The translations under genes were made by a program, and so were the position numbers. From assembly GCF_004745575.1 (NCBI RefSeq), contig NZ_RPEM01000009.1, positions 1 to 64,000 on the forward strand: a stretch of DNA of 64,000 nt. The letters are read 5' to 3'. The notes under the pieces are model-generated. The model ran no database searches, was not told the DNA's origin, and saw nothing but the letters and a program-made list of their open reading frames with translations. Position 1 is the first letter of the stretch. The number at the start of each line of letters is the position of its first letter. Source of the DNA: Pseudotabrizicola sediminis. GTDB taxonomy: Bacteria; Pseudomonadota; Alphaproteobacteria; Rhodobacterales; Rhodobacteraceae. Shown one piece after another: positions 1-64,000 of the stretch.

Positions 1-79
1 GTCATGTTCTGGCTATGACGATCAATGAGTCTGGAGCCTAACCATAGGTTACTCTGGCATTGTAAAGTATAAAAACAAC

Positions 80-364
80 TTATGCTTGTCTATACTTTTG
101 AATTGTAGTGACCTTCAAAGCCTTTTCGCCATGCGTTTCAACGGCCTGCCGCCACAGCGCAAATTCTTCTTCTGACAAGGCGTACCGTTCCAGCGCCTCT
201 GCCTCGGTGATCAGACCATGAATTACCGCGCGCACCACCACCGCTTTGCGACTGGCAACCCAGCGCCGTGTGTCAGGCCCGGGCAAATCGGCGCGGGTCA
301 GAATGCTGCCATCCGGCAGGGTCACCTGACGCGGGCCATCAACACGTTTGAGATACATGGCCAT
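80..364 (-). CDS. sciP: CtrA inhibitor SciP (DUF1153 family)
   Basis: A 94-residue protein of the DUF1153/SciP family. In Caulobacter SciP is a small helix-turn-helix protein that binds CtrA and blocks CtrA-dependent transcription. The family core is visible: LPDGSILTRADLP at about residues 17-29, then DTRRWVASRKAVVV, then LITEAEALERYALSEEEF, a helix-turn-helix-like segment. The length is usual for the family. It diverges from mnmA; a CtrA-like half-perfect box lies about 50 bp upstream. The family assignment rests on motif recognition, and its role here follows from Caulobacter. Confidence 0.9.
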   Translation of the reverse strand: MAMYLKRVDGPRQVTLPDGSILTRADLPGPDTRRWVASRKAVVVRAVIHGLITEAEALERYALSEEEFALWRQAVETHGEKALKVTTIQKYRQA

Positions 365-411
365 GTCTTTCCATCTTCGTCCTTATTTGGACTGACCGTG
401 CCCGATCAGAC

Positions 412-426
412 TTAAGTCAAGGTGAA
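412..426 (-). promoter_or_regulatory. Possible CtrA-like box upstream of sciP
   Basis: Read on the minus strand the site is TTCA-N7-TTAA, seven of eight positions of the CtrA consensus TTAA-N7-TTAA. It lies 48 bp before the sciP start. sciP is itself a CtrA target in Caulobacter, so autoregulatory feedback would make sense. Sites with one mismatch occur elsewhere in the window by chance, so this is weak. Confidence 0.3.
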
Positions 427-445
427 GGCTGCGCGACAGAAGGGG

Positions 446-473
446 TTGAGACTGCCGCGTATTTTCCTATATT
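446..473 (+). promoter_or_regulatory. Putative sigma-70 type promoter of mnmA
   Basis: TTGAGA at 446-451 and TATATT at 468-473 are separated by 16 bp, close to the housekeeping -35/-10 consensus. Transcription would begin near 480, leaving a leader of about 20 nt before the chosen mnmA start at 500. It supports starting mnmA at 500 and not at the upstream in-frame ATG at 422, which would lie before the promoter. Confidence 0.5.
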
Positions 474-499
474 ACGCGCCATTCGTGAAAGGTTTGATC

Positions 500-1636
500 A
501 TGCTGGACCACCCGCTCAATTCGCTGGGGCTGCCAAAGCCGCCGTCCGCCACGCGGGTCGTGGTGGCGATGTCGGGTGGTGTCGATTCCTCGGTTGTGGC
601 CGCGATGCTGAAGGACGAGGGCTATGACGTGGTCGGCGTCACGCTGCAGCTTTATGATCATGGCGCGGCACTGGCGAAAAAGGGGGCCTGCTGTGCGGGG
701 CGCGACATTCACGATGCCCGGCGCGTGGCCGAAACCATGGGCTTTCCGCATTACGTGCTGGATTACGAAAACACCTTCCGCGAAGCCGTGATGGAGGAGT
801 TTGCCGATGCCTATCTGGCGGGCGCCACCCCGGTGCCGTGCATCCGCTGCAATGAGCGGGTGAAGTTCAAGGATCTGCTGGCCACCGCCCGCGATCTTGA
901 TGCCGATTGCATGGCGACCGGGCACTATATCCAGCGCAAAGCCGGTGCGGCCGGTCCTGAACTGCATGCCGCTGCCGATGCAGGCCGTGATCAAAGCTAT
1001 TTCCTGTTCTCCACCACGGCAGAACAGCTGGATTACCTGCGTTTTCCCCTTGGCCATCTGCACTCCAAGGCCGAAACCCGCGCATTGGCGGCGAAATATG
1101 GCCTGATGGTGGCAGACAAGCCCGACAGTCAGGACATCTGCTTTGTGCCCAATGGCAATTACGCGGCAGTGATCGAAAAACTGCGCCCGGGTGCCGCCGA
1201 TCCGGGTGAGATTGTCGATCTGGAGGGCCGCGTGCTGGGCCAGCACCGTGGCGTGATCCATTACACCATCGGCCAGCGCAAAGGTCTTGGCATCGGGGGT
1301 CTGGGCGATCCGCTTTATGTGGTGCGGCTTGATCCCGAAACACGGCGCGTCATCGTGGGGCCACGCGAATCGTTGGCCACCCGCACCATCCCGGTGCGCG
1401 AGGTGAACTGGCTGGGGGATGTGCCCTTTGATGCGCAGCCCGAATGGCAAGTGCATGTCAAGGTCCGCTCCACCCGCCCGCCGCGCCCGGCGGTGATCCG
1501 GCCGCTGTCAGCGACCGAGGCCGAGGTCGAACTGCTGGACCCCGAAGATGGCGTCAGCGCCGGGCAGGCCTGTGTGTTCTATGCGCCCGAGGGCAGCCGG
1601 GTGCTGGGCGGCGGCTGGGTCTGGCGGGGGCGCTGA
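500..1636 (+). CDS. mnmA: tRNA-specific 2-thiouridylase MnmA
   Basis: 378 residues. MnmA activates U34 of tRNA-Lys, tRNA-Glu and tRNA-Gln with ATP and transfers sulfur to give 2-thiouridine, needed for accurate decoding. The PP-loop SGGVDSS is at residues 25-31. The two catalytic cysteines are C117 (in PCIRCNE) and C214 (in [10 protein letters not shown]). The later core [10 protein letters not shown] and the C-terminal beta-barrel segment SAGQACVFY are present. The reading frame is open back to 422, but that start lies upstream of the best promoter and adds residues not seen in the family. Monocistronic and divergent from sciP. Confidence 0.95.
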
Positions 1637-1656
1637 GTTTTTACAGATAATTCGTC

Positions 1657-2796
1657 CTATTCAGCCGCCTGAGCCGCTTCCGCTTCCGCCTCTGCCGCCT
1701 GAATTTCGGCGGCCTTGGCCTCGACCAGCTCGACAATATGGTCGATCATCGCGTCATTGCCCAGCTTGTGGCTTTGCTTGCCGGCCAGATACACCATCCC
1801 CGACCCTGCCCCGCCGCCGGTGAAACCGATATCGGTCATCAGCGCCTCACCGGGACCGTTGACCACGCAGCCGATGATCGACAGGCTCAGGCTGGTCGTC
1901 ACATGCGCCAACCGGTTTTCCAGCGCGGTCACCGTCTTGATCACATCAAACCCTTGCCGCGCGCAGGACGGGCAAGAGATGATCGTCACCCCCCGGTGCC
2001 GCAGGCCGAGCGATTTCAGGATCTCGAACCCGACCTTCACCTCTTCGACCGGGTCCGCTGACAGCGACACCCGGATCGTGTCACCGATGCCCATCCACAA
2101 CAGGTTGCCCAGCCCGATGGCCGATTTCACCGTACCCGACTGCAGCCCCCCGGCCTCGGTGATCCCCAGATGGATCGGCGCGTCGGTCACCTCGGCCAGC
2201 TGCTGATAGGCCGCCGCCGCCATGAACACATCCGACGCCTTCACCGAAATCTTGAATTCGTGAAAATCGTTGTCCTGCAACAGCATGATATGGTCCATGC
2301 CGGATTCGACCATCGCATCCGGGCAAGGCTCGCCGTATTTGTCCAGCAGGTGCTTTTCCAGTGACCCGGCATTCACCCCGATGCGGATGGAACAGCCGTA
2401 GTCTTTCGCCGCCTTCACCACCTCGGCCACGCGCCGCGCGTCGCCGATATTGCCGGGGTTGATCCGCAGACAGGCCGCCCCCGCCTCTGCCGCCTCGATC
2501 GCGCGTTTGTAGTGGAAATGGATATCCGCCACGATCGGCACCGGGCTTTCCGCGCAAATCTCGCGCAGGGCCGCCGTGCTTTCCGGGTCGGGGGTCGAAA
2601 CGCGCACGATATCGGCCCCGGCAATCGCCGCGCGCCGGATCTGGTCCAGCGTGCCCGCCACATCGGTGGTCAGCGTATTGGTCATGGTCTGCACCGAAAT
2701 CGGCGCATCGCCTCCCACAAGCACCTTGCCGACGCGGATCTGGCGCGAGGCCCGGCGATAGATGTTGCGCCAGGGGCGGACGGAATTCAGGCTCAT
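1657..2796 (-). CDS. ispG: 4-hydroxy-3-methylbut-2-enyl diphosphate synthase (flavodoxin)
   Basis: 379 residues. IspG (GcpE) reductively converts methylerythritol cyclodiphosphate to HMBPP in the non-mevalonate isoprenoid pathway, using a 4Fe-4S cluster. The TIM-barrel start [13 protein letters not shown] and the cluster region with [10 protein letters not shown] and [10 protein letters not shown] (three cysteines) are intact. The frame extends 21 codons upstream, but MSLNSVRPW is the family-like start. It follows the rodZ-like gene on the same strand, 126 bp away, a pairing often seen in alphaproteobacteria. A low-complexity Ala/Glu-rich tail ends the protein. Confidence 0.95.
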
Positions 2797-2835
2797 CTTG
2801 CGGGGCTCCTCAAAGACCTGTGCCTTGATAAGGCT

Positions 2836-2871
2836 ACAAGGCCGCCCCGGCAATGCCAAGGGCGGCCTTGT
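2836..2871. terminator. 12-bp hairpin between rodZ-like gene and ispG
   Basis: ACAAGGCCGCCC and GGGCGGCCTTGT form a perfect 12-bp stem around a 12-nt loop in the gap between the rodZ-like gene and ispG. There is no T run on either side. It may be an attenuating or mRNA-stabilising hairpin and not a full terminator. Confidence 0.4.
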
Positions 2872-2922
2872 CAGCGTTGATTGACAGAGTCTTGTAACGG
2901 TGGGATGCGCGCTGTTGCCCGA

Positions 2923-4143
2923 TTATTGCGACGGCGCGGCAATAACCTGCGACGCATCGGCCATACTGACGATGGCAGCCAGATCGGCATCGCGGTTCAG
3001 ATCGGCGACAGCGAAGCTTTCGGTCAGCGCTTCGGGCGACAGGGCGACGTTCTTGACCACCTGCGCACCGGGGGCAGCCGGACCATAGGTCTGGCCGTTC
3101 ACCGCAAAATAAACCGACCCGGAATTGCCCGCGCGCAGAACTGGCGGCTCTTCCAGTTGCGGCACGGCCCAGCGTTCGCCGGCATCCAGGATCTTTTCGA
3201 ACAATACCGTGCCATCGGCCGAAGACACCCGCACCCAGGACGGGCGCACGGCCAGAATCTCGACCCCCGGCTGCGCATTGGCAACCACCTGAACCAGCTT
3301 GTCCGTGGTGCCCAAGGCTTCGGCCAACGCAGCCTCCACCGCCTCGGGAGAGGCCGCCGCCGCCGCCAGACGCGGGTTGATCGCCGCAATCGGGCCATCG
3401 CGCGAGGTCAGAACCGGCACATCAAGCGCCTGCGGACGATACAGGCGATCCATCTGTTCGGCCTGTTGCTGAACCGGATCGGCGCCGGCCAACTCGGTTG
3501 CCGCCACCGGGGCCGACCGCACCAAGGGAGCCGAGCCGCTGACATTGCCCAGCGGATCGATTTCCGCCACCACCGTCGGGGCCTGATCCACCGGCGACAG
3601 CTGCACGCGCTGCACTTCCTGCAGCACCGACCAGCCGCCATACCCAATTGCCCCGATCAGCGCGACCAGCACCAGAAGCGATCCGACCGCCCCCGGTTCC
3701 ACCTGCGAAAACAGGCTTTCGCTGCGGGGGATGAAGGTGGCGTTCGGATTGGCGAGCGGGTCGCTGAACACCTGCGTGCTGCGGCTGCGCGCGGCGGTCA
3801 TCCCCGAAGACGAGGCTGCCGCACTCATCCCATGCGCCACTTCGAAATTCGCTTCCTTGGAAAACCGGGCAAAGGCCATATCCGGGTCCATCCCCAGATA
3901 GCGCGCGTAGGACCGCACGTAGCCGGCGACAAAGCCTTGAGTTTCAAAGGCAGAGATATCGGCGTTTTCGATGGCGGCGATGTAGGCGGCCTTGATCTTC
4001 AACTCGCGCTGCACATCCAGCAGCGATTTGCCCATGGTGGCGCGTTCGCCCCGCATAAGGTCGCCCAGCAGCAGATCGAAGTCATCAAAGCCCTTTGGCC
4101 CCTCTGTCTCCGGCATCGAAGGTTTCGCCCTCCGCCCGATCAT
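2923..4143 (-). CDS. RodZ-like helix-turn-helix membrane protein
   Basis: 406 residues with the RodZ layout. An N-terminal Xre-type helix-turn-helix (HTH_25) at about residues 35-100 contains LLDVQRELKIKAAYIAAIENAD. A single transmembrane segment follows at about 149-171. A periplasmic C-terminal domain (DUF4115) at about 290-375 contains VEILAVRPSWVRV and GNSGSVYFAVNG. RodZ links the MreB cytoskeleton to the elongation machinery and sets rod shape. The middle linker is rich in Ala, Pro and Val. It is the upstream gene of an ispG pair. I withhold the symbol because alphaproteobacterial members are divergent. Confidence 0.85.
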   Translation of the reverse strand: MIGRRAKPSMPETEGPKGFDDFDLLLGDLMRGERATMGKSLLDVQRELKIKAAYIAAIENADISAFETQGFVAGYVRSYARYLGMDPDMAFARFSKEANFEVAHGMSAAASSSGMTAARSRSTQVFSDPLANPNATFIPRSESLFSQVEPGAVGSLLVLVALIGAIGYGGWSVLQEVQRVQLSPVDQAPTVVAEIDPLGNVSGSAPLVRSAPVAATELAGADPVQQQAEQMDRLYRPQALDVPVLTSRDGPIAAINPRLAAAAASPEAVEAALAEALGTTDKLVQVVANAQPGVEILAVRPSWVRVSSADGTVLFEKILDAGERWAVPQLEEPPVLRAGNSGSVYFAVNGQTYGPAAPGAQVVKNVALSPEALTESFAVADLNRDADLAAIVSMADASQVIAAPSQ

Positions 4144-4260
4144 GCGCGCTGCCCCATGACTGTCCCCAAGTCCCTCTAGCCGTTTTTACCACGACTCATT
4201 TTGTTCGTATTAGGGATTCGATAACACAGCACAAGGTCTTTTGCACCTGCGAGAACGCCC

Positions 4261-5490
4261 CTACGCGGATACCTCGGCGCGATTTAGCGCACAGTGCCGC
4301 CAGAGATGATCCATAGCCGTTACCAAAGCATTAATTTCCACAGAGTCATGCACAGGCGATGGTGTAAATCTCAGGCGTTCGGTGCCGCGGGGCACAGTGG
4401 GATAGTTGATCGGCTGCACATAGACGCCGAACTGATCTAGCAGCATGTCAGACAGCATCTTGCAATGGGTGGGGTCGCCGACATGCACCGGCACAATATG
4501 CGAGCCATGGTCGATGATCGGCAGGCCCAGCCCCTTGAGGCGCATCTTCAGAGTTTTCGCAAAACTTTGCTGCAAATCGCGCAGTTTTTGCCCTTCCGCG
4601 GTTTTCAGAAACTGCACGCTCGCCGCCGCCCCGGCCGCAACCGCGGGTGGCAGCGACGTGGTGAAAATGAACCCCGGCGCATAGGACCGCACCGCATCGA
4701 CCATCTTCGCACTTGCAGCAATATAGCCGCCGAACACGCCGAAAGCCTTGGCCAGCGTGGCGTTGATGATGTCCACCCGGTGCATCTGGTTGTCGCGTTC
4801 GGCCACCCCGGCCCCGCGCGGGCCATACATGCCAACGGCGTGCACCTCGTCCAGATAGGTCAGAGCGCCGAATTCATCCGCCAGATCACAGATCGCCGCA
4901 ATCGGGCCGAAGTCGCCGTCCATCGAATAGATCGACTCAAACGCGATCAGCTTGGGTGCCTCGGGATCATCCGCCGCCAGCAGTTCGCGCAGATGGGCCA
5001 CATCATTGTGGCGGAAAATCCGCTTCACCCCCCCGCCGCGCCGCACGCCTTCGATCATCGAGGCATGGTTCAGCGCGTCGGAATAGATGATCAGGCCGGG
5101 GAAGATCTGGCGCAGAACCGACAGGGTGGCATCATTGGCGATATAGGCACTGGTGAACACCAGCGCCGCCTCTTTGCGGTGCAGATCGGCTAGCTCTGCC
5201 TCCAGCCGTTTGTGATAGACCGTGGTGCCAGAGATGTTGCGCGTGCCGCCCGATCCGGCCCCGGTAGCCTCAAGCGCCTCGTGCATCGCGGTCAGCACCA
5301 CCGGGTGCTGGCCCATGCCCAGATAATCATTGCCGCACCAGACGGTGATATCTTTCTTGCTGCCATCAGGCCGGGTCCAGACCGCATGCGGGAACTGGCC
5401 GTTCTGCCGTTCAATGTCGATAAAGGTGCGGTAGCGCCCTTCATCATGCAGGCGTTGCAGGGCGATATCGAGGTCAGTGTCATAGCGCAT
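4261..5490 (-). CDS. hemA: 5-aminolevulinate synthase
   Basis: 409 residues. It condenses glycine with succinyl-CoA to 5-aminolevulinate, the first step of tetrapyrrole synthesis by the C4 route of alphaproteobacteria. The PLP-binding lysine is K248 (in [11 protein letters not shown]), the same number as in Rhodobacter HemA. Other motifs are [10 protein letters not shown], the glycine-rich [10 protein letters not shown] and [11 protein letters not shown] perfect FNR-type box lies about 90 bp upstream, so oxygen control is likely. Rhodobacter species can carry two isoenzymes (HemA and HemT); the length and FNR box favour hemA. Confidence 0.93.
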
Positions 5491-5580
5491 GGGTCTTCTC
5501 CGTATCCCCCCTGCCTAAGGGTTGCAGGGGGTGTTGCGTGCAGATCCGCCTGACAATCAGGCAACGGGCTGCGGCTTGCC

Positions 5581-5594
5581 TTGATGTGCATCAA
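5581..5594 (-). promoter_or_regulatory. FNR/FnrL-type box upstream of hemA
   Basis: TTGATGTGCATCAA is a perfect match to the FNR consensus TTGAT-N4-ATCAA. It lies 91-104 bp upstream of the hemA start. FnrL control of hemA is established in Rhodobacter sphaeroides. The site is seen directly; its function here is inferred. Confidence 0.75.
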
Positions 5595-5663
5595 GCCGGG
5601 GGCAAAGGGAAACAGGGCAATTTGACGCCCCTGCCGCCCGGACGCGCGCCATCACGGGCCGCG

Positions 5664-6089
5664 TCACGGCGCCGGCGCGACGTCCAGCACCACCACACAG
5701 GGTTCTTGCCCCACGCGCGCCTGATCACAGGCGGCCAGGGCCGCTGCGCGTGCCGCCGCCGCATCGGGCAGATCGCCAAGGGCCACGGCCGAGGGCACCG
5801 GCGATCCGTTGCGCACAAACCCGTCCTGCGGCGAGACGGCAAGTGCCGCATGGCCCGCGCGACTGGTCACGAACAGCGACAGCGCCTGATCATTCGTGGC
5901 CACCAGCCGCAGCGTGGTCAGCTCTTCCGGCGTCAGGAACGGGTGCAGATACAGGTTCACCGCTGATCCGGCGCTCACCCCGGCCTCAACCGGAACGCTT
6001 GGTGCCTGAACCTGCGCCTGTGCCATCATGCCGGCGAAAACCAATCCGCCCGCCAGAATGCCTGCTTTTGTCATGGCTGTGCTGCCCAT
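5664..6089 (-). CDS. Small exported protein of unknown function
   Basis: 141 residues with an N-terminal signal peptide (about residues 1-25, ending near AQAQ). The mature part contains LYLHPFLTPEELTTLRLVATNDQALSLF and ends in PCVVVLDVAPAP with two cysteines. A Shine-Dalgarno GGAGG lies just before the ATG at 6089. It precedes hemA on the same strand, but with 170 bp and the FNR box between them it is probably separately transcribed. I recognise no domain. Confidence 0.75.
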   Translation of the reverse strand: MGSTAMTKAGILAGGLVFAGMMAQAQVQAPSVPVEAGVSAGSAVNLYLHPFLTPEELTTLRLVATNDQALSLFVTSRAGHAALAVSPQDGFVRNGSPVPSAVALGDLPDAAAARAAALAACDQARVGQEPCVVVLDVAPAP

Positions 6090-6235
6090 ATATCCTCCAG
6101 CACCGGACAGTCCCTGCCCGGCTATGTCAAAGTCCCCCGCTGCGATTTAGCGCAAAGCCAGCCCTCTGGACAGTGCCTTGCATCCTGTTAACGTCCGTTT
6201 CAAGTTCACATTAAGTAGAGAAATGGAAAGAAATC

Positions 6236-7606
6236 ATGTCTCTGGACACAGTCCTTGCCCGTATCGACGCCGATCTGGACCAGTCGCTGGACCGGCTGCT
6301 CGATCTGCTGCGCATTCCGTCCATCTCGACCGACCCGGCCTATAAGTCTGATTGCACCCGCGCCGCCGACTGGTTGGTGGAGGAGTTGGCATCGCTGGGA
6401 TTTGACGCCTCCAGCCGCCCGACGCCGGGGCATCCGATGGTGGTGGCCCATGGTGGCACCGGCGACAAGCACCTGCTGTTCTACGGCCATTATGACGTAC
6501 AACCGGTTGATCCACTGCATCTGTGGGACCGCGACCCGTTCGATCCGCAAGTGCAGGACACCCCCAAGGGCCGGGTGATCCGCGGGCGCGGGGCATCGGA
6601 TGACAAGGGCCAGCTGATGACCTTTGTCGAGGCCTGCCGCGCTTGGAAAGCGGTGCACGGCACCCTGCCCGGCAAGCTGACGATCTTTCTGGAAGGCGAA
6701 GAAGAATCCGGCTCGCCCAGCCTGATTCCCTTCATGCAGGACAATGCGGCGGAGTTGCGCGCCGACGTCGCCCTGATCTGCGACACCGGCATGTTCGAAG
6801 ACACCACCCCCGCGATTGTGACCATGCTGCGTGGGCTCTTGGGCGAGGAACTCACCATCCACGGCCCCGACAAGGATCTGCATTCGGGCAGCTATGGTGG
6901 GGCCGCGATCAACCCGATCCGGGTGCTGTCGCGCATTCTTGGCAATCTGCACGACGCGTCCGGCCGCATCACCATTCCGCATTTCTATGACGGCGTGCAG
7001 GAACTGCCCGATGCCATCCGCGCACAATGGCAGTCGCTGTCTTTTGACCACGCGAAATTCCTTGGCGATGTCGGCCTGTCAGTCCCGGCAGGCGAGCAGG
7101 ACCGCACGCCGCTTGAAATGCTGTGGTCCCGCCCGACGGCGGAAGTGAACGGCATCTGGGGCGGCTATACCGGCGACGGGTTCAAGACCGTGCTGCCGGC
7201 GCAGGCCCATGCCAAGATCTCGTTCCGTCTGGTGGCAGGACAAGACCCCGACGCGCTGCGCGACCACTTCCGCGCCTGGGTGCAGGCGCAACTACCCCCC
7301 GATTGCCGGGTGGAGTTCAATGGCCATGGCAACAGCCCCGCAGGCGTCATGTCGGTCGAGGCCCCGGCCTTTGATGCCGCGCGTCAGGCGCTGTCAGATG
7401 AATGGGGCAAACCCGCCGCCTTTGTCGGCTGCGGCGGGTCAATCCCGATTGCGGGGTATTTCAAGACCTATCTGGACATGGATGCCATGCTGATAGGCTT
7501 TGGCCGCGACGATGACCTGATCCACAGCCCCAACGAGAAATATGATCTGGAGTCGTTCCACAAGGGCATCCGCTCGTGGGCGCGGGTGCTCGACCGGCTG
7601 GCATAG
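6236..7606 (+). CDS. M20 family dipeptidase
   Basis: 456 residues. It is a zinc-dependent M20 metallopeptidase of the dipeptidase/carnosinase type, predicted to act on short peptides in the cytoplasm. Metal and catalytic motifs are in order: YGHYDVQP with H85 and D87, RGASDDKGQ, EGEEESGS and CDTGMF. The dimerisation (lid) domain lies between about residues 195 and 350, and the last metal ligand region is in LIHSPNEKYD near the C-terminus. A GGAAAG Shine-Dalgarno precedes the ATG. The substrate cannot be told from sequence. Confidence 0.9.
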   Translation: MSLDTVLARIDADLDQSLDRLLDLLRIPSISTDPAYKSDCTRAADWLVEELASLGFDASSRPTPGHPMVVAHGGTGDKHLLFYGHYDVQPVDPLHLWDRDPFDPQVQDTPKGRVIRGRGASDDKGQLMTFVEACRAWKAVHGTLPGKLTIFLEGEEESGSPSLIPFMQDNAAELRADVALICDTGMFEDTTPAIVTMLRGLLGEELTIHGPDKDLHSGSYGGAAINPIRVLSRILGNLHDASGRITIPHFYDGVQELPDAIRAQWQSLSFDHAKFLGDVGLSVPAGEQDRTPLEMLWSRPTAEVNGIWGGYTGDGFKTVLPAQAHAKISFRLVAGQDPDALRDHFRAWVQAQLPPDCRVEFNGHGNSPAGVMSVEAPAFDAARQALSDEWGKPAAFVGCGGSIPIAGYFKTYLDMDAMLIGFGRDDDLIHSPNEKYDLESFHKGIRSWARVLDRLA

Positions 7607-7620
7607 ATCTGGCGGACAGG

Positions 7621-7712
7621 CCGGGGGGCTGTCTGCCCCCCCGGCAATTGGGTTCTCGTGCCGATGGCGAAGCCAATCGGCACCCCCGAGGATATTTCAA
7701 GACTGAAAATGG
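7621..7712 (+). repeat. Intergenic hairpin/GAGGATATTT element, copy A
   Basis: Hairpin GGGGGGCTGTCTGCCCCCC at 7623-7641 is followed by a second hairpin, GTGCCGAT...ATCGGCAC at 7659-7684, and then the core CCCCCGAGGATATTTC ending in GACTGAAAATGG. The element fills the gap between the M20 peptidase and the GNAT gene, and its end merges with the GNAT Shine-Dalgarno. Related copies lie at 23884, 48752, 52337 and 62966. Confidence 0.7.
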
Positions 7713-7721
7713 AGGCGGGCT

Positions 7722-8165
7722 GTGAACATTTCCATTCGGAGCGCCACTGCTGGGGACGAAGCGGCGTGGCGTGGGTTGTGGCAGGATTACCTGACATTTT
7801 ATGAGGTGACGCTGCCCGACGAAGTCACAGCAGCAACTTGGGCGCGCTGTCTGGACCCGGCGCACCGTATGCAGTGCCGACTGGCGTTTGACGGGGCCGA
7901 ATTGCGCGGCTTTGCCATTCACCATGCCCATTGCTCGACATGGGTGGTGGCAGAGGATGTCTATCTGGAAGACCTGTTCGTAACAGCCGACTCGCGCGGT
8001 CAGGGCGTGGGGCGGGCGCTGATCGAAGATCTGGTCGCCCTTGGCAAAGCACAGGGCTGGCACCGGCTGTACTGGCACACCCACCGTGACAATGCAGTGG
8101 CGCGGCGACTGTATGACACGTTCTGCGAAGAGGATGGCCACATCCGCTATCGCGTGACGCTATAG
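7722..8165 (+). CDS. GNAT family N-acetyltransferase
   Basis: 147 residues from a GTG start with GGAGG six bases upstream. The GNAT fold is clear: IRSATAGDEAAWRGLWQDY at the N-terminus, EDLFVTADSRGQGVGRALIEDL (acetyl-CoA pyrophosphate loop, R-G-Q-G-V-G) at about residues 83-107, and the C-terminal WHTHRDNAVARRLYDTF. It transfers an acetyl group from acetyl-CoA to an unidentified amine. Its 3' end overlaps the convergent gene at 8160 by six bases. Confidence 0.88.
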   Translation: MNISIRSATAGDEAAWRGLWQDYLTFYEVTLPDEVTAATWARCLDPAHRMQCRLAFDGAELRGFAIHHAHCSTWVVAEDVYLEDLFVTADSRGQGVGRALIEDLVALGKAQGWHRLYWHTHRDNAVARRLYDTFCEEDGHIRYRVTL

Positions 8166-8483
8166 GTCGCCATAGCTGCCGGCGCGGGTAAAGCCGCTGT
8201 CTTCCCGAAACCGCAGGCCCGGACCGTCACTGTCCACCTGCGCGCAGATCGGGCGCTTGCCGGACCAGATTTCGCAATACAGGTCGCCGTCGACCCGCCA
8301 CTCGCCCCAGCCCCCGGCCCGGACCGTGCGACCGTCGTCGAGGAAGTATTGCGCCACGCCATCGGGGAACACCACAAGGCGAGAGGTCAGCGCGTCGGCG
8401 ATCTGATCCCCGGTCAGCTGCTGCCAACCGTCGGCCAGCACCACCCCGGGCCAGAGCATCAGGATCATCGCCAATTCCCGCAT
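8160..8483 (-). CDS. Small secreted protein of unknown function
   Basis: 107 residues with a short signal peptide (about residues 1-17, ending VVLADG). The mature part has LTSRLVVFPDGVAQYFLDDGRTV and then EWRVDGDLYCEIWSGKRPICAQVD with two cysteines, like small periplasmic proteins conserved in Rhodobacteraceae. A GGGGG stretch precedes the ATG at 8483. The start and signal peptide favour this short form over the long antisense frame that runs upstream through purB. It converges on the GNAT gene with a six-base overlap. Confidence 0.7.
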   Translation of the reverse strand: MRELAMILMLWPGVVLADGWQQLTGDQIADALTSRLVVFPDGVAQYFLDDGRTVRAGGWGEWRVDGDLYCEIWSGKRPICAQVDSDGPGLRFREDSGFTRAGSYGDL

Positions 8484-8561
8484 CTGGCCCCCTTTGCCTT
8501 GCGTCACACACGTCCGCAGTTTAAGGGGGCCGCGCACCCCCTTTCCAATGATAGGTTCGTG

Positions 8562-9866
8562 ATGATCCCGCGTTATTCCCGCCCCGAGATGGTTGCCCTG
8601 TGGTCTCCGGCCACGAAATTCCGCATCTGGTTCGAGATCGAGGCCCATGCCTGCGACGCCATGGCAGACCTGGGGGTGATTCCGAAGGCCAATGCCGAGG
8701 CGGTGTGGCGCGCGAAGGATGTGGAATTCGACGTGGCGCGGATCGACGAGATCGAGGCGGTCACCAAGCATGACGTCATCGCCTTCCTGACCCATCTGGC
8801 CGAACATATCGGGGCCGATGATGCGCGTTTTGTGCATCAGGGCATGACCAGCTCCGACGTGCTGGACACCACGCTGAACGTGCAACTGGTGCGCGCGGCG
8901 GACCTGCTGCTCGCGGGCGTCGACCGGGTGCTGGCGGCGCTGAAGGCGCGCGCGCTGGAGCATAAGGACACCGTCCGCATCGGCCGCAGCCATGGCATCC
9001 ATGCCGAACCGACCACGATGGGCCTGACCTTCGCGCGGTTCTATGCCGAAATGGCGCGGGGTCGTGCGCGGCTGATCAATGCCCGCGCCGAAGTGGCGAC
9101 GGGGGCGATTTCCGGTGCTGTTGGCACCTTCGCCAACATCGACCCGCGCGTCGAGGAACATGTCTGCGCGCAACTGGGCCTGACGCCCGAGCCCATTTCC
9201 ACCCAAGTCATCCCGCGCGACCGGCATGCGATGTTCTTTGCCACGCTGGGGGTGATCGCCAGCAGCATCGAGAACATCGCGACCGAATTCCGCCACATGC
9301 AGCGCACCGAAGTGCTGGAGGCCGAAGAGTTTTTTTCCCCCGGTCAGAAGGGGTCGAGTGCCATGCCGCACAAGCGCAACCCTGTGCTGACCGAGAATCT
9401 GACAGGCCTTGCACGGCTGGTCCGCATGGCCGTGGTGCCCGCGATGGAGAATGTGGCGCTGTGGCATGAACGCGATATCAGCCACTCATCCGTTGAACGC
9501 GCGATCGGGCCGGATGCAACCATCACGCTGGATTTCGCCCTGCACCGTCTGGCGAATGTGGTAGAAAAACTGGTGGTTTACCCGGAAAACATGATGCGGA
9601 ACATGAGCAAGTTCCGCGGTCTGGTGATGAGCCAGCGGGTGCTGCTGGCGCTGACCCAAGCGGGCGTGTCGCGCGAAGACAGCTACCGTCTGGTTCAAAG
9701 AAACGCCATGAAGGTCTGGGAACAAGGCGCTGATTTCAAAACGGAATTGCTGGCCGACCCCGAAGTTCTGGCCGCCCTTTCCCCGGCGCAGATCGAAGAA
9801 AAATTCGATCTTGGCTATCACACCAAACATGTCGACACGATTTTTGCCCGGGTGTTCGGGGCCTGA
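8562..9866 (+). CDS. purB: Adenylosuccinate lyase
   Basis: 434 residues. PurB acts twice in purine synthesis: it releases fumarate from SAICAR to give AICAR, and from adenylosuccinate to give AMP. The fumarase/aspartase superfamily signature GSSAMPHKRNP (flexible catalytic loop), TSSDVLDTT and GRSHGIHAEPTTMG are present. The frame is open further upstream, but MIPRYSRPEM is the family start. A hairpin lies 34 bp after the stop. Confidence 0.97.
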   Translation: MIPRYSRPEMVALWSPATKFRIWFEIEAHACDAMADLGVIPKANAEAVWRAKDVEFDVARIDEIEAVTKHDVIAFLTHLAEHIGADDARFVHQGMTSSDVLDTTLNVQLVRAADLLLAGVDRVLAALKARALEHKDTVRIGRSHGIHAEPTTMGLTFARFYAEMARGRARLINARAEVATGAISGAVGTFANIDPRVEEHVCAQLGLTPEPISTQVIPRDRHAMFFATLGVIASSIENIATEFRHMQRTEVLEAEEFFSPGQKGSSAMPHKRNPVLTENLTGLARLVRMAVVPAMENVALWHERDISHSSVERAIGPDATITLDFALHRLANVVEKLVVYPENMMRNMSKFRGLVMSQRVLLALTQAGVSREDSYRLVQRNAMKVWEQGADFKTELLADPEVLAALSPAQIEEKFDLGYHTKHVDTIFARVFGA

Positions 9867-9899
9867 CGCCTGAAAGTCCGGCAGCTCACGAAAGTGTGA

Positions 9900-9923
9900 C
9901 CGGCGGGGTTATGCCCCCGCCGG
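9900..9923 (+). terminator. GC-rich hairpin after purB
   Basis: CCGGCGGGG pairs with CCCCGCCGG around a six-base loop, 34 bp after purB. No T run follows, so it may be a processing or stabilising hairpin. The inner arms GGCGGGG/CCCCGCC also occur in the two hairpins inside nnr. Confidence 0.45.
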
Positions 9924-9995
9924 CATGCCTTCTTGATGTGCTGCAATCCGTGCTACCCTTGGATTCCAGACATTTTACCATGGGAAGGACGCCTG

Positions 9996-10157
9996 ATGAA
10001 AACAACGCTTACCGCCGCCGTCATCGCGCTCATGCTGCTGCCATCGGTAGCGATGGCCCAATGCTCCGGGGCAAAAGAGATCACCGCCTCCTCTTGCAAA
10101 GAGGGCATGACCTGGGATCAGGCCAAGGGCGAATGCACCCTGACGCCCACCACCTGA
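9996..10157 (+). CDS. Small exported cysteine-containing protein
   Basis: 53 residues: a signal peptide (about 1-21, ending AMAQ) and a mature part of about 32 residues with three cysteines (QCSGA, SSCKEGM, GECTL). CKEGMTWDQAKGEC resembles a minimal chitin-binding (peritrophin-like) motif, but it is too short to assign. GGAAGGA precedes the ATG. It lies between purB and fliG on the same strand. Function unknown. Confidence 0.65.
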   Translation: MKTTLTAAVIALMLLPSVAMAQCSGAKEITASSCKEGMTWDQAKGECTLTPTT

Positions 10158-10177
10158 ACCGAAAACCACGGTTGGCT

Positions 10178-10192
10178 GTAACCCGGCGTTAA
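10178..10192 (+). promoter_or_regulatory. Near-consensus CtrA box upstream of fliG
   Basis: GTAA-N7-TTAA, seven of eight positions of the CtrA consensus, 49 bp before the chosen fliG start. CtrA controls flagellar genes in many Rhodobacterales, which fits the downstream gene. One-mismatch sites also arise by chance in the window, so the context carries most of the weight. Confidence 0.35.
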
Positions 10193-10241
10193 TTCTGGCG
10201 TGACACTCTGTCTTGGCAGGATCACCAGAACGGGACACATC

Positions 10242-11324
10242 ATGCCGGACGACTTTGGCCATGCTCTGGCGCGCATCACCCCGGTGCAGCGCGCCGTTTC
10301 TTTCGGCGGTTCGTTGGGCGAACGCCGCCCCCCCACCGCGCGCGAAAAGGCGGCGATCATCGTGCGCTTGATGCTGGCAGAGGGCGGGTCTTTGCCGGTC
10401 ACCTCGCTGCCAGACCACATGCAGGCAGCGCTGACCGAACAGATCGGCCAGATGCGCCTGGTGGATCGCAACACCCTGTCACAGGTGGTTGAGGAATTTC
10501 TGTCCGAGCTGGAAGAGGTGGGCCTGTCGTTCCCCGGCGGAATCGACGGCGCGCTGACCATGATGGATGGCCATATCAGCGCCACGGCGGCCAGCCGCCT
10601 GCGCCGCCTTGCCGGGGCGCTTGGCAATGGCGACCCGTGGGAGCGGCTGACCACCCTGCCGGTTGACCGGCTTTTGCCGGTGCTGGAGGCGGAGAGTGTG
10701 GAGGTGGCCGCTGTCATGCTGTCCAAACTGCCGGTGCCAAAGGCGGCCGAACTGCTGGGCCGCCTGCCGGGGGACCGGGCGCGCCGGGTGGTCTATGCGG
10801 TGTCGATGACCGGCAAGGTCGGCCCCGACACCGTGCGCCGCATCGGCCAGTCGCTGGCCATGCAGTTGGATGCGCAGCCCGCCAGCGCCTTTGACGCGGG
10901 CCCGGTAGAGCGGGTGGGGGCCATCCTCAACATCTCTACTTCGGCCACGCGCGATGACGTGCTGACCGGGCTGGATGCCGAAGATGCCGCCTTTGCCGAA
11001 CAGGTGCGCAAGGCGATTTTCACTTTTGCCCATATCCCCGCCCGCATCATGCCGCGCGACATCCCCAAGGTCGTGCGCATGATTGATCTGCCGGTGCTGG
11101 TGACGGCGCTTGCCGCGGCACAGACCAACCCGCGCGAAGCCCCGGCGGTGGAGTTCATTCTGGCAAACATGTCGCAGCGCATGGCGCAATCCATCCGCGA
11201 CGAAATGCAAACCCGTGGCAAGGTCAAGGACAAGGACGCCGAAGAAGCGATGACAAGCATTGTCACCACCATCCGTCAGCTGGAAGGGGCCGGTGAAATC
11301 GTCATGAACCGCGACGAGGAGTGA
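10242..11324 (+). CDS. fliG: Divergent FliG-like flagellar motor switch protein
   Basis: 360 residues with FliG architecture: N-terminal domain (REKAAIIVRLMLAEGG at about 30-45), middle domain (about 125-215) and C-terminal domain (about 240-345, with NMSQRMAQSIRDEM near the end). FliG couples stator force to the C-ring rotor. By eye the middle-domain EHPQ motif is replaced by ESVE, and the acidic DD of the torque helix by MP (in IMPRDIP). No other flagellar gene is nearby. It is therefore a divergent, isolated FliG paralogue, which may or may not serve the main motor. The start at 10242 is preferred to the in-frame start at 10200. Confidence 0.8.
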   Translation: MPDDFGHALARITPVQRAVSFGGSLGERRPPTAREKAAIIVRLMLAEGGSLPVTSLPDHMQAALTEQIGQMRLVDRNTLSQVVEEFLSELEEVGLSFPGGIDGALTMMDGHISATAASRLRRLAGALGNGDPWERLTTLPVDRLLPVLEAESVEVAAVMLSKLPVPKAAELLGRLPGDRARRVVYAVSMTGKVGPDTVRRIGQSLAMQLDAQPASAFDAGPVERVGAILNISTSATRDDVLTGLDAEDAAFAEQVRKAIFTFAHIPARIMPRDIPKVVRMIDLPVLVTALAAAQTNPREAPAVEFILANMSQRMAQSIRDEMQTRGKVKDKDAEEAMTSIVTTIRQLEGAGEIVMNRDEE

Positions 11325-11408
11325 TCTGCCCTCCTGACCACGGGGCCAAGGCCACGGCCTTGTGAACCCCGGACAGGCAAGATAGCGTCCGCCGCAAAAG
11401 GACGCCTC

Positions 11409-12308
11409 ATGACCCTGCCCCCGACAGCCCTGCCCACAATCAAAGACACCAAAAGCGGCATCTTGTTGATGGTGCTTGCCATTTTCTGCTTTGCAGCGAT
11501 GGATGCCGTGGCCAAGGGGCTGATCGCGCGCTATCCGGTGCCGCAGGTGATCTGGGCGCGCTTTGCCGGGCAGGTGCTGATCGTGGCGGTGCTGCTGGGG
11601 CCGCGTCTGCCTGCCATGCTGCGCACCCGCTGGCCCCTGCTGCACCTGATCCGAGGGGTGTGTCAGCTGGGTGCGATCGGCTGTTTCTTTTCGGCCCTGC
11701 CCCATATCGGGCTGGCCGAAGCGACGGCGCTTGGTGACCTGAACCCGGTGCTGATCACGCTGGGGGCGGCGCTTTTCCTGGGCGAACGCCTTGGGCCGCG
11801 CCGGATTGCGGGCGTGGTGGCCGCACTGATCGGCGCGCTGATCATCATCCGCCCTGGCCTGTCGGTGTTTACCCCCGCCGCCCTGCTACCGCTGGCTGCC
11901 GCCGTGTTCTATGCCATCAGCGCCCTGCTGACCCGCCATCTTGGCCCGCAGGAAACCGCCTGGACGCCGCTGATCCTTGGCGCGTTGTTCGGCATGGCGG
12001 CCACAAGTGTCACCCTGCCCTTTGTCTGGGTGCCGGTGCCGATGGCCGACTGGCCGCTGTTCGCGCTGATCGGCGCGCTTGGCACCGCGGCCAACCTGTT
12101 CCTGATCCGGTCGTTCACGCTGGCGCAGGCGGGATCTGTCGCACCTTTCGCCTATGCCGGGCTGATTTTCGCCACCGGCTGGGGCTATATCCTGTACGGT
12201 GAGGTGCCTGATCTGCCCACCATCATCGGTGCGCTTGTGATCGTGGCGGCGGGTCTTTATGTCTGGCACCGCGAAACCCGGGTGCATGGCGCATCCAAGA
12301 CCCAGTAA
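11409..12308 (+). CDS. DMT superfamily (EamA) transporter
   Basis: 299 residues with about ten hydrophobic helices in two EamA repeats (about 15-140 and 155-290). The first starts GILLMVLAIFCFAAMDAVAKGL; the second ends LPTIIGALVIVAAGLYVWHRE. Members export small metabolites or drugs from the cytoplasm; the substrate is unknown. The stop is nine bases before the acyltransferase ATG, so the two genes are probably co-transcribed. Two other EamA genes lie in the window (29137 and 54993). Confidence 0.88.
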   Translation: MTLPPTALPTIKDTKSGILLMVLAIFCFAAMDAVAKGLIARYPVPQVIWARFAGQVLIVAVLLGPRLPAMLRTRWPLLHLIRGVCQLGAIGCFFSALPHIGLAEATALGDLNPVLITLGAALFLGERLGPRRIAGVVAALIGALIIIRPGLSVFTPAALLPLAAAVFYAISALLTRHLGPQETAWTPLILGALFGMAATSVTLPFVWVPVPMADWPLFALIGALGTAANLFLIRSFTLAQAGSVAPFAYAGLIFATGWGYILYGEVPDLPTIIGALVIVAAGLYVWHRETRVHGASKTQ

Positions 12309-12317
12309 ACGGACCGG

Positions 12318-13199
12318 ATGACCGAACCTGACGCCCACATATCTGGCACCTGGCGGCAATGGCTGACCGACCGCAGCATCCGCGCGGTGCTGTGGCTGCT
12401 GTTGGCGCTGCCCTACCGCTGGCGCGTGCCGCTGTGTGGCTGGATCATGGCGCGTCTGATTGCGCCCATGGCCGGCTGGCCACAGCGCATCCGTGACAAC
12501 CTTTCGCACACCCTGCCCGACCTTCCCGAAGACCAGATCGCCCGCATGGTGGCCCGCGTGCCGGAAAACATCGGGCGCACGGTGATCGAGATCTATTCGG
12601 GGGCCGAATTCATCGCCCGCACCACCGAACTGCCGCTGACGGGAGGCGGTGTTGCGGCGCTGGAGGCAGCGCATGCCGCCAGCCAACCCGTCATCCTCGC
12701 CACCGGGCATTTCGGCAATTACGATGCGGTGCGTGCGGCGCTGATCGCGCGCGGCTACAAACTTGGCGCGCTGTATCGTCCGATGTCGAACCCCTGGTTC
12801 AATGATCATTATGTGCAGGCCATCGGCACCATCGGCCAGCCGCTCTTTGAACGCGGGCGGCAGGGCATGGGGCAGATGCTGAAACATCTGCGCGCAGGCG
12901 GCATGCTGGGCATCCTGCCCGATCAGCGCATGCACAAGGGCGTCAAGCTGACCTTCTTCGGGCAAGAGGCGCTGACCGCGCTGTCCGCCGCCGACATGGC
13001 GCTGAAGTATAACGCGGTGCTGATCCCGACCTATGCCATCCGCCAGCCGGATGGCTTGTCGTTTCAGATCATCGTAGATCCCCCGATCCCGCACTCGACG
13101 CCGGAAATCATGACACAGGCGCTGAATGACAATCTGGAACGGCTGATCCGGCAATATCCCGAGCAGTGGTTCTGGATCCACCGCCGGTGGAAGCCGTAA
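12318..13199 (+). CDS. LpxL/HtrB-type lysophospholipid or lipid A acyltransferase
   Basis: 293 residues. The HX4D catalytic motif is in TGHFGNYDA (H131, D136). ALYRPMSNPWFN and GILPDQRMHKGVKLTFFG are typical LpxL/LpxM blocks. An N-terminal hydrophobic stretch (about 22-45) would anchor it at the inner face of the cytoplasmic membrane. It would add a secondary acyl chain to lipid A or acylate a lysolipid. It follows the DMT transporter by nine bases. Confidence 0.88.
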   Translation: MTEPDAHISGTWRQWLTDRSIRAVLWLLLALPYRWRVPLCGWIMARLIAPMAGWPQRIRDNLSHTLPDLPEDQIARMVARVPENIGRTVIEIYSGAEFIARTTELPLTGGGVAALEAAHAASQPVILATGHFGNYDAVRAALIARGYKLGALYRPMSNPWFNDHYVQAIGTIGQPLFERGRQGMGQMLKHLRAGGMLGILPDQRMHKGVKLTFFGQEALTALSAADMALKYNAVLIPTYAIRQPDGLSFQIIVDPPIPHSTPEIMTQALNDNLERLIRQYPEQWFWIHRRWKP

Positions 13200-13202
13200 G
13201 GT

Positions 13203-13901
13203 CTATTTGGCTTGCGCCGCTGCCAGCACATCTGCCGGGCCTTCGGTCTGAACCACCACCACCACCGGATCGGGGCCAGAAACCTCAGCCGTCATCTCGA
13301 ACGGGGCCTGCCCCGGCCAGTCGGCCACCGACTGCCAGTCGGTGACGATATTGGTATAGGTCACCTCGCGCCCCTCATTCTCGCCCCGGCCGATGGCCAC
13401 GGTGGCTTCGGGCAGATAACGGATCACCTGAATGCGTGCCGGTTTGGTCAGCGGCGGGTCCGCCTCGGCGCGAATGACAATCTGATCACCGTCACGCGTC
13501 ACCGTAAGCCGCACCGGGCTGGCCTGCGCCTGATGCCGGCGGATCGCCGCGGCCACCTGCACCGGATCATTGCCCTCTACGCGGTCCAATCCCCCGACAA
13601 TCATCTGCGGGGTGTAAATCATCCGGCTGCCAACCGCCTTGGCATAGGCTTTTTGCCGCTGGGTGAAGGCAGGGCTGGCGAAGGTATCGCGCCAGCCGAT
13701 GTAATCCCAATAGTCCACATGCAGCGACAGGGCGATGACATCGGGGCTTTTGACCAGTTCCACCATGAATTCATCGGCGGGGGGGCAGGAAGAACAGCCC
13801 TGAGATGTGTAGAGTTCCACCAGAACCGGCGACGTCTGCGCCTGTGCTGCACCGGCAATGCCGATCCAAAGCCCGAAAGTCGCGCTGACCAATAACCGCA
13901 T
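13203..13901 (-). CDS. DUF1223 thioredoxin-like exported protein
   Basis: 232 residues with a signal peptide (about 1-21, ending AQAQ). The DUF1223 hallmark VELYTSQGCSSCPPADEFM, with a CxxC motif, is at about residues 25-45. HVDYWDYIGWRDTFASPAFTQRQ and YTPQMIVGG follow, again typical. Family proteins are predicted periplasmic thiol-disulfide proteins; the substrate is unknown. The frame extends 38 codons upstream, but the signal peptide marks the start at 13901. It is divergent from acnA and converges on the acyltransferase gene. Confidence 0.88.
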   Translation of the reverse strand: MRLLVSATFGLWIGIAGAAQAQTSPVLVELYTSQGCSSCPPADEFMVELVKSPDVIALSLHVDYWDYIGWRDTFASPAFTQRQKAYAKAVGSRMIYTPQMIVGGLDRVEGNDPVQVAAAIRRHQAQASPVRLTVTRDGDQIVIRAEADPPLTKPARIQVIRYLPEATVAIGRGENEGREVTYTNIVTDWQSVADWPGQAPFEMTAEVSGPDPVVVVVQTEGPADVLAAAQAK

Positions 13902-14057
13902 CGTCACGTTGTCATCCCCAAATCTGCCCTTTCGTTCTACAGACAGGACCCGTGCGCTGCCAATCAAGGTTTTGCGAGGGCAAGACCATTTCCCATCACG
14001 GTTCTGTCGTGCCAAGATGCAATCAAGTTGACTGAAACGAGGACTGGATTATTGGCA

Positions 14058-14073
14058 TACAATTGTATACAAA
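14058..14073. promoter_or_regulatory. Overlapping palindromes upstream of acnA (GntR-like operator)
   Basis: ATACAATTGTAT at 14058-14069 and TTGTATACAA at 14064-14073 are two perfect overlapping palindromes, 75-90 bp before the acnA start, in the divergent region with the DUF1223 gene. TTGTATACAA resembles operators of FCD-type GntR regulators. The regulator is not known. Confidence 0.4.
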
Positions 14074-14147
14074 GCCAGCGATTCCCCGGCCCATGCGGCT
14101 GGACACGACCTTAAGCCATTCCCAATCCAATAGCCAAGAGGCCCAAA

Positions 14148-16922
<2,775 letters not shown>

Positions 16923-17253
16923 TCAGGGCGCTTTTCTGGGGTCTTTACGGATCAAAGACCACGTGAGACGCAGATTGAAAAGCCCGGACCGCAAGGTCCG
17001 GGCTTTTTGGCCGCAGTGCCGCGGACAGGAACGTTTGGACGGTCTTGTTAACTCCTTGTTCAGACTTTGCCGGCAATGCTGATGAGTGTTGTAACCAGTG
17101 CCAAAAGTTTTTTCATGCCATCCCGCTCCCCCCAGATCGCGCCGCATCATGCGCCAAAGGCCCGAAAGACGCACGGCGCCATGTGCCTGCCGTGGGGAGA
17201 GCTGATGGTGTTTGTGCTGTTGGGACTGATGCTGTTGGAGTAAGCGGCGGGTG
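16923..17253. other. 331-bp convergent gap between acnA and ccmG
   Basis: The gap holds the acnA terminator (16981-17008). The rest shows no RNA gene. A 42-codon frame at 17115-17243 on the plus strand lacks a Shine-Dalgarno and ends in a short hydrophobic stretch. I do not consider it supported. Confidence 0.6.
16981..17008 (+). terminator. Rho-independent terminator of acnA
   Basis: AGCCCGGACC pairs with GGTCCGGGCT around GCAA, followed by a T run. It lies 58 bp after the acnA stop. Confidence 0.85.
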
Positions 17254-17799
17254 TCAGCCCGCCGCTTGCGCGGCCAGGGCTGCGGCCAGGGCGGGTACGA
17301 ACCGGTTTTCGTAATCGGTCCCGATCAGCGGCCCGATGAACCGCATTGCCACCGTGCCATCGCCACGCAGGATGAACGTCTCTGGCGGCGCGGTCACGCC
17401 CCATTCCACCCGGTTGCGACCCTGCGGATCGGTTGCCACGCCAAAGAACGGGTTCCCTTCCTCGGCCAGATAGGCAATCGCCTTGGCGTCATCATCCATG
17501 ATGTTGATGCCTGCCACCCGCACCCCATCGGCCGCCATCTGCATCAGCACCGGATGTTCCGCCCGGCAGGGCGGGCACCAGGTGGCGAAGAAATTCACCA
17601 CCGTCACCTGGCCCGTGCGTAAATCGGCATCGGTCAGCTGCGGCACACCTGCAAGCCCGGTCACCGGCACCACCGGAGCGGCGCGATCCTGAAACGCGGT
17701 CGGCATGTCATTGGGGTTCTTCTGCATCATCTGCACGTAAAACGCCCCGGCCAGCCCGGCAAAAATCAGCGGCGGCAAGGCCATCAACCACTTAGCCAT
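17254..17799 (-). CDS. ccmG: Thiol:disulfide interchange protein CcmG/DsbE
   Basis: 181 residues. A membrane anchor (about 5-23) is followed by a periplasmic thioredoxin fold with active site FFATWCPPCRAEHP (WCPPC). It keeps apocytochrome c haem-binding cysteines reduced for haem attachment. GVTAPPETFILRGDG is the cis-proline region typical of CcmG. It is the last gene of ccmABCDG; its ATG overlaps the ccmD stop by eight bases. Confidence 0.93.
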   Translation of the reverse strand: MAKWLMALPPLIFAGLAGAFYVQMMQKNPNDMPTAFQDRAAPVVPVTGLAGVPQLTDADLRTGQVTVVNFFATWCPPCRAEHPVLMQMAADGVRVAGINIMDDDAKAIAYLAEEGNPFFGVATDPQGRNRVEWGVTAPPETFILRGDGTVAMRFIGPLIGTDYENRFVPALAAALAAQAAG

Positions 17800-17959
17800 T
17801 TGTCTTCGCCTTTCCCTGCCGCGCCTCAACCTCTTGCAACTGCCGCTTGACCCGTCGCCCCTGCCACAGGGTCAGCGCAACCACCGCCGCCACCAGCACA
17901 ATCGTCGCCCCATAAGATGACAGCACCGCCACCGCATAGCGGCCCAGATCGGGGATCAT
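17792..17959 (-). CDS. ccmD: Haem exporter protein CcmD
   Basis: 55 residues with one transmembrane helix (about 8-33, GRYAVAVLSSYGATIVLVAAVV) and a basic cytoplasmic tail (GRRVKRQLQEVEAR), the standard CcmD pattern. CcmD helps release holo-CcmE from the CcmABC complex. It overlaps ccmC by four bases (ATGA) and ccmG by eight bases, so translation is coupled. Confidence 0.88.
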   Translation of the reverse strand: MIPDLGRYAVAVLSSYGATIVLVAAVVALTLWQGRRVKRQLQEVEARQGKAKTNG

Positions 17960-18687
17960 GCCAGACGCTCCTGTGCCAGCAGCGCAGACAGACGTCGCGC
18001 GCGAATCTCGGTTCGGGTTCGCATCAGCACCAGCGCCACGAACAGCAGCACAAATCCCAAGATGCACACCACCAGCGGCACGTAATAAGCCACGTCGATC
18101 GGGTCTTTTTCGCCCACCTTCAGAATGGTCGAGTCCTGATGCAGCCCCTGATTCCAGAACTTCACCGCATACCGCGACAGCACCGCAAAGACCGACCCGA
18201 CCATGCACAGCACGGCTGTCAGATCGGCAGCGGTATCGGGGTCATCCACCGCCTGCCACAGCGCGATATAGCCAAGGTAGAACAGCGCCAGAATCAGGAA
18301 CGCGGTCAGGCGCGGGTCCCAGGCCCACCAGGTGCCCCACATCGGCTGCCCCCACAGCGCGCCGGTCACCAGCGCGATCAGGGTGAATGTCAGCCCCACA
18401 GGCGCCGCTGCCTTGGCGGCAAGCGCGCTCACATGATGGCGCCGGATCAGCCAGATCAGGCTGGCCACCAGCATCATCACCCAGGCATTGATCGCCATCA
18501 TCGCGGTCGGCACATGCAGGAAGATGATCTTCACCGTGGACCCTTGCCGGAAGTCATCCGGCGTAAAGAAGAACCCCCAGATCAGCCCGGTCACCAGGCT
18601 GACCACAGTCAGCCCGACCACCACGGGCAAAACCCGGGCAGATACCTGCATGAACCGTTTTGGATTGGCATATTCCCAGACTGACAT
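17956..18687 (-). CDS. ccmC: Haem exporter/handling protein CcmC
   Basis: 243 residues with six transmembrane helices. The tryptophan-rich haem-handling motif WGTWWAWDPR is at about residues 117-126, flanked by the conserved histidines (FLHVPTAMM and LHQDST). CcmC loads haem onto CcmE at the periplasmic face. It lies 54 bp after ccmB and overlaps ccmD by four bases. Confidence 0.95.
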   Translation of the reverse strand: MSVWEYANPKRFMQVSARVLPVVVGLTVVSLVTGLIWGFFFTPDDFRQGSTVKIIFLHVPTAMMAINAWVMMLVASLIWLIRRHHVSALAAKAAAPVGLTFTLIALVTGALWGQPMWGTWWAWDPRLTAFLILALFYLGYIALWQAVDDPDTAADLTAVLCMVGSVFAVLSRYAVKFWNQGLHQDSTILKVGEKDPIDVAYYVPLVVCILGFVLLFVALVLMRTRTEIRARRLSALLAQERLA

Positions 18688-18741
18688 CAGGCTGCCCTAC
18701 CCTCTCTTGCGAACCGTCTCAAGTCACACTCCCGTCAAAGC

Positions 18742-19398
18742 TCAGCGAAGATTGACGCGGAGCGCCGCCGCCGCCGCAAAGGGCAGCAGCGCCACCGCCC
18801 CCGCGGTGATTCCCGCCAGCAGCAACAGCGGCACCAGCGCTTCGGCCCCGGTGGCCCCGCGCTTCACCACTTCCGCGCCAAAGATCAGCGTCGGCACATA
18901 CAAGGGCAGCACCAGCAGCGACAACAGCAGCCCGCCGCGCTTGATGCCCACCGTCAGCGCCGCGCCAAAGGCCCCGATCACCGACAGCGCCGGTGTACCC
19001 GCCGCAAGGCTGACCACCAGCCACAGATAACCCGGCCCCGGCAGGTTCAACAATACCCCCAGCATCGGGGCACACAGCGTCAGCGGCAGGCCCGTCACCA
19101 GCCAATGGGCAAGCGCCTTGACCGCCACCACCCCTTCCAGCGGAATGGGCGAAGTCGCCAGCAGGTCCAGCGAGCCATCCTCGAAATCCAGCGCAAAGAT
19201 CCGGTCGAGCGACAAAAGGCAGGCCAGCAACGCCCCCACCCACAGGATACCGGGCGCAATCTTCGCAAGCGTCGCCGGTTCAGGCCCCACCCCCAACGGC
19301 ACCAGCACCGCCACCAGCAGGAAAAACGCAAGGCCCAGCCCAAAGCCCCCTCCGGCGCGGAACGCCAGCCGCAGATCGCGGATCAGCAGGGCATTCAT
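18742..19398 (-). CDS. ccmB: Haem exporter protein CcmB
   Basis: 218 residues with six hydrophobic segments. It is the membrane subunit of the CcmAB ABC complex that powers release of haem-loaded CcmE. Typical stretches are [20 protein letters not shown] (about 65-84) and [21 protein letters not shown] (about 129-149). Its ATG overlaps the ccmA stop by four bases. Confidence 0.93.
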
Positions 19399-20018
19399 GT
19401 GAACGCCTCGTCAAAGCCGCCGCCGGTCGCGACCGGAGCCTTGGCCTTGAATGGCCCGAGGTCCAGCACCGCAGCCTCGGTCAGCCCCAGATCAATATGG
19501 GTGGCGATCAGCACCATACCGCCCGCCCCCAGATGCGCCCGCACCACGCCCGCAAACAGTGCCACGGATGCGGTATCAAGCGACACCGTCGGCTCGTCCA
19601 GCACCCAGATGGCGCGTCCCGTCACCAGCAGCCGCGCCAGCCCCAGCCGCCGCTTCTGCCCGGCCGACAGGTTGGCCGCCCTTCGCGCACGCAGATCGGT
19701 CAGGTTCATCTGCGCCATCGCGTCCGTCACCCCGCCAACCCCGTGGATCGCGGCCCAGAACTGAAGATTCTCCTCCACCGTCAGCACCGCTTTCAGCCCG
19801 TCGGCATGGGCGGCGTAGGTCAGGCTTTCGGGCGGCGCGCTGATGCTGCCAGCCACTGCCGGCTGCAACCCGGCCAAGGTGCGCAACAGCGTGGTCTTGC
19901 CCACCCCGTTCGGTCCGCGCAGGATCAACGCCTGCCCGGGCTCCACCGAAAAGCTCACGCCCTCCAGCACCGTCAGGCCACCGCGCGCCACCGCCAGATT
20001 GTCCACCACCAGATCCAT
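19395..20018 (-). CDS. ccmA: Haem exporter ATP-binding protein CcmA
   Basis: 207 residues. It is the ABC ATPase subunit: Walker [10 protein letters not shown] at about residues 34-42, signature [15 protein letters not shown], and Walker [13 protein letters not shown]. It is the first gene of ccm[19 protein letters not shown] is chosen as the start because of the GGGGG just before it; the frame continues to 20288 with sequence unlike the family. No ccmE, ccmF or ccmH lies in the window. Confidence 0.93.
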
Positions 20019-20133
20019 GCCCCCAGCCCTATCCCAAGCCATGCGACACGAAAAGACCCCGTAACGGCCTGCGGCACCATGGCAATCCACTGCTCCCGGC
20101 CTTACGTTGCTGCAAACACACAAAGGATACCCC

Positions 20134-21120
20134 ATGCAGACCCACCCTTTTGGCCGCACCGGCAGCACGACCACCCCCATCGGCTTTGGCGCCTGGGCCA
20201 TCGGCGGCACCTGGGGCGAGGTGACGTGGGAGGATGCGAAAGCCACCCTGAACGCCGCCCTTGATGCCGGAATGACCTTCATCGACACCGCCGATGTTTA
20301 CGGCGATGGCCGCAGCGAACAGATCATCGCCGAGGTTCTGGCGGAACGCGGTGGCGCGCGCCCCTTTGTTGCCACCAAGGCTGGCCGCAGGCTCGATCCG
20401 CACAGTGCCGAAGGGTACACCGGCGCAAATATCGAAGCCTTCATCGACCGAAGCCTGAAGAACCTGAAGGTTGACTGCCTCGATCTGGTGCAATTGCATT
20501 GCCCGCCGACGCCGGTCTATTCCGACGCCACGATGTTCGCGGCACTGGATGCCATCAAGGCCAAGGGCAAGATCGCCGATTACGGCGTTTCGGTCGAAAC
20601 GGTGGAAGAGGCGCGCGCGGCCATTCAGCATCCCGGCGTCGTTTCGGTGCAGATCATCTACAACATGTTCCGCATGAAACCCGCCGACACCTTCTTTGCC
20701 GAGGCGCGCGCGAAAGGCGTGGCCATCATCGCCCGCGTCCCCCTTGCCTCGGGCCTGCTGACCGGAAAGATGAGTGCCGACAGCCAGTTTGCTGCCGACG
20801 ACCACCGCGCCTTCAACCGCAACGGCGAGGCGTTCGACAAGGGCGAAACCTTCAGCGGCGTGCCCTTCGACGTGGCGCTGGAGGCGGTAGAGGCGCTGCG
20901 CGCAGCGGTCCCGCAAGGTGTGCCGATGGCGGCCTTCGCGCTGCGCTGGATCATGATGGAACAAGCGGTCACCGTGGTCATTCCCGGCGCAAAGACCCCT
21001 GCGCAAGCGCAGGCCAATGCCGCCGCAGCCGATCTGCCCGCGCTCACCGCCGATCAGATGCAGGCCGCGCGCGATGTCTACACCCGCCTGATTGCGCCAC
21101 ACGTCGCCCATCTGTGGTAA
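20134..21120 (+). CDS. Aldo/keto reductase
   Basis: 328 residues, a TIM-barrel NADPH-dependent oxidoreductase. [21 protein letters not shown] carries the catalytic Asp and Tyr, FVATKAGRR the Lys, and VQLHCPP the His region. The end [16 protein letters not shown] is the cofactor-binding segment. AAAGGA lies seven bases before the ATG at 20134, preferred to the upstream in-frame start. It diverges from ccmA. The substrate is unknown. Confidence 0.9.
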
Positions 21121-21127
21121 CGCAAAA

Positions 21128-21152
21128 GGGCGGCGCATCCTCTGCGCCGCCC
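21128..21152. terminator. Hairpin between convergent genes
   Basis: GGGCGGCGCA pairs with TGCGCCGCCC around TCCTC, preceded by AAAA. It lies between the aldo/keto reductase and the convergent lytic transglycosylase. With the AAAA it would give a T run for the minus-strand gene. Confidence 0.65.
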
Positions 21153-21173
21153 CCTATCCGCGTGAAAGCCAGT

Positions 21174-21785
21174 TCAGCCCAGAATCGCCTTCACGTAATT
21201 CACTGTCTCAGGGTACGGCGGAATGCCGTTGTGCTTTTCCACCGCCCCCGGCCCCGCGTTATAGGCCGCCAGCGCCAGCCGCCAGCTGCCGAACTTGGCA
21301 TACATCATTTTCAGATAGCGCGCCCCGCCTTCCAGATTCTGGTGCGGATCGTTGATATCCACCCCCAGTTTCTGTGCCGTGCCCGGCATCAGCTGCGCCA
21401 GACCCGTGGCCCCCTTGTGTGACACCGCGCCGGGGTTCCAGCCCGATTCCTGCTGCACCAGCCGCAGGAACAGGTCTTCGGGAATCCCATGCTTGCTGGC
21501 CATTGTGCGCGCCACAGCCAGATATTCGCCCTTGTAGCGCCCGGCATAGCGGGGTGCTACGGTCGCCTCCGCCGCCCCGGTCTTGCCCTTCGGCGTCAGC
21601 CGCACCGATGCCTCGTATTGCTTGGACAAACGGCCATCGAGCAGCTTTTTCTGCGAATTGAACACCGAAGCCCGGTTCTTGGACGACCCCGACAGGGTCA
21701 GCGGCTCGGCCTGCACTACAGCGGGGGCAATGCCGCACAGCGCAAACGCAAGGGTGGTGGACAGAACCGTGGCAGTCAGCTTCAT
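21174..21785 (-). CDS. Lytic murein transglycosylase (SLT domain)
   Basis: 203 residues with a signal peptide (about 1-26) and a C-terminal SLT domain at about 88-200. The catalytic glutamate is in [10 protein letters not shown], followed by [20 protein letters not shown] and [15 protein letters not shown], the standard motifs. It cleaves the glycan strand of peptidoglycan to 1,6-anhydro ends in the periplasm. The segment between the signal and SLT domain is a basic linker. Confidence 0.92.
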
Positions 21786-21928
21786 GAAACCATTCCGGGT
21801 TGCCTCAGACCCGGCGATTATAGGGATTTTTCGTCGCTAATCCAGTGCCCACATGCCCCGGCTTGCGCCAGATCCGGCTTCGGCGGTTTTTTGCTACCGG
21901 CTTTCGCCGCACAAGCCCCGCCTGCACA

Positions 21929-21956
21929 TTGCAGCCCCGCCCTCCGGCCGTTATAG
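21929..21956 (+). promoter_or_regulatory. Putative sigma-70 promoter of ssb
   Basis: TTGCAG at 21929-21934 and TTATAG at 21951-21956 with a 16-bp spacer, about 85 bp before the ssb start. I saw no alphaproteobacterial LexA box (GTTC-N7-GTTC) nearby. Confidence 0.4.
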
Positions 21957-22039
21957 GATTTCTTTAACCAAGACCGGGGATGCTCCGGTCGATCAAACCC
22001 CTGCACAGCGCCGGGGCAGACCCATAGCGGAGGGATTCC

Positions 22040-22579
22040 ATGGCAGGCTCGGTCAACAAGGTCATCATCGTCGGCAATCTGGGCCGCGACCCCGAGGTGC
22101 GCAGCTTTGCCAATGGCGGCAAGGTGGTCAACCTGCGGATTGCCACCTCGGAAAACTGGCGCGACAAGCAGACGGGTGAAAAGAAAGAACGCACCGAATG
22201 GCACTCGGTCGCGATCTTCAACGAAGGTCTGGCCAAGATTGCCGAGCAATACCTGCGCAAAGGTTCCACCGTCTATATTGAAGGCCAGCTGGAAACCCGC
22301 AAATGGCAGGATCAGTCCGGGGCCGACCGTTACACCACCGAAATCGTGCTGCGCCAGTTCCGGGGTGAAATGACGTTGCTCGGCGGCCGTGGCGAAGGCG
22401 GCTCGGGCGGCGGTGGGGGCGGCGGTCAGGGCGGCTACGATGACCGCGGCGGCTATGACGATTATGGCAGCGCGCCATCAGGCGGCGGCTCTGGCGGCGG
22501 CTCGGGCGGCGGGTCTCGCGGTGGCGATCGCGCGCCCTCTGGCGGGCGGTCCGACCTCGACGACGAAATCCCGTTCTGA
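22040..22579 (+). CDS. ssb: Single-stranded DNA-binding protein
   Basis: 179 residues. The OB fold occupies about 1-112 ([17 protein letters not shown], then [18 protein letters not shown] and [17 protein letters not shown]). A glycine-rich disordered linker covers about 114-170, and the conserved acidic tail DLDDEIPF recruits replication and repair partners. AGCGGAGG precedes the ATG. A terminator follows. Confidence 0.97.
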
Positions 22580-22598
22580 TCAGAGCGCGTCACACGGC

Positions 22599-22633
22599 AA
22601 AAGGCCCCGGTCCACAGGACACGGGGCCTTTTT
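22599..22633 (+). terminator. Rho-independent terminator of ssb
   Basis: AAAAGGCCCCG pairs with CGGGGCCTTTT; the loop itself contains GTCC/GGAC. Ends in TTTTT, 20 bp after the ssb stop. Confidence 0.85.
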
Positions 22634-22665
22634 CATGCCCGCCGCCCTGTGCCACCCGCCAAACG

Positions 22666-22690
22666 AAAAAGGCACCCGCAAAGGGGTGCC
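22666..22690 (-). terminator. Rho-independent terminator of acpP
   Basis: On the minus strand GGCACCC pairs with GGGTGCC and is followed by TTTTT (AAAAA at 22666-22670 on the plus strand). It lies 29 bp after the acpP stop. Confidence 0.8.
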
Positions 22691-22718
22691 CGTTCCGCAT
22701 CTCTGCCTGATCCGCAGA

Positions 22719-22952
22719 TCAGGCGGCTTCGGTGATGAACTTCACAGCATCGCCAAAGGTCTGGATGGTTTCGGCGGCGTCATCGGGGATTTCGATCCCG
22801 AATTCTTCCTCGAACGCCATGACCAGTTCGACAGTGTCGAGCGAGTCCGCGCCCAGATCGTCGATGAAAGAGGCGGTCTCGGTGACCTTGTCCTCTTCGA
22901 CGCCCAGATGCTCAACGACGATCTTCTTCACGCGGTCAGCGATGTCGCTCAT
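22719..22952 (-). CDS. acpP: Acyl carrier protein
   Basis: 77 residues, acidic. The phosphopantetheine attachment serine is S37 in [13 protein letters not shown]. It carries growing acyl chains in type II fatty acid synthesis. It lies downstream of fabD and fabG on the same strand, the usual fab cluster order. GAGGAAG precedes the ATG. A terminator follows. Confidence 0.97.
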
Positions 22953-23138
22953 GTCACTTCCTCTTATATCCAGCGGGAGGATTTCCCGTCTCTTGTCTGT
23001 ACCCCTTGCGGGGGCGATTCCATCGCAACGGGGCGACGACACCAGCACCGCCAGTGATTTCCAGCGCGCCTATAGCAAGGGCGGCACGCTTAGGCAAACG
23101 CTTTCACAAAACCGTGCCCGGCGTGGTGTCCAAGCATG

Positions 23139-23876
23139 TCATATCATGGCCATCCCGCCATTCACATGCAAGGTGGCGCCGGTGACATATCCGGCTTCGG
23201 ATGAGGCCAGATACAGCACCGCCGCCGCAATCTCGGGCGGGGTGCCCATGCGACCAGCGGGCACATTGCCCAGAATCGCCGCACGCTGCGTGTCATTCAG
23301 CTTTTCGGTCATCGCGGTTTCGATGAACCCCGGGGCCACACAGTTCACCGTGATTCCCCGGCTGGCCACTTCCACCGCCAGCGATTTCGACATCCCCACC
23401 ATCCCGGCCTTGGAGGCGGCATAGTTCACCTGCCCCCCGTTGCCTGTGGTGCCGACGACCGAACTGATGTTCACAATGCGCCCCCAGCGCGCCTTCATCA
23501 TGCCGCGCACTGCCGCCCGGCACAGCCGGAACGTCGCGGTCAGGTTGACGTCGATCACCGATTGCCAGTCATCATCCGACATCCGCATCATCAGCCCGTC
23601 GCGGGTGATCCCGGCATTGTTGACCAGCACATCAACCGATCCCATGGCTTCCGCTGCGCGCTTCACCAGCCCCTCGACCTCGGCCACGTCCGACAGGTTG
23701 CAGGCCAGCACATGCGCCCGCCCGCCCAGTTCCGCCACAAGCCGCTCCAGCGGCTCCAGCCGCGTGCCCGACAGCGCTACCATCGCCCCCGCGCCGTGCA
23801 GAACTCGCGCAATCTCGGCGCCGATTCCGCCCGACGCCCCCGTGACCAAAGCCGTCTTCCCGGTCAGATCAAACAT
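23139..23876 (-). CDS. fabG: 3-oxoacyl-[acyl-carrier-protein] reductase
   Basis: 245 residues, a short-chain dehydrogenase that reduces beta-ketoacyl-ACP with NADPH. The cofactor motif TGASGGIGAEIA (about 12-23), NNAGITRDGLMMRM, and the catalytic Ser and YAASK are present. The Shine-Dalgarno GAGGAGG lies directly before the ATG at 23876 and is the end of repeat copy B. It lies between fabD and acpP. Confidence 0.96.
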   Translation of the reverse strand: MFDLTGKTALVTGASGGIGAEIARVLHGAGAMVALSGTRLEPLERLVAELGGRAHVLACNLSDVAEVEGLVKRAAEAMGSVDVLVNNAGITRDGLMMRMSDDDWQSVIDVNLTATFRLCRAAVRGMMKARWGRIVNISSVVGTTGNGGQVNYAASKAGMVGMSKSLAVEVASRGITVNCVAPGFIETAMTEKLNDTQRAAILGNVPAGRMGTPPEIAAAVLYLASSEAGYVTGATLHVNGGMAMI

Positions 23877-23883
23877 GACCCAC

Positions 23884-23942
23884 CTCCTCATCACCTGTTA
23901 AAAAATATCCTCGGGGGGTCCGGGGGGCAGACAGCCCCCCGG
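23884..23942 (-). repeat. Intergenic hairpin/GAGGATATTT element, copy B
   Basis: On the minus strand the hairpin GGGGGGCTGTCTGCCCCCC, flanked by CC and GG, is followed by GACCCCCCGAGGATATTTT and then AACAGGTGATGAGGAGG, which merges with the fabG Shine-Dalgarno. The hairpin is identical to those in copies A and E. It fills the gap between fabD and fabG. Confidence 0.7.
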
Positions 23943-23963
23943 GGTCAGCCCCCGGTGCCACCC

Positions 23964-24893
23964 TCAGCCCTTCAGCGCCAGCACATCGCCGGGCAGGCCA
24001 ATCGCCCGCACCTCCGCCCCCGGCACGATCCGCTTGATCATGCCCGACAGCGCCTTGCCGGCCCCGATTTCCCAGTACTCCGTCACCCCAGCCCGCTCCA
24101 TCCACTGCATGCTCTCGCGCCAGCGCACGGCACCCGTCACCTGCGCGATCAGCAGGTCGCGAAAGCGGTCGGGTTCCTCCACCGCTTCGGCCCGCACGTT
24201 CACCACCACCGGGCAGACCGGTTTGCTGATCACCACGGCTGCAAAGGCCTCGGCCATCACATGGGCGGCGGGCGCCATCAGCGCGCAATGGAACGGGGCC
24301 GATACCGGCAGCAGCAGGGCGCGTTTGGCCCCGCGCTCCTTTGCCAGCACCATGGCGCGGTCCACCGCGTCCTTGTGGCCGGAAATCACCACCTGGCCTG
24401 GGTCATTGTCATTGGCGGCCTGACAGACCTCATCTCCCGCGGCTTCGGCGGCGATCGCCACCACTGTCTCGAAGTCCAGCCCCAGAAGGGCCGCCATCGC
24501 GCCCACACCCACAGGCACCGCCTCTTGCATCGCCACGCCACGAATGCGCAGCAGCCGCGCGGTATCGGAAAGTGTCAAAGCCCCCGCCGCGCACAGCGCC
24601 GAATATTCGCCCAAGGAATGCCCGGCCACGAAATCGGCGTGGTCGATGCCAAAGCCTTCGGCTTCCATCGCGCGCAGCGCCGCGATGGATGTTGCCATCA
24701 GCGCAGGTTGCGCGTTCTGCGTCAGCGTCAGATCGGCGATGTCACCTTCCCAGATCAGCGTTGACAGCGGTTCGCCCAAGGCGTCATCCACCTCGTCGAA
24801 CACGGCTTTTGCCGCCGGATAGGCCTCGGCAAGGGCGCGACCCATGCCGATGGTTTGGGCCCCCTGACCCGGAAATACGAATGCGCGGCCCAT
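23964..24893 (-). CDS. fabD: Malonyl-CoA:ACP transacylase
   Basis: 309 residues. It transfers malonyl groups from CoA to ACP. FPGQGAQTIGMGRAL is at the N-terminus, nucleophile S93 is in AGHSLGEYSAL, and the catalytic His is in VSAPFHCALM. GAGKALSGMIKRI is the C-terminal block. First gene of the local fabD-fabG-acpP group. The frame extends far upstream, but MGRAFVFPGQG is the family start. Confidence 0.96.
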   Translation of the reverse strand: MGRAFVFPGQGAQTIGMGRALAEAYPAAKAVFDEVDDALGEPLSTLIWEGDIADLTLTQNAQPALMATSIAALRAMEAEGFGIDHADFVAGHSLGEYSALCAAGALTLSDTARLLRIRGVAMQEAVPVGVGAMAALLGLDFETVVAIAAEAAGDEVCQAANDNDPGQVVISGHKDAVDRAMVLAKERGAKRALLLPVSAPFHCALMAPAAHVMAEAFAAVVISKPVCPVVVNVRAEAVEEPDRFRDLLIAQVTGAVRWRESMQWMERAGVTEYWEIGAGKALSGMIKRIVPGAEVRAIGLPGDVLALKG

Positions 24894-25080
24894 AGTGCCT
24901 CCCGTCTGATGTCTGCCTCCAGATACCGCGCTGCCGCCCCCAGCGCAATCACCGCGCCGGATTGCGCGCTTTGCACAGCATATGTGCGCGGGAACAGGCT
25001 GCTTTTGCCCGGCGAAGCCGTTAGTTTGCCGCCAGAGCGGCGGCACAGCGCCGTCACACCCCAGACCGGAGAAGACCCCC

Positions 25081-26271
25081 ATGTCCGCCCGCAATTCGCA
25101 GCGCTCTTACGGACGCATCGCCCGCCTGTTCCACTGGGCCACAGCCGCCTTGATCCTGATCGCCATTCCCTTGGGGCTGGTCGCCAACCGTCTGCCCTAT
25201 GACACCGCGCAGCAACTTGCGCTCAAGGCGCAGGTGTTTTCCGTGCACAAGACGCTGGGCGTCGTGGTGTTTTTCGTGGCCCTTGGCCGCATACTGTGGA
25301 CCCTGTTCGAGGCCCACCCCGTGCCCCTGCACCCTGACCGGCGGCTGGAACTGTGGTTGGCCCGCCTCGTGCACTGGATGCTTTATATCTCCCTCGTCGC
25401 CGTGCCGCTGACCGGCTGGGTGCATCACGCCGCCGTCACAGGTTTTGCGCCGATCTGGTGGCCCTTCGGTCAGGGCCTGCCCTTCGTGCCGCAGTCCGAA
25501 GCGGTGGCGGCGACTGCGGGAGCCGCGCATTGGGTGTTCACCAAGCTGATGATCGGGTCGATCCTGCTGCATGTCGCGGGCGCGCTGAAGCATCATGTGG
25601 TCGACCGCGACGATACCCTGCGCCGGATGACGCGCGGCATCAACGCGCCTGCCATGCCGGTTCTCGCACGGCGATCCCCCCTGCCGCTGCTCACGGCGGT
25701 GGCGCTGTTCGGCCTTGGCGCGGCCGTGGCTGCCATGCCACGGGGCGAGCCGGTGACGCAGGCCATCGCCACCCCAACCGTCCCGGCTGCGGGCAATTGG
25801 CAGGTCAGCGAAGGCACGCTTGGCCTTGCGGTCACCCAGATGGGCCAGCAGGTCAGCGGCAGCTTTGCCAACTGGACCGCCGACATCACCTTTGATGAGG
25901 TGGCCACCAACGGCACCAACGGCAGCGTCACCGTCAGCATCGACACCGGCTCACTGACGCTCGGCTCGGTCACAAGCCAAGCCAAATCCGCCGATTTCTT
26001 CGACGTGACCGCATTCCCGCAGGCCATCTTCACTGCCGACATCCTGCCTGCCGCCACAGGGTATGAGGCGACCGGCACCCTTGCCTTGCGCGGCACAGCG
26101 GTGCCGGTCACCCTGCCCTTTACCCTTGTCATCGATGGCGACATCGCCACCATGACCGGCCAGGCCAGCCTCGACCGCCGCGATTTCGGCATGGGGGCCA
26201 CCTATACAGATGAGGCCTCGGTCGGCTTTGGCGTCACCGTCGATGTGGCGCTGACCGCCACGCGGCAGTAA
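25081..26271 (+). CDS. Cytochrome b561 - YceI fusion protein
   Basis: 396 residues. The N-terminal part (about 1-190) is a di-haem cytochrome b561 with four membrane helices and haem-ligand histidines (ARLFHWATA, FSVHKTLG, WVHHAAV, LLHVAGALKHH). A fifth hydrophobic segment (about 198-218) leads to a periplasmic YceI lipocalin-like domain (about 228-396), with KSADFFDVTAFPQAIF. b561 proteins move electrons across the membrane, and YceI binds isoprenoids such as quinones. The start at 25081 is preferred to 24982. A single YceI gene converges on it. Confidence 0.87.
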   Translation: MSARNSQRSYGRIARLFHWATAALILIAIPLGLVANRLPYDTAQQLALKAQVFSVHKTLGVVVFFVALGRILWTLFEAHPVPLHPDRRLELWLARLVHWMLYISLVAVPLTGWVHHAAVTGFAPIWWPFGQGLPFVPQSEAVAATAGAAHWVFTKLMIGSILLHVAGALKHHVVDRDDTLRRMTRGINAPAMPVLARRSPLPLLTAVALFGLGAAVAAMPRGEPVTQAIATPTVPAAGNWQVSEGTLGLAVTQMGQQVSGSFANWTADITFDEVATNGTNGSVTVSIDTGSLTLGSVTSQAKSADFFDVTAFPQAIFTADILPAATGYEATGTLALRGTAVPVTLPFTLVIDGDIATMTGQASLDRRDFGMGATYTDEASVGFGVTVDVALTATRQ

Positions 26272-26300
26272 GCCCGCGTCTGACCCGCACGGGAAACAAA

Positions 26301-26330
26301 AAGGCCGCCGGATCGCTCCGGCGGCCTTTT
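26301..26330. terminator. Bidirectional terminator between YceI genes
   Basis: AAGGCCGCCGGA pairs with TCCGGCGGCCTT around TCGC, with A and T runs outside. It serves the convergent b561-YceI fusion and the single YceI gene. Confidence 0.85.
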
Positions 26331-26352
26331 GCTGTGCTTTGGGACAGAAGGC

Positions 26353-26928
26353 TTATTCGGCCTTCATCGCTTCCAGCGAGATCTCGATCTGCACTTCATC
26401 GCTGACGAACGGCGCGAAGGCACCGACGTTGAAGTCAGACCGCAGCACGGTGGTGGTCGCGCTGAACCCGGCCCAGGGCTTGTTCTCCATCGGGTGGTCG
26501 CCCACCTGGTTCAGCACTGCATCCAGCACCACCGGCTTGGTCACACCGTTCAGCGTCAGATCACCGGTGATCAGCGCCGTGGTCTCGCCGGTCACTTCGA
26601 TCGCGGTCGAGGTGAAGGTGACCATCTCGTCATCGGCGGCATCAAAGAAATCGGCCGACATGAAATGCTCGAACCGGGCTTCCCAGCCGGTCAGCATCGA
26701 ACGGACCGGGAAAGACACGGTCACCGAAGAATTCGCAGGCTCGGCCTGATCAAAATTGATCTCGCCTTCATAGCCCGAAAACATGCCATAGCCGGTGGAA
26801 AAGCCAAGGTGGTTGTAGCTGAAGATGATCTGGGCGTGGCTTGCATCAACCGTGTATTTTTCGGCTTCGGCAAAGGCGGGGGCGGCGGCAAGGGCTGCAA
26901 TCAGGGCAAGGGGGGCAATGCGGGTCAT
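26353..26928 (-). CDS. YceI family periplasmic protein
   Basis: 191 residues with a signal peptide (about 1-20, ending AFAEA). The YceI fold is shown by YTVDASHAQIIFSYNHLGFST at the mature start, MSADFFDAADDEMVTF, and GDLTLNGVTKPVVLDAVL. YceI proteins are periplasmic lipocalin-like barrels that bind polyprenoid or fatty-acyl lipids. It faces the b561-YceI fusion across a shared terminator, so the locus carries two YceI domains. Confidence 0.92.
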   Translation of the reverse strand: MTRIAPLALIAALAAAPAFAEAEKYTVDASHAQIIFSYNHLGFSTGYGMFSGYEGEINFDQAEPANSSVTVSFPVRSMLTGWEARFEHFMSADFFDAADDEMVTFTSTAIEVTGETTALITGDLTLNGVTKPVVLDAVLNQVGDHPMENKPWAGFSATTTVLRSDFNVGAFAPFVSDEVQIEISLEAMKAE

Positions 26929-27257
26929 TCGAACTCTCCAGTCAGGCGGGTCACCATGACCCACAATAGGACGCAGACCCTGCCCCAATTGCTGCATCCG
27001 CACAATTCGCGGCCCGCGAACAAAACCTGCGCGCATACGCACACAACAGCTGCGCGTGGCGCACAATTGCGCTGTACAGTCACACTGCACAGCCTCAGGC
27101 ACCGCCCACCCGCTCTGCGCTTGCATCCGCACGCGCGATCTGTATAACGCACCATCCTTTCCGCATCCCTTTTAATGGCGATGCCTCTCGTGACCCGGCC
27201 GCGGAAAGGCCAAATGCCGATGGTCTTTGAAGCCGCCCGAGACGAAAAGGACGATAC
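26929..27257. other. 329-bp divergent region between yceI and rpsF
   Basis: The gap must hold the promoters of yceI (minus) and the rpsF operon (plus). The part nearest rpsF (27186-27242) can fold with TCTCG pairing CGAGA around a GC-rich inner stem, a possible ribosomal protein leader. I see no tRNA or further gene in it. Confidence 0.5.
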
Positions 27258-27746
27258 ATGCCTTTGTATGAGCATGTCTTTATTGCGCGTCAGGATCTTT
27301 CCAACACGCAGGCCGAAGGCCTTGTCGAACATTTCACCGCAGTGCTTTCGGACAACGGCGGCAAAGTCGTTGAATCGGAATACTGGGGCGTCAAGACGAT
27401 GGCCTACAAGATCAACAAGAACCGCAAGGGCCATTACGCCTTTCTGAAATCGGATGCGCCCCCCGCAGCCGTGCAGGAAATGGAACGTCTGATGCGCCTG
27501 CACGACGACGTGATGCGCGTGCTGACCATCAAGGTCGACGTGCACGGCGACGGCCCGTCGGTGCAGATGCAAAAGCGTGATGACCGCGACGGCGACCGTG
27601 GCGAACGCCGCGACCGTCCTGCCTTCGGTGGCGGCGACCGTCCTGACCGTGGTGGTGACCGCGGCGGCTTCGGTGGCGACCGTGGCGGCGAGCGCTCGGG
27701 CGGTTTTGGTGGCGACCGCGGTGCAGACCGCGGCCCGCGTCGTTGA
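27258..27746 (+). CDS. rpsF: 30S ribosomal protein S6
   Basis: 162 residues. The S6 fold (about 1-97) is complete: [37 protein letters not shown] and [15 protein letters not shown] tail of about 57 residues rich in Arg, Gly and Asp follows, with repeated GGDRG and RDRP units; E. coli S6 is shorter with a brief acidic tail. First gene of rpsF-rpsR-rplI. AAAAGGA precedes the ATG. Confidence 0.97.
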
Positions 27747-27775
27747 TCAACAGCCTCAGGAAAGGACCATAAACC

Positions 27776-28003
27776 ATGGCGAACAAACCATTTTTCCGCC
27801 GCCGCAAGGTTTGCCCCTTCTCGGGCGACAATGCACCGGCGATCGACTACAAAGACACCCGTCTGCTGCAGCGCTATATCTCGGAACGCGGCAAGATCGT
27901 GCCATCGCGCATCACCGCCGTTTCGGCCATCAAGCAGCGTGAGCTGGCCCGCGCGATCAAGCGCGCCCGCTTCCTCGCCCTGCTGCCCTATGCTGTGAAG
28001 TGA
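27776..28003 (+). CDS. rpsR: 30S ribosomal protein S18
   Basis: 75 residues. [14 protein letters not shown] at the N-terminus, then [26 protein letters not shown] and [12 protein letters not shown], the standard S18 sequence. It pairs with S6 in the 30S platform. It follows rpsF by 29 bp and precedes rplI by 10 bp. Confidence 0.97.
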
Positions 28004-28013
28004 GGACAAACCG

Positions 28014-28583
28014 ATGCAAGTGATCCTTCTTCAGCGCGTGGCCAAGCTGGGCCAGATGGGCGAAGTCGTCAACGTCAAGGACGGCTATGCCCGCAACTTC
28101 CTGCTGCCGCAGGGCAAGGCGCTGCGCGCCAATGATGGCAACATCAAATCCTTCGAGGCCAAGAAGGCCCAGTTGGAAGTGCAGAACCTTGAAACCAAGA
28201 AAGAGGCCGAATCCGTCGCAGCCAAGCTCGATGGTCAGACCTTTGTCATCATCCGCTCCGCCTCCGATTCGGGTGCGCTTTACGGTTCCGTCACCACCCG
28301 TGACGCCGCCGAAGTGGCAACCGATGGCGGCTTTACCGTGAACCGTGGTCAGGTTGTCCTCGACAAGCCGATCAAGGATCTGGGCATCCACTCGGTTTCG
28401 GTGGTGCTGCACCCCGAAGTCACCGTGCGGATCAACCTGAACGTGGCCCGCTCGGCTGAAGAAGCCGAACTGCAGGCTTCGGGCAAGTCGATCCAGGCTC
28501 TGGCTGCCGAAGCCGAAGCCGCCGCCGATTTCGAGATCGCCGAACTGTTCGACGATCTGGGCGGCGCTGCACAGGAAGACTGA
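28014..28583 (+). CDS. rplI: 50S ribosomal protein L9
   Basis: 189 residues. The N-terminal rRNA-binding domain has [24 protein letters not shown] and [12 protein letters not shown]; a long helix follows, and a C-terminal domain with [12 protein letters not shown]. An alanine- and glutamate-rich tail makes it longer than E. coli L9, as is usual in alphaproteobacteria. Last gene of the rpsF operon, followed by a terminator. Confidence 0.97.
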
Positions 28584-28620
28584 GGTCTTCAAGATCAGGT
28601 CTGGCCTTGCCGCCGGACCC

Positions 28621-28653
28621 AAAGGCCGCGCAGATCCCTCTGCGCGGCCTTTT
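28621..28653 (+). terminator. Rho-independent terminator of rpsF-rpsR-rplI
   Basis: AAAGGCCGCGCAGA pairs with TCTGCGCGGCCTTT around TCCC and ends in TTTT, 38 bp after the rplI stop. Confidence 0.88.
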
Positions 28654-28732
28654 CTTTGGCGGCCACCCTGGCGCCAAACAGCTGCCGTATTGCCGCGCCA
28701 TAGCCGTTCCATCCCCGCAGACGGAGCCCGCC

Positions 28733-29041
28733 ATGCGCAAGATCCTGTTGATGACCGGTCTTTGCCTGTTCAGCACCGCGCTCTTTCTGGCCGTGCTGCA
28801 GGTCCGCACCGGCAGCACAATGGCTCCGGTCACCGCCCAAACGGCGCCTGTCGCGCAGTCCATTCCCTCTGGCCCGGCTACCCGTCAGCTGGAACAGGCG
28901 CTGGCCGCCGCGCCTGACCCAGCCTCCGCCCCGGCAGCACCTTTGGCCGAGGCGACCGCCACCAGCGCCCCGCGCATCAGCCTTGCACCGCGCAACCCGC
29001 CCAAAGGCGCCCGCTTCGTCAAGGCTCCGACCGCCGACTGA
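28733..29041 (+). CDS. Small membrane-anchored or exported protein, unknown
   Basis: 102 residues. A hydrophobic N-terminal segment (about 4-22, ILLMTGLCLFSTALFLAVL) is a signal anchor or signal peptide. The rest is low complexity, rich in Ala, Pro and Thr, ending RISLAPRNPPKGARFVKAP. No domain recognised. It starts after the rplI terminator with CGGAG before the ATG. Confidence 0.6.
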   Translation: MRKILLMTGLCLFSTALFLAVLQVRTGSTMAPVTAQTAPVAQSIPSGPATRQLEQALAAAPDPASAPAAPLAEATATSAPRISLAPRNPPKGARFVKAPTAD

Positions 29042-29136
29042 CGCACCGGCCCAATCCGACACCGTCATGTCGGTGCCGGGGGCGCGGGCGGGTCCGCCAC
29101 ATGCTCAGGTCGGTCCAGATCAGATCAGGCCCGACG

Positions 29137-30075
29137 ATGACAGCCCTGCCCAGCCCCCGCCATGACTCCGCCCTTGGCATCCTGTGCCTTTGTGCCGGGC
29201 TAGGCCTGTTTTCGGTGCAGGATCTGATCCTGAAGCTGCTGTCGGGCAGCTACCCGCTGTCACAGGCCATGGTGTTCCGCAGCCTGACCGCCCTGCCGCT
29301 GCTGCTGCTGCTGGCGCACCGCGACGGCGGGCTTGGCACCTTGTTCACCCCGGGCACGCGGGCGATGATTGCGCGCGGGCTGGTGATGTTCGTGGCCTAT
29401 GCGGCCTATTATCTGGCGCTTCCGGCCCTGCCTTTGGCGACGGCGGTCGCGCTGTACTTCTCGGCCCCCCTGTTCATCACCCTGCTGTCGATCCCCATGC
29501 TGGGTGAAACGGTGGGCTGGCGGCGCGGGCTGGCGGTTCTTGCGGGGTTTGGCGGTGTGCTGATCATCCTGCGTCCCGGCGCGGGCGTGTTTGATATCGC
29601 GGCGCTGCTGCCGGTGTTGTCGGGGTTCTGCTATGCGGTATCGATGATTTCGGCCCGCCGCCTGGGCCAGCGCGAAAGTGCGCCCGCCATGGCCTTCTGG
29701 GGCAATCTGGTGTTTCTGGGGATTGCAACCGCCATGGCCCTTGGCTTTGGCGGGGCCACCGCGCCCGACCTGCACCCGTCGCTGGCCTTCCTGATGCGCG
29801 GCTGGGTCTGGCCCACACCGCTGGATGCGACGCTGATGGCGGGCTGCGGCGTCATCGCCGCCCTTGGGCTGACCCTGCTGACGCAAGCCTACCGCATTGC
29901 CGACGCCAATGCCGTCACCCCGTTCGAATACAGCGCCATGCTCTGGGGCATCCTCTGGGGCTGGGCCTTTTTTGCCGAATGGCCCGATGCGTTGGCATGG
30001 ACGGGCATTGCCACCATTGTGGCGGCGGGGCTGTTTGTGCTTTGGCGTGAAAGGGTTACGCGGCAAAGTTCCTGA
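29137..30075 (+). CDS. DMT superfamily (EamA) transporter
   Basis: About 312 residues with ten hydrophobic helices in two EamA repeats. GLGLFSVQDLILKLLSGSYPLSQAMVFRS opens the first, within about residues 12-40, and VTPFEYSAMLWGILWGWAFFAEWPD lies in the second near the end. Substrate unknown. ATG at 29137 is preferred to the in-frame 29101 because the protein then begins just before the first helix; neither has a strong Shine-Dalgarno. Confidence 0.85.
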   Translation: MTALPSPRHDSALGILCLCAGLGLFSVQDLILKLLSGSYPLSQAMVFRSLTALPLLLLLAHRDGGLGTLFTPGTRAMIARGLVMFVAYAAYYLALPALPLATAVALYFSAPLFITLLSIPMLGETVGWRRGLAVLAGFGGVLIILRPGAGVFDIAALLPVLSGFCYAVSMISARRLGQRESAPAMAFWGNLVFLGIATAMALGFGGATAPDLHPSLAFLMRGWVWPTPLDATLMAGCGVIAALGLTLLTQAYRIADANAVTPFEYSAMLWGILWGWAFFAEWPDALAWTGIATIVAAGLFVLWRERVTRQSS

Positions 30076-30191
30076 GCCACCTGAACCCGACTGCCCCCTC
30101 AGGCGGGTTTTCGCCACCCCCGATCACACGGTCTTTCAACCGCTGAAACATGCGTTACAACACCGGGAAACAACCGTGGGGATGGTTCACC

Positions 30192-30770
30192 GTGACGCTG
30201 ACACAGATGACGCAGGGCCTTGCCCGCACCACCTTGCTGTGCGCCAGCCTGGCGCTGCTCACCGCTTGCGGGGACACCCTTACCAAATCCTCGATGGGTG
30301 CCCCGGCCCCCACGACGCTGAACCCCGACCTGAAGGCCAAAGCCATCGCCGAGGTCCGCGAAAAGCAGGCCAAAGGCGCGCGCGTCTGGTGCGTGCCCTT
30401 TGCCCGCACCGCATCGGGCGTTGATCTGAAAGGCAATGCAGGCACCTGGTGGACCGCCGCGAAAGGCACCTATTCGCGCGGGAAAGAGCCGGAAGCCGGG
30501 GCCGTCATGGTTTTCGCCCCGCATTCCAGCAGCCGTCTGGGCCATATTGCGGTGGTGTCCGAGGTGGTGTCGGACCGCGAGGTGCTGATCGACCATGCCA
30601 ACTGGGAGCGCAACAAGCTCTCGCTGAAAATGCCGGTGATCGATGTCTCGGCCAATAACGACTGGTCGAAAATCCGCGTTGAAGGCACGCCCGGCGTACT
30701 GGGCAATGCGCGTCCGATGCTCGGCTTTGTCTATCCCCGCAAGATCGGCGACGACGCCACTGAGAGCTGA
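30192..30770 (+). CDS. CHAP domain lipoprotein
   Basis: About 192 residues from the GTG at 30192, which has GGGGATGG upstream; ATG starts at 30150 and 30207 are alternatives. A lipoprotein signal ends in the lipobox LLTAC-G. The CHAP (NlpC/P60-like) domain carries the catalytic Cys in RVWCVPFARTASGVDL and the His in SRLGHIAVVSEVV, with an Asn in DHANWERNK. CHAP enzymes are amidases or endopeptidases of peptidoglycan. The product would be anchored to an envelope membrane. Confidence 0.82.
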   Translation: MTLTQMTQGLARTTLLCASLALLTACGDTLTKSSMGAPAPTTLNPDLKAKAIAEVREKQAKGARVWCVPFARTASGVDLKGNAGTWWTAAKGTYSRGKEPEAGAVMVFAPHSSSRLGHIAVVSEVVSDREVLIDHANWERNKLSLKMPVIDVSANNDWSKIRVEGTPGVLGNARPMLGFVYPRKIGDDATES

Positions 30771-30788
30771 GGCGAGGCCCCCGAAGGG

Positions 30789-31535
30789 TCAGCCCAGATC
30801 GCCAAACCGCGCCCGCAGCGCCGCGACATGCTGGCTTAACTGCGGCACCTGCGCCCATTGCCGCAGAAGATCGCCCCAGCGTAGCGGCACGAAGACCACG
30901 TCATCGCCCGCGACAGCCGCGCCAAACCGCGCAACCTCTTCGCGGTGCCGCGCCTTGGCAGCCTGATCCACCGGCTTGCCAGAGGACCAATGCGCAGGTT
31001 CGGCATACAGATACACAAGCACCGACCCCAGCCCCCGCTTTGAGGCCCGCGTGCGGATGCCATAGGCGTGTTTGACCAGTTGTACCGCGTCCAGAACCCG
31101 GAAATCCGCCGTACCCGCAATCAGCCCTTGGGCAAGTGCCGTGTAGCGCGCCATGTTCGGCCCCCAGACGGGGCGGTCGTAAACATCGGAAAACCCGGTC
31201 TGTTTGGCGGGGCGGAACGGCTCGAACCGCTTGCTTTCGACGCCCACCAGCGTGGTGTGGGTCACGAGTCCCACATCCAGCCAGGGGTGGCGCCCGCCCG
31301 ACCAGGGAAAGCGCATTTCGACCTCCAGATCCACCGTCTCTACCGCGCCCGCAGGCACGCCGGGTAAAGGCGGCAGGCTAGCGGGGCGGTCCAAAAACCA
31401 GCCAAAGGCATTGGCGACCAGCGCGGCAGAAGACTCGGCGCTGTCAAACTTGCCCGACCGCAGCTCATTGCCCGGCGCACGCGACAGGGCCTCCAGCACG
31501 CGGGCCTCGGGCAGATCGGGCAGGAAGTTCGGCAT
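30789..31535 (-). CDS. Uncharacterised protein with PD-(D/E)XK-like motif
   Basis: 248 residues. A D-x(n)-ExK arrangement is visible in PWLDVGLVTHTTLVGVESKRFEP, residues about 87-109, as in PD-(D/E)XK nuclease folds. The N-terminal part has ARVLEALSRAPGNELRSGKFDSAESSAALVANAFGWFLD. The end is rich in Trp and Arg (LRWGDLLRQWAQVPQL). AAGGAG lies nine bases before the ATG at 31535. It is a single gene with no methyltransferase beside it, so a restriction role is not indicated. The fold is inferred from the motif only. Confidence 0.6.
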   Translation of the reverse strand: MPNFLPDLPEARVLEALSRAPGNELRSGKFDSAESSAALVANAFGWFLDRPASLPPLPGVPAGAVETVDLEVEMRFPWSGGRHPWLDVGLVTHTTLVGVESKRFEPFRPAKQTGFSDVYDRPVWGPNMARYTALAQGLIAGTADFRVLDAVQLVKHAYGIRTRASKRGLGSVLVYLYAEPAHWSSGKPVDQAAKARHREEVARFGAAVAGDDVVFVPLRWGDLLRQWAQVPQLSQHVAALRARFGDLG

Positions 31536-31562
31536 GCAACGGGCTCCTTCGCGCTTTGGCAC

Positions 31563-31588
31563 GCCCCGGCCCTATCATGGGCCGGGGC
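31563..31588 (-). terminator. Perfect 10-bp hairpin after the 31623-32003 gene
   Basis: GCCCCGGCCC pairs with GGGCCGGGGC around TATCAT. It is 35 bp past the stop of the minus-strand gene ending at 31623. There is no T run. Confidence 0.5.
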
Positions 31589-31622
31589 GAAACGCCATTG
31601 GCGCGCGCCCCGCGCGGCAGCC

Positions 31623-32003
31623 CTATTTGACCGTAACGGTCACACAGCCCGACAGGGTCTCTCCCTTTACCTTCGCCGAGGTGTTGCGGGTACAGAACTT
31701 GTCCTTACCCTTGAAGCCGGGATTGGGCGTATAGACCATGCCTTTTGCAGATACCCCCAGCTTGCCCGATTTCGGTGCCGTGGTCAGCCTGATCTCTGTC
31801 GCCGGAATGCGTTCCGAATTGCCACCGCCAAAGCCCGTAAAGCCCATGGTGCAGGCCTTGTCCGCCGCCTGCATCTCGAACGCCCCGTTGCCCTTGCCAC
31901 TGGCCCAGCCCCGGCCAAAGCCGCCCGAACAGTCGGCAAGGGCCGAAGTGGCAGAAAAGGCACCAATCGCCAGACCGGCAAGCCCCGTTGTCATAATCTT
32001 CAT
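31623..32003 (-). CDS. Small secreted protein of unknown function
   Basis: 126 residues with a signal peptide (about 1-23, ending ALAD). The mature part has four cysteines (DCSGG, KACTMGF, KFCTRN, SGCVTV), suggesting two disulfides. The end KGKDKFCTRNTSAKVKGETLSGCVTVTVK resembles one strand pair of an Ig-like fold, but I cannot assign a family. Alternative start MTTGL lies nine bases downstream. Confidence 0.65.
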   Translation of the reverse strand: MKIMTTGLAGLAIGAFSATSALADCSGGFGRGWASGKGNGAFEMQAADKACTMGFTGFGGGNSERIPATEIRLTTAPKSGKLGVSAKGMVYTPNPGFKGKDKFCTRNTSAKVKGETLSGCVTVTVK

Positions 32004-32150
32004 CCGCCGTCTCCAATCGCATCGAAAAAATGAAACGTCACGCCGGACCGTCCGGTCATGACCCAGACAGCCTGCCACAGCCCCGCCTGCCGGCAAAGCC
32101 TTGCCTGATGCTCGGGTCCAAATCAGCTGTGCAGCCAAGGTGCACCAACG

Positions 32151-32179
32151 AAAAAGGGCCGCACCTTTCGGCACGGCCC
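32151..32179 (-). terminator. Rho-independent terminator of tig
   Basis: On the minus strand GGGCCGTGCC pairs with GGTGCGGCCC (two G-T pairs) around GAAA and is followed by TTTTT. It lies 23 bp past the tig stop. Confidence 0.85.
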
Positions 32180-32202
32180 CATTGTCGGCGCTGAAATAGT
32201 GG

Positions 32203-33537
32203 TCAGATCTCGTCCAGCGCGTCGATCGCCTTTTGCAGATCGTCCTTGCCGACCTCTTTCTCGGTCACGGTGGCCTGTGCCACGATGTGATCGACCACCT
32301 TGTCCTCGAACAGCGGCGCGCGCAGTTGCTGCTGCATCTGCGGGTTCTTCTGCACGAATTCGAAGAACTGGCGCTCTTGCCCCGGGTACTGGCGCGCGGC
32401 GTTCAGCACGGCTTGGGTCATCTCGGCGTCGGTCACGGTGATCTCGGCCTTGCGACCGATTTCGGCCAGGAGCAGGCCCAGACGCACCCGGCGCTCGGCC
32501 AGCGACTTGTGCTCGTCGGTCGGCTCGATGGCGTCGTGGTTGTGGCCCTGCACATCCGGGTTTTCTTCATGCCACAGCTGATGCGCGATCTGGTTGGCTT
32601 CCGCCTCGACCAAGGCCGCCGGAAGGTCGAACTTCACCAGACCGTCCAGCTGATCCAGCAAGGACCGCTTCAGGATGGCCCGGCTTGCGCCCTGGTATTC
32701 CACGCCCAGACGCTCGGCGATCTGGGTTTTCAGACCGGCCAGATCTTCGGCGCCATACTTCTTGGCCAGCTCGTCATCCAGTTCGGCAGCTTTCGGCTCT
32801 TTGACAGCCTTGACGGTGCATTCGAACACCGCAGCCTTGCCTGCCAGATGTGCCGCACCGTATTCGGCGGGGAAGGTCACGTCGACCTTCAGCTCGTCAC
32901 CGACCTTGGCGCCCACCAGCTGTGCCTCGAACCCCGGAATAAAGGAGTTGGACCCCAGAACCAGCGGGTAATCTTCAGCCGTGCCACCTTCAAAGTAGTC
33001 GCCGTCGACCGAGCCTTTGAAGTCTATGGTGATCTGGTCGCCGTCCTTGGCCTTGGCACCCTTCTTGCGGTCGTCAAACGACTGCGCGGTGGCGGCAAGG
33101 TTTTTCAGAGCCTCATCAACCGAGGCGTCATCGGCCTTTACCACCAGACGGTCCAGCGTGATTTTGGTCGCATCCAGCTCTGGGATCGGCGGCAGGCAGT
33201 CATAGGTCATCTCGACCACAACATCGCGGCCCTCGGCCCATTCGTGGCCGCCCTGCATCTGCACGGCAGGCTGCAGCGCCGGACGGTCGCCGGTCGCCTC
33301 GAAATGGTCTTTCATCGCGCCGTCAATGGCGTCCTGCATCGCGTCGCCCAACAGGCGCGGGCCAAACTGCTTGCGCAGGATCGCCATCGGCACCTTGCCC
33401 TTGCGGAAACCCTTCATCTCGATCTCGGGCTGCGCCTCGACCAGTTTTTCCTGAACCTTGGCTTCCAGTTCGGCAGCGGTCACGGTGATGGTGTAGCCGC
33501 GCTTCAGCCCTTCGTTCAGGGTCTCGGTGACTTGCAT
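32203..33537 (-). CDS. tig: Trigger factor
   Basis: 444 residues, the usual length. The N-terminal ribosome-binding domain carries the signature GFRKGKVP (about 43-50). The FKBP-type peptidyl-prolyl isomerase domain (about 150-245) has [15 protein letters not shown] and [17 protein letters not shown]. The C-terminal helical chaperone arms follow. It binds nascent chains at the ribosome exit. The frame extends far upstream over the tRNA, but [13 protein letters not shown] is the family start. Confidence 0.96.
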
Positions 33538-33703
33538 ATTTTCCCCATATCGGTTGGGCCGCCGGAACAGGCGGCAGTCAAAACTTTCCCGCCTCCCATA
33601 TTTATCACAGAGCGCGCTTGCAAGCCCGAATGGCGGCACCGCGCCCGAAACTTCGGCATCCCGGGGAATTTCCGCCTGAAGTGCCGGTCGGCACAAGAGG
33701 GCT

Positions 33704-33788
33704 TGGTGCGGGTGGAGGGACTTGAACCCCCACGCCTTGCGGCGCCAGAACCTAAATCTGGTGCGTCTGCCAATTTCGCCACACCCGC
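33704..33788 (-). tRNA. tRNA-Leu (anticodon UAG)
   Basis: On the minus strand GCGGGTG pairs with CACCCGC to close the acceptor stem, A73 follows, and CCA is encoded. The anticodon stem CCAGA/TCTGG holds loop TTTAGGT with anticodon TAG, reading CUA. The long variable arm with a GCAA loop and the T arm GGGGTTCAAGTCCC are characteristic of tRNA-Leu. It lies 166 bp upstream of tig. Confidence 0.95.
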
Positions 33789-34013
33789 ATCGGCAGCAGG
33801 CTCCCCTGCTGCGCGCAGGTCTTCTAGCAAAGCCCTGCGCGGGTGGCGAGGGCAAAAAGCGCGCGCCATCGCGCTTTGCCGCCCGGTTTGCGCGGACACA
33901 GCGCATCATTCCCGCCACGCATGTTCACAATTGTTAACGCAGCATGCGTGATTGCCTCGCCCCCGCCCTGATCTTGCCATAATCAGGAACAAAAAAAACA
34001 ATGAGGCAGCGTC

Positions 34014-34520
34014 ATGTTGGCAATGGAGATCACGATGGCAGAGCTTTCCTTTGGCCCCAGCGCGGGCACGGTAGACGCCGGCACTGTGATGCCGGATTGC
34101 GGCATCGGTGCTGGCACGCAGATCCTGACCCTGTCGGGTGCCAAGCCCGTCGAATTCATCGCCCCCGGTGACCGGGTCATCACCCGCGCCGGTGCACGCA
34201 CCGTGACCGGGGTGGAAATCGCCGTCGTCAAGAATGCACACGTTATCCGCATTTCCGCGGGTGTGCTGGGCAAGGACCGGCCAGAGGCCGACATGGTCGT
34301 CCCCCCCACCCAGCCCCTGTTGATCCGCGACTGGCGTGCCCGCGCGCTGACCGGCGTGGATCAGGCGGTCATGCTTGCAGGGCGTCTGGTCGATGGCGAT
34401 TACATCCGCGCCGAGATCGTGGCCGAAGCGCGTCTGGTCACCCTGCGCTTTGCCGAGCCGCAGGTGATCTATGCCGGCGGGCTGGAACTGGGCTGCGACC
34501 CCGTCATACCCGGCGCCTGA
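34014..34520 (+). CDS. Stand-alone Hint (Hedgehog/intein-like) domain protein
   Basis: 168 residues, almost all a Hint_2-type domain. GAGTQILTLSGAKPVEFIAPGDRVITR (about 32-58) is the start of the fold, RDWRARALTGVDQAVMLAGRLVDG the middle, and AEPQVIYAGGLELGCD the end. A cysteine sits just before the fold (DCGIGAGT), but the block-B histidine usual in SPQHRLL is replaced (PPTQPLL). Autoprocessing is therefore doubtful. Starts at 34023 and 34035 (GGAG upstream) are alternatives. A terminator follows. Confidence 0.75.
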   Translation: MLAMEITMAELSFGPSAGTVDAGTVMPDCGIGAGTQILTLSGAKPVEFIAPGDRVITRAGARTVTGVEIAVVKNAHVIRISAGVLGKDRPEADMVVPPTQPLLIRDWRARALTGVDQAVMLAGRLVDGDYIRAEIVAEARLVTLRFAEPQVIYAGGLELGCDPVIPGA

Positions 34521-34532
34521 GCAGCGTTCGAC

Positions 34533-34557
34533 AGACCGCCTTTGGGCGGTCTTTTTC
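34533..34557 (+). terminator. Rho-independent terminator after the Hint-like gene
   Basis: AGACCGCC pairs with GGCGGTCT around TTTG and is followed by a T run, 12 bp after the stop. Confidence 0.85.
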
Positions 34558-34571
34558 ATCGCTGGCCGTGT

Positions 34572-36203
34572 CTACAGCCCCAGCGAGCGGAACACCTTCG
34601 GCACCTCCTCGGGCAGATCCTCGGCAATCAGCCCGGGGCCAAAACTGCGCGCGCAGTCCACATGCAGCCAGGCCCCGGTGCAGGCGGCCTCAAACGGCGC
34701 ACAGCCCCGCGCCAGCAGCCCGCAGATGAACCCCGCCAACACATCCCCCGCCCCTGCGGTGGCCAACCAGGGGGCCGCGCGGTCGTAATCGGCGGAATGG
34801 ATGGCACAGCGCCCGTCCGGGGCCGCAATCACCGTATCCGGCCCTTTGAACAGCACCACACAGCCCGCACGCTTTGCTGCCGCGCGTGTGGCATCGACCT
34901 TGGAACAGGCGGGACCAGCGGCTGCAGGTGCCGCCAGCTTTGCCGCAAGATCAGGAAACAGCCGCGCAAACTCCCCCGCATGCGGCGTCAGCACACAGCC
35001 CTCGTGCAGCGCGTCAAACAGCACTGCATCCCGCGCAATCAGCGTCAGCGCATCGGCATCCAGCACCAGCGCCCGGCGGGGTAACCCCCGCCCTCCCCCC
35101 TCCAAAGGCCCGGCGTTTTCGCCCCCCGCATCCGTAGGGCGGGGTTCACCCCGCCATGCGTTATTAACCAACGCCACCCCAACCAGCCCAGCCTCCCGCG
35201 CTCCCAATCCCATCCCCGGCCCCAGACACAGCGCAGTGATCCGGCCATCCTCCAGCACCGCCGCCAAAGCCGCGGCATCTGCAACCTCGCGCAGCATCAC
35301 CGCATCCAGACGGGCCGCATGCTCGGCCACAGCATCCGGCGGGCAGGCAACCGTCACCAGCCCTGCCCCGATCCGCAGCGCCCCCCGCGCGGCCAGCCGC
35401 GCCGCGCCGCCGCGCCCCGCAGGGCCAGACAAGATAAGTGCATGGCCATGGTCAAACTTGTGCCCACCCGCTTTGCGCAGCCGCTCCGGATCAACGCCCA
35501 CAAGTCCGACCGCCCCCGCCCCTGCCCCTGCCAGCCCAATATCCTTTACCACCAGCCTGCCGCAAAGCGCCGGCCCCTCCTCCAGAACGTGCCCGATCTT
35601 TGCCCGGTGAAATGTCACGGTCAGATCAGCCCTGAACCGCGCAAGCGTCGATCCCTGTGCCGCAAGCACCCTGCCACTGTCCGCGCACAGGCCCGTCGGC
35701 ACATCCACCGCGACCAGATGCCCTTCCCCCAGACCTTGCCACGCGGCGATATCGGCCAGCACCTGCGCCGCCACCCCGTCAACCGGGCGCGACAGCCCGG
35801 TGCCGAACAGCGCATCGACCACCAGATCCATATGATCCCAGGGCAGCCCGGCAAAGCGCTCGCCCTCCAGCTGCCTCACCTCCCCCATTGCAGACCAGCG
35901 CGCACAGGTCACGCGCGCATCCGGCGGCAGCCGCCCGGCATCGCCATACACAAACACCTCCACCGTCCAGCCCAACCCCTTGAGCAACCGCGCCACCACA
36001 AACCCGTCGCCGCCATTGTTCCCCGGCCCGCACAACACCGCCGCCCGGTGCGACCCTGCCGCCAACGCCGGCCATTCCTCCATCACCGCCGCCACCACGC
36101 CCGCCCCGGCGCGCTCCATCAGTTCCAGCCCGGTGACCGCTTCGCTGGCAATCGCCGCCGCTTCAACGGCGCGCATTTGTGCAGATGTAAGAAGTTCTGT
36201 CAT
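34572..36203 (-). CDS. nnr: Bifunctional NAD(P)H-hydrate epimerase / ADP-dependent dehydratase
   Basis: 543 residues. The N-terminal epimerase (NnrE, about 1-205) has CGPGNNGGDGFVVARLL and VDALFGTGLSRP. The C-terminal dehydratase (NnrD, about 225-543) has LGPGMGLG, VLDADALTL, LTPHAGEFARL and ATAGAGDVLAGFICGLLA. The enzyme repairs hydrated NADH and NADPH. Residues about 345-377, between LGPGMG and DADAL, are an in-frame insertion made of two palindromes (see the repeat feature). The start at 36203 is preferred to 36269 by family similarity. Confidence 0.93.
   Translation of the reverse strand: MTELLTSAQMRAVEAAAIASEAVTGLELMERAGAGVVAAVMEEWPALAAGSHRAAVLCGPGNNGGDGFVVARLLKGLGWTVEVFVYGDAGRLPPDARVTCARWSAMGEVRQLEGERFAGLPWDHMDLVVDALFGTGLSRPVDGVAAQVLADIAAWQGLGEGHLVAVDVPTGLCADSGRVLAAQGSTLARFRADLTVTFHRAKIGHVLEEGPALCGRLVVKDIGLAGAGAGAVGLVGVDPERLRKAGGHKFDHGHALILSGPAGRGGAARLAARGALRIGAGLVTVACPPDAVAEHAARLDAVMLREVADAAALAAVLEDGRITALCLGPGMGLGAREAGLVGVALVNNAWRGEPRPTDAGGENAGPLEGGGRGLPRRALVLDADALTLIARDAVLFDALHEGCVLTPHAGEFARLFPDLAAKLAAPAAAGPACSKVDATRAAAKRAGCVVLFKGPDTVIAAPDGRCAIHSADYDRAAPWLATAGAGDVLAGFICGLLARGCAPFEAACTGAWLHVDCARSFGPGLIAEDLPEEVPKVFRSLGL
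35071..35170. repeat. Double-hairpin palindromic element inside nnr
   Basis: Two hairpins with identical arms, GGCGGGG-TAAC-CCCCGCC (35075-35092) and GGCGGGG-TTCA-CCCCGCC (35138-35155), lie about 45 bp apart. They are in frame within the dehydratase part of nnr and encode a Gly/Arg/Pro-rich segment not expected in the family. The borders are approximate. This looks like a REP/BIME-type element that entered a coding sequence. Confidence 0.65.
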
Positions 36204-36229
36204 ATCACCGCCCAAACCGTTCTCAAACC

Positions 36230-36256
36230 GCACAATATCACACCACTTTGCACAAT
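36230..36256. promoter_or_regulatory. Direct repeat GCACAAT upstream of glnB / nnr
   Basis: GCACAAT occurs at 36230-36236 and 36250-36256, 20 bp apart (two helical turns), in the divergent region between nnr and glnB. GCAC is part of NtrC half-sites. Seen directly; the link to NtrC is a guess. Confidence 0.25.
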
Positions 36257-36262
36257 AATTAA

Positions 36263-36724
<462 letters not shown>

Positions 36725-36792
36725 CCCATTTTCCGAACATCAGGCCCACCCGGCCTGCACTGTAAACACCCAAGAAACCGAAAGGCAGCATG

Positions 36793-38202
36793 ATGAGCGC
36801 GATCAAGAAAGCTCTGAAACTGATGAAGGATGAAGAGGTCGAATATGTCGACATCCGCTTCACCGACGTCAAAGGCAAGCTCCAGCACGTGACGCTGGTG
36901 AACGATCTGGTGGACGAGGACTTCTTTGAGGAAGGCTTCATGTTCGACGGGTCAAGCATCGCCGGCTGGAAATCCATCGACCAGTCCGACATGAAACTGA
37001 TCCCCGATGCAACTTCGGTCTATATTGATCCGTTCTATGCGGAAAAAACCATGTGCGTGCATTGCACCGTGGTCGAACCTGACACCGGCGAAGCCTACAG
37101 CCGGGACCCGCGCGGCACCGCGCTGAAGGCCGAAGCCTACCTCAAGTCATCGGGTATCGGCGACACCTTCTATTGTGGTCCCGAGGCTGAGTTCTTCCTG
37201 TTCGACGACGTGCGCTACTGCGTCACGCCGCAGAAAGTGTCGTTTCAGATCGACGCCGAAGCCGCCGCCTGGAACACCGACACCGAAATGGAAGGTGGCA
37301 ACCTCGCCCACCGCGCAGCCCACAAGGGCGGCTATTTCCCGGTCAACCCGGTGGATGAGGCGCAGGACATCCGCGGTGAGATGCTGTCCACCATGAAGCG
37401 CATGGGCATCAAGGTCGACAAACACCACCACGAGGTTGCGACCTGCCAGCACGAATTGGGCATGATCTTCGGCGGTCTGACCGAACAGGCCGACAACATC
37501 CAGAAGTACAAATACGTCATCCACAACGTGGCGGCAGCCTACGGCAAGACCGTGACCTTCATGCCAAAGCCGATGAAGGGTGACAACGGATCGGGCATGC
37601 ACGTGAACATGTCGATCTGGAAAGACGGCAAGCCTTTGTTTGCAGGCGACAAATACGCTGACCTGTCCCAAGAGGCGCTGTATTTCATCGGCGGTATCCT
37701 CAAGCACGCCAAGGCGCTCAACGCCCTGACCAACCCGGCGACCAACAGCTACAAGCGCCTGATCCCGGGCTTCGAGGCACCGGTTCTGCGCGCGTATTCT
37801 GCCCGTAACCGCTCGGGCTGCGTTCGTATTCCGTGGACGGAATCGCCCAAAGCCAAGCGTGTGGAAGCCCGCTTCCCCGATCCGGCGGCCAACCCCTATC
37901 TGGCGTTTGCCGCGCTGCTGATGGCCGGTCTTGACGGCATCAACAACAAGATCGATCCGGGTCCGGCGTCGGACAAAGACCTGTATGATCTGCCGCCTGA
38001 AGAACTGGCAGCGATCCCGACTGTTTGCGGTTCCTTGCGCGAAGCGCTGGAAGAGCTGGAAAAGGATATGGATTTCCTGCTGGCCGGTGACGTGTTCACC
38101 CGCGACCAGCTGGAAGGCTACATGGCGCTGAAATGGGAAGAGGTCTATGCCTATGAGCATACGCCGCACCCGATCGAATACGCGATGTACTATTCCTGCT
38201 GA
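36793..38202 (+). CDS. glnA: Glutamine synthetase type I
   Basis: 469 residues. It makes glutamine from glutamate and ammonia with [13 protein letters not shown], the metal-site [14 protein letters not shown] and the ATP-site block [16 protein letters not shown] are complete. The adenylylation tyrosine is Y398 in [10 protein letters not shown], so activity is probably controlled by GlnE through PII. The ATG at 36790 is directly adjacent and equally possible. A terminator follows. Confidence 0.97.
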
Positions 38203-38220
38203 TCCCAGCGATCCCGACAC

Positions 38221-38252
38221 AAAAGGCCGCCCCTCGGGGCGGCCTTTTTTTC
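38221..38252. terminator. Terminator after glnA
   Basis: AAAAGGCCGCCC pairs with GGGCGGCCTTTT around CTCG and ends in a long T run. AAAA on the other side lets it also serve the convergent minus-strand gene. Confidence 0.9.
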
Positions 38253-38280
38253 AATCCAGCCAACACCTTGAAGCGCTGCA

Positions 38281-39072
38281 TTAAAGCGCCCTGTGAATTG
38301 GAAATTCAGCCAGCGCCGCCGCCTGCTCTGCCGTCAGATCTTCCAGCCGCACCAGATAGGTGTGGATCGAAAACAGCACCGCCCGGCTGACCGGTAGCCG
38401 GATCAGGCATTGCCGTTCCGAGCGGATGTAAGGCATGTCGCCTTGCGCCACGGTGTCCTTGGGTGCCTCTTCCGAGAGCGGGTTGAACAGCGGCGCGCGC
38501 GAATGATGCGCATTGGCCCGCCACAGCGGGGCCTCAACCCGCACTGCATCCATCAACCGCTGCACCCGCCGCGCCATATCCTCGGTATAACCGGGCACGG
38601 GCTGATGCATCCGCATCAACGGCCGCCCCAGTTTTTCCGCCAGCGTCCACCCCGCCGGAAAGCACAACACCGCTGCCGTCAGCATATGCTGCCCCGCTCC
38701 ATCCGGCTGCATCAGGCACAGGTCTTCCTGCACCAGCCGCCCCAGAGTCTGCAACGGGAGCCCGGCGTCCAAGGCCACTGCAACGCCATCCGGTCGTACA
38801 ACGGTATCGCGCAAGCGCTCAAACCCCGCAGGCAGACGTGCCAGAACATATTCATACATCTCTTCAATGGCCTGCGTGGCAATGCTCATCTGCCCAACGA
38901 CCTCGGCCTCGCGCGTCGCAAGCAACCGGTCGCGCAGTGCCATCTGCGCGGCGTACACCTCATCCACTCGCAGCCAATCTGCCATATCCAGCGGCACTAT
39001 CCCCGGCAACCGCCGCGTGCGTGCATCGGCCCAGGGCGCAAAGGGCAAAGACGGTTGCAAAACCTCGTTCAT
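38281..39072 (-). CDS. DUF3445 haem-dependent oxidative N-demethylase family protein
   Basis: 263 residues. It matches the DUF3445 (HODM) family in length and pattern: LCLMQPDGAGQHMLTAAVLCFPAGWTLAEKLGRPL, within residues about 124-158, is the hallmark, followed by MHQPVPGYTEDMARRV and the end IRLPVSRAVLFSIHTYLVRLEDL. Family members use haem to oxidise amine substrates. It is followed by the convergent glnA terminator and preceded by an aminotransferase gene on the same strand. The substrate is unknown. Confidence 0.85.
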   Translation of the reverse strand: MNEVLQPSLPFAPWADARTRRLPGIVPLDMADWLRVDEVYAAQMALRDRLLATREAEVVGQMSIATQAIEEMYEYVLARLPAGFERLRDTVVRPDGVAVALDAGLPLQTLGRLVQEDLCLMQPDGAGQHMLTAAVLCFPAGWTLAEKLGRPLMRMHQPVPGYTEDMARRVQRLMDAVRVEAPLWRANAHHSRAPLFNPLSEEAPKDTVAQGDMPYIRSERQCLIRLPVSRAVLFSIHTYLVRLEDLTAEQAAALAEFPIHRAL

Positions 39073-39132
39073 TCCCGGCTCTCCCATCCCGTCAGATCAG
39101 ACCACCCGCCCCTTCACGCGGCACCGCCAGGG

Positions 39133-40347
39133 TCAGCCCATCTGCCGCGTGATCAGCGCGCCAAGCCGCCGGATGCCTTCGTCAATCGCCGCCTCATCCG
39201 CGCGCGAAAAGCTCAGGCGGATGGTGTTCCCGCCCGACCCGTCGGCAAAGAAGGCCCGCCCCGGCACGAAGGCCACACGTTCGGTTTCCAGCGACCGTGC
39301 CAGCAGGTCGGCACCATCCATGCCCTCGGGCAGGGTGATCCAGACGAACATGCCACCCTCGGGCCGGGTCCAGTCCACCCCGGCAGGCATTTCGCGCGTC
39401 AGCGCCGCCAGCATATGGTCGCGCCGCGCACGGTACACATCGCGCAAGCCCGCCACATGGGCGTCGAACGACGCGGCCGCCACTTCGGCGATCGCCATCT
39501 GGTTCAGCGTGCTGGAATGCAGATCTGCCGCCTGTTTCATCAGCACTAGCCGCCCGATCACAGGGCTGGCCGCACAGACCCAGCCAACCCGCAGCCCCGG
39601 AGCGAGGGTTTTCGAAAACGAGCCGCAATAGATCGTCCGGCAGTCTTCGATGCTGCCTTTCCGTGCGATTTCCAGCGCCAGAATCGGCGGCACCGGCTCA
39701 CCGTCAAAACGCAGCGCCTGATAGGCGGCATCCTCGACAATCGCGCAGCCCAGATCATCGGCCAGATTCAGCACCCGTTCGCGGTCGGCGCGCGCGATCG
39801 TCTCGCCGGTCGGGTTGGCGAAATCGACCGACAGATAGGCAAACTTCACCCGGCCCCCGGCCTCGGCGGCCTTGGCGGCAAACTCTTCGGCCCCCCGGTT
39901 CTCGCGCGGGTCCAGACGGTCATAGACCGGCTCATAAGCGTTGAACGCCCCCAGCGCCCCCATATAGGTGGGCCAGTTCACCAGCACGGTGTCGTTTGCC
40001 CCGATCATCAGCTTGCCCAGATAATCCAGCGCCTGCTGTGAGCCTGAGGTGATCAGAATGTTCTCGGGTCCGCAGGGAATGCCAAGGCCTGTCATGTGTG
40101 AAGCCAGCCAGTCGCGCAGCGGCAGATAGCCTTCGCTTACCGAATATTGCAGCGCGGTGTCGGCCCGACCGGGGGCCAGCGCACTGGTCAGCGCCGCCTG
40201 AAATGCCGCCACCGGAAACAGCGCCGGGTCCGGAATGCCGCCCGCAAACGAGATGATGTCAGGCTGATCCAGCAGTTTCAGCAACTCGCGGATTTCCGAT
40301 GCCTTCATCCGCCCCATGCGCGGCGCCAGAACCTCTTCCCATTGCAT
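39133..40347 (-). CDS. PLP-dependent aminotransferase, class I/II (2-aminoadipate aminotransferase-like)
   Basis: 404 residues. SFAGGIPDPALFP at about 33-45, GSQQALDYLGKLM, NWPTYMGALGAF, and the PLP lysine in GSFSKTLAPGLRVGW are present. The pattern is that of LysN/MocR-like class I aminotransferases without a DNA-binding domain. AGGAGG lies five bases before the ATG. It precedes the DUF3445 gene by 60 bp, so the two may be co-transcribed. Substrate unknown. Confidence 0.88.
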   Translation of the reverse strand: MQWEEVLAPRMGRMKASEIRELLKLLDQPDIISFAGGIPDPALFPVAAFQAALTSALAPGRADTALQYSVSEGYLPLRDWLASHMTGLGIPCGPENILITSGSQQALDYLGKLMIGANDTVLVNWPTYMGALGAFNAYEPVYDRLDPRENRGAEEFAAKAAEAGGRVKFAYLSVDFANPTGETIARADRERVLNLADDLGCAIVEDAAYQALRFDGEPVPPILALEIARKGSIEDCRTIYCGSFSKTLAPGLRVGWVCAASPVIGRLVLMKQAADLHSSTLNQMAIAEVAAASFDAHVAGLRDVYRARRDHMLAALTREMPAGVDWTRPEGGMFVWITLPEGMDGADLLARSLETERVAFVPGRAFFADGSGGNTIRLSFSRADEAAIDEGIRRLGALITRQMG

Positions 40348-40480
40348 TGCATCCTCCTCTGGCCATATCCCGGCCAAATGCCACTTTGGTCCGCACCCTG
40401 CCGCGCCGCTTCAGGCAAGTCAATAATGCTGACCAATGCCCGATCCGGCGGCACCTTTGCCGGCCCTGCGACACTACAAC

Positions 40481-40494
40481 TTGATCCAAATCAA
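40481..40494. promoter_or_regulatory. FNR/FnrL-type box between the aminotransferase gene and ctaD
   Basis: TTGATCCAAATCAA is a perfect TTGAT-N4-ATCAA. It lies 100 bp before ctaD and 134 bp before the divergent aminotransferase. It may control either gene; oxygen regulation of the aa3 oxidase is the simpler reading. Confidence 0.7.
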
Positions 40495-40593
40495 TTTCCC
40501 CCGTTGCCGCGACCGGCACGGAAAGCTATTACAAATGTTGAATGTCCGACTCCGAAGCCGGTCAAACGCACTTAACAAATACGGGAGACGCCA

Positions 40594-42264
40594 ATGGCGG
40601 ACGCAGCCATCCATGGCAACGACCATGATCAGCGCGGGTTCTTCACCCGCTGGTTCATGTCGACCAACCACAAAGACATCGGGATTCTCTATCTGTTCAC
40701 CGGCGGCATCGTCGGCCTGATCTCGGTCATCTTCACCGTCTATATGCGGATGGAGCTGATGGAACCCGGTGTGCAGTACATGTGTGCCGAAGGCGCGCGG
40801 CTGTTTCCGACCACCACCGACCAATGCTCGCCCAACGGGCATCTGTGGAACGTGCTGATCACGGCGCATGGCATCCTGATGATGTTTTTTGTCGTGATCC
40901 CGGCGCTGTTCGGCGGGTTCGGCAACTATTTCATGCCGTTGCAGATCGGTGCGCCGGATATGGCGTTCCCGCGTCTGAACAACCTCAGCTACTGGCTGTT
41001 CGTGGCCGGGACTGCGCTTGCCGTAGCGTCGGTGTTCTCGCCGGGCGGCAATGGGCAGATGGGGTCCGGCGTGGGCTGGGTTCTGTACCCGCCGCTGTCC
41101 ACCAATGAGGGCGGCTATTCGATGGACCTTGCGATCTTCGCGGTCCACCTGTCGGGGGCGTCGTCCATTCTAGGCGCGATCAATATCATCACCACCTTCC
41201 TGAACATGCGCGCGCCGGGCATGACAATGCACAAGGTGCCGCTGTTCGCCTGGTCGATCTTCATCACCGCCTGGCTGATCCTGCTGGCGCTGCCGGTTCT
41301 GGCCGGTGCGATCACCATGCTGCTGACCGACCGCAATTTCGGCACCACCTTCTTCCAGCCCGAAGGCGGCGGCGACCCGATCCTGTACCAGCACATCCTG
41401 TGGTTCTTTGGCCACCCGGAAGTGTATATCATCGTGCTGCCAGCCTTCGGCATCATCAGCCAAGTCATCGCCACCTTCTCGCGCAAGCCGATCTTCGGCT
41501 ACCTGCCGATGGTTTATGCGATGGTCGCCATCGGCGTGCTGGGTTTTGTCGTCTGGGCGCACCACATGTACACCGTCGGCATGTCGCTGACCCAGCAATC
41601 CTACTTCATGCTGGCCACCATGGTGATCGCGGTGCCGACCGGCATCAAGATCTTCTCGTGGATCGCAACAATGTGGGGCGGTTCGATCGAGTTCAAGACG
41701 CCGATGCTCTGGGCCTTCGGCTTTCTGTTCCTGTTCACCGTCGGCGGTGTGACCGGTATCGTGCTGTCGCAGGCCGCCGTCGACCGCGCCTATCACGACA
41801 CCTATTATGTGGTGGCGCACTTCCACTACGTGATGTCGCTGGGCGCTGTGTTCGGTATCTTCGCGGGCATCTACTACTGGTTTGGCAAGATGTCGGGCCG
41901 GGAATACCCGGAATGGGCCGGCAAGCTTCACTTCTGGGCCATGTTCATCGGGGCCAACCTGACCTTCTTCCCTCAGCACTTCCTGGGCCGTCAGGGCATG
42001 CCGCGCCGCTACATCGACTATCCCGAGGCGTTTGCCTACTGGAACTATGTCTCGTCAATCGGTGCCTTCCTGTCCTTTGCCTCCTTCGTGTTCTTCATCG
42101 GCATGATCTTCTGGGCGATGAAATTCGGGCGTCGGATCACCCAAAACAACTACTGGAACGAATACGCCGACACGCTGGAATGGACCCTGACCTCGCCGCC
42201 GCCTGAACACACGTTCGAGCAGCTGCCCAAGCGCGAAGACTGGGACAAGGCTCCCGGGCACTGA
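40594..42264 (+). CDS. ctaD: Cytochrome c oxidase subunit I (aa3 type)
   Basis: 556 residues with twelve membrane helices. It carries haem a and the haem a3-CuB centre: the low-spin haem histidine in [10 protein letters not shown], CuB-Tyr block [27 protein letters not shown], and [18 protein letters not shown]. It reduces O2 to water and pumps protons. The other subunits (ctaC, ctaE) are not adjacent, as usual in this family where ctaD stands alone. A perfect FNR box lies upstream and a strong terminator follows. Confidence 0.96.
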
Positions 42265-42308
42265 AAAGAACAGACCAAAATCAAGGTCTTGCCATTATGT
42301 TGCCTCAG

Positions 42309-42342
42309 TCAGGCCCCGGGAAACCCGGGGCCTGATTTGTTT
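42309..42342 (+). terminator. Rho-independent terminator of ctaD
   Basis: TCAGGCCCCGGG pairs with CCCGGGGCCTGA around AAA, followed by TTTGTTT. It lies 44 bp after the ctaD stop. Confidence 0.88.
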
Positions 42343-42393
42343 CCAGACAGGTAACAAAAAACGGTAAGTACTCACTATTTCGGCACTAAAAAG

Positions 42394-42412
42394 AATGCTG
42401 TTGAACAGCATT
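42394..42412 (+). other. Leader hairpin of the VPLPA-CTERM gene
   Basis: AATGCTGT pairs with ACAGCATT around TGA, 32 bp before the start codon. It lies in the probable leader of the following gene. It could be a regulatory hairpin or part of an operator. Confidence 0.35.
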
Positions 42413-42443
42413 GCCTGCATCTTCCAACGTACCGAGGTTCTAA

Positions 42444-43043
42444 ATGTTTCGTTTCACTGCCCTCGCCGCTGCCGCCCTGCTTGCAGGCGCGCTTTCGGCC
42501 CAAGCCGCCACTGTGACCCTGTTCGATGACACGTTCGAAGCCGATTCTGCCGGTGTTTCGAATTTCATAACAGTCAACAACCTGACCAACTGGAATGTCA
42601 CACAAGGAAATGTCGATATCCTTGGCGCTGGCTTTAATTGCACCGGCTGCATCGATCTTGATGGCACCGGCGGGGGCGTGCCCGCCAAGCTGGAAACCAA
42701 GCAGTCTTTCAGCTTTCTTGACGGCATCACCTACACGTTCAGCCTGTTCTTCAGCGCTGGCTCTGCCGAGGAAACCGTCACGCTTGGCGCAATCGGGTCC
42801 AGCTTCAGCTTTCTGGCAGGAAAGGTCCCCAGCGTGTACACGACCAGCGTTGTCGGTTCTGCTCTGACCTCGCCCGTGTTCATTTCCCTTTCCGGACCGG
42901 TTAACAACATCGGCCCCTATCTGGACCGGGTGCTGATCACCTATGATGCGCCGTCGCCCGTCCCGCTGCCTGCTGCTGCCCCGCTGCTGCTGGCGGCTCT
43001 GGGCGGTCTGGGTCTGGTCGCGCGCCGGCGTCGCCGCGCGTGA
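42444..43043 (+). CDS. VPLPA-CTERM-type sorted surface protein
   Basis: 199 residues. A signal peptide (about 1-21, ending AQAA) is followed by a beta-rich secreted domain of about 150 residues with FDDTFEADSAGVSNFITVNN. The C-terminal sorting signal is VPLPA at 173-177, a hydrophobic helix (AAPLLLAALGGLGLVA) and an Arg cluster at the very end. Such tails are processed by an exosortase (VPLPA-CTERM class in Rhodobacterales), often for proteins of the exopolysaccharide matrix. No exosortase gene lies in the window. Confidence 0.85.
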   Translation: MFRFTALAAAALLAGALSAQAATVTLFDDTFEADSAGVSNFITVNNLTNWNVTQGNVDILGAGFNCTGCIDLDGTGGGVPAKLETKQSFSFLDGITYTFSLFFSAGSAEETVTLGAIGSSFSFLAGKVPSVYTTSVVGSALTSPVFISLSGPVNNIGPYLDRVLITYDAPSPVPLPAAAPLLLAALGGLGLVARRRRRA

Positions 43044-43065
43044 TCCGGACCTGAGTTTTGACATT

Positions 43066-43089
43066 GGAATGGGCAGCACTGCCCATTCC
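43066..43089 (+). terminator. Hairpin after the VPLPA-CTERM gene
   Basis: GGAATGGGCA pairs perfectly with TGCCCATTCC around GCAC, 22 bp after the stop. There is no T run. Confidence 0.5.
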
Positions 43090-43170
43090 GGTTGCCAGAA
43101 ACCTGCGCATCACCCATTGCTGATCGCCGCGGGCTTTGCCCTTGCGCCCGGATTGCGTTAAGACTTTCGC

Positions 43171-43503
43171 ATGTCCAGTTGCACCCCAATGCCAAAGATA
43201 TCGCCCCACCTGTGCCTTCTGGCGGCGGTCTTCCTTGCCGCCTGCGTCCCGCCGCCCACCTACAGCGGCGCGCAGGGCACCGCCCCGGCACCCGGAACCC
43301 TGCACAGCTTTACCATTGACCGCGCCTACACGCTGACCGACCCGCGCGAACTGGCGTTCCGCGACCAGATCGCGGCAGAGGCACGGGCGCGCTGTGGGTT
43401 TGGCGACTACAGCCTGTATTCCTCGCGCCCGGTGGGGACCGAGGTGGTGCGCGATGATTTCCTCTATCGCCAGCATGAGGTGCAGATCACCTGCGACAGC
43501 TGA
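43171..43503 (+). CDS. Small lipoprotein of unknown function
   Basis: 110 residues. A lipoprotein signal ends in the lipobox FLAA-C25. The mature part contains two further cysteines (ARCGFGDY and ITCDS) and RPVGTEVVRDDFLYRQHEVQITC, a pattern common to small Rhodobacteraceae outer-membrane lipoproteins. Start may also be M7. Function unknown. A GGCGGGG/CCCCGCC hairpin lies just after the stop. Confidence 0.7.
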   Translation: MSSCTPMPKISPHLCLLAAVFLAACVPPPTYSGAQGTAPAPGTLHSFTIDRAYTLTDPRELAFRDQIAAEARARCGFGDYSLYSSRPVGTEVVRDDFLYRQHEVQITCDS

Positions 43504-43508
43504 GCGTC

Positions 43509-43539
43509 GGCGGGGGGCTGGATATGCCCTGCCCCCGCC
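43509..43539 (+). terminator. Hairpin after the lipoprotein gene
   Basis: GGCGGGG (43509-43515) pairs with CCCCGCC (43533-43539) with an inner GGC/GCC stem, five bases after the stop. The outer arms are the same as in the nnr element. Confidence 0.45.
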
Positions 43540-43576
43540 TTACCTTCAGGTCAGACCATAAGGACCGCCCCACGCC

Positions 43577-44086
43577 ATGCCCTATCAATGGCTTCCCCCC
43601 GACCCCGCGCCCGACCTGTCGCAGCCTGACACCAGCCACCTGCGGCTTTGGCCGTACCGGTCGTTGCCGCGCCGGGGGTTTGTCTGGTTCATCGGCGGCA
43701 CCTCGGCGCTGATCGCGCTGCCGCTGATGGCCGTGCTCGGCTCGCCGGTGCTCTGGGGGTTGCTGCCGTTTCTGGTGCTGGCGGTGGCGGGCATCTGGGC
43801 CGCCCTGCAACGCAGCTACCGCGACGCCGAGATTGTTGAAGACCTGACCCTGACGCCAGCCTTGGTGACCCTGACCCGGCACGGCCCGCGCAACCGCCAT
43901 GCGCAGTGGCAGGCCAACCCGCATTGGGTGCGGGTGGAACTGTATGCCACAGGCGGCCCGGTGCCGCAGTACCTGACTTTGCACGGTGGCCCGCGCCCGG
44001 TGGAAATCGGAAGTTTCCTGTCGGAAGACGAACGCGTCGCCCTGTCGGCCGAACTGCGCGCCGCCTTCGCGCTCCACAAGGGCTGA
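43577..44086 (+). CDS. DUF2244 membrane protein
   Basis: 169 residues. DUF2244 proteins are small integral membrane proteins often found near cytochrome oxidase genes. SLPRRGFVWFIGGTSALIALPLMAVL forms the first membrane segment (about 30-55) and a second follows at about 57-76. The soluble tail carries LTLTPALVTLTRHGPR and WVRVELY. Its position 1.3 kb from ctaD fits that link. Function unknown. Confidence 0.85.
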   Translation: MPYQWLPPDPAPDLSQPDTSHLRLWPYRSLPRRGFVWFIGGTSALIALPLMAVLGSPVLWGLLPFLVLAVAGIWAALQRSYRDAEIVEDLTLTPALVTLTRHGPRNRHAQWQANPHWVRVELYATGGPVPQYLTLHGGPRPVEIGSFLSEDERVALSAELRAAFALHKG

Positions 44087-44145
44087 CGGCGCAGAGCCAC
44101 GGCTTGCCCTCCCCCTTATGGGGGGCGGGGGCCGGCATAGCCCGC

Positions 44146-44616
44146 TTACGACAACCGCGCCTTGACCATCGGGCCGACCGCGCCGAAATCCATCTGGCCA
44201 GTGTATTGGCCCTTCAGCACTGCCATGACCTTGCCCATGTCGCGGATGCTGTCCGCACCCACCTCGGCCACAGCGGCCACGATTGCGGCCTCGACCTCGG
44301 CGGCAGACAACTGGCGCGGCAGGAATTCCTCGATCACCCGGACCTCGGCCAGTTCCTTTTCGGCCAGCTCCAGCCGGCCGCCCTCTTCGTAGGCGCGGGC
44401 CGATTCCTGGCGTTGTTTCACCATCTTGCCAAGGATGGCCAGAATATCGCCCTCGCCCACCTCAACCTCGCCGCCCTCGCCACGCACCGCGATTTCGCGG
44501 TCCTTGATGGCGGCGTTGATCAACCGCAGCGTCGACAGCCGGTCTGCCTCTTTTGCCTTCATCGCTTCTTTCAGGGAAATCTGCAGACGGTCTCGCAAAG
44601 ACATCGACACGGACAT
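44146..44616 (-). CDS. GatB/YqeY domain-containing protein
   Basis: 156 residues, the full YqeY domain: LRDRLQISLKEAMKAKEADRLSTLRLINAAIKD, within residues about 7-39, then KQRQESARAYEEGGRLELAEKELAEVRVIEEFLPRQLS and GKVMAVLKGQYTGQMDFG. The domain is related to the tRNA-binding tail of GatB. YqeY genes commonly lie near carA or dnaG-rpoD; here the gene is divergent from carA. Its role is unproven. Confidence 0.92.
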   Translation of the reverse strand: MSVSMSLRDRLQISLKEAMKAKEADRLSTLRLINAAIKDREIAVRGEGGEVEVGEGDILAILGKMVKQRQESARAYEEGGRLELAEKELAEVRVIEEFLPRQLSAAEVEAAIVAAVAEVGADSIRDMGKVMAVLKGQYTGQMDFGAVGPMVKARLS

Positions 44617-44796
44617 AGGGTTTGCCTTCCTTCAGGGATCGGGTGCGCGCACAATACAGGGGATCGCGGTCAAGGACAACCGGCCAAGCTTTCGCCAAGC
44701 CATTGTATTTGCGCCATATTCCTTTTGGGACAAAGCCTTGACCCCGCGCCTCTTCCCCCGTAGGTTCCGCGCAATTTACCGATAGGAGTCGCCGCC

Positions 44797-45951
44797 ATGC
44801 CTGCTCAGCAGAAAGCTACCGCCTGCCTTGCTCTGGCCGATGGCACGGTGTTCTACGGCAACGGCTTTGGCGCGGTCGGGGAAACGGTGGCCGAACTGGT
44901 ATTCAACACCGCGATGACCGGCTATCAGGAAATCATGACCGACCCCAGCTATGCCGGGCAGGTCGTCACCTTCACCTTCCCCCATATCGGCAACACCGGC
45001 GTGACGGATGAAGATGACGAAACCGCTGACCCCGTCGCCGCCGGGATGGTGGTGAAATGGGACGTGACCGAGCCGTCGAACTGGCGTGCCACCGGAGAGC
45101 TGACCGACTGGCTGGTGAAAAAAGGCCGCATCGGCATCGGTGGTATCGACACCCGCCGCCTGACCCGCGCCATCCGCCAGCAGGGCGCGCCGCATGTGGC
45201 ACTGGCCCATGACCCCGAGGGCAATTTTGACATTGAGGCGCTGGTCGCCCGCGCCCGTGCGTGGAAGGGTCTTGTCGGCCTTGATCTGGCGAAGGGCGTG
45301 TCCTGCACCCAATCCTACCGCTGGGACGAACAACGCTGGGCCTGGCCAGAGGGCTATACCAAGCGGGAAGGCCCCGGCCTGCGCGTGGTTGCCATCGACT
45401 ATGGCGCCAAACGCAACATCCTGCGCTGCCTTGCCTCGGCTGGCTGCGAGGTAACCGTCCTGCCCGCCACTGCCACTGCCGACGACGTGCTGGCGTTGAA
45501 CCCCGAAGGCGTGTTCCTGTCCAACGGCCCCGGCGATCCGGCGGCCACCGGGGAATATGCGGTTCCGACAATCAAAGGCATTCTGGCGCGCGAGATTCCG
45601 GTGTTCGGCATCTGCCTTGGCCATCAGATGCTGGCGCTGGCCCTTGGCGCGAAAACCGTCAAGATGAACCACGGCCATCATGGTGCAAACCACCCGGTCA
45701 AGGATCTGACGACCGGCAAGGTGGAAATCACCTCGATGAACCACGGTTTTACCGTGGACAGCCAGACCCTGCCCGCAGGCGTGACCGAGACCCATGTCTC
45801 GCTGTTCGACGGGTCGAATTGCGGCATCGCCCAGACCGGAAAACCTGTATTTTCCGTGCAGTACCACCCCGAGGCCAGCCCCGGCCCGCAGGACAGCTAT
45901 TATCTGTTCGAGCGTTTTGCCCGCGAAATGCAGGCCCGCCGCCCGACCTGA
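44797..45951 (+). CDS. carA: Carbamoyl-phosphate synthase small subunit
   Basis: 384 residues. It hydrolyses glutamine and passes ammonia to CarB for carbamoyl phosphate, used for arginine and pyrimidines. The N-terminal domain starts CLALADGTVFYGNGFG and contains FNTAMTGYQEIMTDPSYAGQ. The class I glutaminase triad is the Cys in VFGICLGHQ and the His and Glu in VQYHPEASPGP. carB is not in the window. Confidence 0.97.
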   Translation: MPAQQKATACLALADGTVFYGNGFGAVGETVAELVFNTAMTGYQEIMTDPSYAGQVVTFTFPHIGNTGVTDEDDETADPVAAGMVVKWDVTEPSNWRATGELTDWLVKKGRIGIGGIDTRRLTRAIRQQGAPHVALAHDPEGNFDIEALVARARAWKGLVGLDLAKGVSCTQSYRWDEQRWAWPEGYTKREGPGLRVVAIDYGAKRNILRCLASAGCEVTVLPATATADDVLALNPEGVFLSNGPGDPAATGEYAVPTIKGILAREIPVFGICLGHQMLALALGAKTVKMNHGHHGANHPVKDLTTGKVEITSMNHGFTVDSQTLPAGVTETHVSLFDGSNCGIAQTGKPVFSVQYHPEASPGPQDSYYLFERFAREMQARRPT

Positions 45952-46033
45952 GCCACAGCGCAAGGCAAAGCGGCGTCAGCCCTCCGCCAGGCGTGGGGCT
46001 GATGACCAGCCTGCCCAGGTTTCGCACGCGCGT

Positions 46034-46049
46034 TTAACCCACAATTAAC
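46034..46049 (+). promoter_or_regulatory. Perfect CtrA box upstream of the MshEN-glycosyltransferase gene
   Basis: TTAA-N7-TTAAC, an exact match to the CtrA full-site consensus with the trailing C, 40 bp before the start codon at 46089. At about 18% each for A and T such a site is expected well under once per window. CtrA activity is inferred. Confidence 0.65.
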
Positions 46050-46088
46050 CAAGTTCAGGCACGCTCGGATCAAGGTATCCAAGGGTCC

Positions 46089-47972
46089 ATGGCAATGTAT
46101 AACCCGCCCCCATCCTCCGGGCAGGCCGCTGTTGCCCCCGTTCCGGTCGCGGCATTTCCGGCACCGACCAAGGCAGAAACGCTGGGCGTGGTCCTGTTGC
46201 GCGACGGGCTGGTGCAGGGCGACGCACTGGTCAATGCGCTGGCGCAGCAAAAGCGGCGGCACGGGCGGGTCACTGATGTTTTGCTGTCACACGCCGCCCT
46301 GCCGCCCGATCAGATGTATGCCGCCGTTGCCGCGCATTGGGAAACCTCGGTGATCGACCCGGCACAGAGCCCGCCGGACCTGCATCTGATGGATCATCTG
46401 GGCGCCGGGGCCTGCCTGCGCAAATCCATGCTGCCCTGGCGCAATGTGGGCGGGGCCACCGTCATCGCCACAGCAGAACCCGAGGATTTCGACACGCACC
46501 GCGCCCACCTGACCGCCTTGTTCGGCCCGGTCGCCATGGCGATCACCTCGCGGTCGGCGGTACAGCACACGGTTCTGGCGCTGCGTGGCGCCCAGCTGGT
46601 GCATGCGGCGGAAACCCGGGTTCCGGGCAGCGAAAGCTGCCGTACCTTTGGCGGCGCACGTCTGCTGGTGCCACTGCTGGCCACAGCGGCGCTGGCGGCG
46701 GCCCTGTCGCTGGTCTGGCCCATGGCGATGCTCTGGCTGCTTACCGGCTGGACCTTTCTGTCGCTGCTGGCGCTGACCCTGCTCAAGGCGGGGGCCGGGC
46801 TGGCCGCTGGGCTGCGCCCGCCGCCTGCGCCGCCACCGACGCTGATCGCGCGCCTGCCCATCGTCTCTGTCATCGTCGCCCTGTTCGGCGAAAGCGATAT
46901 CGCCCCCCGCCTTGTGCGCCGTCTGGGCAAGCTGGATTATCCGCGCGAACTGCTTGACATCGTGCTGGTGACCGAAGCCGATGATCACCAGACCCAGGCC
47001 GCGCTGGCCGAGGCCGACCTGCCACCCTGGATGCGCATCGTGGTGGTGCCCGAGGGGCGGATCAAGACCAAACCGCGCGCGCTGAACTTTGCGCTGGACC
47101 ATTGCCGCGGCTCGATCATCGGGGTCTATGATGCCGAAGATGCACCCGAATCCGACCAGATCCGCCGCATCGTCCACCGCTTTTACCAGCGCGGGCCGGA
47201 CGTCGCCTGCCTGCAGGGCGTGCTCGATTTCTACAACCCCACCACCAACTGGCTGTCGCGCTGCTTTACCATCGAATATGCCACATGGTTCCGCCTTGTC
47301 CTGCCGGGCCTGCAACGGCTTGGCCTGCCGATTCCCCTGGGCGGCACCAGCCTGTTCTTCCGCCGCGCCGCACTGGAGGAACTGGGGGGATGGGACGCCC
47401 ACAACGTGACCGAAGACGCCGATCTGGGCATGCGCCTGTATCGTCACGGCTACCGGACCGAGCTGGTCTGCACTGTCACCGGGGAAGAGGCGAACTGCCG
47501 CCCCCTGCCATGGATTCGGCAACGCTCCCGCTGGCTCAAGGGGTATATGATGACCTGGGCCACCCATATGCGCGCGCCGCGCCTGCTGTGGCGCCAACTG
47601 GGGCCATGGAAATTTGCCGGGTTTCAGGTGCTGTTCCTGTGCACCCTGTCGCAATTCGTGCTGCTGCCGGTGCTGTGGTCGTTTTGGCTGCCGATGCTTG
47701 GCCTGCCCCACCCGATTGCCGACGCGCTGCCCGTGGCGGCGACCTGGGCGCTGATCGGGCTTTTGGCTCTGACCGAAGTGGTGAACCTGACACTACACCT
47801 GAGCGCGCTGCACCTGTCGGGGCATCGGTTCAGCCGCTGGTGGGTGCTGCTGATGCATCTGTACTTCCCGCTTGGCGCATTGGCGTCCTACAAGGCCGGG
47901 TGGGAGGTGCTGCGCAAACCCTTCTTTTGGGACAAGACCGCGCATGGCCATTTCGACCCGCGCGATGGCTAG
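46089..47972 (+). CDS. Membrane glycosyltransferase family 2 with N-terminal MshEN domain
   Basis: 627 residues in three parts. An MshEN (type II secretion GspE N-terminal) domain at about 32-165 has TLGVVLLRDGLVQGDALVNA and RKSMLPWRNVGGATVIATAEPEDFD. Two membrane helices follow at about 198-240. A processive-type GT2 domain (about 255-490) has D348-A-E-D351, T441-E-D443 and Q478-R-S-R-W482; C-terminal helices complete it, as in cellulose-synthase-like enzymes. It probably makes or exports a polysaccharide. MshEN binds c-di-GMP in MshE, so allosteric control is possible. The product is unknown. Confidence 0.85.
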   Translation: MAMYNPPPSSGQAAVAPVPVAAFPAPTKAETLGVVLLRDGLVQGDALVNALAQQKRRHGRVTDVLLSHAALPPDQMYAAVAAHWETSVIDPAQSPPDLHLMDHLGAGACLRKSMLPWRNVGGATVIATAEPEDFDTHRAHLTALFGPVAMAITSRSAVQHTVLALRGAQLVHAAETRVPGSESCRTFGGARLLVPLLATAALAAALSLVWPMAMLWLLTGWTFLSLLALTLLKAGAGLAAGLRPPPAPPPTLIARLPIVSVIVALFGESDIAPRLVRRLGKLDYPRELLDIVLVTEADDHQTQAALAEADLPPWMRIVVVPEGRIKTKPRALNFALDHCRGSIIGVYDAEDAPESDQIRRIVHRFYQRGPDVACLQGVLDFYNPTTNWLSRCFTIEYATWFRLVLPGLQRLGLPIPLGGTSLFFRRAALEELGGWDAHNVTEDADLGMRLYRHGYRTELVCTVTGEEANCRPLPWIRQRSRWLKGYMMTWATHMRAPRLLWRQLGPWKFAGFQVLFLCTLSQFVLLPVLWSFWLPMLGLPHPIADALPVAATWALIGLLALTEVVNLTLHLSALHLSGHRFSRWWVLLMHLYFPLGALASYKAGWEVLRKPFFWDKTAHGHFDPRDG

Positions 47973-48012
47973 ACCGTGGCACCCGCCAGTCGCCTGTTCC
48001 GACCGTGCGGTG

Positions 48013-48675
48013 CTATTCCCTCAGCCGCAACTCTCCGGCATCCACCCGCAGCCGCGTCTCGAAGGCCCGGCTGATATGCACGCGCAACGCCTCATAGGCG
48101 GCATTGCCGTCGCGCGCCTCGATCGCGGCCACGATCCGGTCATGCTCGGCCAGCGCCACCTCGCTGCGCCCCTCGGCCGCCAGCGAGGAATTGGCCATCA
48201 GCGCCATCGACCGGTGCACCAGATCCAGTTGCTGCACCAGAAACCGGTTGTGGCTGGCCAGATGGATCTGCCGGTGAAACCGCTTGTTCGCCCGGCTGAG
48301 CACGCGCGGATCACCGCTCAGCAACCGGCTGTCATCTTCCACCATGCCGCGCAGCACCCGGATCTCCTCATCGGTCGCATGCCGTGCCGCCAGCCGTGCC
48401 GCAAGCCCCTCCAGCTCGCTGCGCACGGCATAAAGCTCAGCCAGTTGGTTGTGGTCCAGACTGGCCACAATAAGGCTGCGCCCGTCGCGCGTCAGCATCG
48501 CCTGCGTCTCCAGCCGCTGCAACGCCTCGCGCACCGGGGTCCGGCTGACGCCCAGCCGCTCGGCCAGTTCCGATTCCACCAGACGGTCTCCGGGTTTGTA
48601 TAACCCGGCCTCGATCGCCTCCAGGATCAGCGTATAGGCATCCTTTTGCACCGCCACGTCCCTGTTTCTCCCCAT
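48013..48675 (-). CDS. GntR family (FCD) transcriptional regulator
   Basis: 220 residues. The winged helix (about 10-70) contains GDRLVESELAERLGVSRTPVREALQRLE. The all-helical FCD ligand-binding domain (about 85-210) has AVRSELEGLAARLAA, NKRFHRQIHLASHN and the metal-site histidines. Such regulators respond to small organic acids. The exact start is uncertain; TTG and GTG codons lie close by. It diverges from the HAD phosphatase gene. Confidence 0.9.
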   Translation of the reverse strand: MGRNRDVAVQKDAYTLILEAIEAGLYKPGDRLVESELAERLGVSRTPVREALQRLETQAMLTRDGRSLIVASLDHNQLAELYAVRSELEGLAARLAARHATDEEIRVLRGMVEDDSRLLSGDPRVLSRANKRFHRQIHLASHNRFLVQQLDLVHRSMALMANSSLAAEGRSEVALAEHDRIVAAIEARDGNAAYEALRVHISRAFETRLRVDAGELRLRE

Positions 48676-48751
48676 CTCCAATGGGTTAAGCTACAGCCCT
48701 GCCCCCGGCTTTGGCAAGCAGCCATAACACGCAGCCCCGGACCCGGCGGCA

Positions 48752-48790
48752 GGTGCCTCTGGCGGGAGTATTTCAGAAAGGTGCAGACCA
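48752..48790 (+). repeat. Degenerate intergenic element, copy C
   Basis: TGCCTCTGGCGGGAGTATTT followed by CAGAAAGGTGCAGACC. It is a diverged form of the GAGGATATTT core, without the perfect hairpin, and lies 42 bp upstream of the HAD phosphatase gene. Confidence 0.45.
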
Positions 48791-48831
48791 CAGCGCAGCA
48801 CGCCCTTGCCGGTGCGGGAACGGCGGATTAG

Positions 48832-49491
48832 ATGCCTTACATGGTCCGCAGCAGCTTTTCACACGTCGACACCTGGGTCTTTGACCTCGACAACACGCTC
48901 TACCCGCCGCAGATGCGCCTGTTCGACCAGATCGAGGTGCGGATGACCCATTGGGTGATGCGCGAACTGGGGGTGGATCAGGCCCGCGCCAACCATTTGC
49001 GCGGGCATTACTGGCAGCTATACGGCACCACTTTGGCCGGTCTGATGCGCGAACATGGCATCGATCCGGCGGGCTACCTTGCGGATGTGCATGACATCGA
49101 CTTTTCGGTGCTTCAACCCGATGCGCAGCTTGCGGGGCGGATCAGGGCGCTGCCCGGGCGCCGCATCGTCTATACCAATGGTGATGCGCCCTACGCGCAA
49201 AAAGTACTGGCCGCGCGCGGTCTGTCGGACCTGTTCGACGCGGTCTACGGGGTGGAACATGCGGGCTATTTGCCCAAGCCCGAGGCTGGTGCCTTCCAGA
49301 CCGTGTTCGGGCTGGACGGGCTGAACCCGAAATCCGCCGCGATGTTCGAAGATGACCCGCGCAATCTGGCCGTGCCGCATGCCATGGGCCTGCGCACCGT
49401 TCATATCGCACCGCAGCCCGAACCCGCGCCGCACATTCACCACCATGCAAACGACCTGTCGGCCTTTCTGGGCCTGCTGACACAAGACTGA
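48832..49491 (+). CDS. HAD-superfamily pyrimidine 5'-nucleotidase
   Basis: 219 residues. The HAD nucleophile motif is WVFDLDNTLYPP (about 15-26), motif II IVYTNGD, motif III lysine in LPKPEAGAF and motif IV MFEDDPRNL. The sequence matches the SDT1/YjjG-like pyrimidine 5'-nucleotidase group common in alphaproteobacteria. Substrate inferred from family. An ATG three codons in (48841) is an alternative start. Confidence 0.88.
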   Translation: MPYMVRSSFSHVDTWVFDLDNTLYPPQMRLFDQIEVRMTHWVMRELGVDQARANHLRGHYWQLYGTTLAGLMREHGIDPAGYLADVHDIDFSVLQPDAQLAGRIRALPGRRIVYTNGDAPYAQKVLAARGLSDLFDAVYGVEHAGYLPKPEAGAFQTVFGLDGLNPKSAAMFEDDPRNLAVPHAMGLRTVHIAPQPEPAPHIHHHANDLSAFLGLLTQD

Positions 49492-49595
49492 GCGGCGCTG
49501 CGACCCAAATGCTGCATTCTGGATGCGTCATTTCGCGCGTGGCCCGAAGGGGCCGCCCCCGCTATCTTACAGTCAGGTTAGCAAAGGTTTCCCGG

Positions 49596-49865
49596 ATGAC
49601 CCAGACCACCCCCACCATCACACGCCTGCCCCTTGGCCAGCGTATCCTTTACGGCACGCCCCTCATTGGCCGCATCGCGCGCGAGGTGTCGCAGGATGTG
49701 AACAACGTCTTCTATCTGCTGGTCGTAGTGATCACCCTCGAAATCCTCGCCTTTCTGACCTGGGGTCCGGTGGTCTTTACACTGACCGCGCTGGTGCTGG
49801 TGCCACTGATGTTTCTGTTCTTCATCGCCATCAGCTGGCCCGGCCGGTCGCGCCCCAAAAGCTGA
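49596..49865 (+). CDS. Small inner-membrane protein of unknown function
   Basis: 89 residues with two membrane helices (about 38-57 and 58-80). The N-terminal part LPLGQRILYGTPLIGRIAREVSQDVNN is amphipathic and the end is basic (SWPGRSRPKS). AAAGG precedes the ATG. It lies between the HAD phosphatase and a monooxygenase gene on the same strand. No domain recognised. Confidence 0.72.
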   Translation: MTQTTPTITRLPLGQRILYGTPLIGRIAREVSQDVNNVFYLLVVVITLEILAFLTWGPVVFTLTALVLVPLMFLFFIAISWPGRSRPKS

Positions 49866-49945
49866 CGCCAAATACGGGAACGGGGCACTTTGCCGCTTCG
49901 ACTTCCCCGCCGCAGGGTCTATCTTGTGTGCGACAGGAGAGCCCC

Positions 49946-51145
49946 ATGACCCGCACATCCACCGATATTCTGATTTCCGGCGGCGGTGTCGCCGGGCTGA
50001 CCGCTGCCGCCGCCTTTGGTGCTGCCGGGTTCAGCGTGATCTGTGTCGATCCCAGCCCTCCAGTCACCTCTGATACCGCAGAGGGTGCCGATTTGCGCAG
50101 CACGGCCTTTCTGCACCCCTCTATTCCGGTGTTGCAGGACGCAGGCCTTTGGGCGCGGCTGGAGCCGCATGCCGCCGCCCTGCAGGTGATGCGCATCATC
50201 GACGCGGGCGGCGAGGTTTCCGAACCCCGCCTGACCAAGGATTTCAATGCGGCCGAACTCTCAGGCCTGCCCTTTGGCTGGAACCTGCCGAACTGGCTGC
50301 TCCGGCGCGAAATGGTGGCCAGGCTGGCCGAATTGCCCAACGTTGATTTCCGCCCCGGCATCGCCACACATCGGCTGATGACCCGCACCACCGAGGCGCT
50401 GGTCACCCTGTCGGATGGCGCACAGATCCGCGCCCGCATGGTCATTGCCGCTGATGGCCGCAATTCGCCCGTGCGCCAGGCGCTTGGCATCCCGGTCATA
50501 ACCCTGCGCTACGGGCAGAAGGCGCTTGCCTTTGCCGTAACGCATCCGGTGCCGCATGAAAACGTCTCGACCGAGATCCACCGCACGGGCGGGCCGTTCA
50601 CGCTGGTGCCGCTGCCCGACCGCGATGGCAGACCCCGCTCTGCCGTGGTCTGGATGGAAACCGGCCCCGAGGTGGCACGGCTGCAAGCGCTGCCAGTGCC
50701 GGATTTCGAAGCAGAAATGTCCACCCGCTCTTGCCATATCCTTGGCCCACTGACGCTCGACAGCCGGTTGACGGTCTGGCCGATCATCACCCAGATCGCC
50801 AGCCGCATGGCGGGTGAACGCTGCGCCCTGATGGCCGAGGCTGCGCATGTGCTGCCGCCCATCGGCGCGCAGGGGCTGAACATGTCCCTCGCCGATCTGA
50901 CCGTGCTGCTCAATCTGGCCCGTGACGACCCGGACACTATCGGATCGGCGCAGATGCTCGACGCCTATCACCGCAAACGGCATTGGGAAGTGCAGGCCCG
51001 CATCACCGGCATTGACGCGCTCAACCGGGCCTCGATGATGGGGGCCCAGCCGCTGCGCGACCTGCGGGCGACAGCGCTGAACGCGCTGTACTCTGCCGCC
51101 CCGGTGCGCCGCACGCTGATGAAGGCCGGGCTTGGCCTGCGGTAG
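49946..51145 (+). CDS. UbiH/UbiF-family FAD-dependent monooxygenase
   Basis: 399 residues. FAD motifs: the Rossmann loop SGGGVAGLTAAAAFG (about 11-25), AADGRNSPVRQ in the middle and the GD-type end motif in LMAEAAHVLPPIGAQGLNMSLADL. These identify the UbiH/UbiF/COQ6 group that hydroxylates the ubiquinone ring, the probable role. The FAD-ribose Asp of the last motif reads E-A-A-H where GDAAH is usual, a possible substitution. It converges on the class V aminotransferase gene. Confidence 0.88.
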   Translation: MTRTSTDILISGGGVAGLTAAAAFGAAGFSVICVDPSPPVTSDTAEGADLRSTAFLHPSIPVLQDAGLWARLEPHAAALQVMRIIDAGGEVSEPRLTKDFNAAELSGLPFGWNLPNWLLRREMVARLAELPNVDFRPGIATHRLMTRTTEALVTLSDGAQIRARMVIAADGRNSPVRQALGIPVITLRYGQKALAFAVTHPVPHENVSTEIHRTGGPFTLVPLPDRDGRPRSAVVWMETGPEVARLQALPVPDFEAEMSTRSCHILGPLTLDSRLTVWPIITQIASRMAGERCALMAEAAHVLPPIGAQGLNMSLADLTVLLNLARDDPDTIGSAQMLDAYHRKRHWEVQARITGIDALNRASMMGAQPLRDLRATALNALYSAAPVRRTLMKAGLGLR

Positions 51146-51156
51146 GGGGCGGTGCG

Positions 51157-52281
51157 CTACAGCACCGCTTCCACCGCCCGCTCCAGCCGCGCGACCGTAC
51201 CCGGCACGTCCTTCAGCTTGTCCAGACCGAACAGCCCGATGCGGAAGGTCTTGAACGCCTCACCCTCGCCCACCTGCAACGGCACGCCTGCAGCAATCTG
51301 CAAGCCCTGTTCGCGGAACTTCGCTCCGTTTTGCACGGCAGAATCGTCGGTATAGCTCACCACCACACCGGGGGCCTGGAACCCCTCTGCCGCAACAGAC
51401 CGCACGCCCTTGCCCGCCAGCAGGGCGCGCACCGCATAGCCCAGCTCCCATTGCGCGGCCTTGGCGGCGTCGAACCCCATGTCGCGGGTTTCGACCATCG
51501 CATCGCGGAACCCGAGAATGGCATCCGTCGGCATGGTGGCATGATAGGCATGCCCGCCCGCCTCATAAGCCGCCATCATCGCGCGCCATTTCTTCAGGTC
51601 GATGGCAAAGCTGTTCGACGTTGTCTCGGCCAGCCGCGCCTCGGCCAAAGGCGACATCACCACCACGCCAGCGGAAGGCGACGCCGACCACCCTTTCTGC
51701 GGGGCCGAGATCAGCACATCGACGCCGACAGCCGCCATATCCACCCAGATGCAGCCGCTCGCGATGCAATCGAGCACCATCAGCGCCCCCACCTCATGGG
51801 CGGCCTCGGCCACGGCACGGATATAGTCGTCGGGCAGGATGATCCCGGCGCTGGTTTCCACATGCGGCGCGAACACCGCCTCGGGCCGGGTCTCGCGGAT
51901 GCGGGCCACAACCTCCTCTACGGGCGGCGGTGCATAGGGGGCGCGCGCATCATTGCCGGTCTGCCGCGCCATCACCACAGTGACATCCTTGGCAAACCCG
52001 CCCGCGTCAAAGATCTGGCTCCAGCGATAGGAAAACCAGCCGTTGCGCACCACCAGCACGCGACCTTGCCCGAACTGCCGCGCCACCGCCTCCATCGCAT
52101 AGGTGCCGCCCCCCGGCACCAGTGCCACCGCACTGCCGTTGTAAACCTCGCGCAGCATCCCCGACACATCGCGCATCACGCCCTGAAACCGCGCCGACAT
52201 GTGGTTCAGACTGCGATCGGTGAACACCACCGAAAACTCCTCCAACCCGTCGGGGTCTACGTCAGCATGCAGTCCGGCCAT
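51157..52281 (-). CDS. Class V aminotransferase (alanine-glyoxylate aminotransferase-like)
   Basis: 374 residues. FTDRSLNHMSARFQGVMRDVSG and PGGGTYAMEAVARQFG lie at the N-terminus; PLP sits on the lysine in SAPQKGWSASPSAGV. The pattern is that of class V fold-type I enzymes acting on serine, alanine or phosphoserine. GAGGAGA precedes the ATG at 52281. Repeat copy D lies just upstream, then two Lrp/AsnC genes on the same strand, which may regulate it. Confidence 0.88.
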   Translation of the reverse strand: MAGLHADVDPDGLEEFSVVFTDRSLNHMSARFQGVMRDVSGMLREVYNGSAVALVPGGGTYAMEAVARQFGQGRVLVVRNGWFSYRWSQIFDAGGFAKDVTVVMARQTGNDARAPYAPPPVEEVVARIRETRPEAVFAPHVETSAGIILPDDYIRAVAEAAHEVGALMVLDCIASGCIWVDMAAVGVDVLISAPQKGWSASPSAGVVVMSPLAEARLAETTSNSFAIDLKKWRAMMAAYEAGGHAYHATMPTDAILGFRDAMVETRDMGFDAAKAAQWELGYAVRALLAGKGVRSVAAEGFQAPGVVVSYTDDSAVQNGAKFREQGLQIAAGVPLQVGEGEAFKTFRIGLFGLDKLKDVPGTVARLERAVEAVL

Positions 52282-52336
52282 GATGTCTCTCCTCTTTTGA
52301 CAGACCATAGCCCAAGCCCGCCGCAAAGAAACCCTC

Positions 52337-52390
52337 CCCATCATCTGTTCAAAAATATCCTCCGGGGGTCCGGGGGTGGAAAACCCCCGG
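52337..52390 (-). repeat. Intergenic hairpin/GAGGATATTT element, copy D
   Basis: On the minus strand hairpin CCGGGGGT-loop-ACCCCCGG (52370-52390) is followed by GACCCCCGGAGGATATTTTT and GAACAGATGATGG. The hairpin loop differs from copies A, B and E, but the core is nearly the same as copy B. It lies between the second Lrp gene and the class V aminotransferase. Confidence 0.65.
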
Positions 52391-52401
52391 CGGCCAGCCC
52401 C

Positions 52402-52856
52402 CTAGCCCAACGGCCCCGGCCTGCGCTCTTCGGTCAGCAGCACATTGGCCTCTACGTTGCCCACCCCCGGAAGGGTCATGATCCGACGCCGCAGCACCCG
52501 CTCGAAGTCGGCGATGTCGCGCGCCACCACGCGCAAGCGGTAATCAAACAGCCCCAGCACATGCTGCACCACCTGTACCTCGGGGATCGCCATCACCGCG
52601 CGCTCAAAGTCCTCCAGCGGCACCCGGCCGCGTGTGGCCAGTTTCACCCCCAGAAACACCGTCACGCCAAACCCCAGTGCTGCGCGGTCCACCTCCACCC
52701 GCCGCCCCGCCAGCACGCCCGCCTCCTCCAGCCGCTTCACCCGGCGCCAGGCGGCGGGCTGGCTCAGCCCCAGCATCCGCCCCAGTTCCCCGGCCCCCAC
52801 CGTGCCATCACGCGACAGGATGCGCAGAATGCCCCGGTCCAGATCATCCAAATCCA

Positions 52857-52860
<4 letters not shown>
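52402..52860 (-). CDS. Lrp/AsnC family transcriptional regulator (second of a pair)
   Basis: 152 residues. Winged helix DLDDLDRGILRILSRDG plus LSQPAAWRRVKRLEEAGVL at about 1-55, and a RAM/AsnC ligand domain with VMAIPEVQVVQHVLGLFDYRLRVVARD. Its ATG overlaps the stop of the upstream Lrp gene by four bases, so translation is coupled. Two paralogues side by side suggest a hetero-oligomer or amino-acid sensing with two specificities. Confidence 0.92.
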
Positions 52861-54462
<1,602 letters not shown>

Positions 54463-54489
54463 GGCTGCGATCCAAGCCATCCGCACAGC

Positions 54490-54517
54490 AAAAAGCCGGG
54501 GGAAACCCCGGCTTTTT
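54490..54517 (+). terminator. Rho-independent terminator of ilvC
   Basis: AAAAAGCCGGGG pairs with CCCCGGCTTTTT around GAAA, 27 bp after the stop. AAAAA on the left lets it also serve the convergent small gene. Confidence 0.9.
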
Positions 54518-54564
54518 CATCTGCAGGCACCGAACGGGCCGCAATGGCCCGCCAGCCCAGCCCC

Positions 54565-54813
54565 TTACTGAACGATCCGGTCAGGGCGCACCATCCCGGT
54601 TTGCCGGGCGCGCAGCGCCATGACCTGTGGCCGCTCGTGGGCCGGGATCAAGAACCCCACGCCGCCATATTTGCCATCCCTGGCCAGCGTCGATTTCGGC
54701 GCGTTCGGGTCGTGGCGGCGTTCTTCGACGCGCGCCTTGCTGATCAGCGCAAAGACCAGCACGGCCAGCATCGTAATCAGCGAGAGAAACGGAATCAGGG
54801 CTCCGGCAATCAT
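54565..54813 (-). CDS. Small membrane protein of unknown function
   Basis: 82 residues. One N-terminal transmembrane helix (about 3-25, AGALIPFLSLITMLAVLVFALI) and a basic cytoplasmic tail with KARVEERRHDPNAPKSTLARDGKYGGVGFLIPAHERPQ. AAGGAAG precedes the ATG. It converges on ilvC. No domain recognised. Confidence 0.68.
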   Translation of the reverse strand: MIAGALIPFLSLITMLAVLVFALISKARVEERRHDPNAPKSTLARDGKYGGVGFLIPAHERPQVMALRARQTGMVRPDRIVQ

Positions 54814-54992
54814 CGGACTTCCTTTCGGGATGGGCCTGCGCAACGGCCTTGCCGCGCGAGGGACTGTTGCATGTGTCTCTGAGGTAACCCACCCGCTACC
54901 GATTGGTTCCGTGACCCGCTGTCGCAGGCCCCGCCGCCCCAAAGCCGCCGCCCGCACTGGCGCCCCCTCGCGCCGCCCGCTACACCGCAGTC

Positions 54993-55892
54993 ATGACCGC
55001 ACCCATCCCCACCCCCACCCGCAGCGACTGGCTGTCGATCCTCGCCCTTGGCCTGATCTGGGGCGGGACGTTTATTGTCATCAGCCTTGCCCTGCGCGGC
55101 TATGGCCCGGTCACGGTGGCCTGCGCGCGCACCACATTCGGCGCGCTGACCGTGCTGGGCCTGCTGTGGCTGACCGGGCGGCAGTTGCCGCGCGACGCGA
55201 GGGTCTGGCGCTCTGCGGTGCCGATTGGCCTTCTGTCCACCGCCCTGCCGTTCTTCCTGCTGTCCTGGGGCCAGCAATCGGTGCCCTCGGCCTTTGCCGG
55301 GCTGTCGATGGCCGCCGTGCCACTGTTCGTGCTGCCCCTCGCGCACCGCTACTCGGATGAGCCGCTGACCACGCGACGCGCCATCGGCTTTGCGCTTGGC
55401 TTTGCCGGGGTGCTGGTGCTGCTGGGGCCAGCGGCGGCCGCGGGCGACGGGGCCACGCTGGCGCAGCTGGCCTGCCTTGGTGCCGCGCTCTCTTATGCCG
55501 TGTCGTCTGTGCTGACCCGCCGCTGCCCGCCGGTTGATCCGGTGGCCCTCGCGGCGGCCACGCTGATGGTGGGGGCGGTGGTGCTGATCCCGGCCATGCT
55601 GCTGGTCGAGGGCGTGCCGGCTTGGGCCGGCACCGTGCCGGGCGTAGCCATCATCTTCCTTGGCCTCGTGCCAACCGCCTTCGCCGCCCTGCTGCGGGTA
55701 ACGGTGATCCGCAGCGCCGGGTCGGGCTTCATGACGCTGACCAATTATCAGGTACCGCTGTGGTCGATGGGCTTTGGTGTGGTGTTTCTGGCCGAAACAC
55801 TGCCCAGCACGTTCTTCGCAGCTCTCGGCCTGATCCTGACCGGGCTGGCGATCAGCCAAAGCCGGCGGCGGAAAATGGCAACAGCCTCCTAA
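54993..55892 (+). CDS. DMT superfamily (EamA) transporter
   Basis: 299 residues with about ten membrane helices in two EamA repeats. DWLSILALGLIWGGTFIVISLALRGYGP opens the first repeat (within about 10-37); the end has QVPLWSMGFGVVFLAETLPSTFFAALGLILTGLAIS. Substrate unknown. It is the third EamA gene of the window. It converges on glmM. Confidence 0.88.
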   Translation: MTAPIPTPTRSDWLSILALGLIWGGTFIVISLALRGYGPVTVACARTTFGALTVLGLLWLTGRQLPRDARVWRSAVPIGLLSTALPFFLLSWGQQSVPSAFAGLSMAAVPLFVLPLAHRYSDEPLTTRRAIGFALGFAGVLVLLGPAAAAGDGATLAQLACLGAALSYAVSSVLTRRCPPVDPVALAAATLMVGAVVLIPAMLLVEGVPAWAGTVPGVAIIFLGLVPTAFAALLRVTVIRSAGSGFMTLTNYQVPLWSMGFGVVFLAETLPSTFFAALGLILTGLAISQSRRRKMATAS

Positions 55893-55954
55893 AGCTGCCC
55901 CATCAACGCATTGATATCATTTACGTCTAAAGGCTGCAACATGGTGCCCCCCTC

Positions 55955-57298
55955 TTACACCACCGCCTCGACCGCCTCTACAATCTCATCCACCACCTGC
56001 ACCAGCATGCGCTCATCCTCACATTCCGCCATGACCCGGATCAAAGGTTCGGTGCCCGATTTCCGGATCAGGATGCGGCCCTTGCCCTCGATCCGCGCGG
56101 TATTCGCCCTGATCACCGCCTGAACCGACGCCTGCTCCAGCGGGGCCTTGCCATCGGCAAAGCGCACGTTCTTGAGCATCTGTGGCACCGTCTCGAACTG
56201 CCGGACCAGGCCGCTGGCCGGTTGGCCCGTGCGCGCCATCTCGGCCAGAAATTGCAGCCCCGCGATCAGCCCGTCGCCGGTGGTGGCATAGTCGGTCATC
56301 ACGATATGCCCCGACTGTTCCCCGCCCAGATTGAACCCCCCGGCCCGCATCCGTTCGACGACATAGCGGTCGCCTACCGCCGTCCGCTCCAGCCCGATGC
56401 CCTGCGCGTCCAGAAACCGCTCCAGCCCAAGGTTCGACATGACCGTGGCCACCAGCGCCCCGCCGCGCAATCGCCCGTCCGCCGCCCAGCGGGCCGCCAT
56501 CAGCGCCATGATCTGGTCGCCATCCGCCACCCGCCCGGTTTCGTCCAGAATCATCACCCGGTCGGCATCGCCGTCAAGGCAAATCCCCACATCTGCCCCA
56601 TGCGCCACCACCGCCTCGGCTGCAGTCTGGGTATAGGTGCTGCCGCAGCGGTCGTTGATATTGGTCCCGTTGGGCGACACCCCCACCGGCACAACCGTTG
56701 CCCCCAACTCCCACAGCACCTCGGGCGCGGCCTTGTAGGCGGCCCCGTTGGCACAGTCGATCACCACCTTCAGCCCGTCGAGCCGTAGGCCCGCAGGAAA
56801 AGTGGTCTTGACGAACTCCTGATACCGCCCGCGCCCGTCTTCGATCCGTTTGGCGCGGCCAATGTTCTGGGCCTGCGCCAGTTGAATCTCGCTTTCCACC
56901 AGCGCCTCGATCTCTGCCTCGGCCTCATCCGACAGCTTGAACCCGTCGGGGCCAAAGAACTTGATGCCGTTGTCCTGATGCGGGTTGTGGCTGGCGGAAA
57001 TCATCACCCCCACATCGGCCCGCATGCTGCGGGTCAGAAACCCCACCGCAGGTGTCGGCACGGGGCCCAAGAGCAGCACATTCATGCCGGTGCTGGTCAG
57101 CCCCGCCGTCAGCGCGTTTTCCAGCATATAGCCCGACAGCCGTGTGTCCTTGCCGATCACCACCCGGTGGGCCGAACCACCATCGCGGCGAAAGAACCGC
57201 CCCGCAGCCGCGCCCAGCTTCAACGCCATCTCGGCGGTCATCGGATAGGTGTTGGCGCGGCCGCGCACGCCATCGGTGCCAAACAGTTTGCGCGTCAT
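55955..57298 (-). CDS. glmM: Phosphoglucosamine mutase
   Basis: 447 residues. It converts glucosamine-6-phosphate to glucosamine-1-phosphate for UDP-GlcNAc, peptidoglycan and [14 protein letters not shown] at the N-terminus, the phosphoserine loop [14 protein letters not shown], the metal loop DGDADRV and the sugar-ring motif GEQSGH are all present. Its ATG overlaps the folP stop by four bases, so folB-folP-glmM form a unit. Confidence 0.97.
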
Positions 57299-58317
57299 GG
57301 GGTTATCCCTTCTTGTTGGTTTTGTGTGGCGGCCTGCCACAATGTCAGCGCCGCCCGCGTCTCGGCCACGTCATGCACGCGGATCATCTGCACGCCTTGT
57401 GCGACCCCAGCCAAGGCCACGGCGATGCTGCCCGGCATCCGCTTGGCTGCGTCCTCCTCACCTGTCAGCGTGCCGATGAACCGCTTGCGGCTGGCACCCA
57501 GCAGAACCGGCAGGCCAAGGCTGTGAAACAGGCTCAGCCGTGCCAGCAGCGCAAGGTTATGCGCCAGCGTCTTGCCAAAGCCGATGCCGGGGTCGATGGC
57601 GATGCGGTCGCGGGCAATGCCCGCCGCCTCTGCCGCCGCCACACGCGCGGCCAGCGCGTCATACACATCCAGCAGCACATCGTCGTATTCGGGCGCATCC
57701 TGCATCCGGTCCGGCGTCAGGATCGAATGCATCAGGATCACCGGCACCCCGGCGCGTGCCACCAGCGCGGCCATGTCGGGGTCAAACTGCAAGGCGGTCA
57801 CATCATTGACGATCCCCGCCCCGGCCTTCAGCGCGGCCTGTGCGACCGCCGACTTGCGGGTGTCGACCGACACCGCCCGATCAATCCCCGCCGCGCGCAG
57901 GGCCGCGATCACCGGCACCGCCCGCGCAATCTCCTCCTGCACCGAGACCTCAACCGCCCCTGGACGGGTGCTTTCGCCGCCTACGTCCAGAATATCGGCC
58001 TGCGCTGCCATCGCGCGGGCCTGCATCATCGCGGACTCGGGCTTCAGGAACAGCCCGCCATCCGAAAAGCTGTCAGGCGTCACGTTCAGAATGCCCATCA
58101 GCCTGGGCTGGTCCATGCTCAGGCCCGCAAAACCCGCACGCGGGGCCATCAGCGGTGACAGCAGGCTGGGCGACGCCTCGGATGCGGGCACCACCACCGG
58201 CGCGCGGCCACGCTCCAGAATCTCAAGGTGGGTAAAGCGACACCAGCCCCCGGCCAGCACAATGGCGTCAGTGGGGCGGGCGGCATCATGCAGCGGGATG
58301 GGGCGGATATATGTCAT
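57295..58317 (-). CDS. folP: Dihydropteroate synthase
   Basis: 340 residues. It joins 6-hydroxymethyl-dihydropterin diphosphate to p-aminobenzoate; the sulfonamide target. [54 protein letters not shown] and GASRKRFIG are the family motifs. An N-terminal extension of about 70 residues precedes the TIM barrel, as is common in Rhodobacteraceae. Lies between folB and glmM. Confidence 0.95.
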
Positions 58318-58362
58318 CCGCCCGGATTAGGCCCCAATGCGGCGTTTTGGCAAGCAGATCGG

Positions 58363-59271
58363 TTAACCCTGCTCCACCGGAACGCGGCTTCCCGCCGGAA
58401 GTGCAACATTCCCGTGAACGATAAGACCAAGCGCCGCCATTTCCTCGGCCAGCCACAGCGCAAGCGCCACCGCATCCGCCGATTTCGGCCCATCAACCGC
58501 ATCGAGCACCATCTTCGACGGGGCCCAGACCACCGATTGTCCGCGCTTGATGGCCCAGTCAATCTCGGTGCGGGTGGCCACCACGACACAGCGCGGATCG
58601 CGCGCGGCCAGTGTCCAGGCGTTCTGCTCAATCGCCAGCAGGTCGATCCGGCGCTGCGTCGGGCGGTGCCCGGTCTGCGGGCGGGGCGCGTCGGGCAGGC
58701 CCACGGTCAGGATCAGCGGCGCACCGCGTGCCAGCAAGCCGTCCAGCCGCGCGGCCAGATTGCTGGCGGCAATGACCGCATTGTCCAGATGCACCACCAG
58801 CGGATGCACCGCCGCCTCCAGCCCGTCCTGCCCCACCACGCGCAACGGCACCTCGGCGCGGGACCGCACAATCTCGACCCCCAGCTTGTACGGCCCGATA
58901 TCCAGCTTTTCGATCCGCACAAAGGCGCGCATCGCCTGCGGTTCGGCCAGAATACGTTCTGCCACCCGCTCGGCCAGCGTTTCCAGCAGGTTCAGCCGTT
59001 CCGCCGCCAGTTCATGCGCGATGGCCCAGGTGATCCGGTCGTAAGACAGAATGCGATCGACATCATCATTCAGGGGTGCCGTCACCGGGGCCACTTCGAC
59101 CACCACATTGAACATCACGCGCTGTTTATGGCCGCGTTCCTGCTGAAACGCGCCGATATCCACCTCGACCACATGGTCGCGCAGCGATATCCGGTCGCGC
59201 GGGTCGGCACTGGCCGAGGCCTGGCTGCGCTCTTCGGGGTGGGCAAAGGCGAGGCGGATGTCGCTGGTCAT
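58363..59271 (-). CDS. folB: Dihydroneopterin aldolase with long C-terminal extension
   Basis: 302 residues. The FolB domain is at about 28-138 (ISLRDHVVEVDIGAFQQERGHKQRVMFNV, then IEKLDIGPYKLGVEIVRSR). The family is usually about 120 residues; here about 160 more residues follow with LLAIEQNAWTLAARDPRCVVVATRTEIDWAIKRGQSVVWAPSK, residues within about 210-255. The enzyme cleaves dihydroneopterin in folate synthesis. The role of the extension is unknown. Starts the folB-folP-glmM unit. Confidence 0.88.
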   Translation of the reverse strand: MTSDIRLAFAHPEERSQASASADPRDRISLRDHVVEVDIGAFQQERGHKQRVMFNVVVEVAPVTAPLNDDVDRILSYDRITWAIAHELAAERLNLLETLAERVAERILAEPQAMRAFVRIEKLDIGPYKLGVEIVRSRAEVPLRVVGQDGLEAAVHPLVVHLDNAVIAASNLAARLDGLLARGAPLILTVGLPDAPRPQTGHRPTQRRIDLLAIEQNAWTLAARDPRCVVVATRTEIDWAIKRGQSVVWAPSKMVLDAVDGPKSADAVALALWLAEEMAALGLIVHGNVALPAGSRVPVEQG

Positions 59272-59368
59272 CTGGCCCCCCATCGGCCCTAAAGGGATCG
59301 GGGGCAGGTTACACCCCGCCCCCACATCCGATTGCCCTATGGCGACATGGGGTGCAAGGCCCGCGACA

Positions 59369-60067
59369 TCAGGGCTGGCGGTAAAACAGATGGGCGCCGA
59401 TCGCCGCCGTGCGCGGAAACTGGCGCGCCCAACGCGGGTTTACGGCGCGGGTGTGGAAATGCGTGGCCCCTGCGGTCAGCCCACGCGGCGCGCCGTTCAG
59501 CATGATTGCCGCGATCCGCCCCGCCTTGTCGGCGGCCTGACGGTCGCGCATCACGTCACTGTGGCCGTCACAGACATAGCTGAACTGGCAACCACCGCCG
59601 CCGCTTTGCTTGACGACGCCGCAAACGGAATTGGGATATTCCCGGCTATCCACCCGGTTCAGAATAACCTCGGCCACCGCAAACTGACCTTTCAGGCTTT
59701 CGCCCCGGGCCTCGAAATAAAGGGCGTTCTGAAGACATTGCCATTGCTGGTCGCCCTTGGCGGCGGGCTGTGCGGCAAGGAATGTCTCTTCATAGCGGAT
59801 CAGCACCGGTTGGGCGGGATCTTCTGCTTTGGTTGCTTTGGTCGCCTTTGCAGGCTTTTGTGTCTTCGGCCCGGTTGCCAGGGCGGCCAGACGATCTTCG
59901 GTCACCGCCCCGACCGTCGCATGTTCCGCCCCCATGAGCGAAGCCAACTGGTCTGCCAGGCCCAATTCCGGGCTGTTGGAATGGCTCACCGTCACCTCGG
60001 CGAAGGCCGCTCCACCCGTGGCACAGACTGCCACCGCAGCCGAGGCCATGATTTGTCGCAAGCGCAT
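59369..60067 (-). CDS. SleB/CwlJ-type cell wall hydrolase
   Basis: 232 residues with a signal peptide (about 1-23, ending AFAEV). The Hydrolase_2 domain at about 115-225 has LYFEARGESLKGQFAVAEVILNRVD (catalytic Glu) and the end FHTRAVNPRWARQFPRTAAIGAHLFYR. SleB-like enzymes cut peptidoglycan. A Lys/Ala/Thr-rich linker (about 68-85) separates it from the N-terminal part. The start at 60067 is chosen by the signal peptide. Confidence 0.88.
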   Translation of the reverse strand: MRLRQIMASAAVAVCATGGAAFAEVTVSHSNSPELGLADQLASLMGAEHATVGAVTEDRLAALATGPKTQKPAKATKATKAEDPAQPVLIRYEETFLAAQPAAKGDQQWQCLQNALYFEARGESLKGQFAVAEVILNRVDSREYPNSVCGVVKQSGGGGCQFSYVCDGHSDVMRDRQAADKAGRIAAIMLNGAPRGLTAGATHFHTRAVNPRWARQFPRTAAIGAHLFYRQP

Positions 60068-60286
60068 TGTCTCGTGTTCCGTTCTGTTGCCTTTATCTGC
60101 ACAACCCCGCAAGACGCGCCAGGTCACGCAACAGCCGCTGCACTTACTGCAGGGTCAGGGCTCGAGTCCATCATAGTGGCAAAAATGCAACGTCTTTCGG
60201 CCCGCAATCGGCGGATTCTTGCGCAAATCTTAAGAAACAATCTGAAGAACACCGCCCATACACATGATATTGGGCCATATTCTTGG

Positions 60287-62836
60287 TTAACAACTAGGGT
60301 CGATCAGCGCCAGATGCGCCGCCGCCAACCGCGCCAAGGGAACGCGGTAAGGCGAACAGGACACGTAATCGAACCCTGCTTTCCGACAAAAGGCGATTGA
60401 TTCGGGGTTGCCACCATGTTCACCACAAATGGAAACGGTCAGATCCGGCCGGGTCTTGCGGCCGCGCTCGGCCCCGATCAGCAGCAGTTCGCCCACGCCG
60501 TCCACATCCAGAATATGGAACGGATCTTCGGGGAACACGCCTTGCTGCACATAGGTGTTCATGAACCGCCCAGCGTCATCGCGCGACAGACCATAAGTCA
60601 TCTGCGTCAGGTCATTGGTGCCAAAGGACAGAAACGCCGCATGCTGCGCGATCTCGCCCGCCCGCAGGGCGGCGCGCGGGGTTTCCACCATCACGCCCAG
60701 TTTGTAGTCGAAATCCATCCCCGCCCTGACCCGCACGGCGGCTGCCACCGCATCGACGCGGGTTTTCACCAGTTCCACCTCACGCCGGGCGCTGACCAGC
60801 GGGATCATGATTTCCGGCACCACCGCAGCACCGCGCCGGGCCACCTCGACCGTGGCCTCAAAGATCGCCTGCGCCTGCATGTCATAAATCTCGGGCAGCA
60901 CCACCCCCAGCCGCACGCCGCGCATGCCCAGCATCGGGTTGAATTCGGTCAGCGCCTCGGCCCGCCGGGTGACTTCCGACAAGGGTTTGTCCAACGCCTC
61001 GGCCAGTTCGCGCAGACCCTCGCGGCTATGGGGCAGAAATTCGTGCAACGGCGGGTCGAACAGGCGGATACAGACCGGCAAACCCGCCATGATTTCAAAC
61101 AGTTGCACAAAGTCGGCTCGCTGCATCGGCAACAGCCGCGCCAAAGCCGCGGCGCGGTCTTTCGATGTGTCGGCAAAGATCATCTCGCGCATGGCGACCA
61201 GACGGTCTTCTTCAAAGAACATATGCTCGGTCCGGCACAGTCCGATGCCTTGCGCCGCAAACTGCCGTGCGGTGGCGGCATCAGCGGGGGTGTCGGCATT
61301 GGCGCGCACGCCGATGTCGCGGAACTCATCCGCCCAGCCTAGCAGGGTCTGGAAATGGCTGTCGAGCGCCGGGGCCAGCATATCAACCGCGCCCGCCAGC
61401 ACCTGCCCCGTCGTACCATCGACCGTGATCACATCGCCTTCGCCGAAACTGCGGCCTTCTGCATGGATGCGCTTGTTCTTGCCGTCCAGCCGCAGATCGG
61501 CCCCCACCACGCAGGGCAGGCCCAGGCCCCGCGCGATCACCGCCGCATGGCTGGTGACGCCGCCACGTTCGGTCAGCACGCCGGCACTGGAATGCATGCC
61601 GCGAATATCCTCGGGCGCGGTTTCGCGCCGCACCAGAATGCAAGGCTCGCCCCGCGCCGCACTGGCCTGTGCCGCATGGCTGGAAAACACGATCCGCCCC
61701 ACCGCAGCCCCCGGGCTGGCGGCAATGCCGCGTGCGATCACATCGCGCGCCCCGCGCGGGTCGACCTGCGGGTGCAAGAGTTCCGACAGCGCGCGCGGTT
61801 CCACCCGCAGCACGGCCTCTTCGCGCGGAATCACCCCGTCTTCGGCCAAGGCCACCGCAATGCGCAACCCCGCCCGGGCCGAGCGCTGCACCTTGATCGC
61901 ATCCAGCACCGCCAGACGGCCATCCTCGATGGTGAACTCGATCTGCATCTCTTCGCGCAACCGCATCCGGCAGGCAGCCCCGTGGCGGATCAGATCTTTG
62001 ATCAGATCGGGCGCGATTTCCTCCAGCGAAGGCCCGCGCGCATCGCGGGTCAGGAACATCGCCTGCGACGCGTTCAGCGCATCCCGCCCCTGCCCCTGCC
62101 CCAGATAGCGCCCGGTGATCTGCGGCTCGCCGGTCACCGGATCGACGAACTGCACCACGCCGGACCCGGAAATGCCCTGCCCCAGCCCCTGCGCCATCGC
62201 CTGCACCACCAGCCCCAAGGGCGCATCCACCGGCGCGCCCTTGGCCTGCCGCAGCAGGCGGGCGGTCGTGCCCTCCCACGCGCGGGCCATCGACCGCAGC
62301 ACTTCGGACAGTTGTTTTGCCGGGTCTTGCGGAAACTCCTCATCCATTTCGGTGGCATAAACCTGCAACGCTGCCGCAACCGCCTCGGGCGAAGGCGCAG
62401 TGGCGGCGAACATGTCGGGGTCCAGCCGGGCCACATGGGTGGCGTAGGATTGCACAAAGCGCAGATAGATCGCATCCGCCGCCTGCTGGCCGTGCCGCTC
62501 TGCCAGCGCCTTGTGCCGCGCGGCGTTCAGCCCGATGTTGAGCACGGTCGCAGGCCCGCCCCAATCGGGGTTTTCAGGGCTGGGCCGGACCGAGATCAGG
62601 GGCGCAGGGCCGAAATGCGCCATGATCGCCGCACAATCGACCGGGGTGCCGGCGGCAATGCCCCGCACGGTCAGCGCGGGCAGAGCCACGGTCTGCGGCA
62701 CCGGCAGGTCCAGCCGCACCAGCCGTTGCAGGCATTTTGCCCGCCAGCCATGCGCCACCCGGTCGATCCGCGCCGTAGGCGTCACCTCGGAAAAGGCGAC
62801 CTGCGGGTCAGCTAAGGGGGCGTCACGTTTCTGCAC
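60287..62836 (-). CDS. PPDK-like PEP-utilising protein with degenerate N-terminus
   Basis: 849 residues with the pyruvate phosphate dikinase layout. The phosphohistidine domain has H430 in RGGVTSHAAVIARG, and the C-terminal PEP domain has C804 in SICGEHGGNPES with RADFVQLFEIMAG and IGLCRTEHMFF. The N-terminal ATP-grasp part is diverged: GGKGANL appears as HGWRAKCL and SVRSGARASM as SVRPSPENPD. It may be a PPDK paralogue with altered nucleotide use. It lies downstream of glyS, an order common in Rhodobacteraceae. Confidence 0.8.
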   Translation of the reverse strand: MQKRDAPLADPQVAFSEVTPTARIDRVAHGWRAKCLQRLVRLDLPVPQTVALPALTVRGIAAGTPVDCAAIMAHFGPAPLISVRPSPENPDWGGPATVLNIGLNAARHKALAERHGQQAADAIYLRFVQSYATHVARLDPDMFAATAPSPEAVAAALQVYATEMDEEFPQDPAKQLSEVLRSMARAWEGTTARLLRQAKGAPVDAPLGLVVQAMAQGLGQGISGSGVVQFVDPVTGEPQITGRYLGQGQGRDALNASQAMFLTRDARGPSLEEIAPDLIKDLIRHGAACRMRLREEMQIEFTIEDGRLAVLDAIKVQRSARAGLRIAVALAEDGVIPREEAVLRVEPRALSELLHPQVDPRGARDVIARGIAASPGAAVGRIVFSSHAAQASAARGEPCILVRRETAPEDIRGMHSSAGVLTERGGVTSHAAVIARGLGLPCVVGADLRLDGKNKRIHAEGRSFGEGDVITVDGTTGQVLAGAVDMLAPALDSHFQTLLGWADEFRDIGVRANADTPADAATARQFAAQGIGLCRTEHMFFEEDRLVAMREMIFADTSKDRAAALARLLPMQRADFVQLFEIMAGLPVCIRLFDPPLHEFLPHSREGLRELAEALDKPLSEVTRRAEALTEFNPMLGMRGVRLGVVLPEIYDMQAQAIFEATVEVARRGAAVVPEIMIPLVSARREVELVKTRVDAVAAAVRVRAGMDFDYKLGVMVETPRAALRAGEIAQHAAFLSFGTNDLTQMTYGLSRDDAGRFMNTYVQQGVFPEDPFHILDVDGVGELLLIGAERGRKTRPDLTVSICGEHGGNPESIAFCRKAGFDYVSCSPYRVPLARLAAAHLALIDPSC

Positions 62837-62965
62837 TGCGGCAATCCTTCTGTTGTGCAGACACTACACCGATTCCCCGCTCTGGCAAGGTTTGGGGGCT
62901 GGTAAGTTTTGGGGTCTGGCACGCGACACATCCGGTTGATGTGGCGCAGGTGGCAGATGTGGAAA

Positions 62966-63033
62966 GGGGGGCTGTCTGCCCCCCTTCAAAGCTTACGCGC
63001 TTCACCCCCCGAGGATATGTCCGGACTGAAAAT
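62966..63033 (+). repeat. Intergenic hairpin/GAGGATATTT element, copy E
   Basis: Hairpin GGGGGGCTGTCTGCCCCCC (62966-62984), then a 20-bp spacer and the core CCCCCCGAGGATATGTC with GACTGAAAAT. It is inverted relative to the minus-strand genes around it and abuts the glyS stop codon at 63035-63037. Copies A, B and E have the same 19-base hairpin. Confidence 0.7.
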
Positions 63034-63034
63034 C

Positions 63035-64000
63035 TCAGCCGTCGAGTCTGGTCAGGTCGGCGACCGACAGGCAAATCGTGCGGATGCGGTGCAGCAGGTT
63101 CAGCCGGTTGCGGCGGACGATCGCGTTGTCGGTGTTGATTTGCGTCGCGGTGAAGAAGGCGTCGATGGGGGCGCGCAGGGCCGCCATGGCCTGCATGGCG
63201 GTTGCGAAGTCTTCTTTTGCCATCGCCGGGGCGATGACCGTTTCCGCTGCGTCGAGGGCGACGAACAGGGCGCGTTCTTCGTCAGTCTCGGCGAATTTCG
63301 GGTCGGCCCCGAAGGAATATTCGACGCCATCCTTCTGTTCGGCTTGGCTCAGGATATTGCTGGCGCGTTTGTAGCCCTGCACGAGGTTCTGGCCGTCTTC
63401 GGTCTGCAACGTGGCCTGCAGCGCGGTGGCGCGCTTGACCAGCAGGGTCAGATCGTCGTTGCCGGGCATGGCGAGGCAGGCGTCGATGACATCGTGGCGG
63501 ATGCCTTGATCCTTGAGGAAAACCTTGAGGCGGTCGTGGAGGAAGCTGAGGAGGTCAGCAGACGAATTCTCAAAAATGGGAAGAAAGCGCGCTTCTGCTT
63601 TGGCATGCTCGTCATCGCTCCACATCGGCACTGAATCACCCGTTAAAAGATACGCAGTGTGTGCCGCGTAGCAGAAGAAGCTATCAATTAAGTCAAAAGC
63701 AGCTTTCTTCTCCGATTCATAATCAGTCTGGTCTTTAAAATATGCTCCTGATCGAGTGTGTTCAAAAAAAACCTCAAATGCCCGATCAGTTCTTAGAACA
63801 AGTGCAAGAGCACCTTTTCTCGGGACACTCTCTACAGCAGCCAATTCATCCTCTCGGCAAGTGGCACTGTCATATTTATCGAGATCGTTGTATATTAATT
63901 TCACATTTGCCGAGAGACAAACGTGTGAATTGATCAGCACTTTAATGAGTTCAGTCCGAACCCCATTCCCCAACACCAACCTCAACACCCCCAACGCCGC
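63035..64000 (-). CDS. glyS: Glycyl-tRNA synthetase beta subunit, C-terminal part (partial)
   Basis: About 322 residues remain; the gene runs off the window. The C-terminal anticodon-binding region is clear: LLSFLHDRLKVFLKDQGIRHDVIDACLAMPGNDDLTLLVKRA, within about 148-190 of the visible part, and NRLNLLHRIRTICLSVADLTRL at the end. Between GVLRLVLGNGVR and LLSFLHDRL there are about 133 residues (63557-63955) of low GC, where family members usually have about 35. This is an in-frame insertion (see findings). The alpha subunit glyQ is outside the window. Confidence 0.9.
   Translation of the reverse strand, partial: AALGVLRLVLGNGVRTELIKVLINSHVCLSANVKLIYNDLDKYDSATCREDELAAVESVPRKGALALVLRTDRAFEVFFEHTRSGAYFKDQTDYESEKKAAFDLIDSFFCYAAHTAYLLTGDSVPMWSDDEHAKAEARFLPIFENSSADLLSFLHDRLKVFLKDQGIRHDVIDACLAMPGNDDLTLLVKRATALQATLQTEDGQNLVQGYKRASNILSQAEQKDGVEYSFGADPKFAETDEERALFVALDAAETVIAPAMAKEDFATAMQAMAALRAPIDAFFTATQINTDNAIVRRNRLNLLHRIRTICLSVADLTRLDG

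What the first reader, a model, noticed from the sequence alone, without database searches (positions are those of the whole stretch)
63557..63955. Low-GC in-frame insertion inside glyS
Between the helical part (GVLRLVLGNGVR) and the anticodon-binding domain (LLSFLHDRLKVFL) of glycyl-tRNA synthetase beta lie about 133 residues where I expect about 35. A hand count of the 399 bases gives about 43% GC (173 of 399), against about 60% or more on each side. The frame is open and the codons look unlike the neighbours. The segment includes LIYNDLDKYDSATC and FKDQTDYESEKKAAFDLIDSFF, matching no domain I know. Either foreign DNA entered an essential gene in frame, or the gene carries a recently acquired extra domain.
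Basis: partly seen in the sequence, partly recalled or inferred. Interest (0 to 1): 0.75.

Follow-up and report, generated by a model that had tools for sequence, protein, structure and literature searches.

The report
Hypervariable swapped domain in GlyS
At one fixed spot inside an essential tRNA-charging enzyme, bacteria of the family Rhodobacteraceae carry one of a very large pool of dissimilar short protein segments, and even close species can have completely different ones, a pattern not expected in a housekeeping enzyme and still without a known cause.

Summary
In detail: 173 of 399 bases are G or C, the frame is open, and GC3 is 0.38-0.39 against 0.80-0.85 in the flanks. It is not a one-off insertion but this genome's allele at a hypervariable locus of the GlyRS beta-subunit gene. 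Of 279 distinct glyS junctions, 65 carry a conserved ~79-aa segment (type C) and 214 something else. The 145 variable segments of 50 aa or more fall into 107 families without detectable similarity to one another (87 singletons); 138 of 145 have GC3 more than 0.15 below their flanks. The rest of GlyS is nearly length-invariant. Of 18 Paracoccus pairs with flanks at least 90% identical in DNA, 17 have dissimilar segments (one pair at 96.2%). Nine of 20 multi-member families span genera. Homologous segments show purifying selection. None of 72 segments scanned matches a known family convincingly; the one cassette family searched in whole genomes rang only inside glyS (3 of 394). Best explanation: small domains replaced by recombination through the conserved glyS flanks, inside the tRNA-acceptor-stem-binding HD domain, perhaps under diversifying selection. 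Repeated replacement is well supported; route and driver are inferred.

The parts
63035..64000 (-). 3' part of glyS (glycyl-tRNA synthetase beta subunit, residues 481-801 and stop); the 5' part lies beyond the window (gene 63038-65440 on contig C86 of the same genome)
   Evidence: Pfam tRNA_synt_2f and NCBIfam TIGR00211
63554..63970 (-). whole variable segment, G491-D629, 139 aa (E. coli GlyS has about 31 aa here)
   Evidence: strong length variation is confined here among 141 full-length GlyS
63956..63977 (-). upstream border GGTGTTGGGGAATGGGGTTCGG (LVLGNGVR); the pattern with up to 2 mismatches matched in 10 of 41 genomes, 9 times at glyS (this genome included) and once elsewhere (G133)
63528..63556 (-). 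downstream border GACCTCCTC..CTTCNTCCACGACCGCCT (DLLxFxHDRL) with the CTC CTC codons typical of variable-type glyS
63077..63376 (-). DALR anticodon-binding domain of GlyS (residues 689-788), not variable in length apart from truncated contigs

Best explanation
The segment is one allele of a hypervariable, interchangeable domain of the GlyRS beta subunit in Rhodobacteraceae. SHOWN: at one fixed position different species carry either a conserved ~79-aa segment or one of very many dissimilar, mostly low-GC in-frame segments (12-158 aa); the rest of the protein is almost length-invariant; whether two genomes share a cassette family hardly depends on how related their flanks are; homologous segments are kept by purifying selection, so they are working protein. 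INFERRED: whole segments are exchanged by homologous recombination with crossovers in the conserved glyS sequence on either side, so a new allele needs no mobile element. INFERRED from the E. coli structure: the segment hangs on the end of helix H19 of the HD domain, which contacts the tRNA-Gly acceptor stem, so it is a permissive position next to a functional surface. INFERRED, weakest step: turnover this fast in an essential enzyme reflects diversifying (rare-allele) selection, for example escape from a phage protein, toxin or inhibitor that attacks GlyRS at this surface.
For: 176 unique junctions from a family-wide sample (64 type C, 112 variable) and 111 from Paracoccus (1 C, 110 V), 279 unique together. 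145 segments of 50 aa or more form 107 families, 87 singletons, Chao1 356. 17 of 18 V-V pairs with flanks >=90% identical (all Paracoccus, 26 genomes, pairs not independent) carry different families, and the sharing rate is 0.5-1.1% in all five flank-identity classes from 60 to 90%. 9 of 20 multi-member families span genera (members, origins). In family A2, Paracoccus L289 is closer to L036 of another genus (55%) than to three Paracoccus members (31-42%). The C label needs 38 changes on the flank tree, at least 17 forced by supported branches. dN/dS 0.12-0.32 in the 8 of 20 listed pairs where it could be computed; pN/pS 0.23-0.57 in the other 12. In 17 close V pairs with different cassettes mismatches rise in the 60 nt upstream of the border (0.13-0.18 against 0.09-0.10 beyond 90 nt), as expected if flank DNA came along. 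The gene next to glyS here (849 aa) aligns in one piece in 58 of 61 Paracoccus genomes.
Against: No recent inter-genus transfer with near-identical cassette DNA was found; cross-genus homologues are at most ~55% identical in the families listed. Cassette and flank identity are correlated within families (rho 0.47 over 83 pairs) and the C label is more clustered on the tree than in any of 500 shuffles (38 changes against a mean of 51.1), so part of the inheritance is vertical. The rise of mismatches next to the border is also seen in the last 30 nt of 21 C-C pairs at >=0.82 identity (0.20 against 0.11-0.17), which weakens it as a recombination footprint, and the downstream side shows no such rise. 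The border-codon association with type V is not significant once phylogeny is controlled (median p 0.125 at D0, 0.5 at D1, 0.125 at N+1). Most computable dS values are above 1.3; only two pairs (L316-L318, L319-L321) have moderate dS. Nothing identifies a selective agent. One genome per species: polymorphism within a species was not seen.
Confidence: 0.55

Rival explanations
1. Neutral permissive site: this loop tolerates any folded or harmless insert, and random insertion, deletion and recombination turn it over without selection for diversity.
For: Of 20 junctions outside the family (picked by me with a preference for long frames) 18 are 16-38 aa, most with GC3 near the flanks (clearly lower in L339 and L348), and two are 59 and 117 aa; five further loci outside the family have 56-81 aa. 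So the site tolerates inserts widely. Short forms are common inside the family too (69 of 279).
Against: Purifying selection on homologous cassettes; families shared across genera; replacement already seen at 4-10% flank divergence; a neutral insert would be expected to shrink back to the short form.
Confidence: 0.28
2. A dedicated mobile element or site-specific recombinase inserts cassettes by recognising the two border sequences.
For: V-type borders share unusual synonymous codons across genera: AAT 42 of 61 against 0.24 gene-wide; CTC 56 of 67 and 60 of 71 against 0.23; similar in Paracoccus. In type C the figures are 19 of 56, 13 of 63 and 15 of 54.
Against: The upstream border matched in 10 of 41 genomes, 9 times at glyS and once elsewhere, and in no viral contig (exact pattern); no direct or inverted repeats of 10 nt or more at the borders here; no recombinase family among 72 cassettes; complementarity of the two borders is no stronger in V than in C; border codons not significant after phylogenetic control.
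Confidence: 0.11
3. A single recent foreign insertion in this genome only.
For: GC3 0.38, ninth lowest of 145 cassettes; no convincing homologue in 394 family genomes, phages, plasmids or viral contigs.
Against: Relatives do not show one empty site but other dissimilar segments: in the own genus 11 of 15 readable junctions are variable with no detectable similarity among them, 4 are type C.
Confidence: 0.03
4. The segment is removed after transcription or skipped in translation (intron, intein or bypassing element), so its sequence does not matter.
For: Dissimilar sequences between constant borders.
Against: Every junction extracted is open and in frame (182, 111; the search for them required one open frame, but only 1 of 183 loci, L149 at a contig end, failed); homologous cassettes show dN/dS 0.12-0.32; no intein or other family found in 72 cassettes.
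Confidence: 0.02

Closest known systems
Flagellin central hypervariable domain (recalled, no call)
   Same: Conserved ends around a middle domain that differs in length and sequence between close strains
   Different: Flagellin is surface-exposed and not essential for growth; GlyS is cytosolic and essential
Rhs / polymorphic-toxin C-terminal displacement (PMC2935791: title and start of abstract seen in the listing; the rest recalled)
   Same: A conserved gene body carries one of many dissimilar variable segments, replaced by recombination
   Different: There the variable part is a C-terminal toxin tip with an immunity gene; here it is an internal segment of a synthetase with no toxin family match, and linked genes were not surveyed
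Inteins and other in-frame elements in conserved genes (recalled)
   Same: In-frame foreign-looking sequence at a fixed site of an essential gene
   Different: No intein or homing-endonuclease family match in 72 cassettes; cassettes dissimilar; length down to 12 aa
Lineage-specific insertion domains of aminoacyl-tRNA synthetases (recalled)
   Same: Extra domain appended to or inserted in a synthetase core
   Different: Those are stable within lineages (recalled); this one differs between species with 4-10% flank divergence

Membership tests
[quoted passage not shown]
   603.8 bits (cut-off 29.2) and 747.2 bits (cut-off 300)
[quoted passage not shown]
   PF05746 at residues 689-788, E 1.6e-9
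[quoted passage not shown]
   Foldseek: 10 hits at E <= 0.001, nine of them chains of GlyRS (7yse, 8ie2, 7xof, 7lu4, 8h1c), the top one (9a71) titled only as an integrative model; TM-score by query length 0.41-0.48, as the low-confidence cassette is included
Intein | splicing or homing-endonuclease family match in the insert | tested here: not met
   no such family among the 72 long cassettes scanned (pfam, ncbifam)
Transposable element or its remnant | terminal inverted repeats or target-site duplication | tested here: inconclusive
   none of 10 nt or more at the borders; shorter duplications not tested
Phage-derived insert | similarity to viral proteins | tested here: not met
   own cassette: none in viral contigs or phages; 72 cassettes: no PHROGs family at E <= 0.01; C-terminal model with the cassette: no BFVD hit at E <= 0.001
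Polymorphic-toxin-like variable locus | segment encodes a toxin with a linked immunity gene | tested here: inconclusive
   no Pfam, NCBIfam or PADLOC family beyond isolated hits at E >= 0.0016 in 72 cassettes; linked genes were not surveyed

The most novel reading that the evidence does not exclude
An essential tRNA synthetase carries a true hypervariable domain: an open pool of hundreds of dissimilar small folded domains held in a bacterial family by rare-allele advantage against an agent that attacks GlyRS, exchanged between species and genera by homologous recombination through the conserved flanks. The persistently low GC3 of cassettes may then reflect their lack of homologous partners, which would exclude them from GC-biased gene conversion, making this locus a natural test of that hypothesis.
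Probability: 0.3. Interest if true: 0.92.

Novelty: new variant of a known kind. Interest (0 to 1): 0.8.

Why it matters
Hypervariable exchangeable domains are usually found on surface structures, toxins and specificity subunits (recalled). Finding one inside an essential cytosolic aminoacyl-tRNA synthetase, at the edge of the tRNA acceptor-stem-binding HD domain, suggests either that something targets this enzyme in a large bacterial family, or that the site tolerates almost any small domain. Either answer is testable and useful: the first points to an unknown GlyRS-directed agent, the second to a natural display site and a source of many orphan folds. The constant-flank, changing-insert design also offers a natural experiment on why GC3 differs between recombining and non-recombining DNA.

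Tried and rejected
Foreign source: the own cassette has no match in viral contigs, phages or plasmids; one other cassette family (A3) has none in viral contigs. GlyS itself: tblastn in phages found 15 records, all under 60% identity, in plasmids 37 records, one of them at 60-80%; the GlyS C-terminal part had no relative in viral contigs. Two weak hits of the own cassette (E 0.0013 and 0.006 per genome, 394 genomes searched) lie in Fur/Zur-like repressor genes beside zinc-transport-like genes (names recalled from the sequences) and are judged chance.

Border hairpin: the borders looked complementary by eye, but duplex energy beats synonymous resampling in type C (58 of 65) at least as often as in long V (103 of 145; short V 61 of 69), so rejected. 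Dispersed border sites: one in 41 genomes, at 2 mismatches. Early idea that type C occurs outside the family: wrong; of 27 loci tested only the same-family L210 fits type C clearly (E 2.2e-25; L351, L341 and L350 score 5e-4 to 6e-3 on short linkers). Structure: the own cassette is predicted helical at low confidence (10-residue blocks mostly pLDDT 48-76), so no fold is claimed; the type-C segment is helical at pLDDT 63-85.

Literature: (licensed PMC library only; two found nothing, the others gave listings of at most 15 out of up to 370 papers); no paper describing this locus was seen in them. Two papers were read as passages only (PMC9908026, PMC8464048).

Rows dropped: 1 of 183 loci gave no junction (L149); 6 of 182 junctions before the family counts (5 duplicates, 1 with a run of N); 8 of 111 Paracoccus rows as duplicates of family rows; 3 of 176 rows too short for the tree; same-family pairs under 45% identity left out of dN/dS (20 listed of the 83 pairs). 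Part of the output was cut (D0 for V of 50 aa or more).

Full report
WHAT IS THERE. The window ends inside glyS on the minus strand. With the rest of the contig the gene is one open frame of 801 aa, a clear GlyRS beta subunit by Pfam and NCBIfam. Both best matches stop at about residue 505, and the DALR anticodon-binding domain matches from 689. The variable stretch is G491-D629, 139 aa, where E. coli has about 31 residues.

NAMES. I call the window's family (f1) Rhodobacteraceae because several of its junctions are identical to named loci of that group, and the genus of G023 Paracoccus because 7 of its junctions are identical to loci whose titles name Paracoccus. NCBI places many of the named relatives in Paracoccaceae or Roseobacteraceae. 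The 80 named loci were not checked one by one for family.

IT IS A LOCUS, NOT AN EVENT. In the own genus 16 of 16 genomes have glyS matches; 15 junctions are readable (L004-L018): 4 carry a conserved 76-78 aa segment and 11 carry other segments of 34-151 aa with no detectable similarity among them, although the N-terminal parts of GlyS are 82-93% identical where aligned separately. Across the family, 191 of 198 genomes gave a glyS match. From 183 loci (genome search, the fetch from genomes and named loci) I extracted 182 junctions, 176 after removing 5 duplicates and one with N. A profile of the conserved ~79-aa segment ('HGVFG' motif, type C; built from 55 of these same junctions) separates 64 junctions from 112 variable ones with a wide gap in E-value (6.8e-10 against 0.005). 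The 72 variable segments of 50 aa or more have median GC3 0.52 against 0.83 in their flanks; 67 of 72 are more than 0.15 lower. For type C it is 9 of 64. In Paracoccus, 120 of 121 genomes matched; of these I examined 111 junctions, 110 variable and 1 type C.

HOW DIVERSE. Together 279 unique junctions: 65 C, 69 short variable, 145 variable of at least 50 aa. Pairwise and iterated profile comparison (E <= 0.001) puts the 145 into 107 families: 87 singletons, 14 pairs, 6 larger; Chao1 is 356. Deeper relationships below that threshold are not excluded. Of the 145, the 72 of the family-wide set were scanned against Pfam, PHROGs, PADLOC and NCBIfam: only isolated hits, E between 0.0016 and 0.01. 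The own cassette stands alone.

SHARP BORDERS AND CONTROLS. In 141 full-length GlyS aligned to the own protein, 25-residue blocks outside residues 501-625 keep their length almost exactly. The exceptions are small indels, the largest at 326-350, 376-425 and 651-675, and truncated C-termini. Blocks inside vary from 0 to 73 residues with 2-9% identity. The 849-aa gene next to glyS in this genome aligns in one piece in 58 of 61 Paracoccus genomes; 3 have split matches. Outside the family I looked at 20 junctions chosen with a preference for long frames: 18 are 16-38 aa, most with GC3 near the flanks, two are 59 and 117 aa; five further loci have 56-81 aa. So a short linker is the likely ancestral state of the class, and the variable locus is mainly, perhaps not only, a Rhodobacteraceae feature.

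TURNOVER AND EXCHANGE. Of 18 pairs of long-variable glyS with at least 90% flank DNA identity (all Paracoccus, 26 genomes, so not independent), 17 carry different families; the closest (L237, L244) has 96.2% identical flanks. The chance that two genomes share a cassette family is 0.5-1.1% in each flank-identity class from 60 to 90% and 1 of 18 above 90%. Nine of 20 multi-member families span genera, including one shared between a species of the own genus (L005) and Paracoccus (L242). In family A2 a Paracoccus cassette (L289) is closest to that of another genus (55% with L036), not to three Paracoccus members (31-42%). On a tree of the flanks without the borders, the C label needs 38 changes, at least 17 forced by supported branches; shuffled labels need 51.1 on average and none of 500 as few as 38, so C is also partly inherited. 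In the 17 close pairs with different cassettes, mismatch density is 0.13-0.18 in the 60 nt upstream of the border against 0.09-0.10 beyond 90 nt, but C-C pairs also rise in the last 30 nt (0.20 against 0.11-0.17) and the downstream side does not rise. Cassette and flank identity correlate within families (rho 0.47, 83 pairs).

FUNCTIONAL PROTEIN. Twenty homologous pairs with at least 45% identity were examined. dN/dS is 0.12-0.32 in the 8 where dS could be estimated (moderate dS, 0.54 and 0.57, in only two of them); in the other 12 synonymous sites are saturated and pN/pS is 0.23-0.57. This is purifying selection, so the segments are translated and useful. Their synonymous divergence is often larger than that of the flanks of the same pair (for example L316-L318: 0.54 against 0.26), as for old allele lineages, though different codon bias may contribute. 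L319-L321 goes the other way (0.57 against 0.84).

BORDER DNA. Long variable-type borders share codons that are rare in the same genes: Asn AAT 42 of 61 (gene-wide 0.24) and 35 of 49 in Paracoccus (0.20); the first two Leu of the downstream border CTC in 56 of 67 and 60 of 71, in Paracoccus 65 of 72 and 66 of 69 (gene-wide 0.23). In type C the same figures are 19 of 56, 13 of 63 and 15 of 54. However, with phylogenetically independent pairs (all V against C) the association has median p 0.125, 0.5 and 0.125 for AAT, second CTC and first CTC, and a codon 12 positions away gives 0.065, so I treat it as suggestive. It fits recombination anchored in these stretches; it does not prove a recognition site. 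The upstream border matched in 10 of 41 genomes, 9 times at glyS.

PLACE IN THE ENZYME. In E. coli the HD domain is residues 341-540 and the ABD starts at 541 (passages of PMC8464048). Loop H18-19 (473-476) and R481/R482 at the start of H19 contact the tRNA acceptor stem and U73, and R531 contacts the stem backbone (passages of PMC9908026). The segment replaces E. coli ~493-523, thus between H19 and the part with R531 (my mapping). A model of the window part has blocks of pLDDT 95-98 after residue 150 (last block 63) and mostly 48-76, helical, in the cassette; the type-C segment is predicted as helices at pLDDT 63-85.

LOW GC. Cassettes in multi-member families (58) have median GC3 0.54, singletons (87) 0.51, p 0.15; cassette GC3 follows flank GC3 only weakly (rho 0.36). 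Since many homologous cassettes have diverged far, low GC3 persists; recency alone does not explain it. A constant supply from low-GC donors or exclusion from GC-biased gene conversion are both open.

VERDICT. Real, and larger than reported: a hypervariable, replaceable segment in an essential tRNA synthetase. Repeated replacement is well supported; homologous recombination as the route is inferred; diversifying selection is plausible but untested. My literature searches (licensed PMC texts only, listings capped) showed no description of it.

Noticed in passing
window 60287-62836: Gene next to glyS: an 849-aa protein that looks like a PEP-utilising enzyme (pyruvate phosphate dikinase / PEP synthase type, by eye); used here only as a length control.
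   Followed up: partly
L001:3019-3492: The 474 bases between glyQ and glyS were not examined.
   Followed up: no
L036, L047, L083, L126, L258, L289, L312: One cassette family (KNW...VWFDDxxAD...GDxRL motif) recurs in at least four genera. A good target for a structure.
   Followed up: partly
L101, L123, L135, L269, L306, L314, L315: A second recurring cassette family with an LGVxxxxLxxxxxxIR pattern (by eye); very divergent (16-38% identity), possibly part of a wider superfamily.
   Followed up: no
L334 (G332), L336 (G214), L212, L213: Long dissimilar segments at the same glyS position in other alphaproteobacterial families, so the hotspot may not be confined to Rhodobacteraceae.
   Followed up: no
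L143, L146, L148 and Paracoccus loci such as L235, L249, L254, L259, L279: A recurring short form of 23 aa ending in ...AD at higher GC3, possibly the vertically inherited minimal linker in Rhodobacter and Paracoccus relatives.
   Followed up: no
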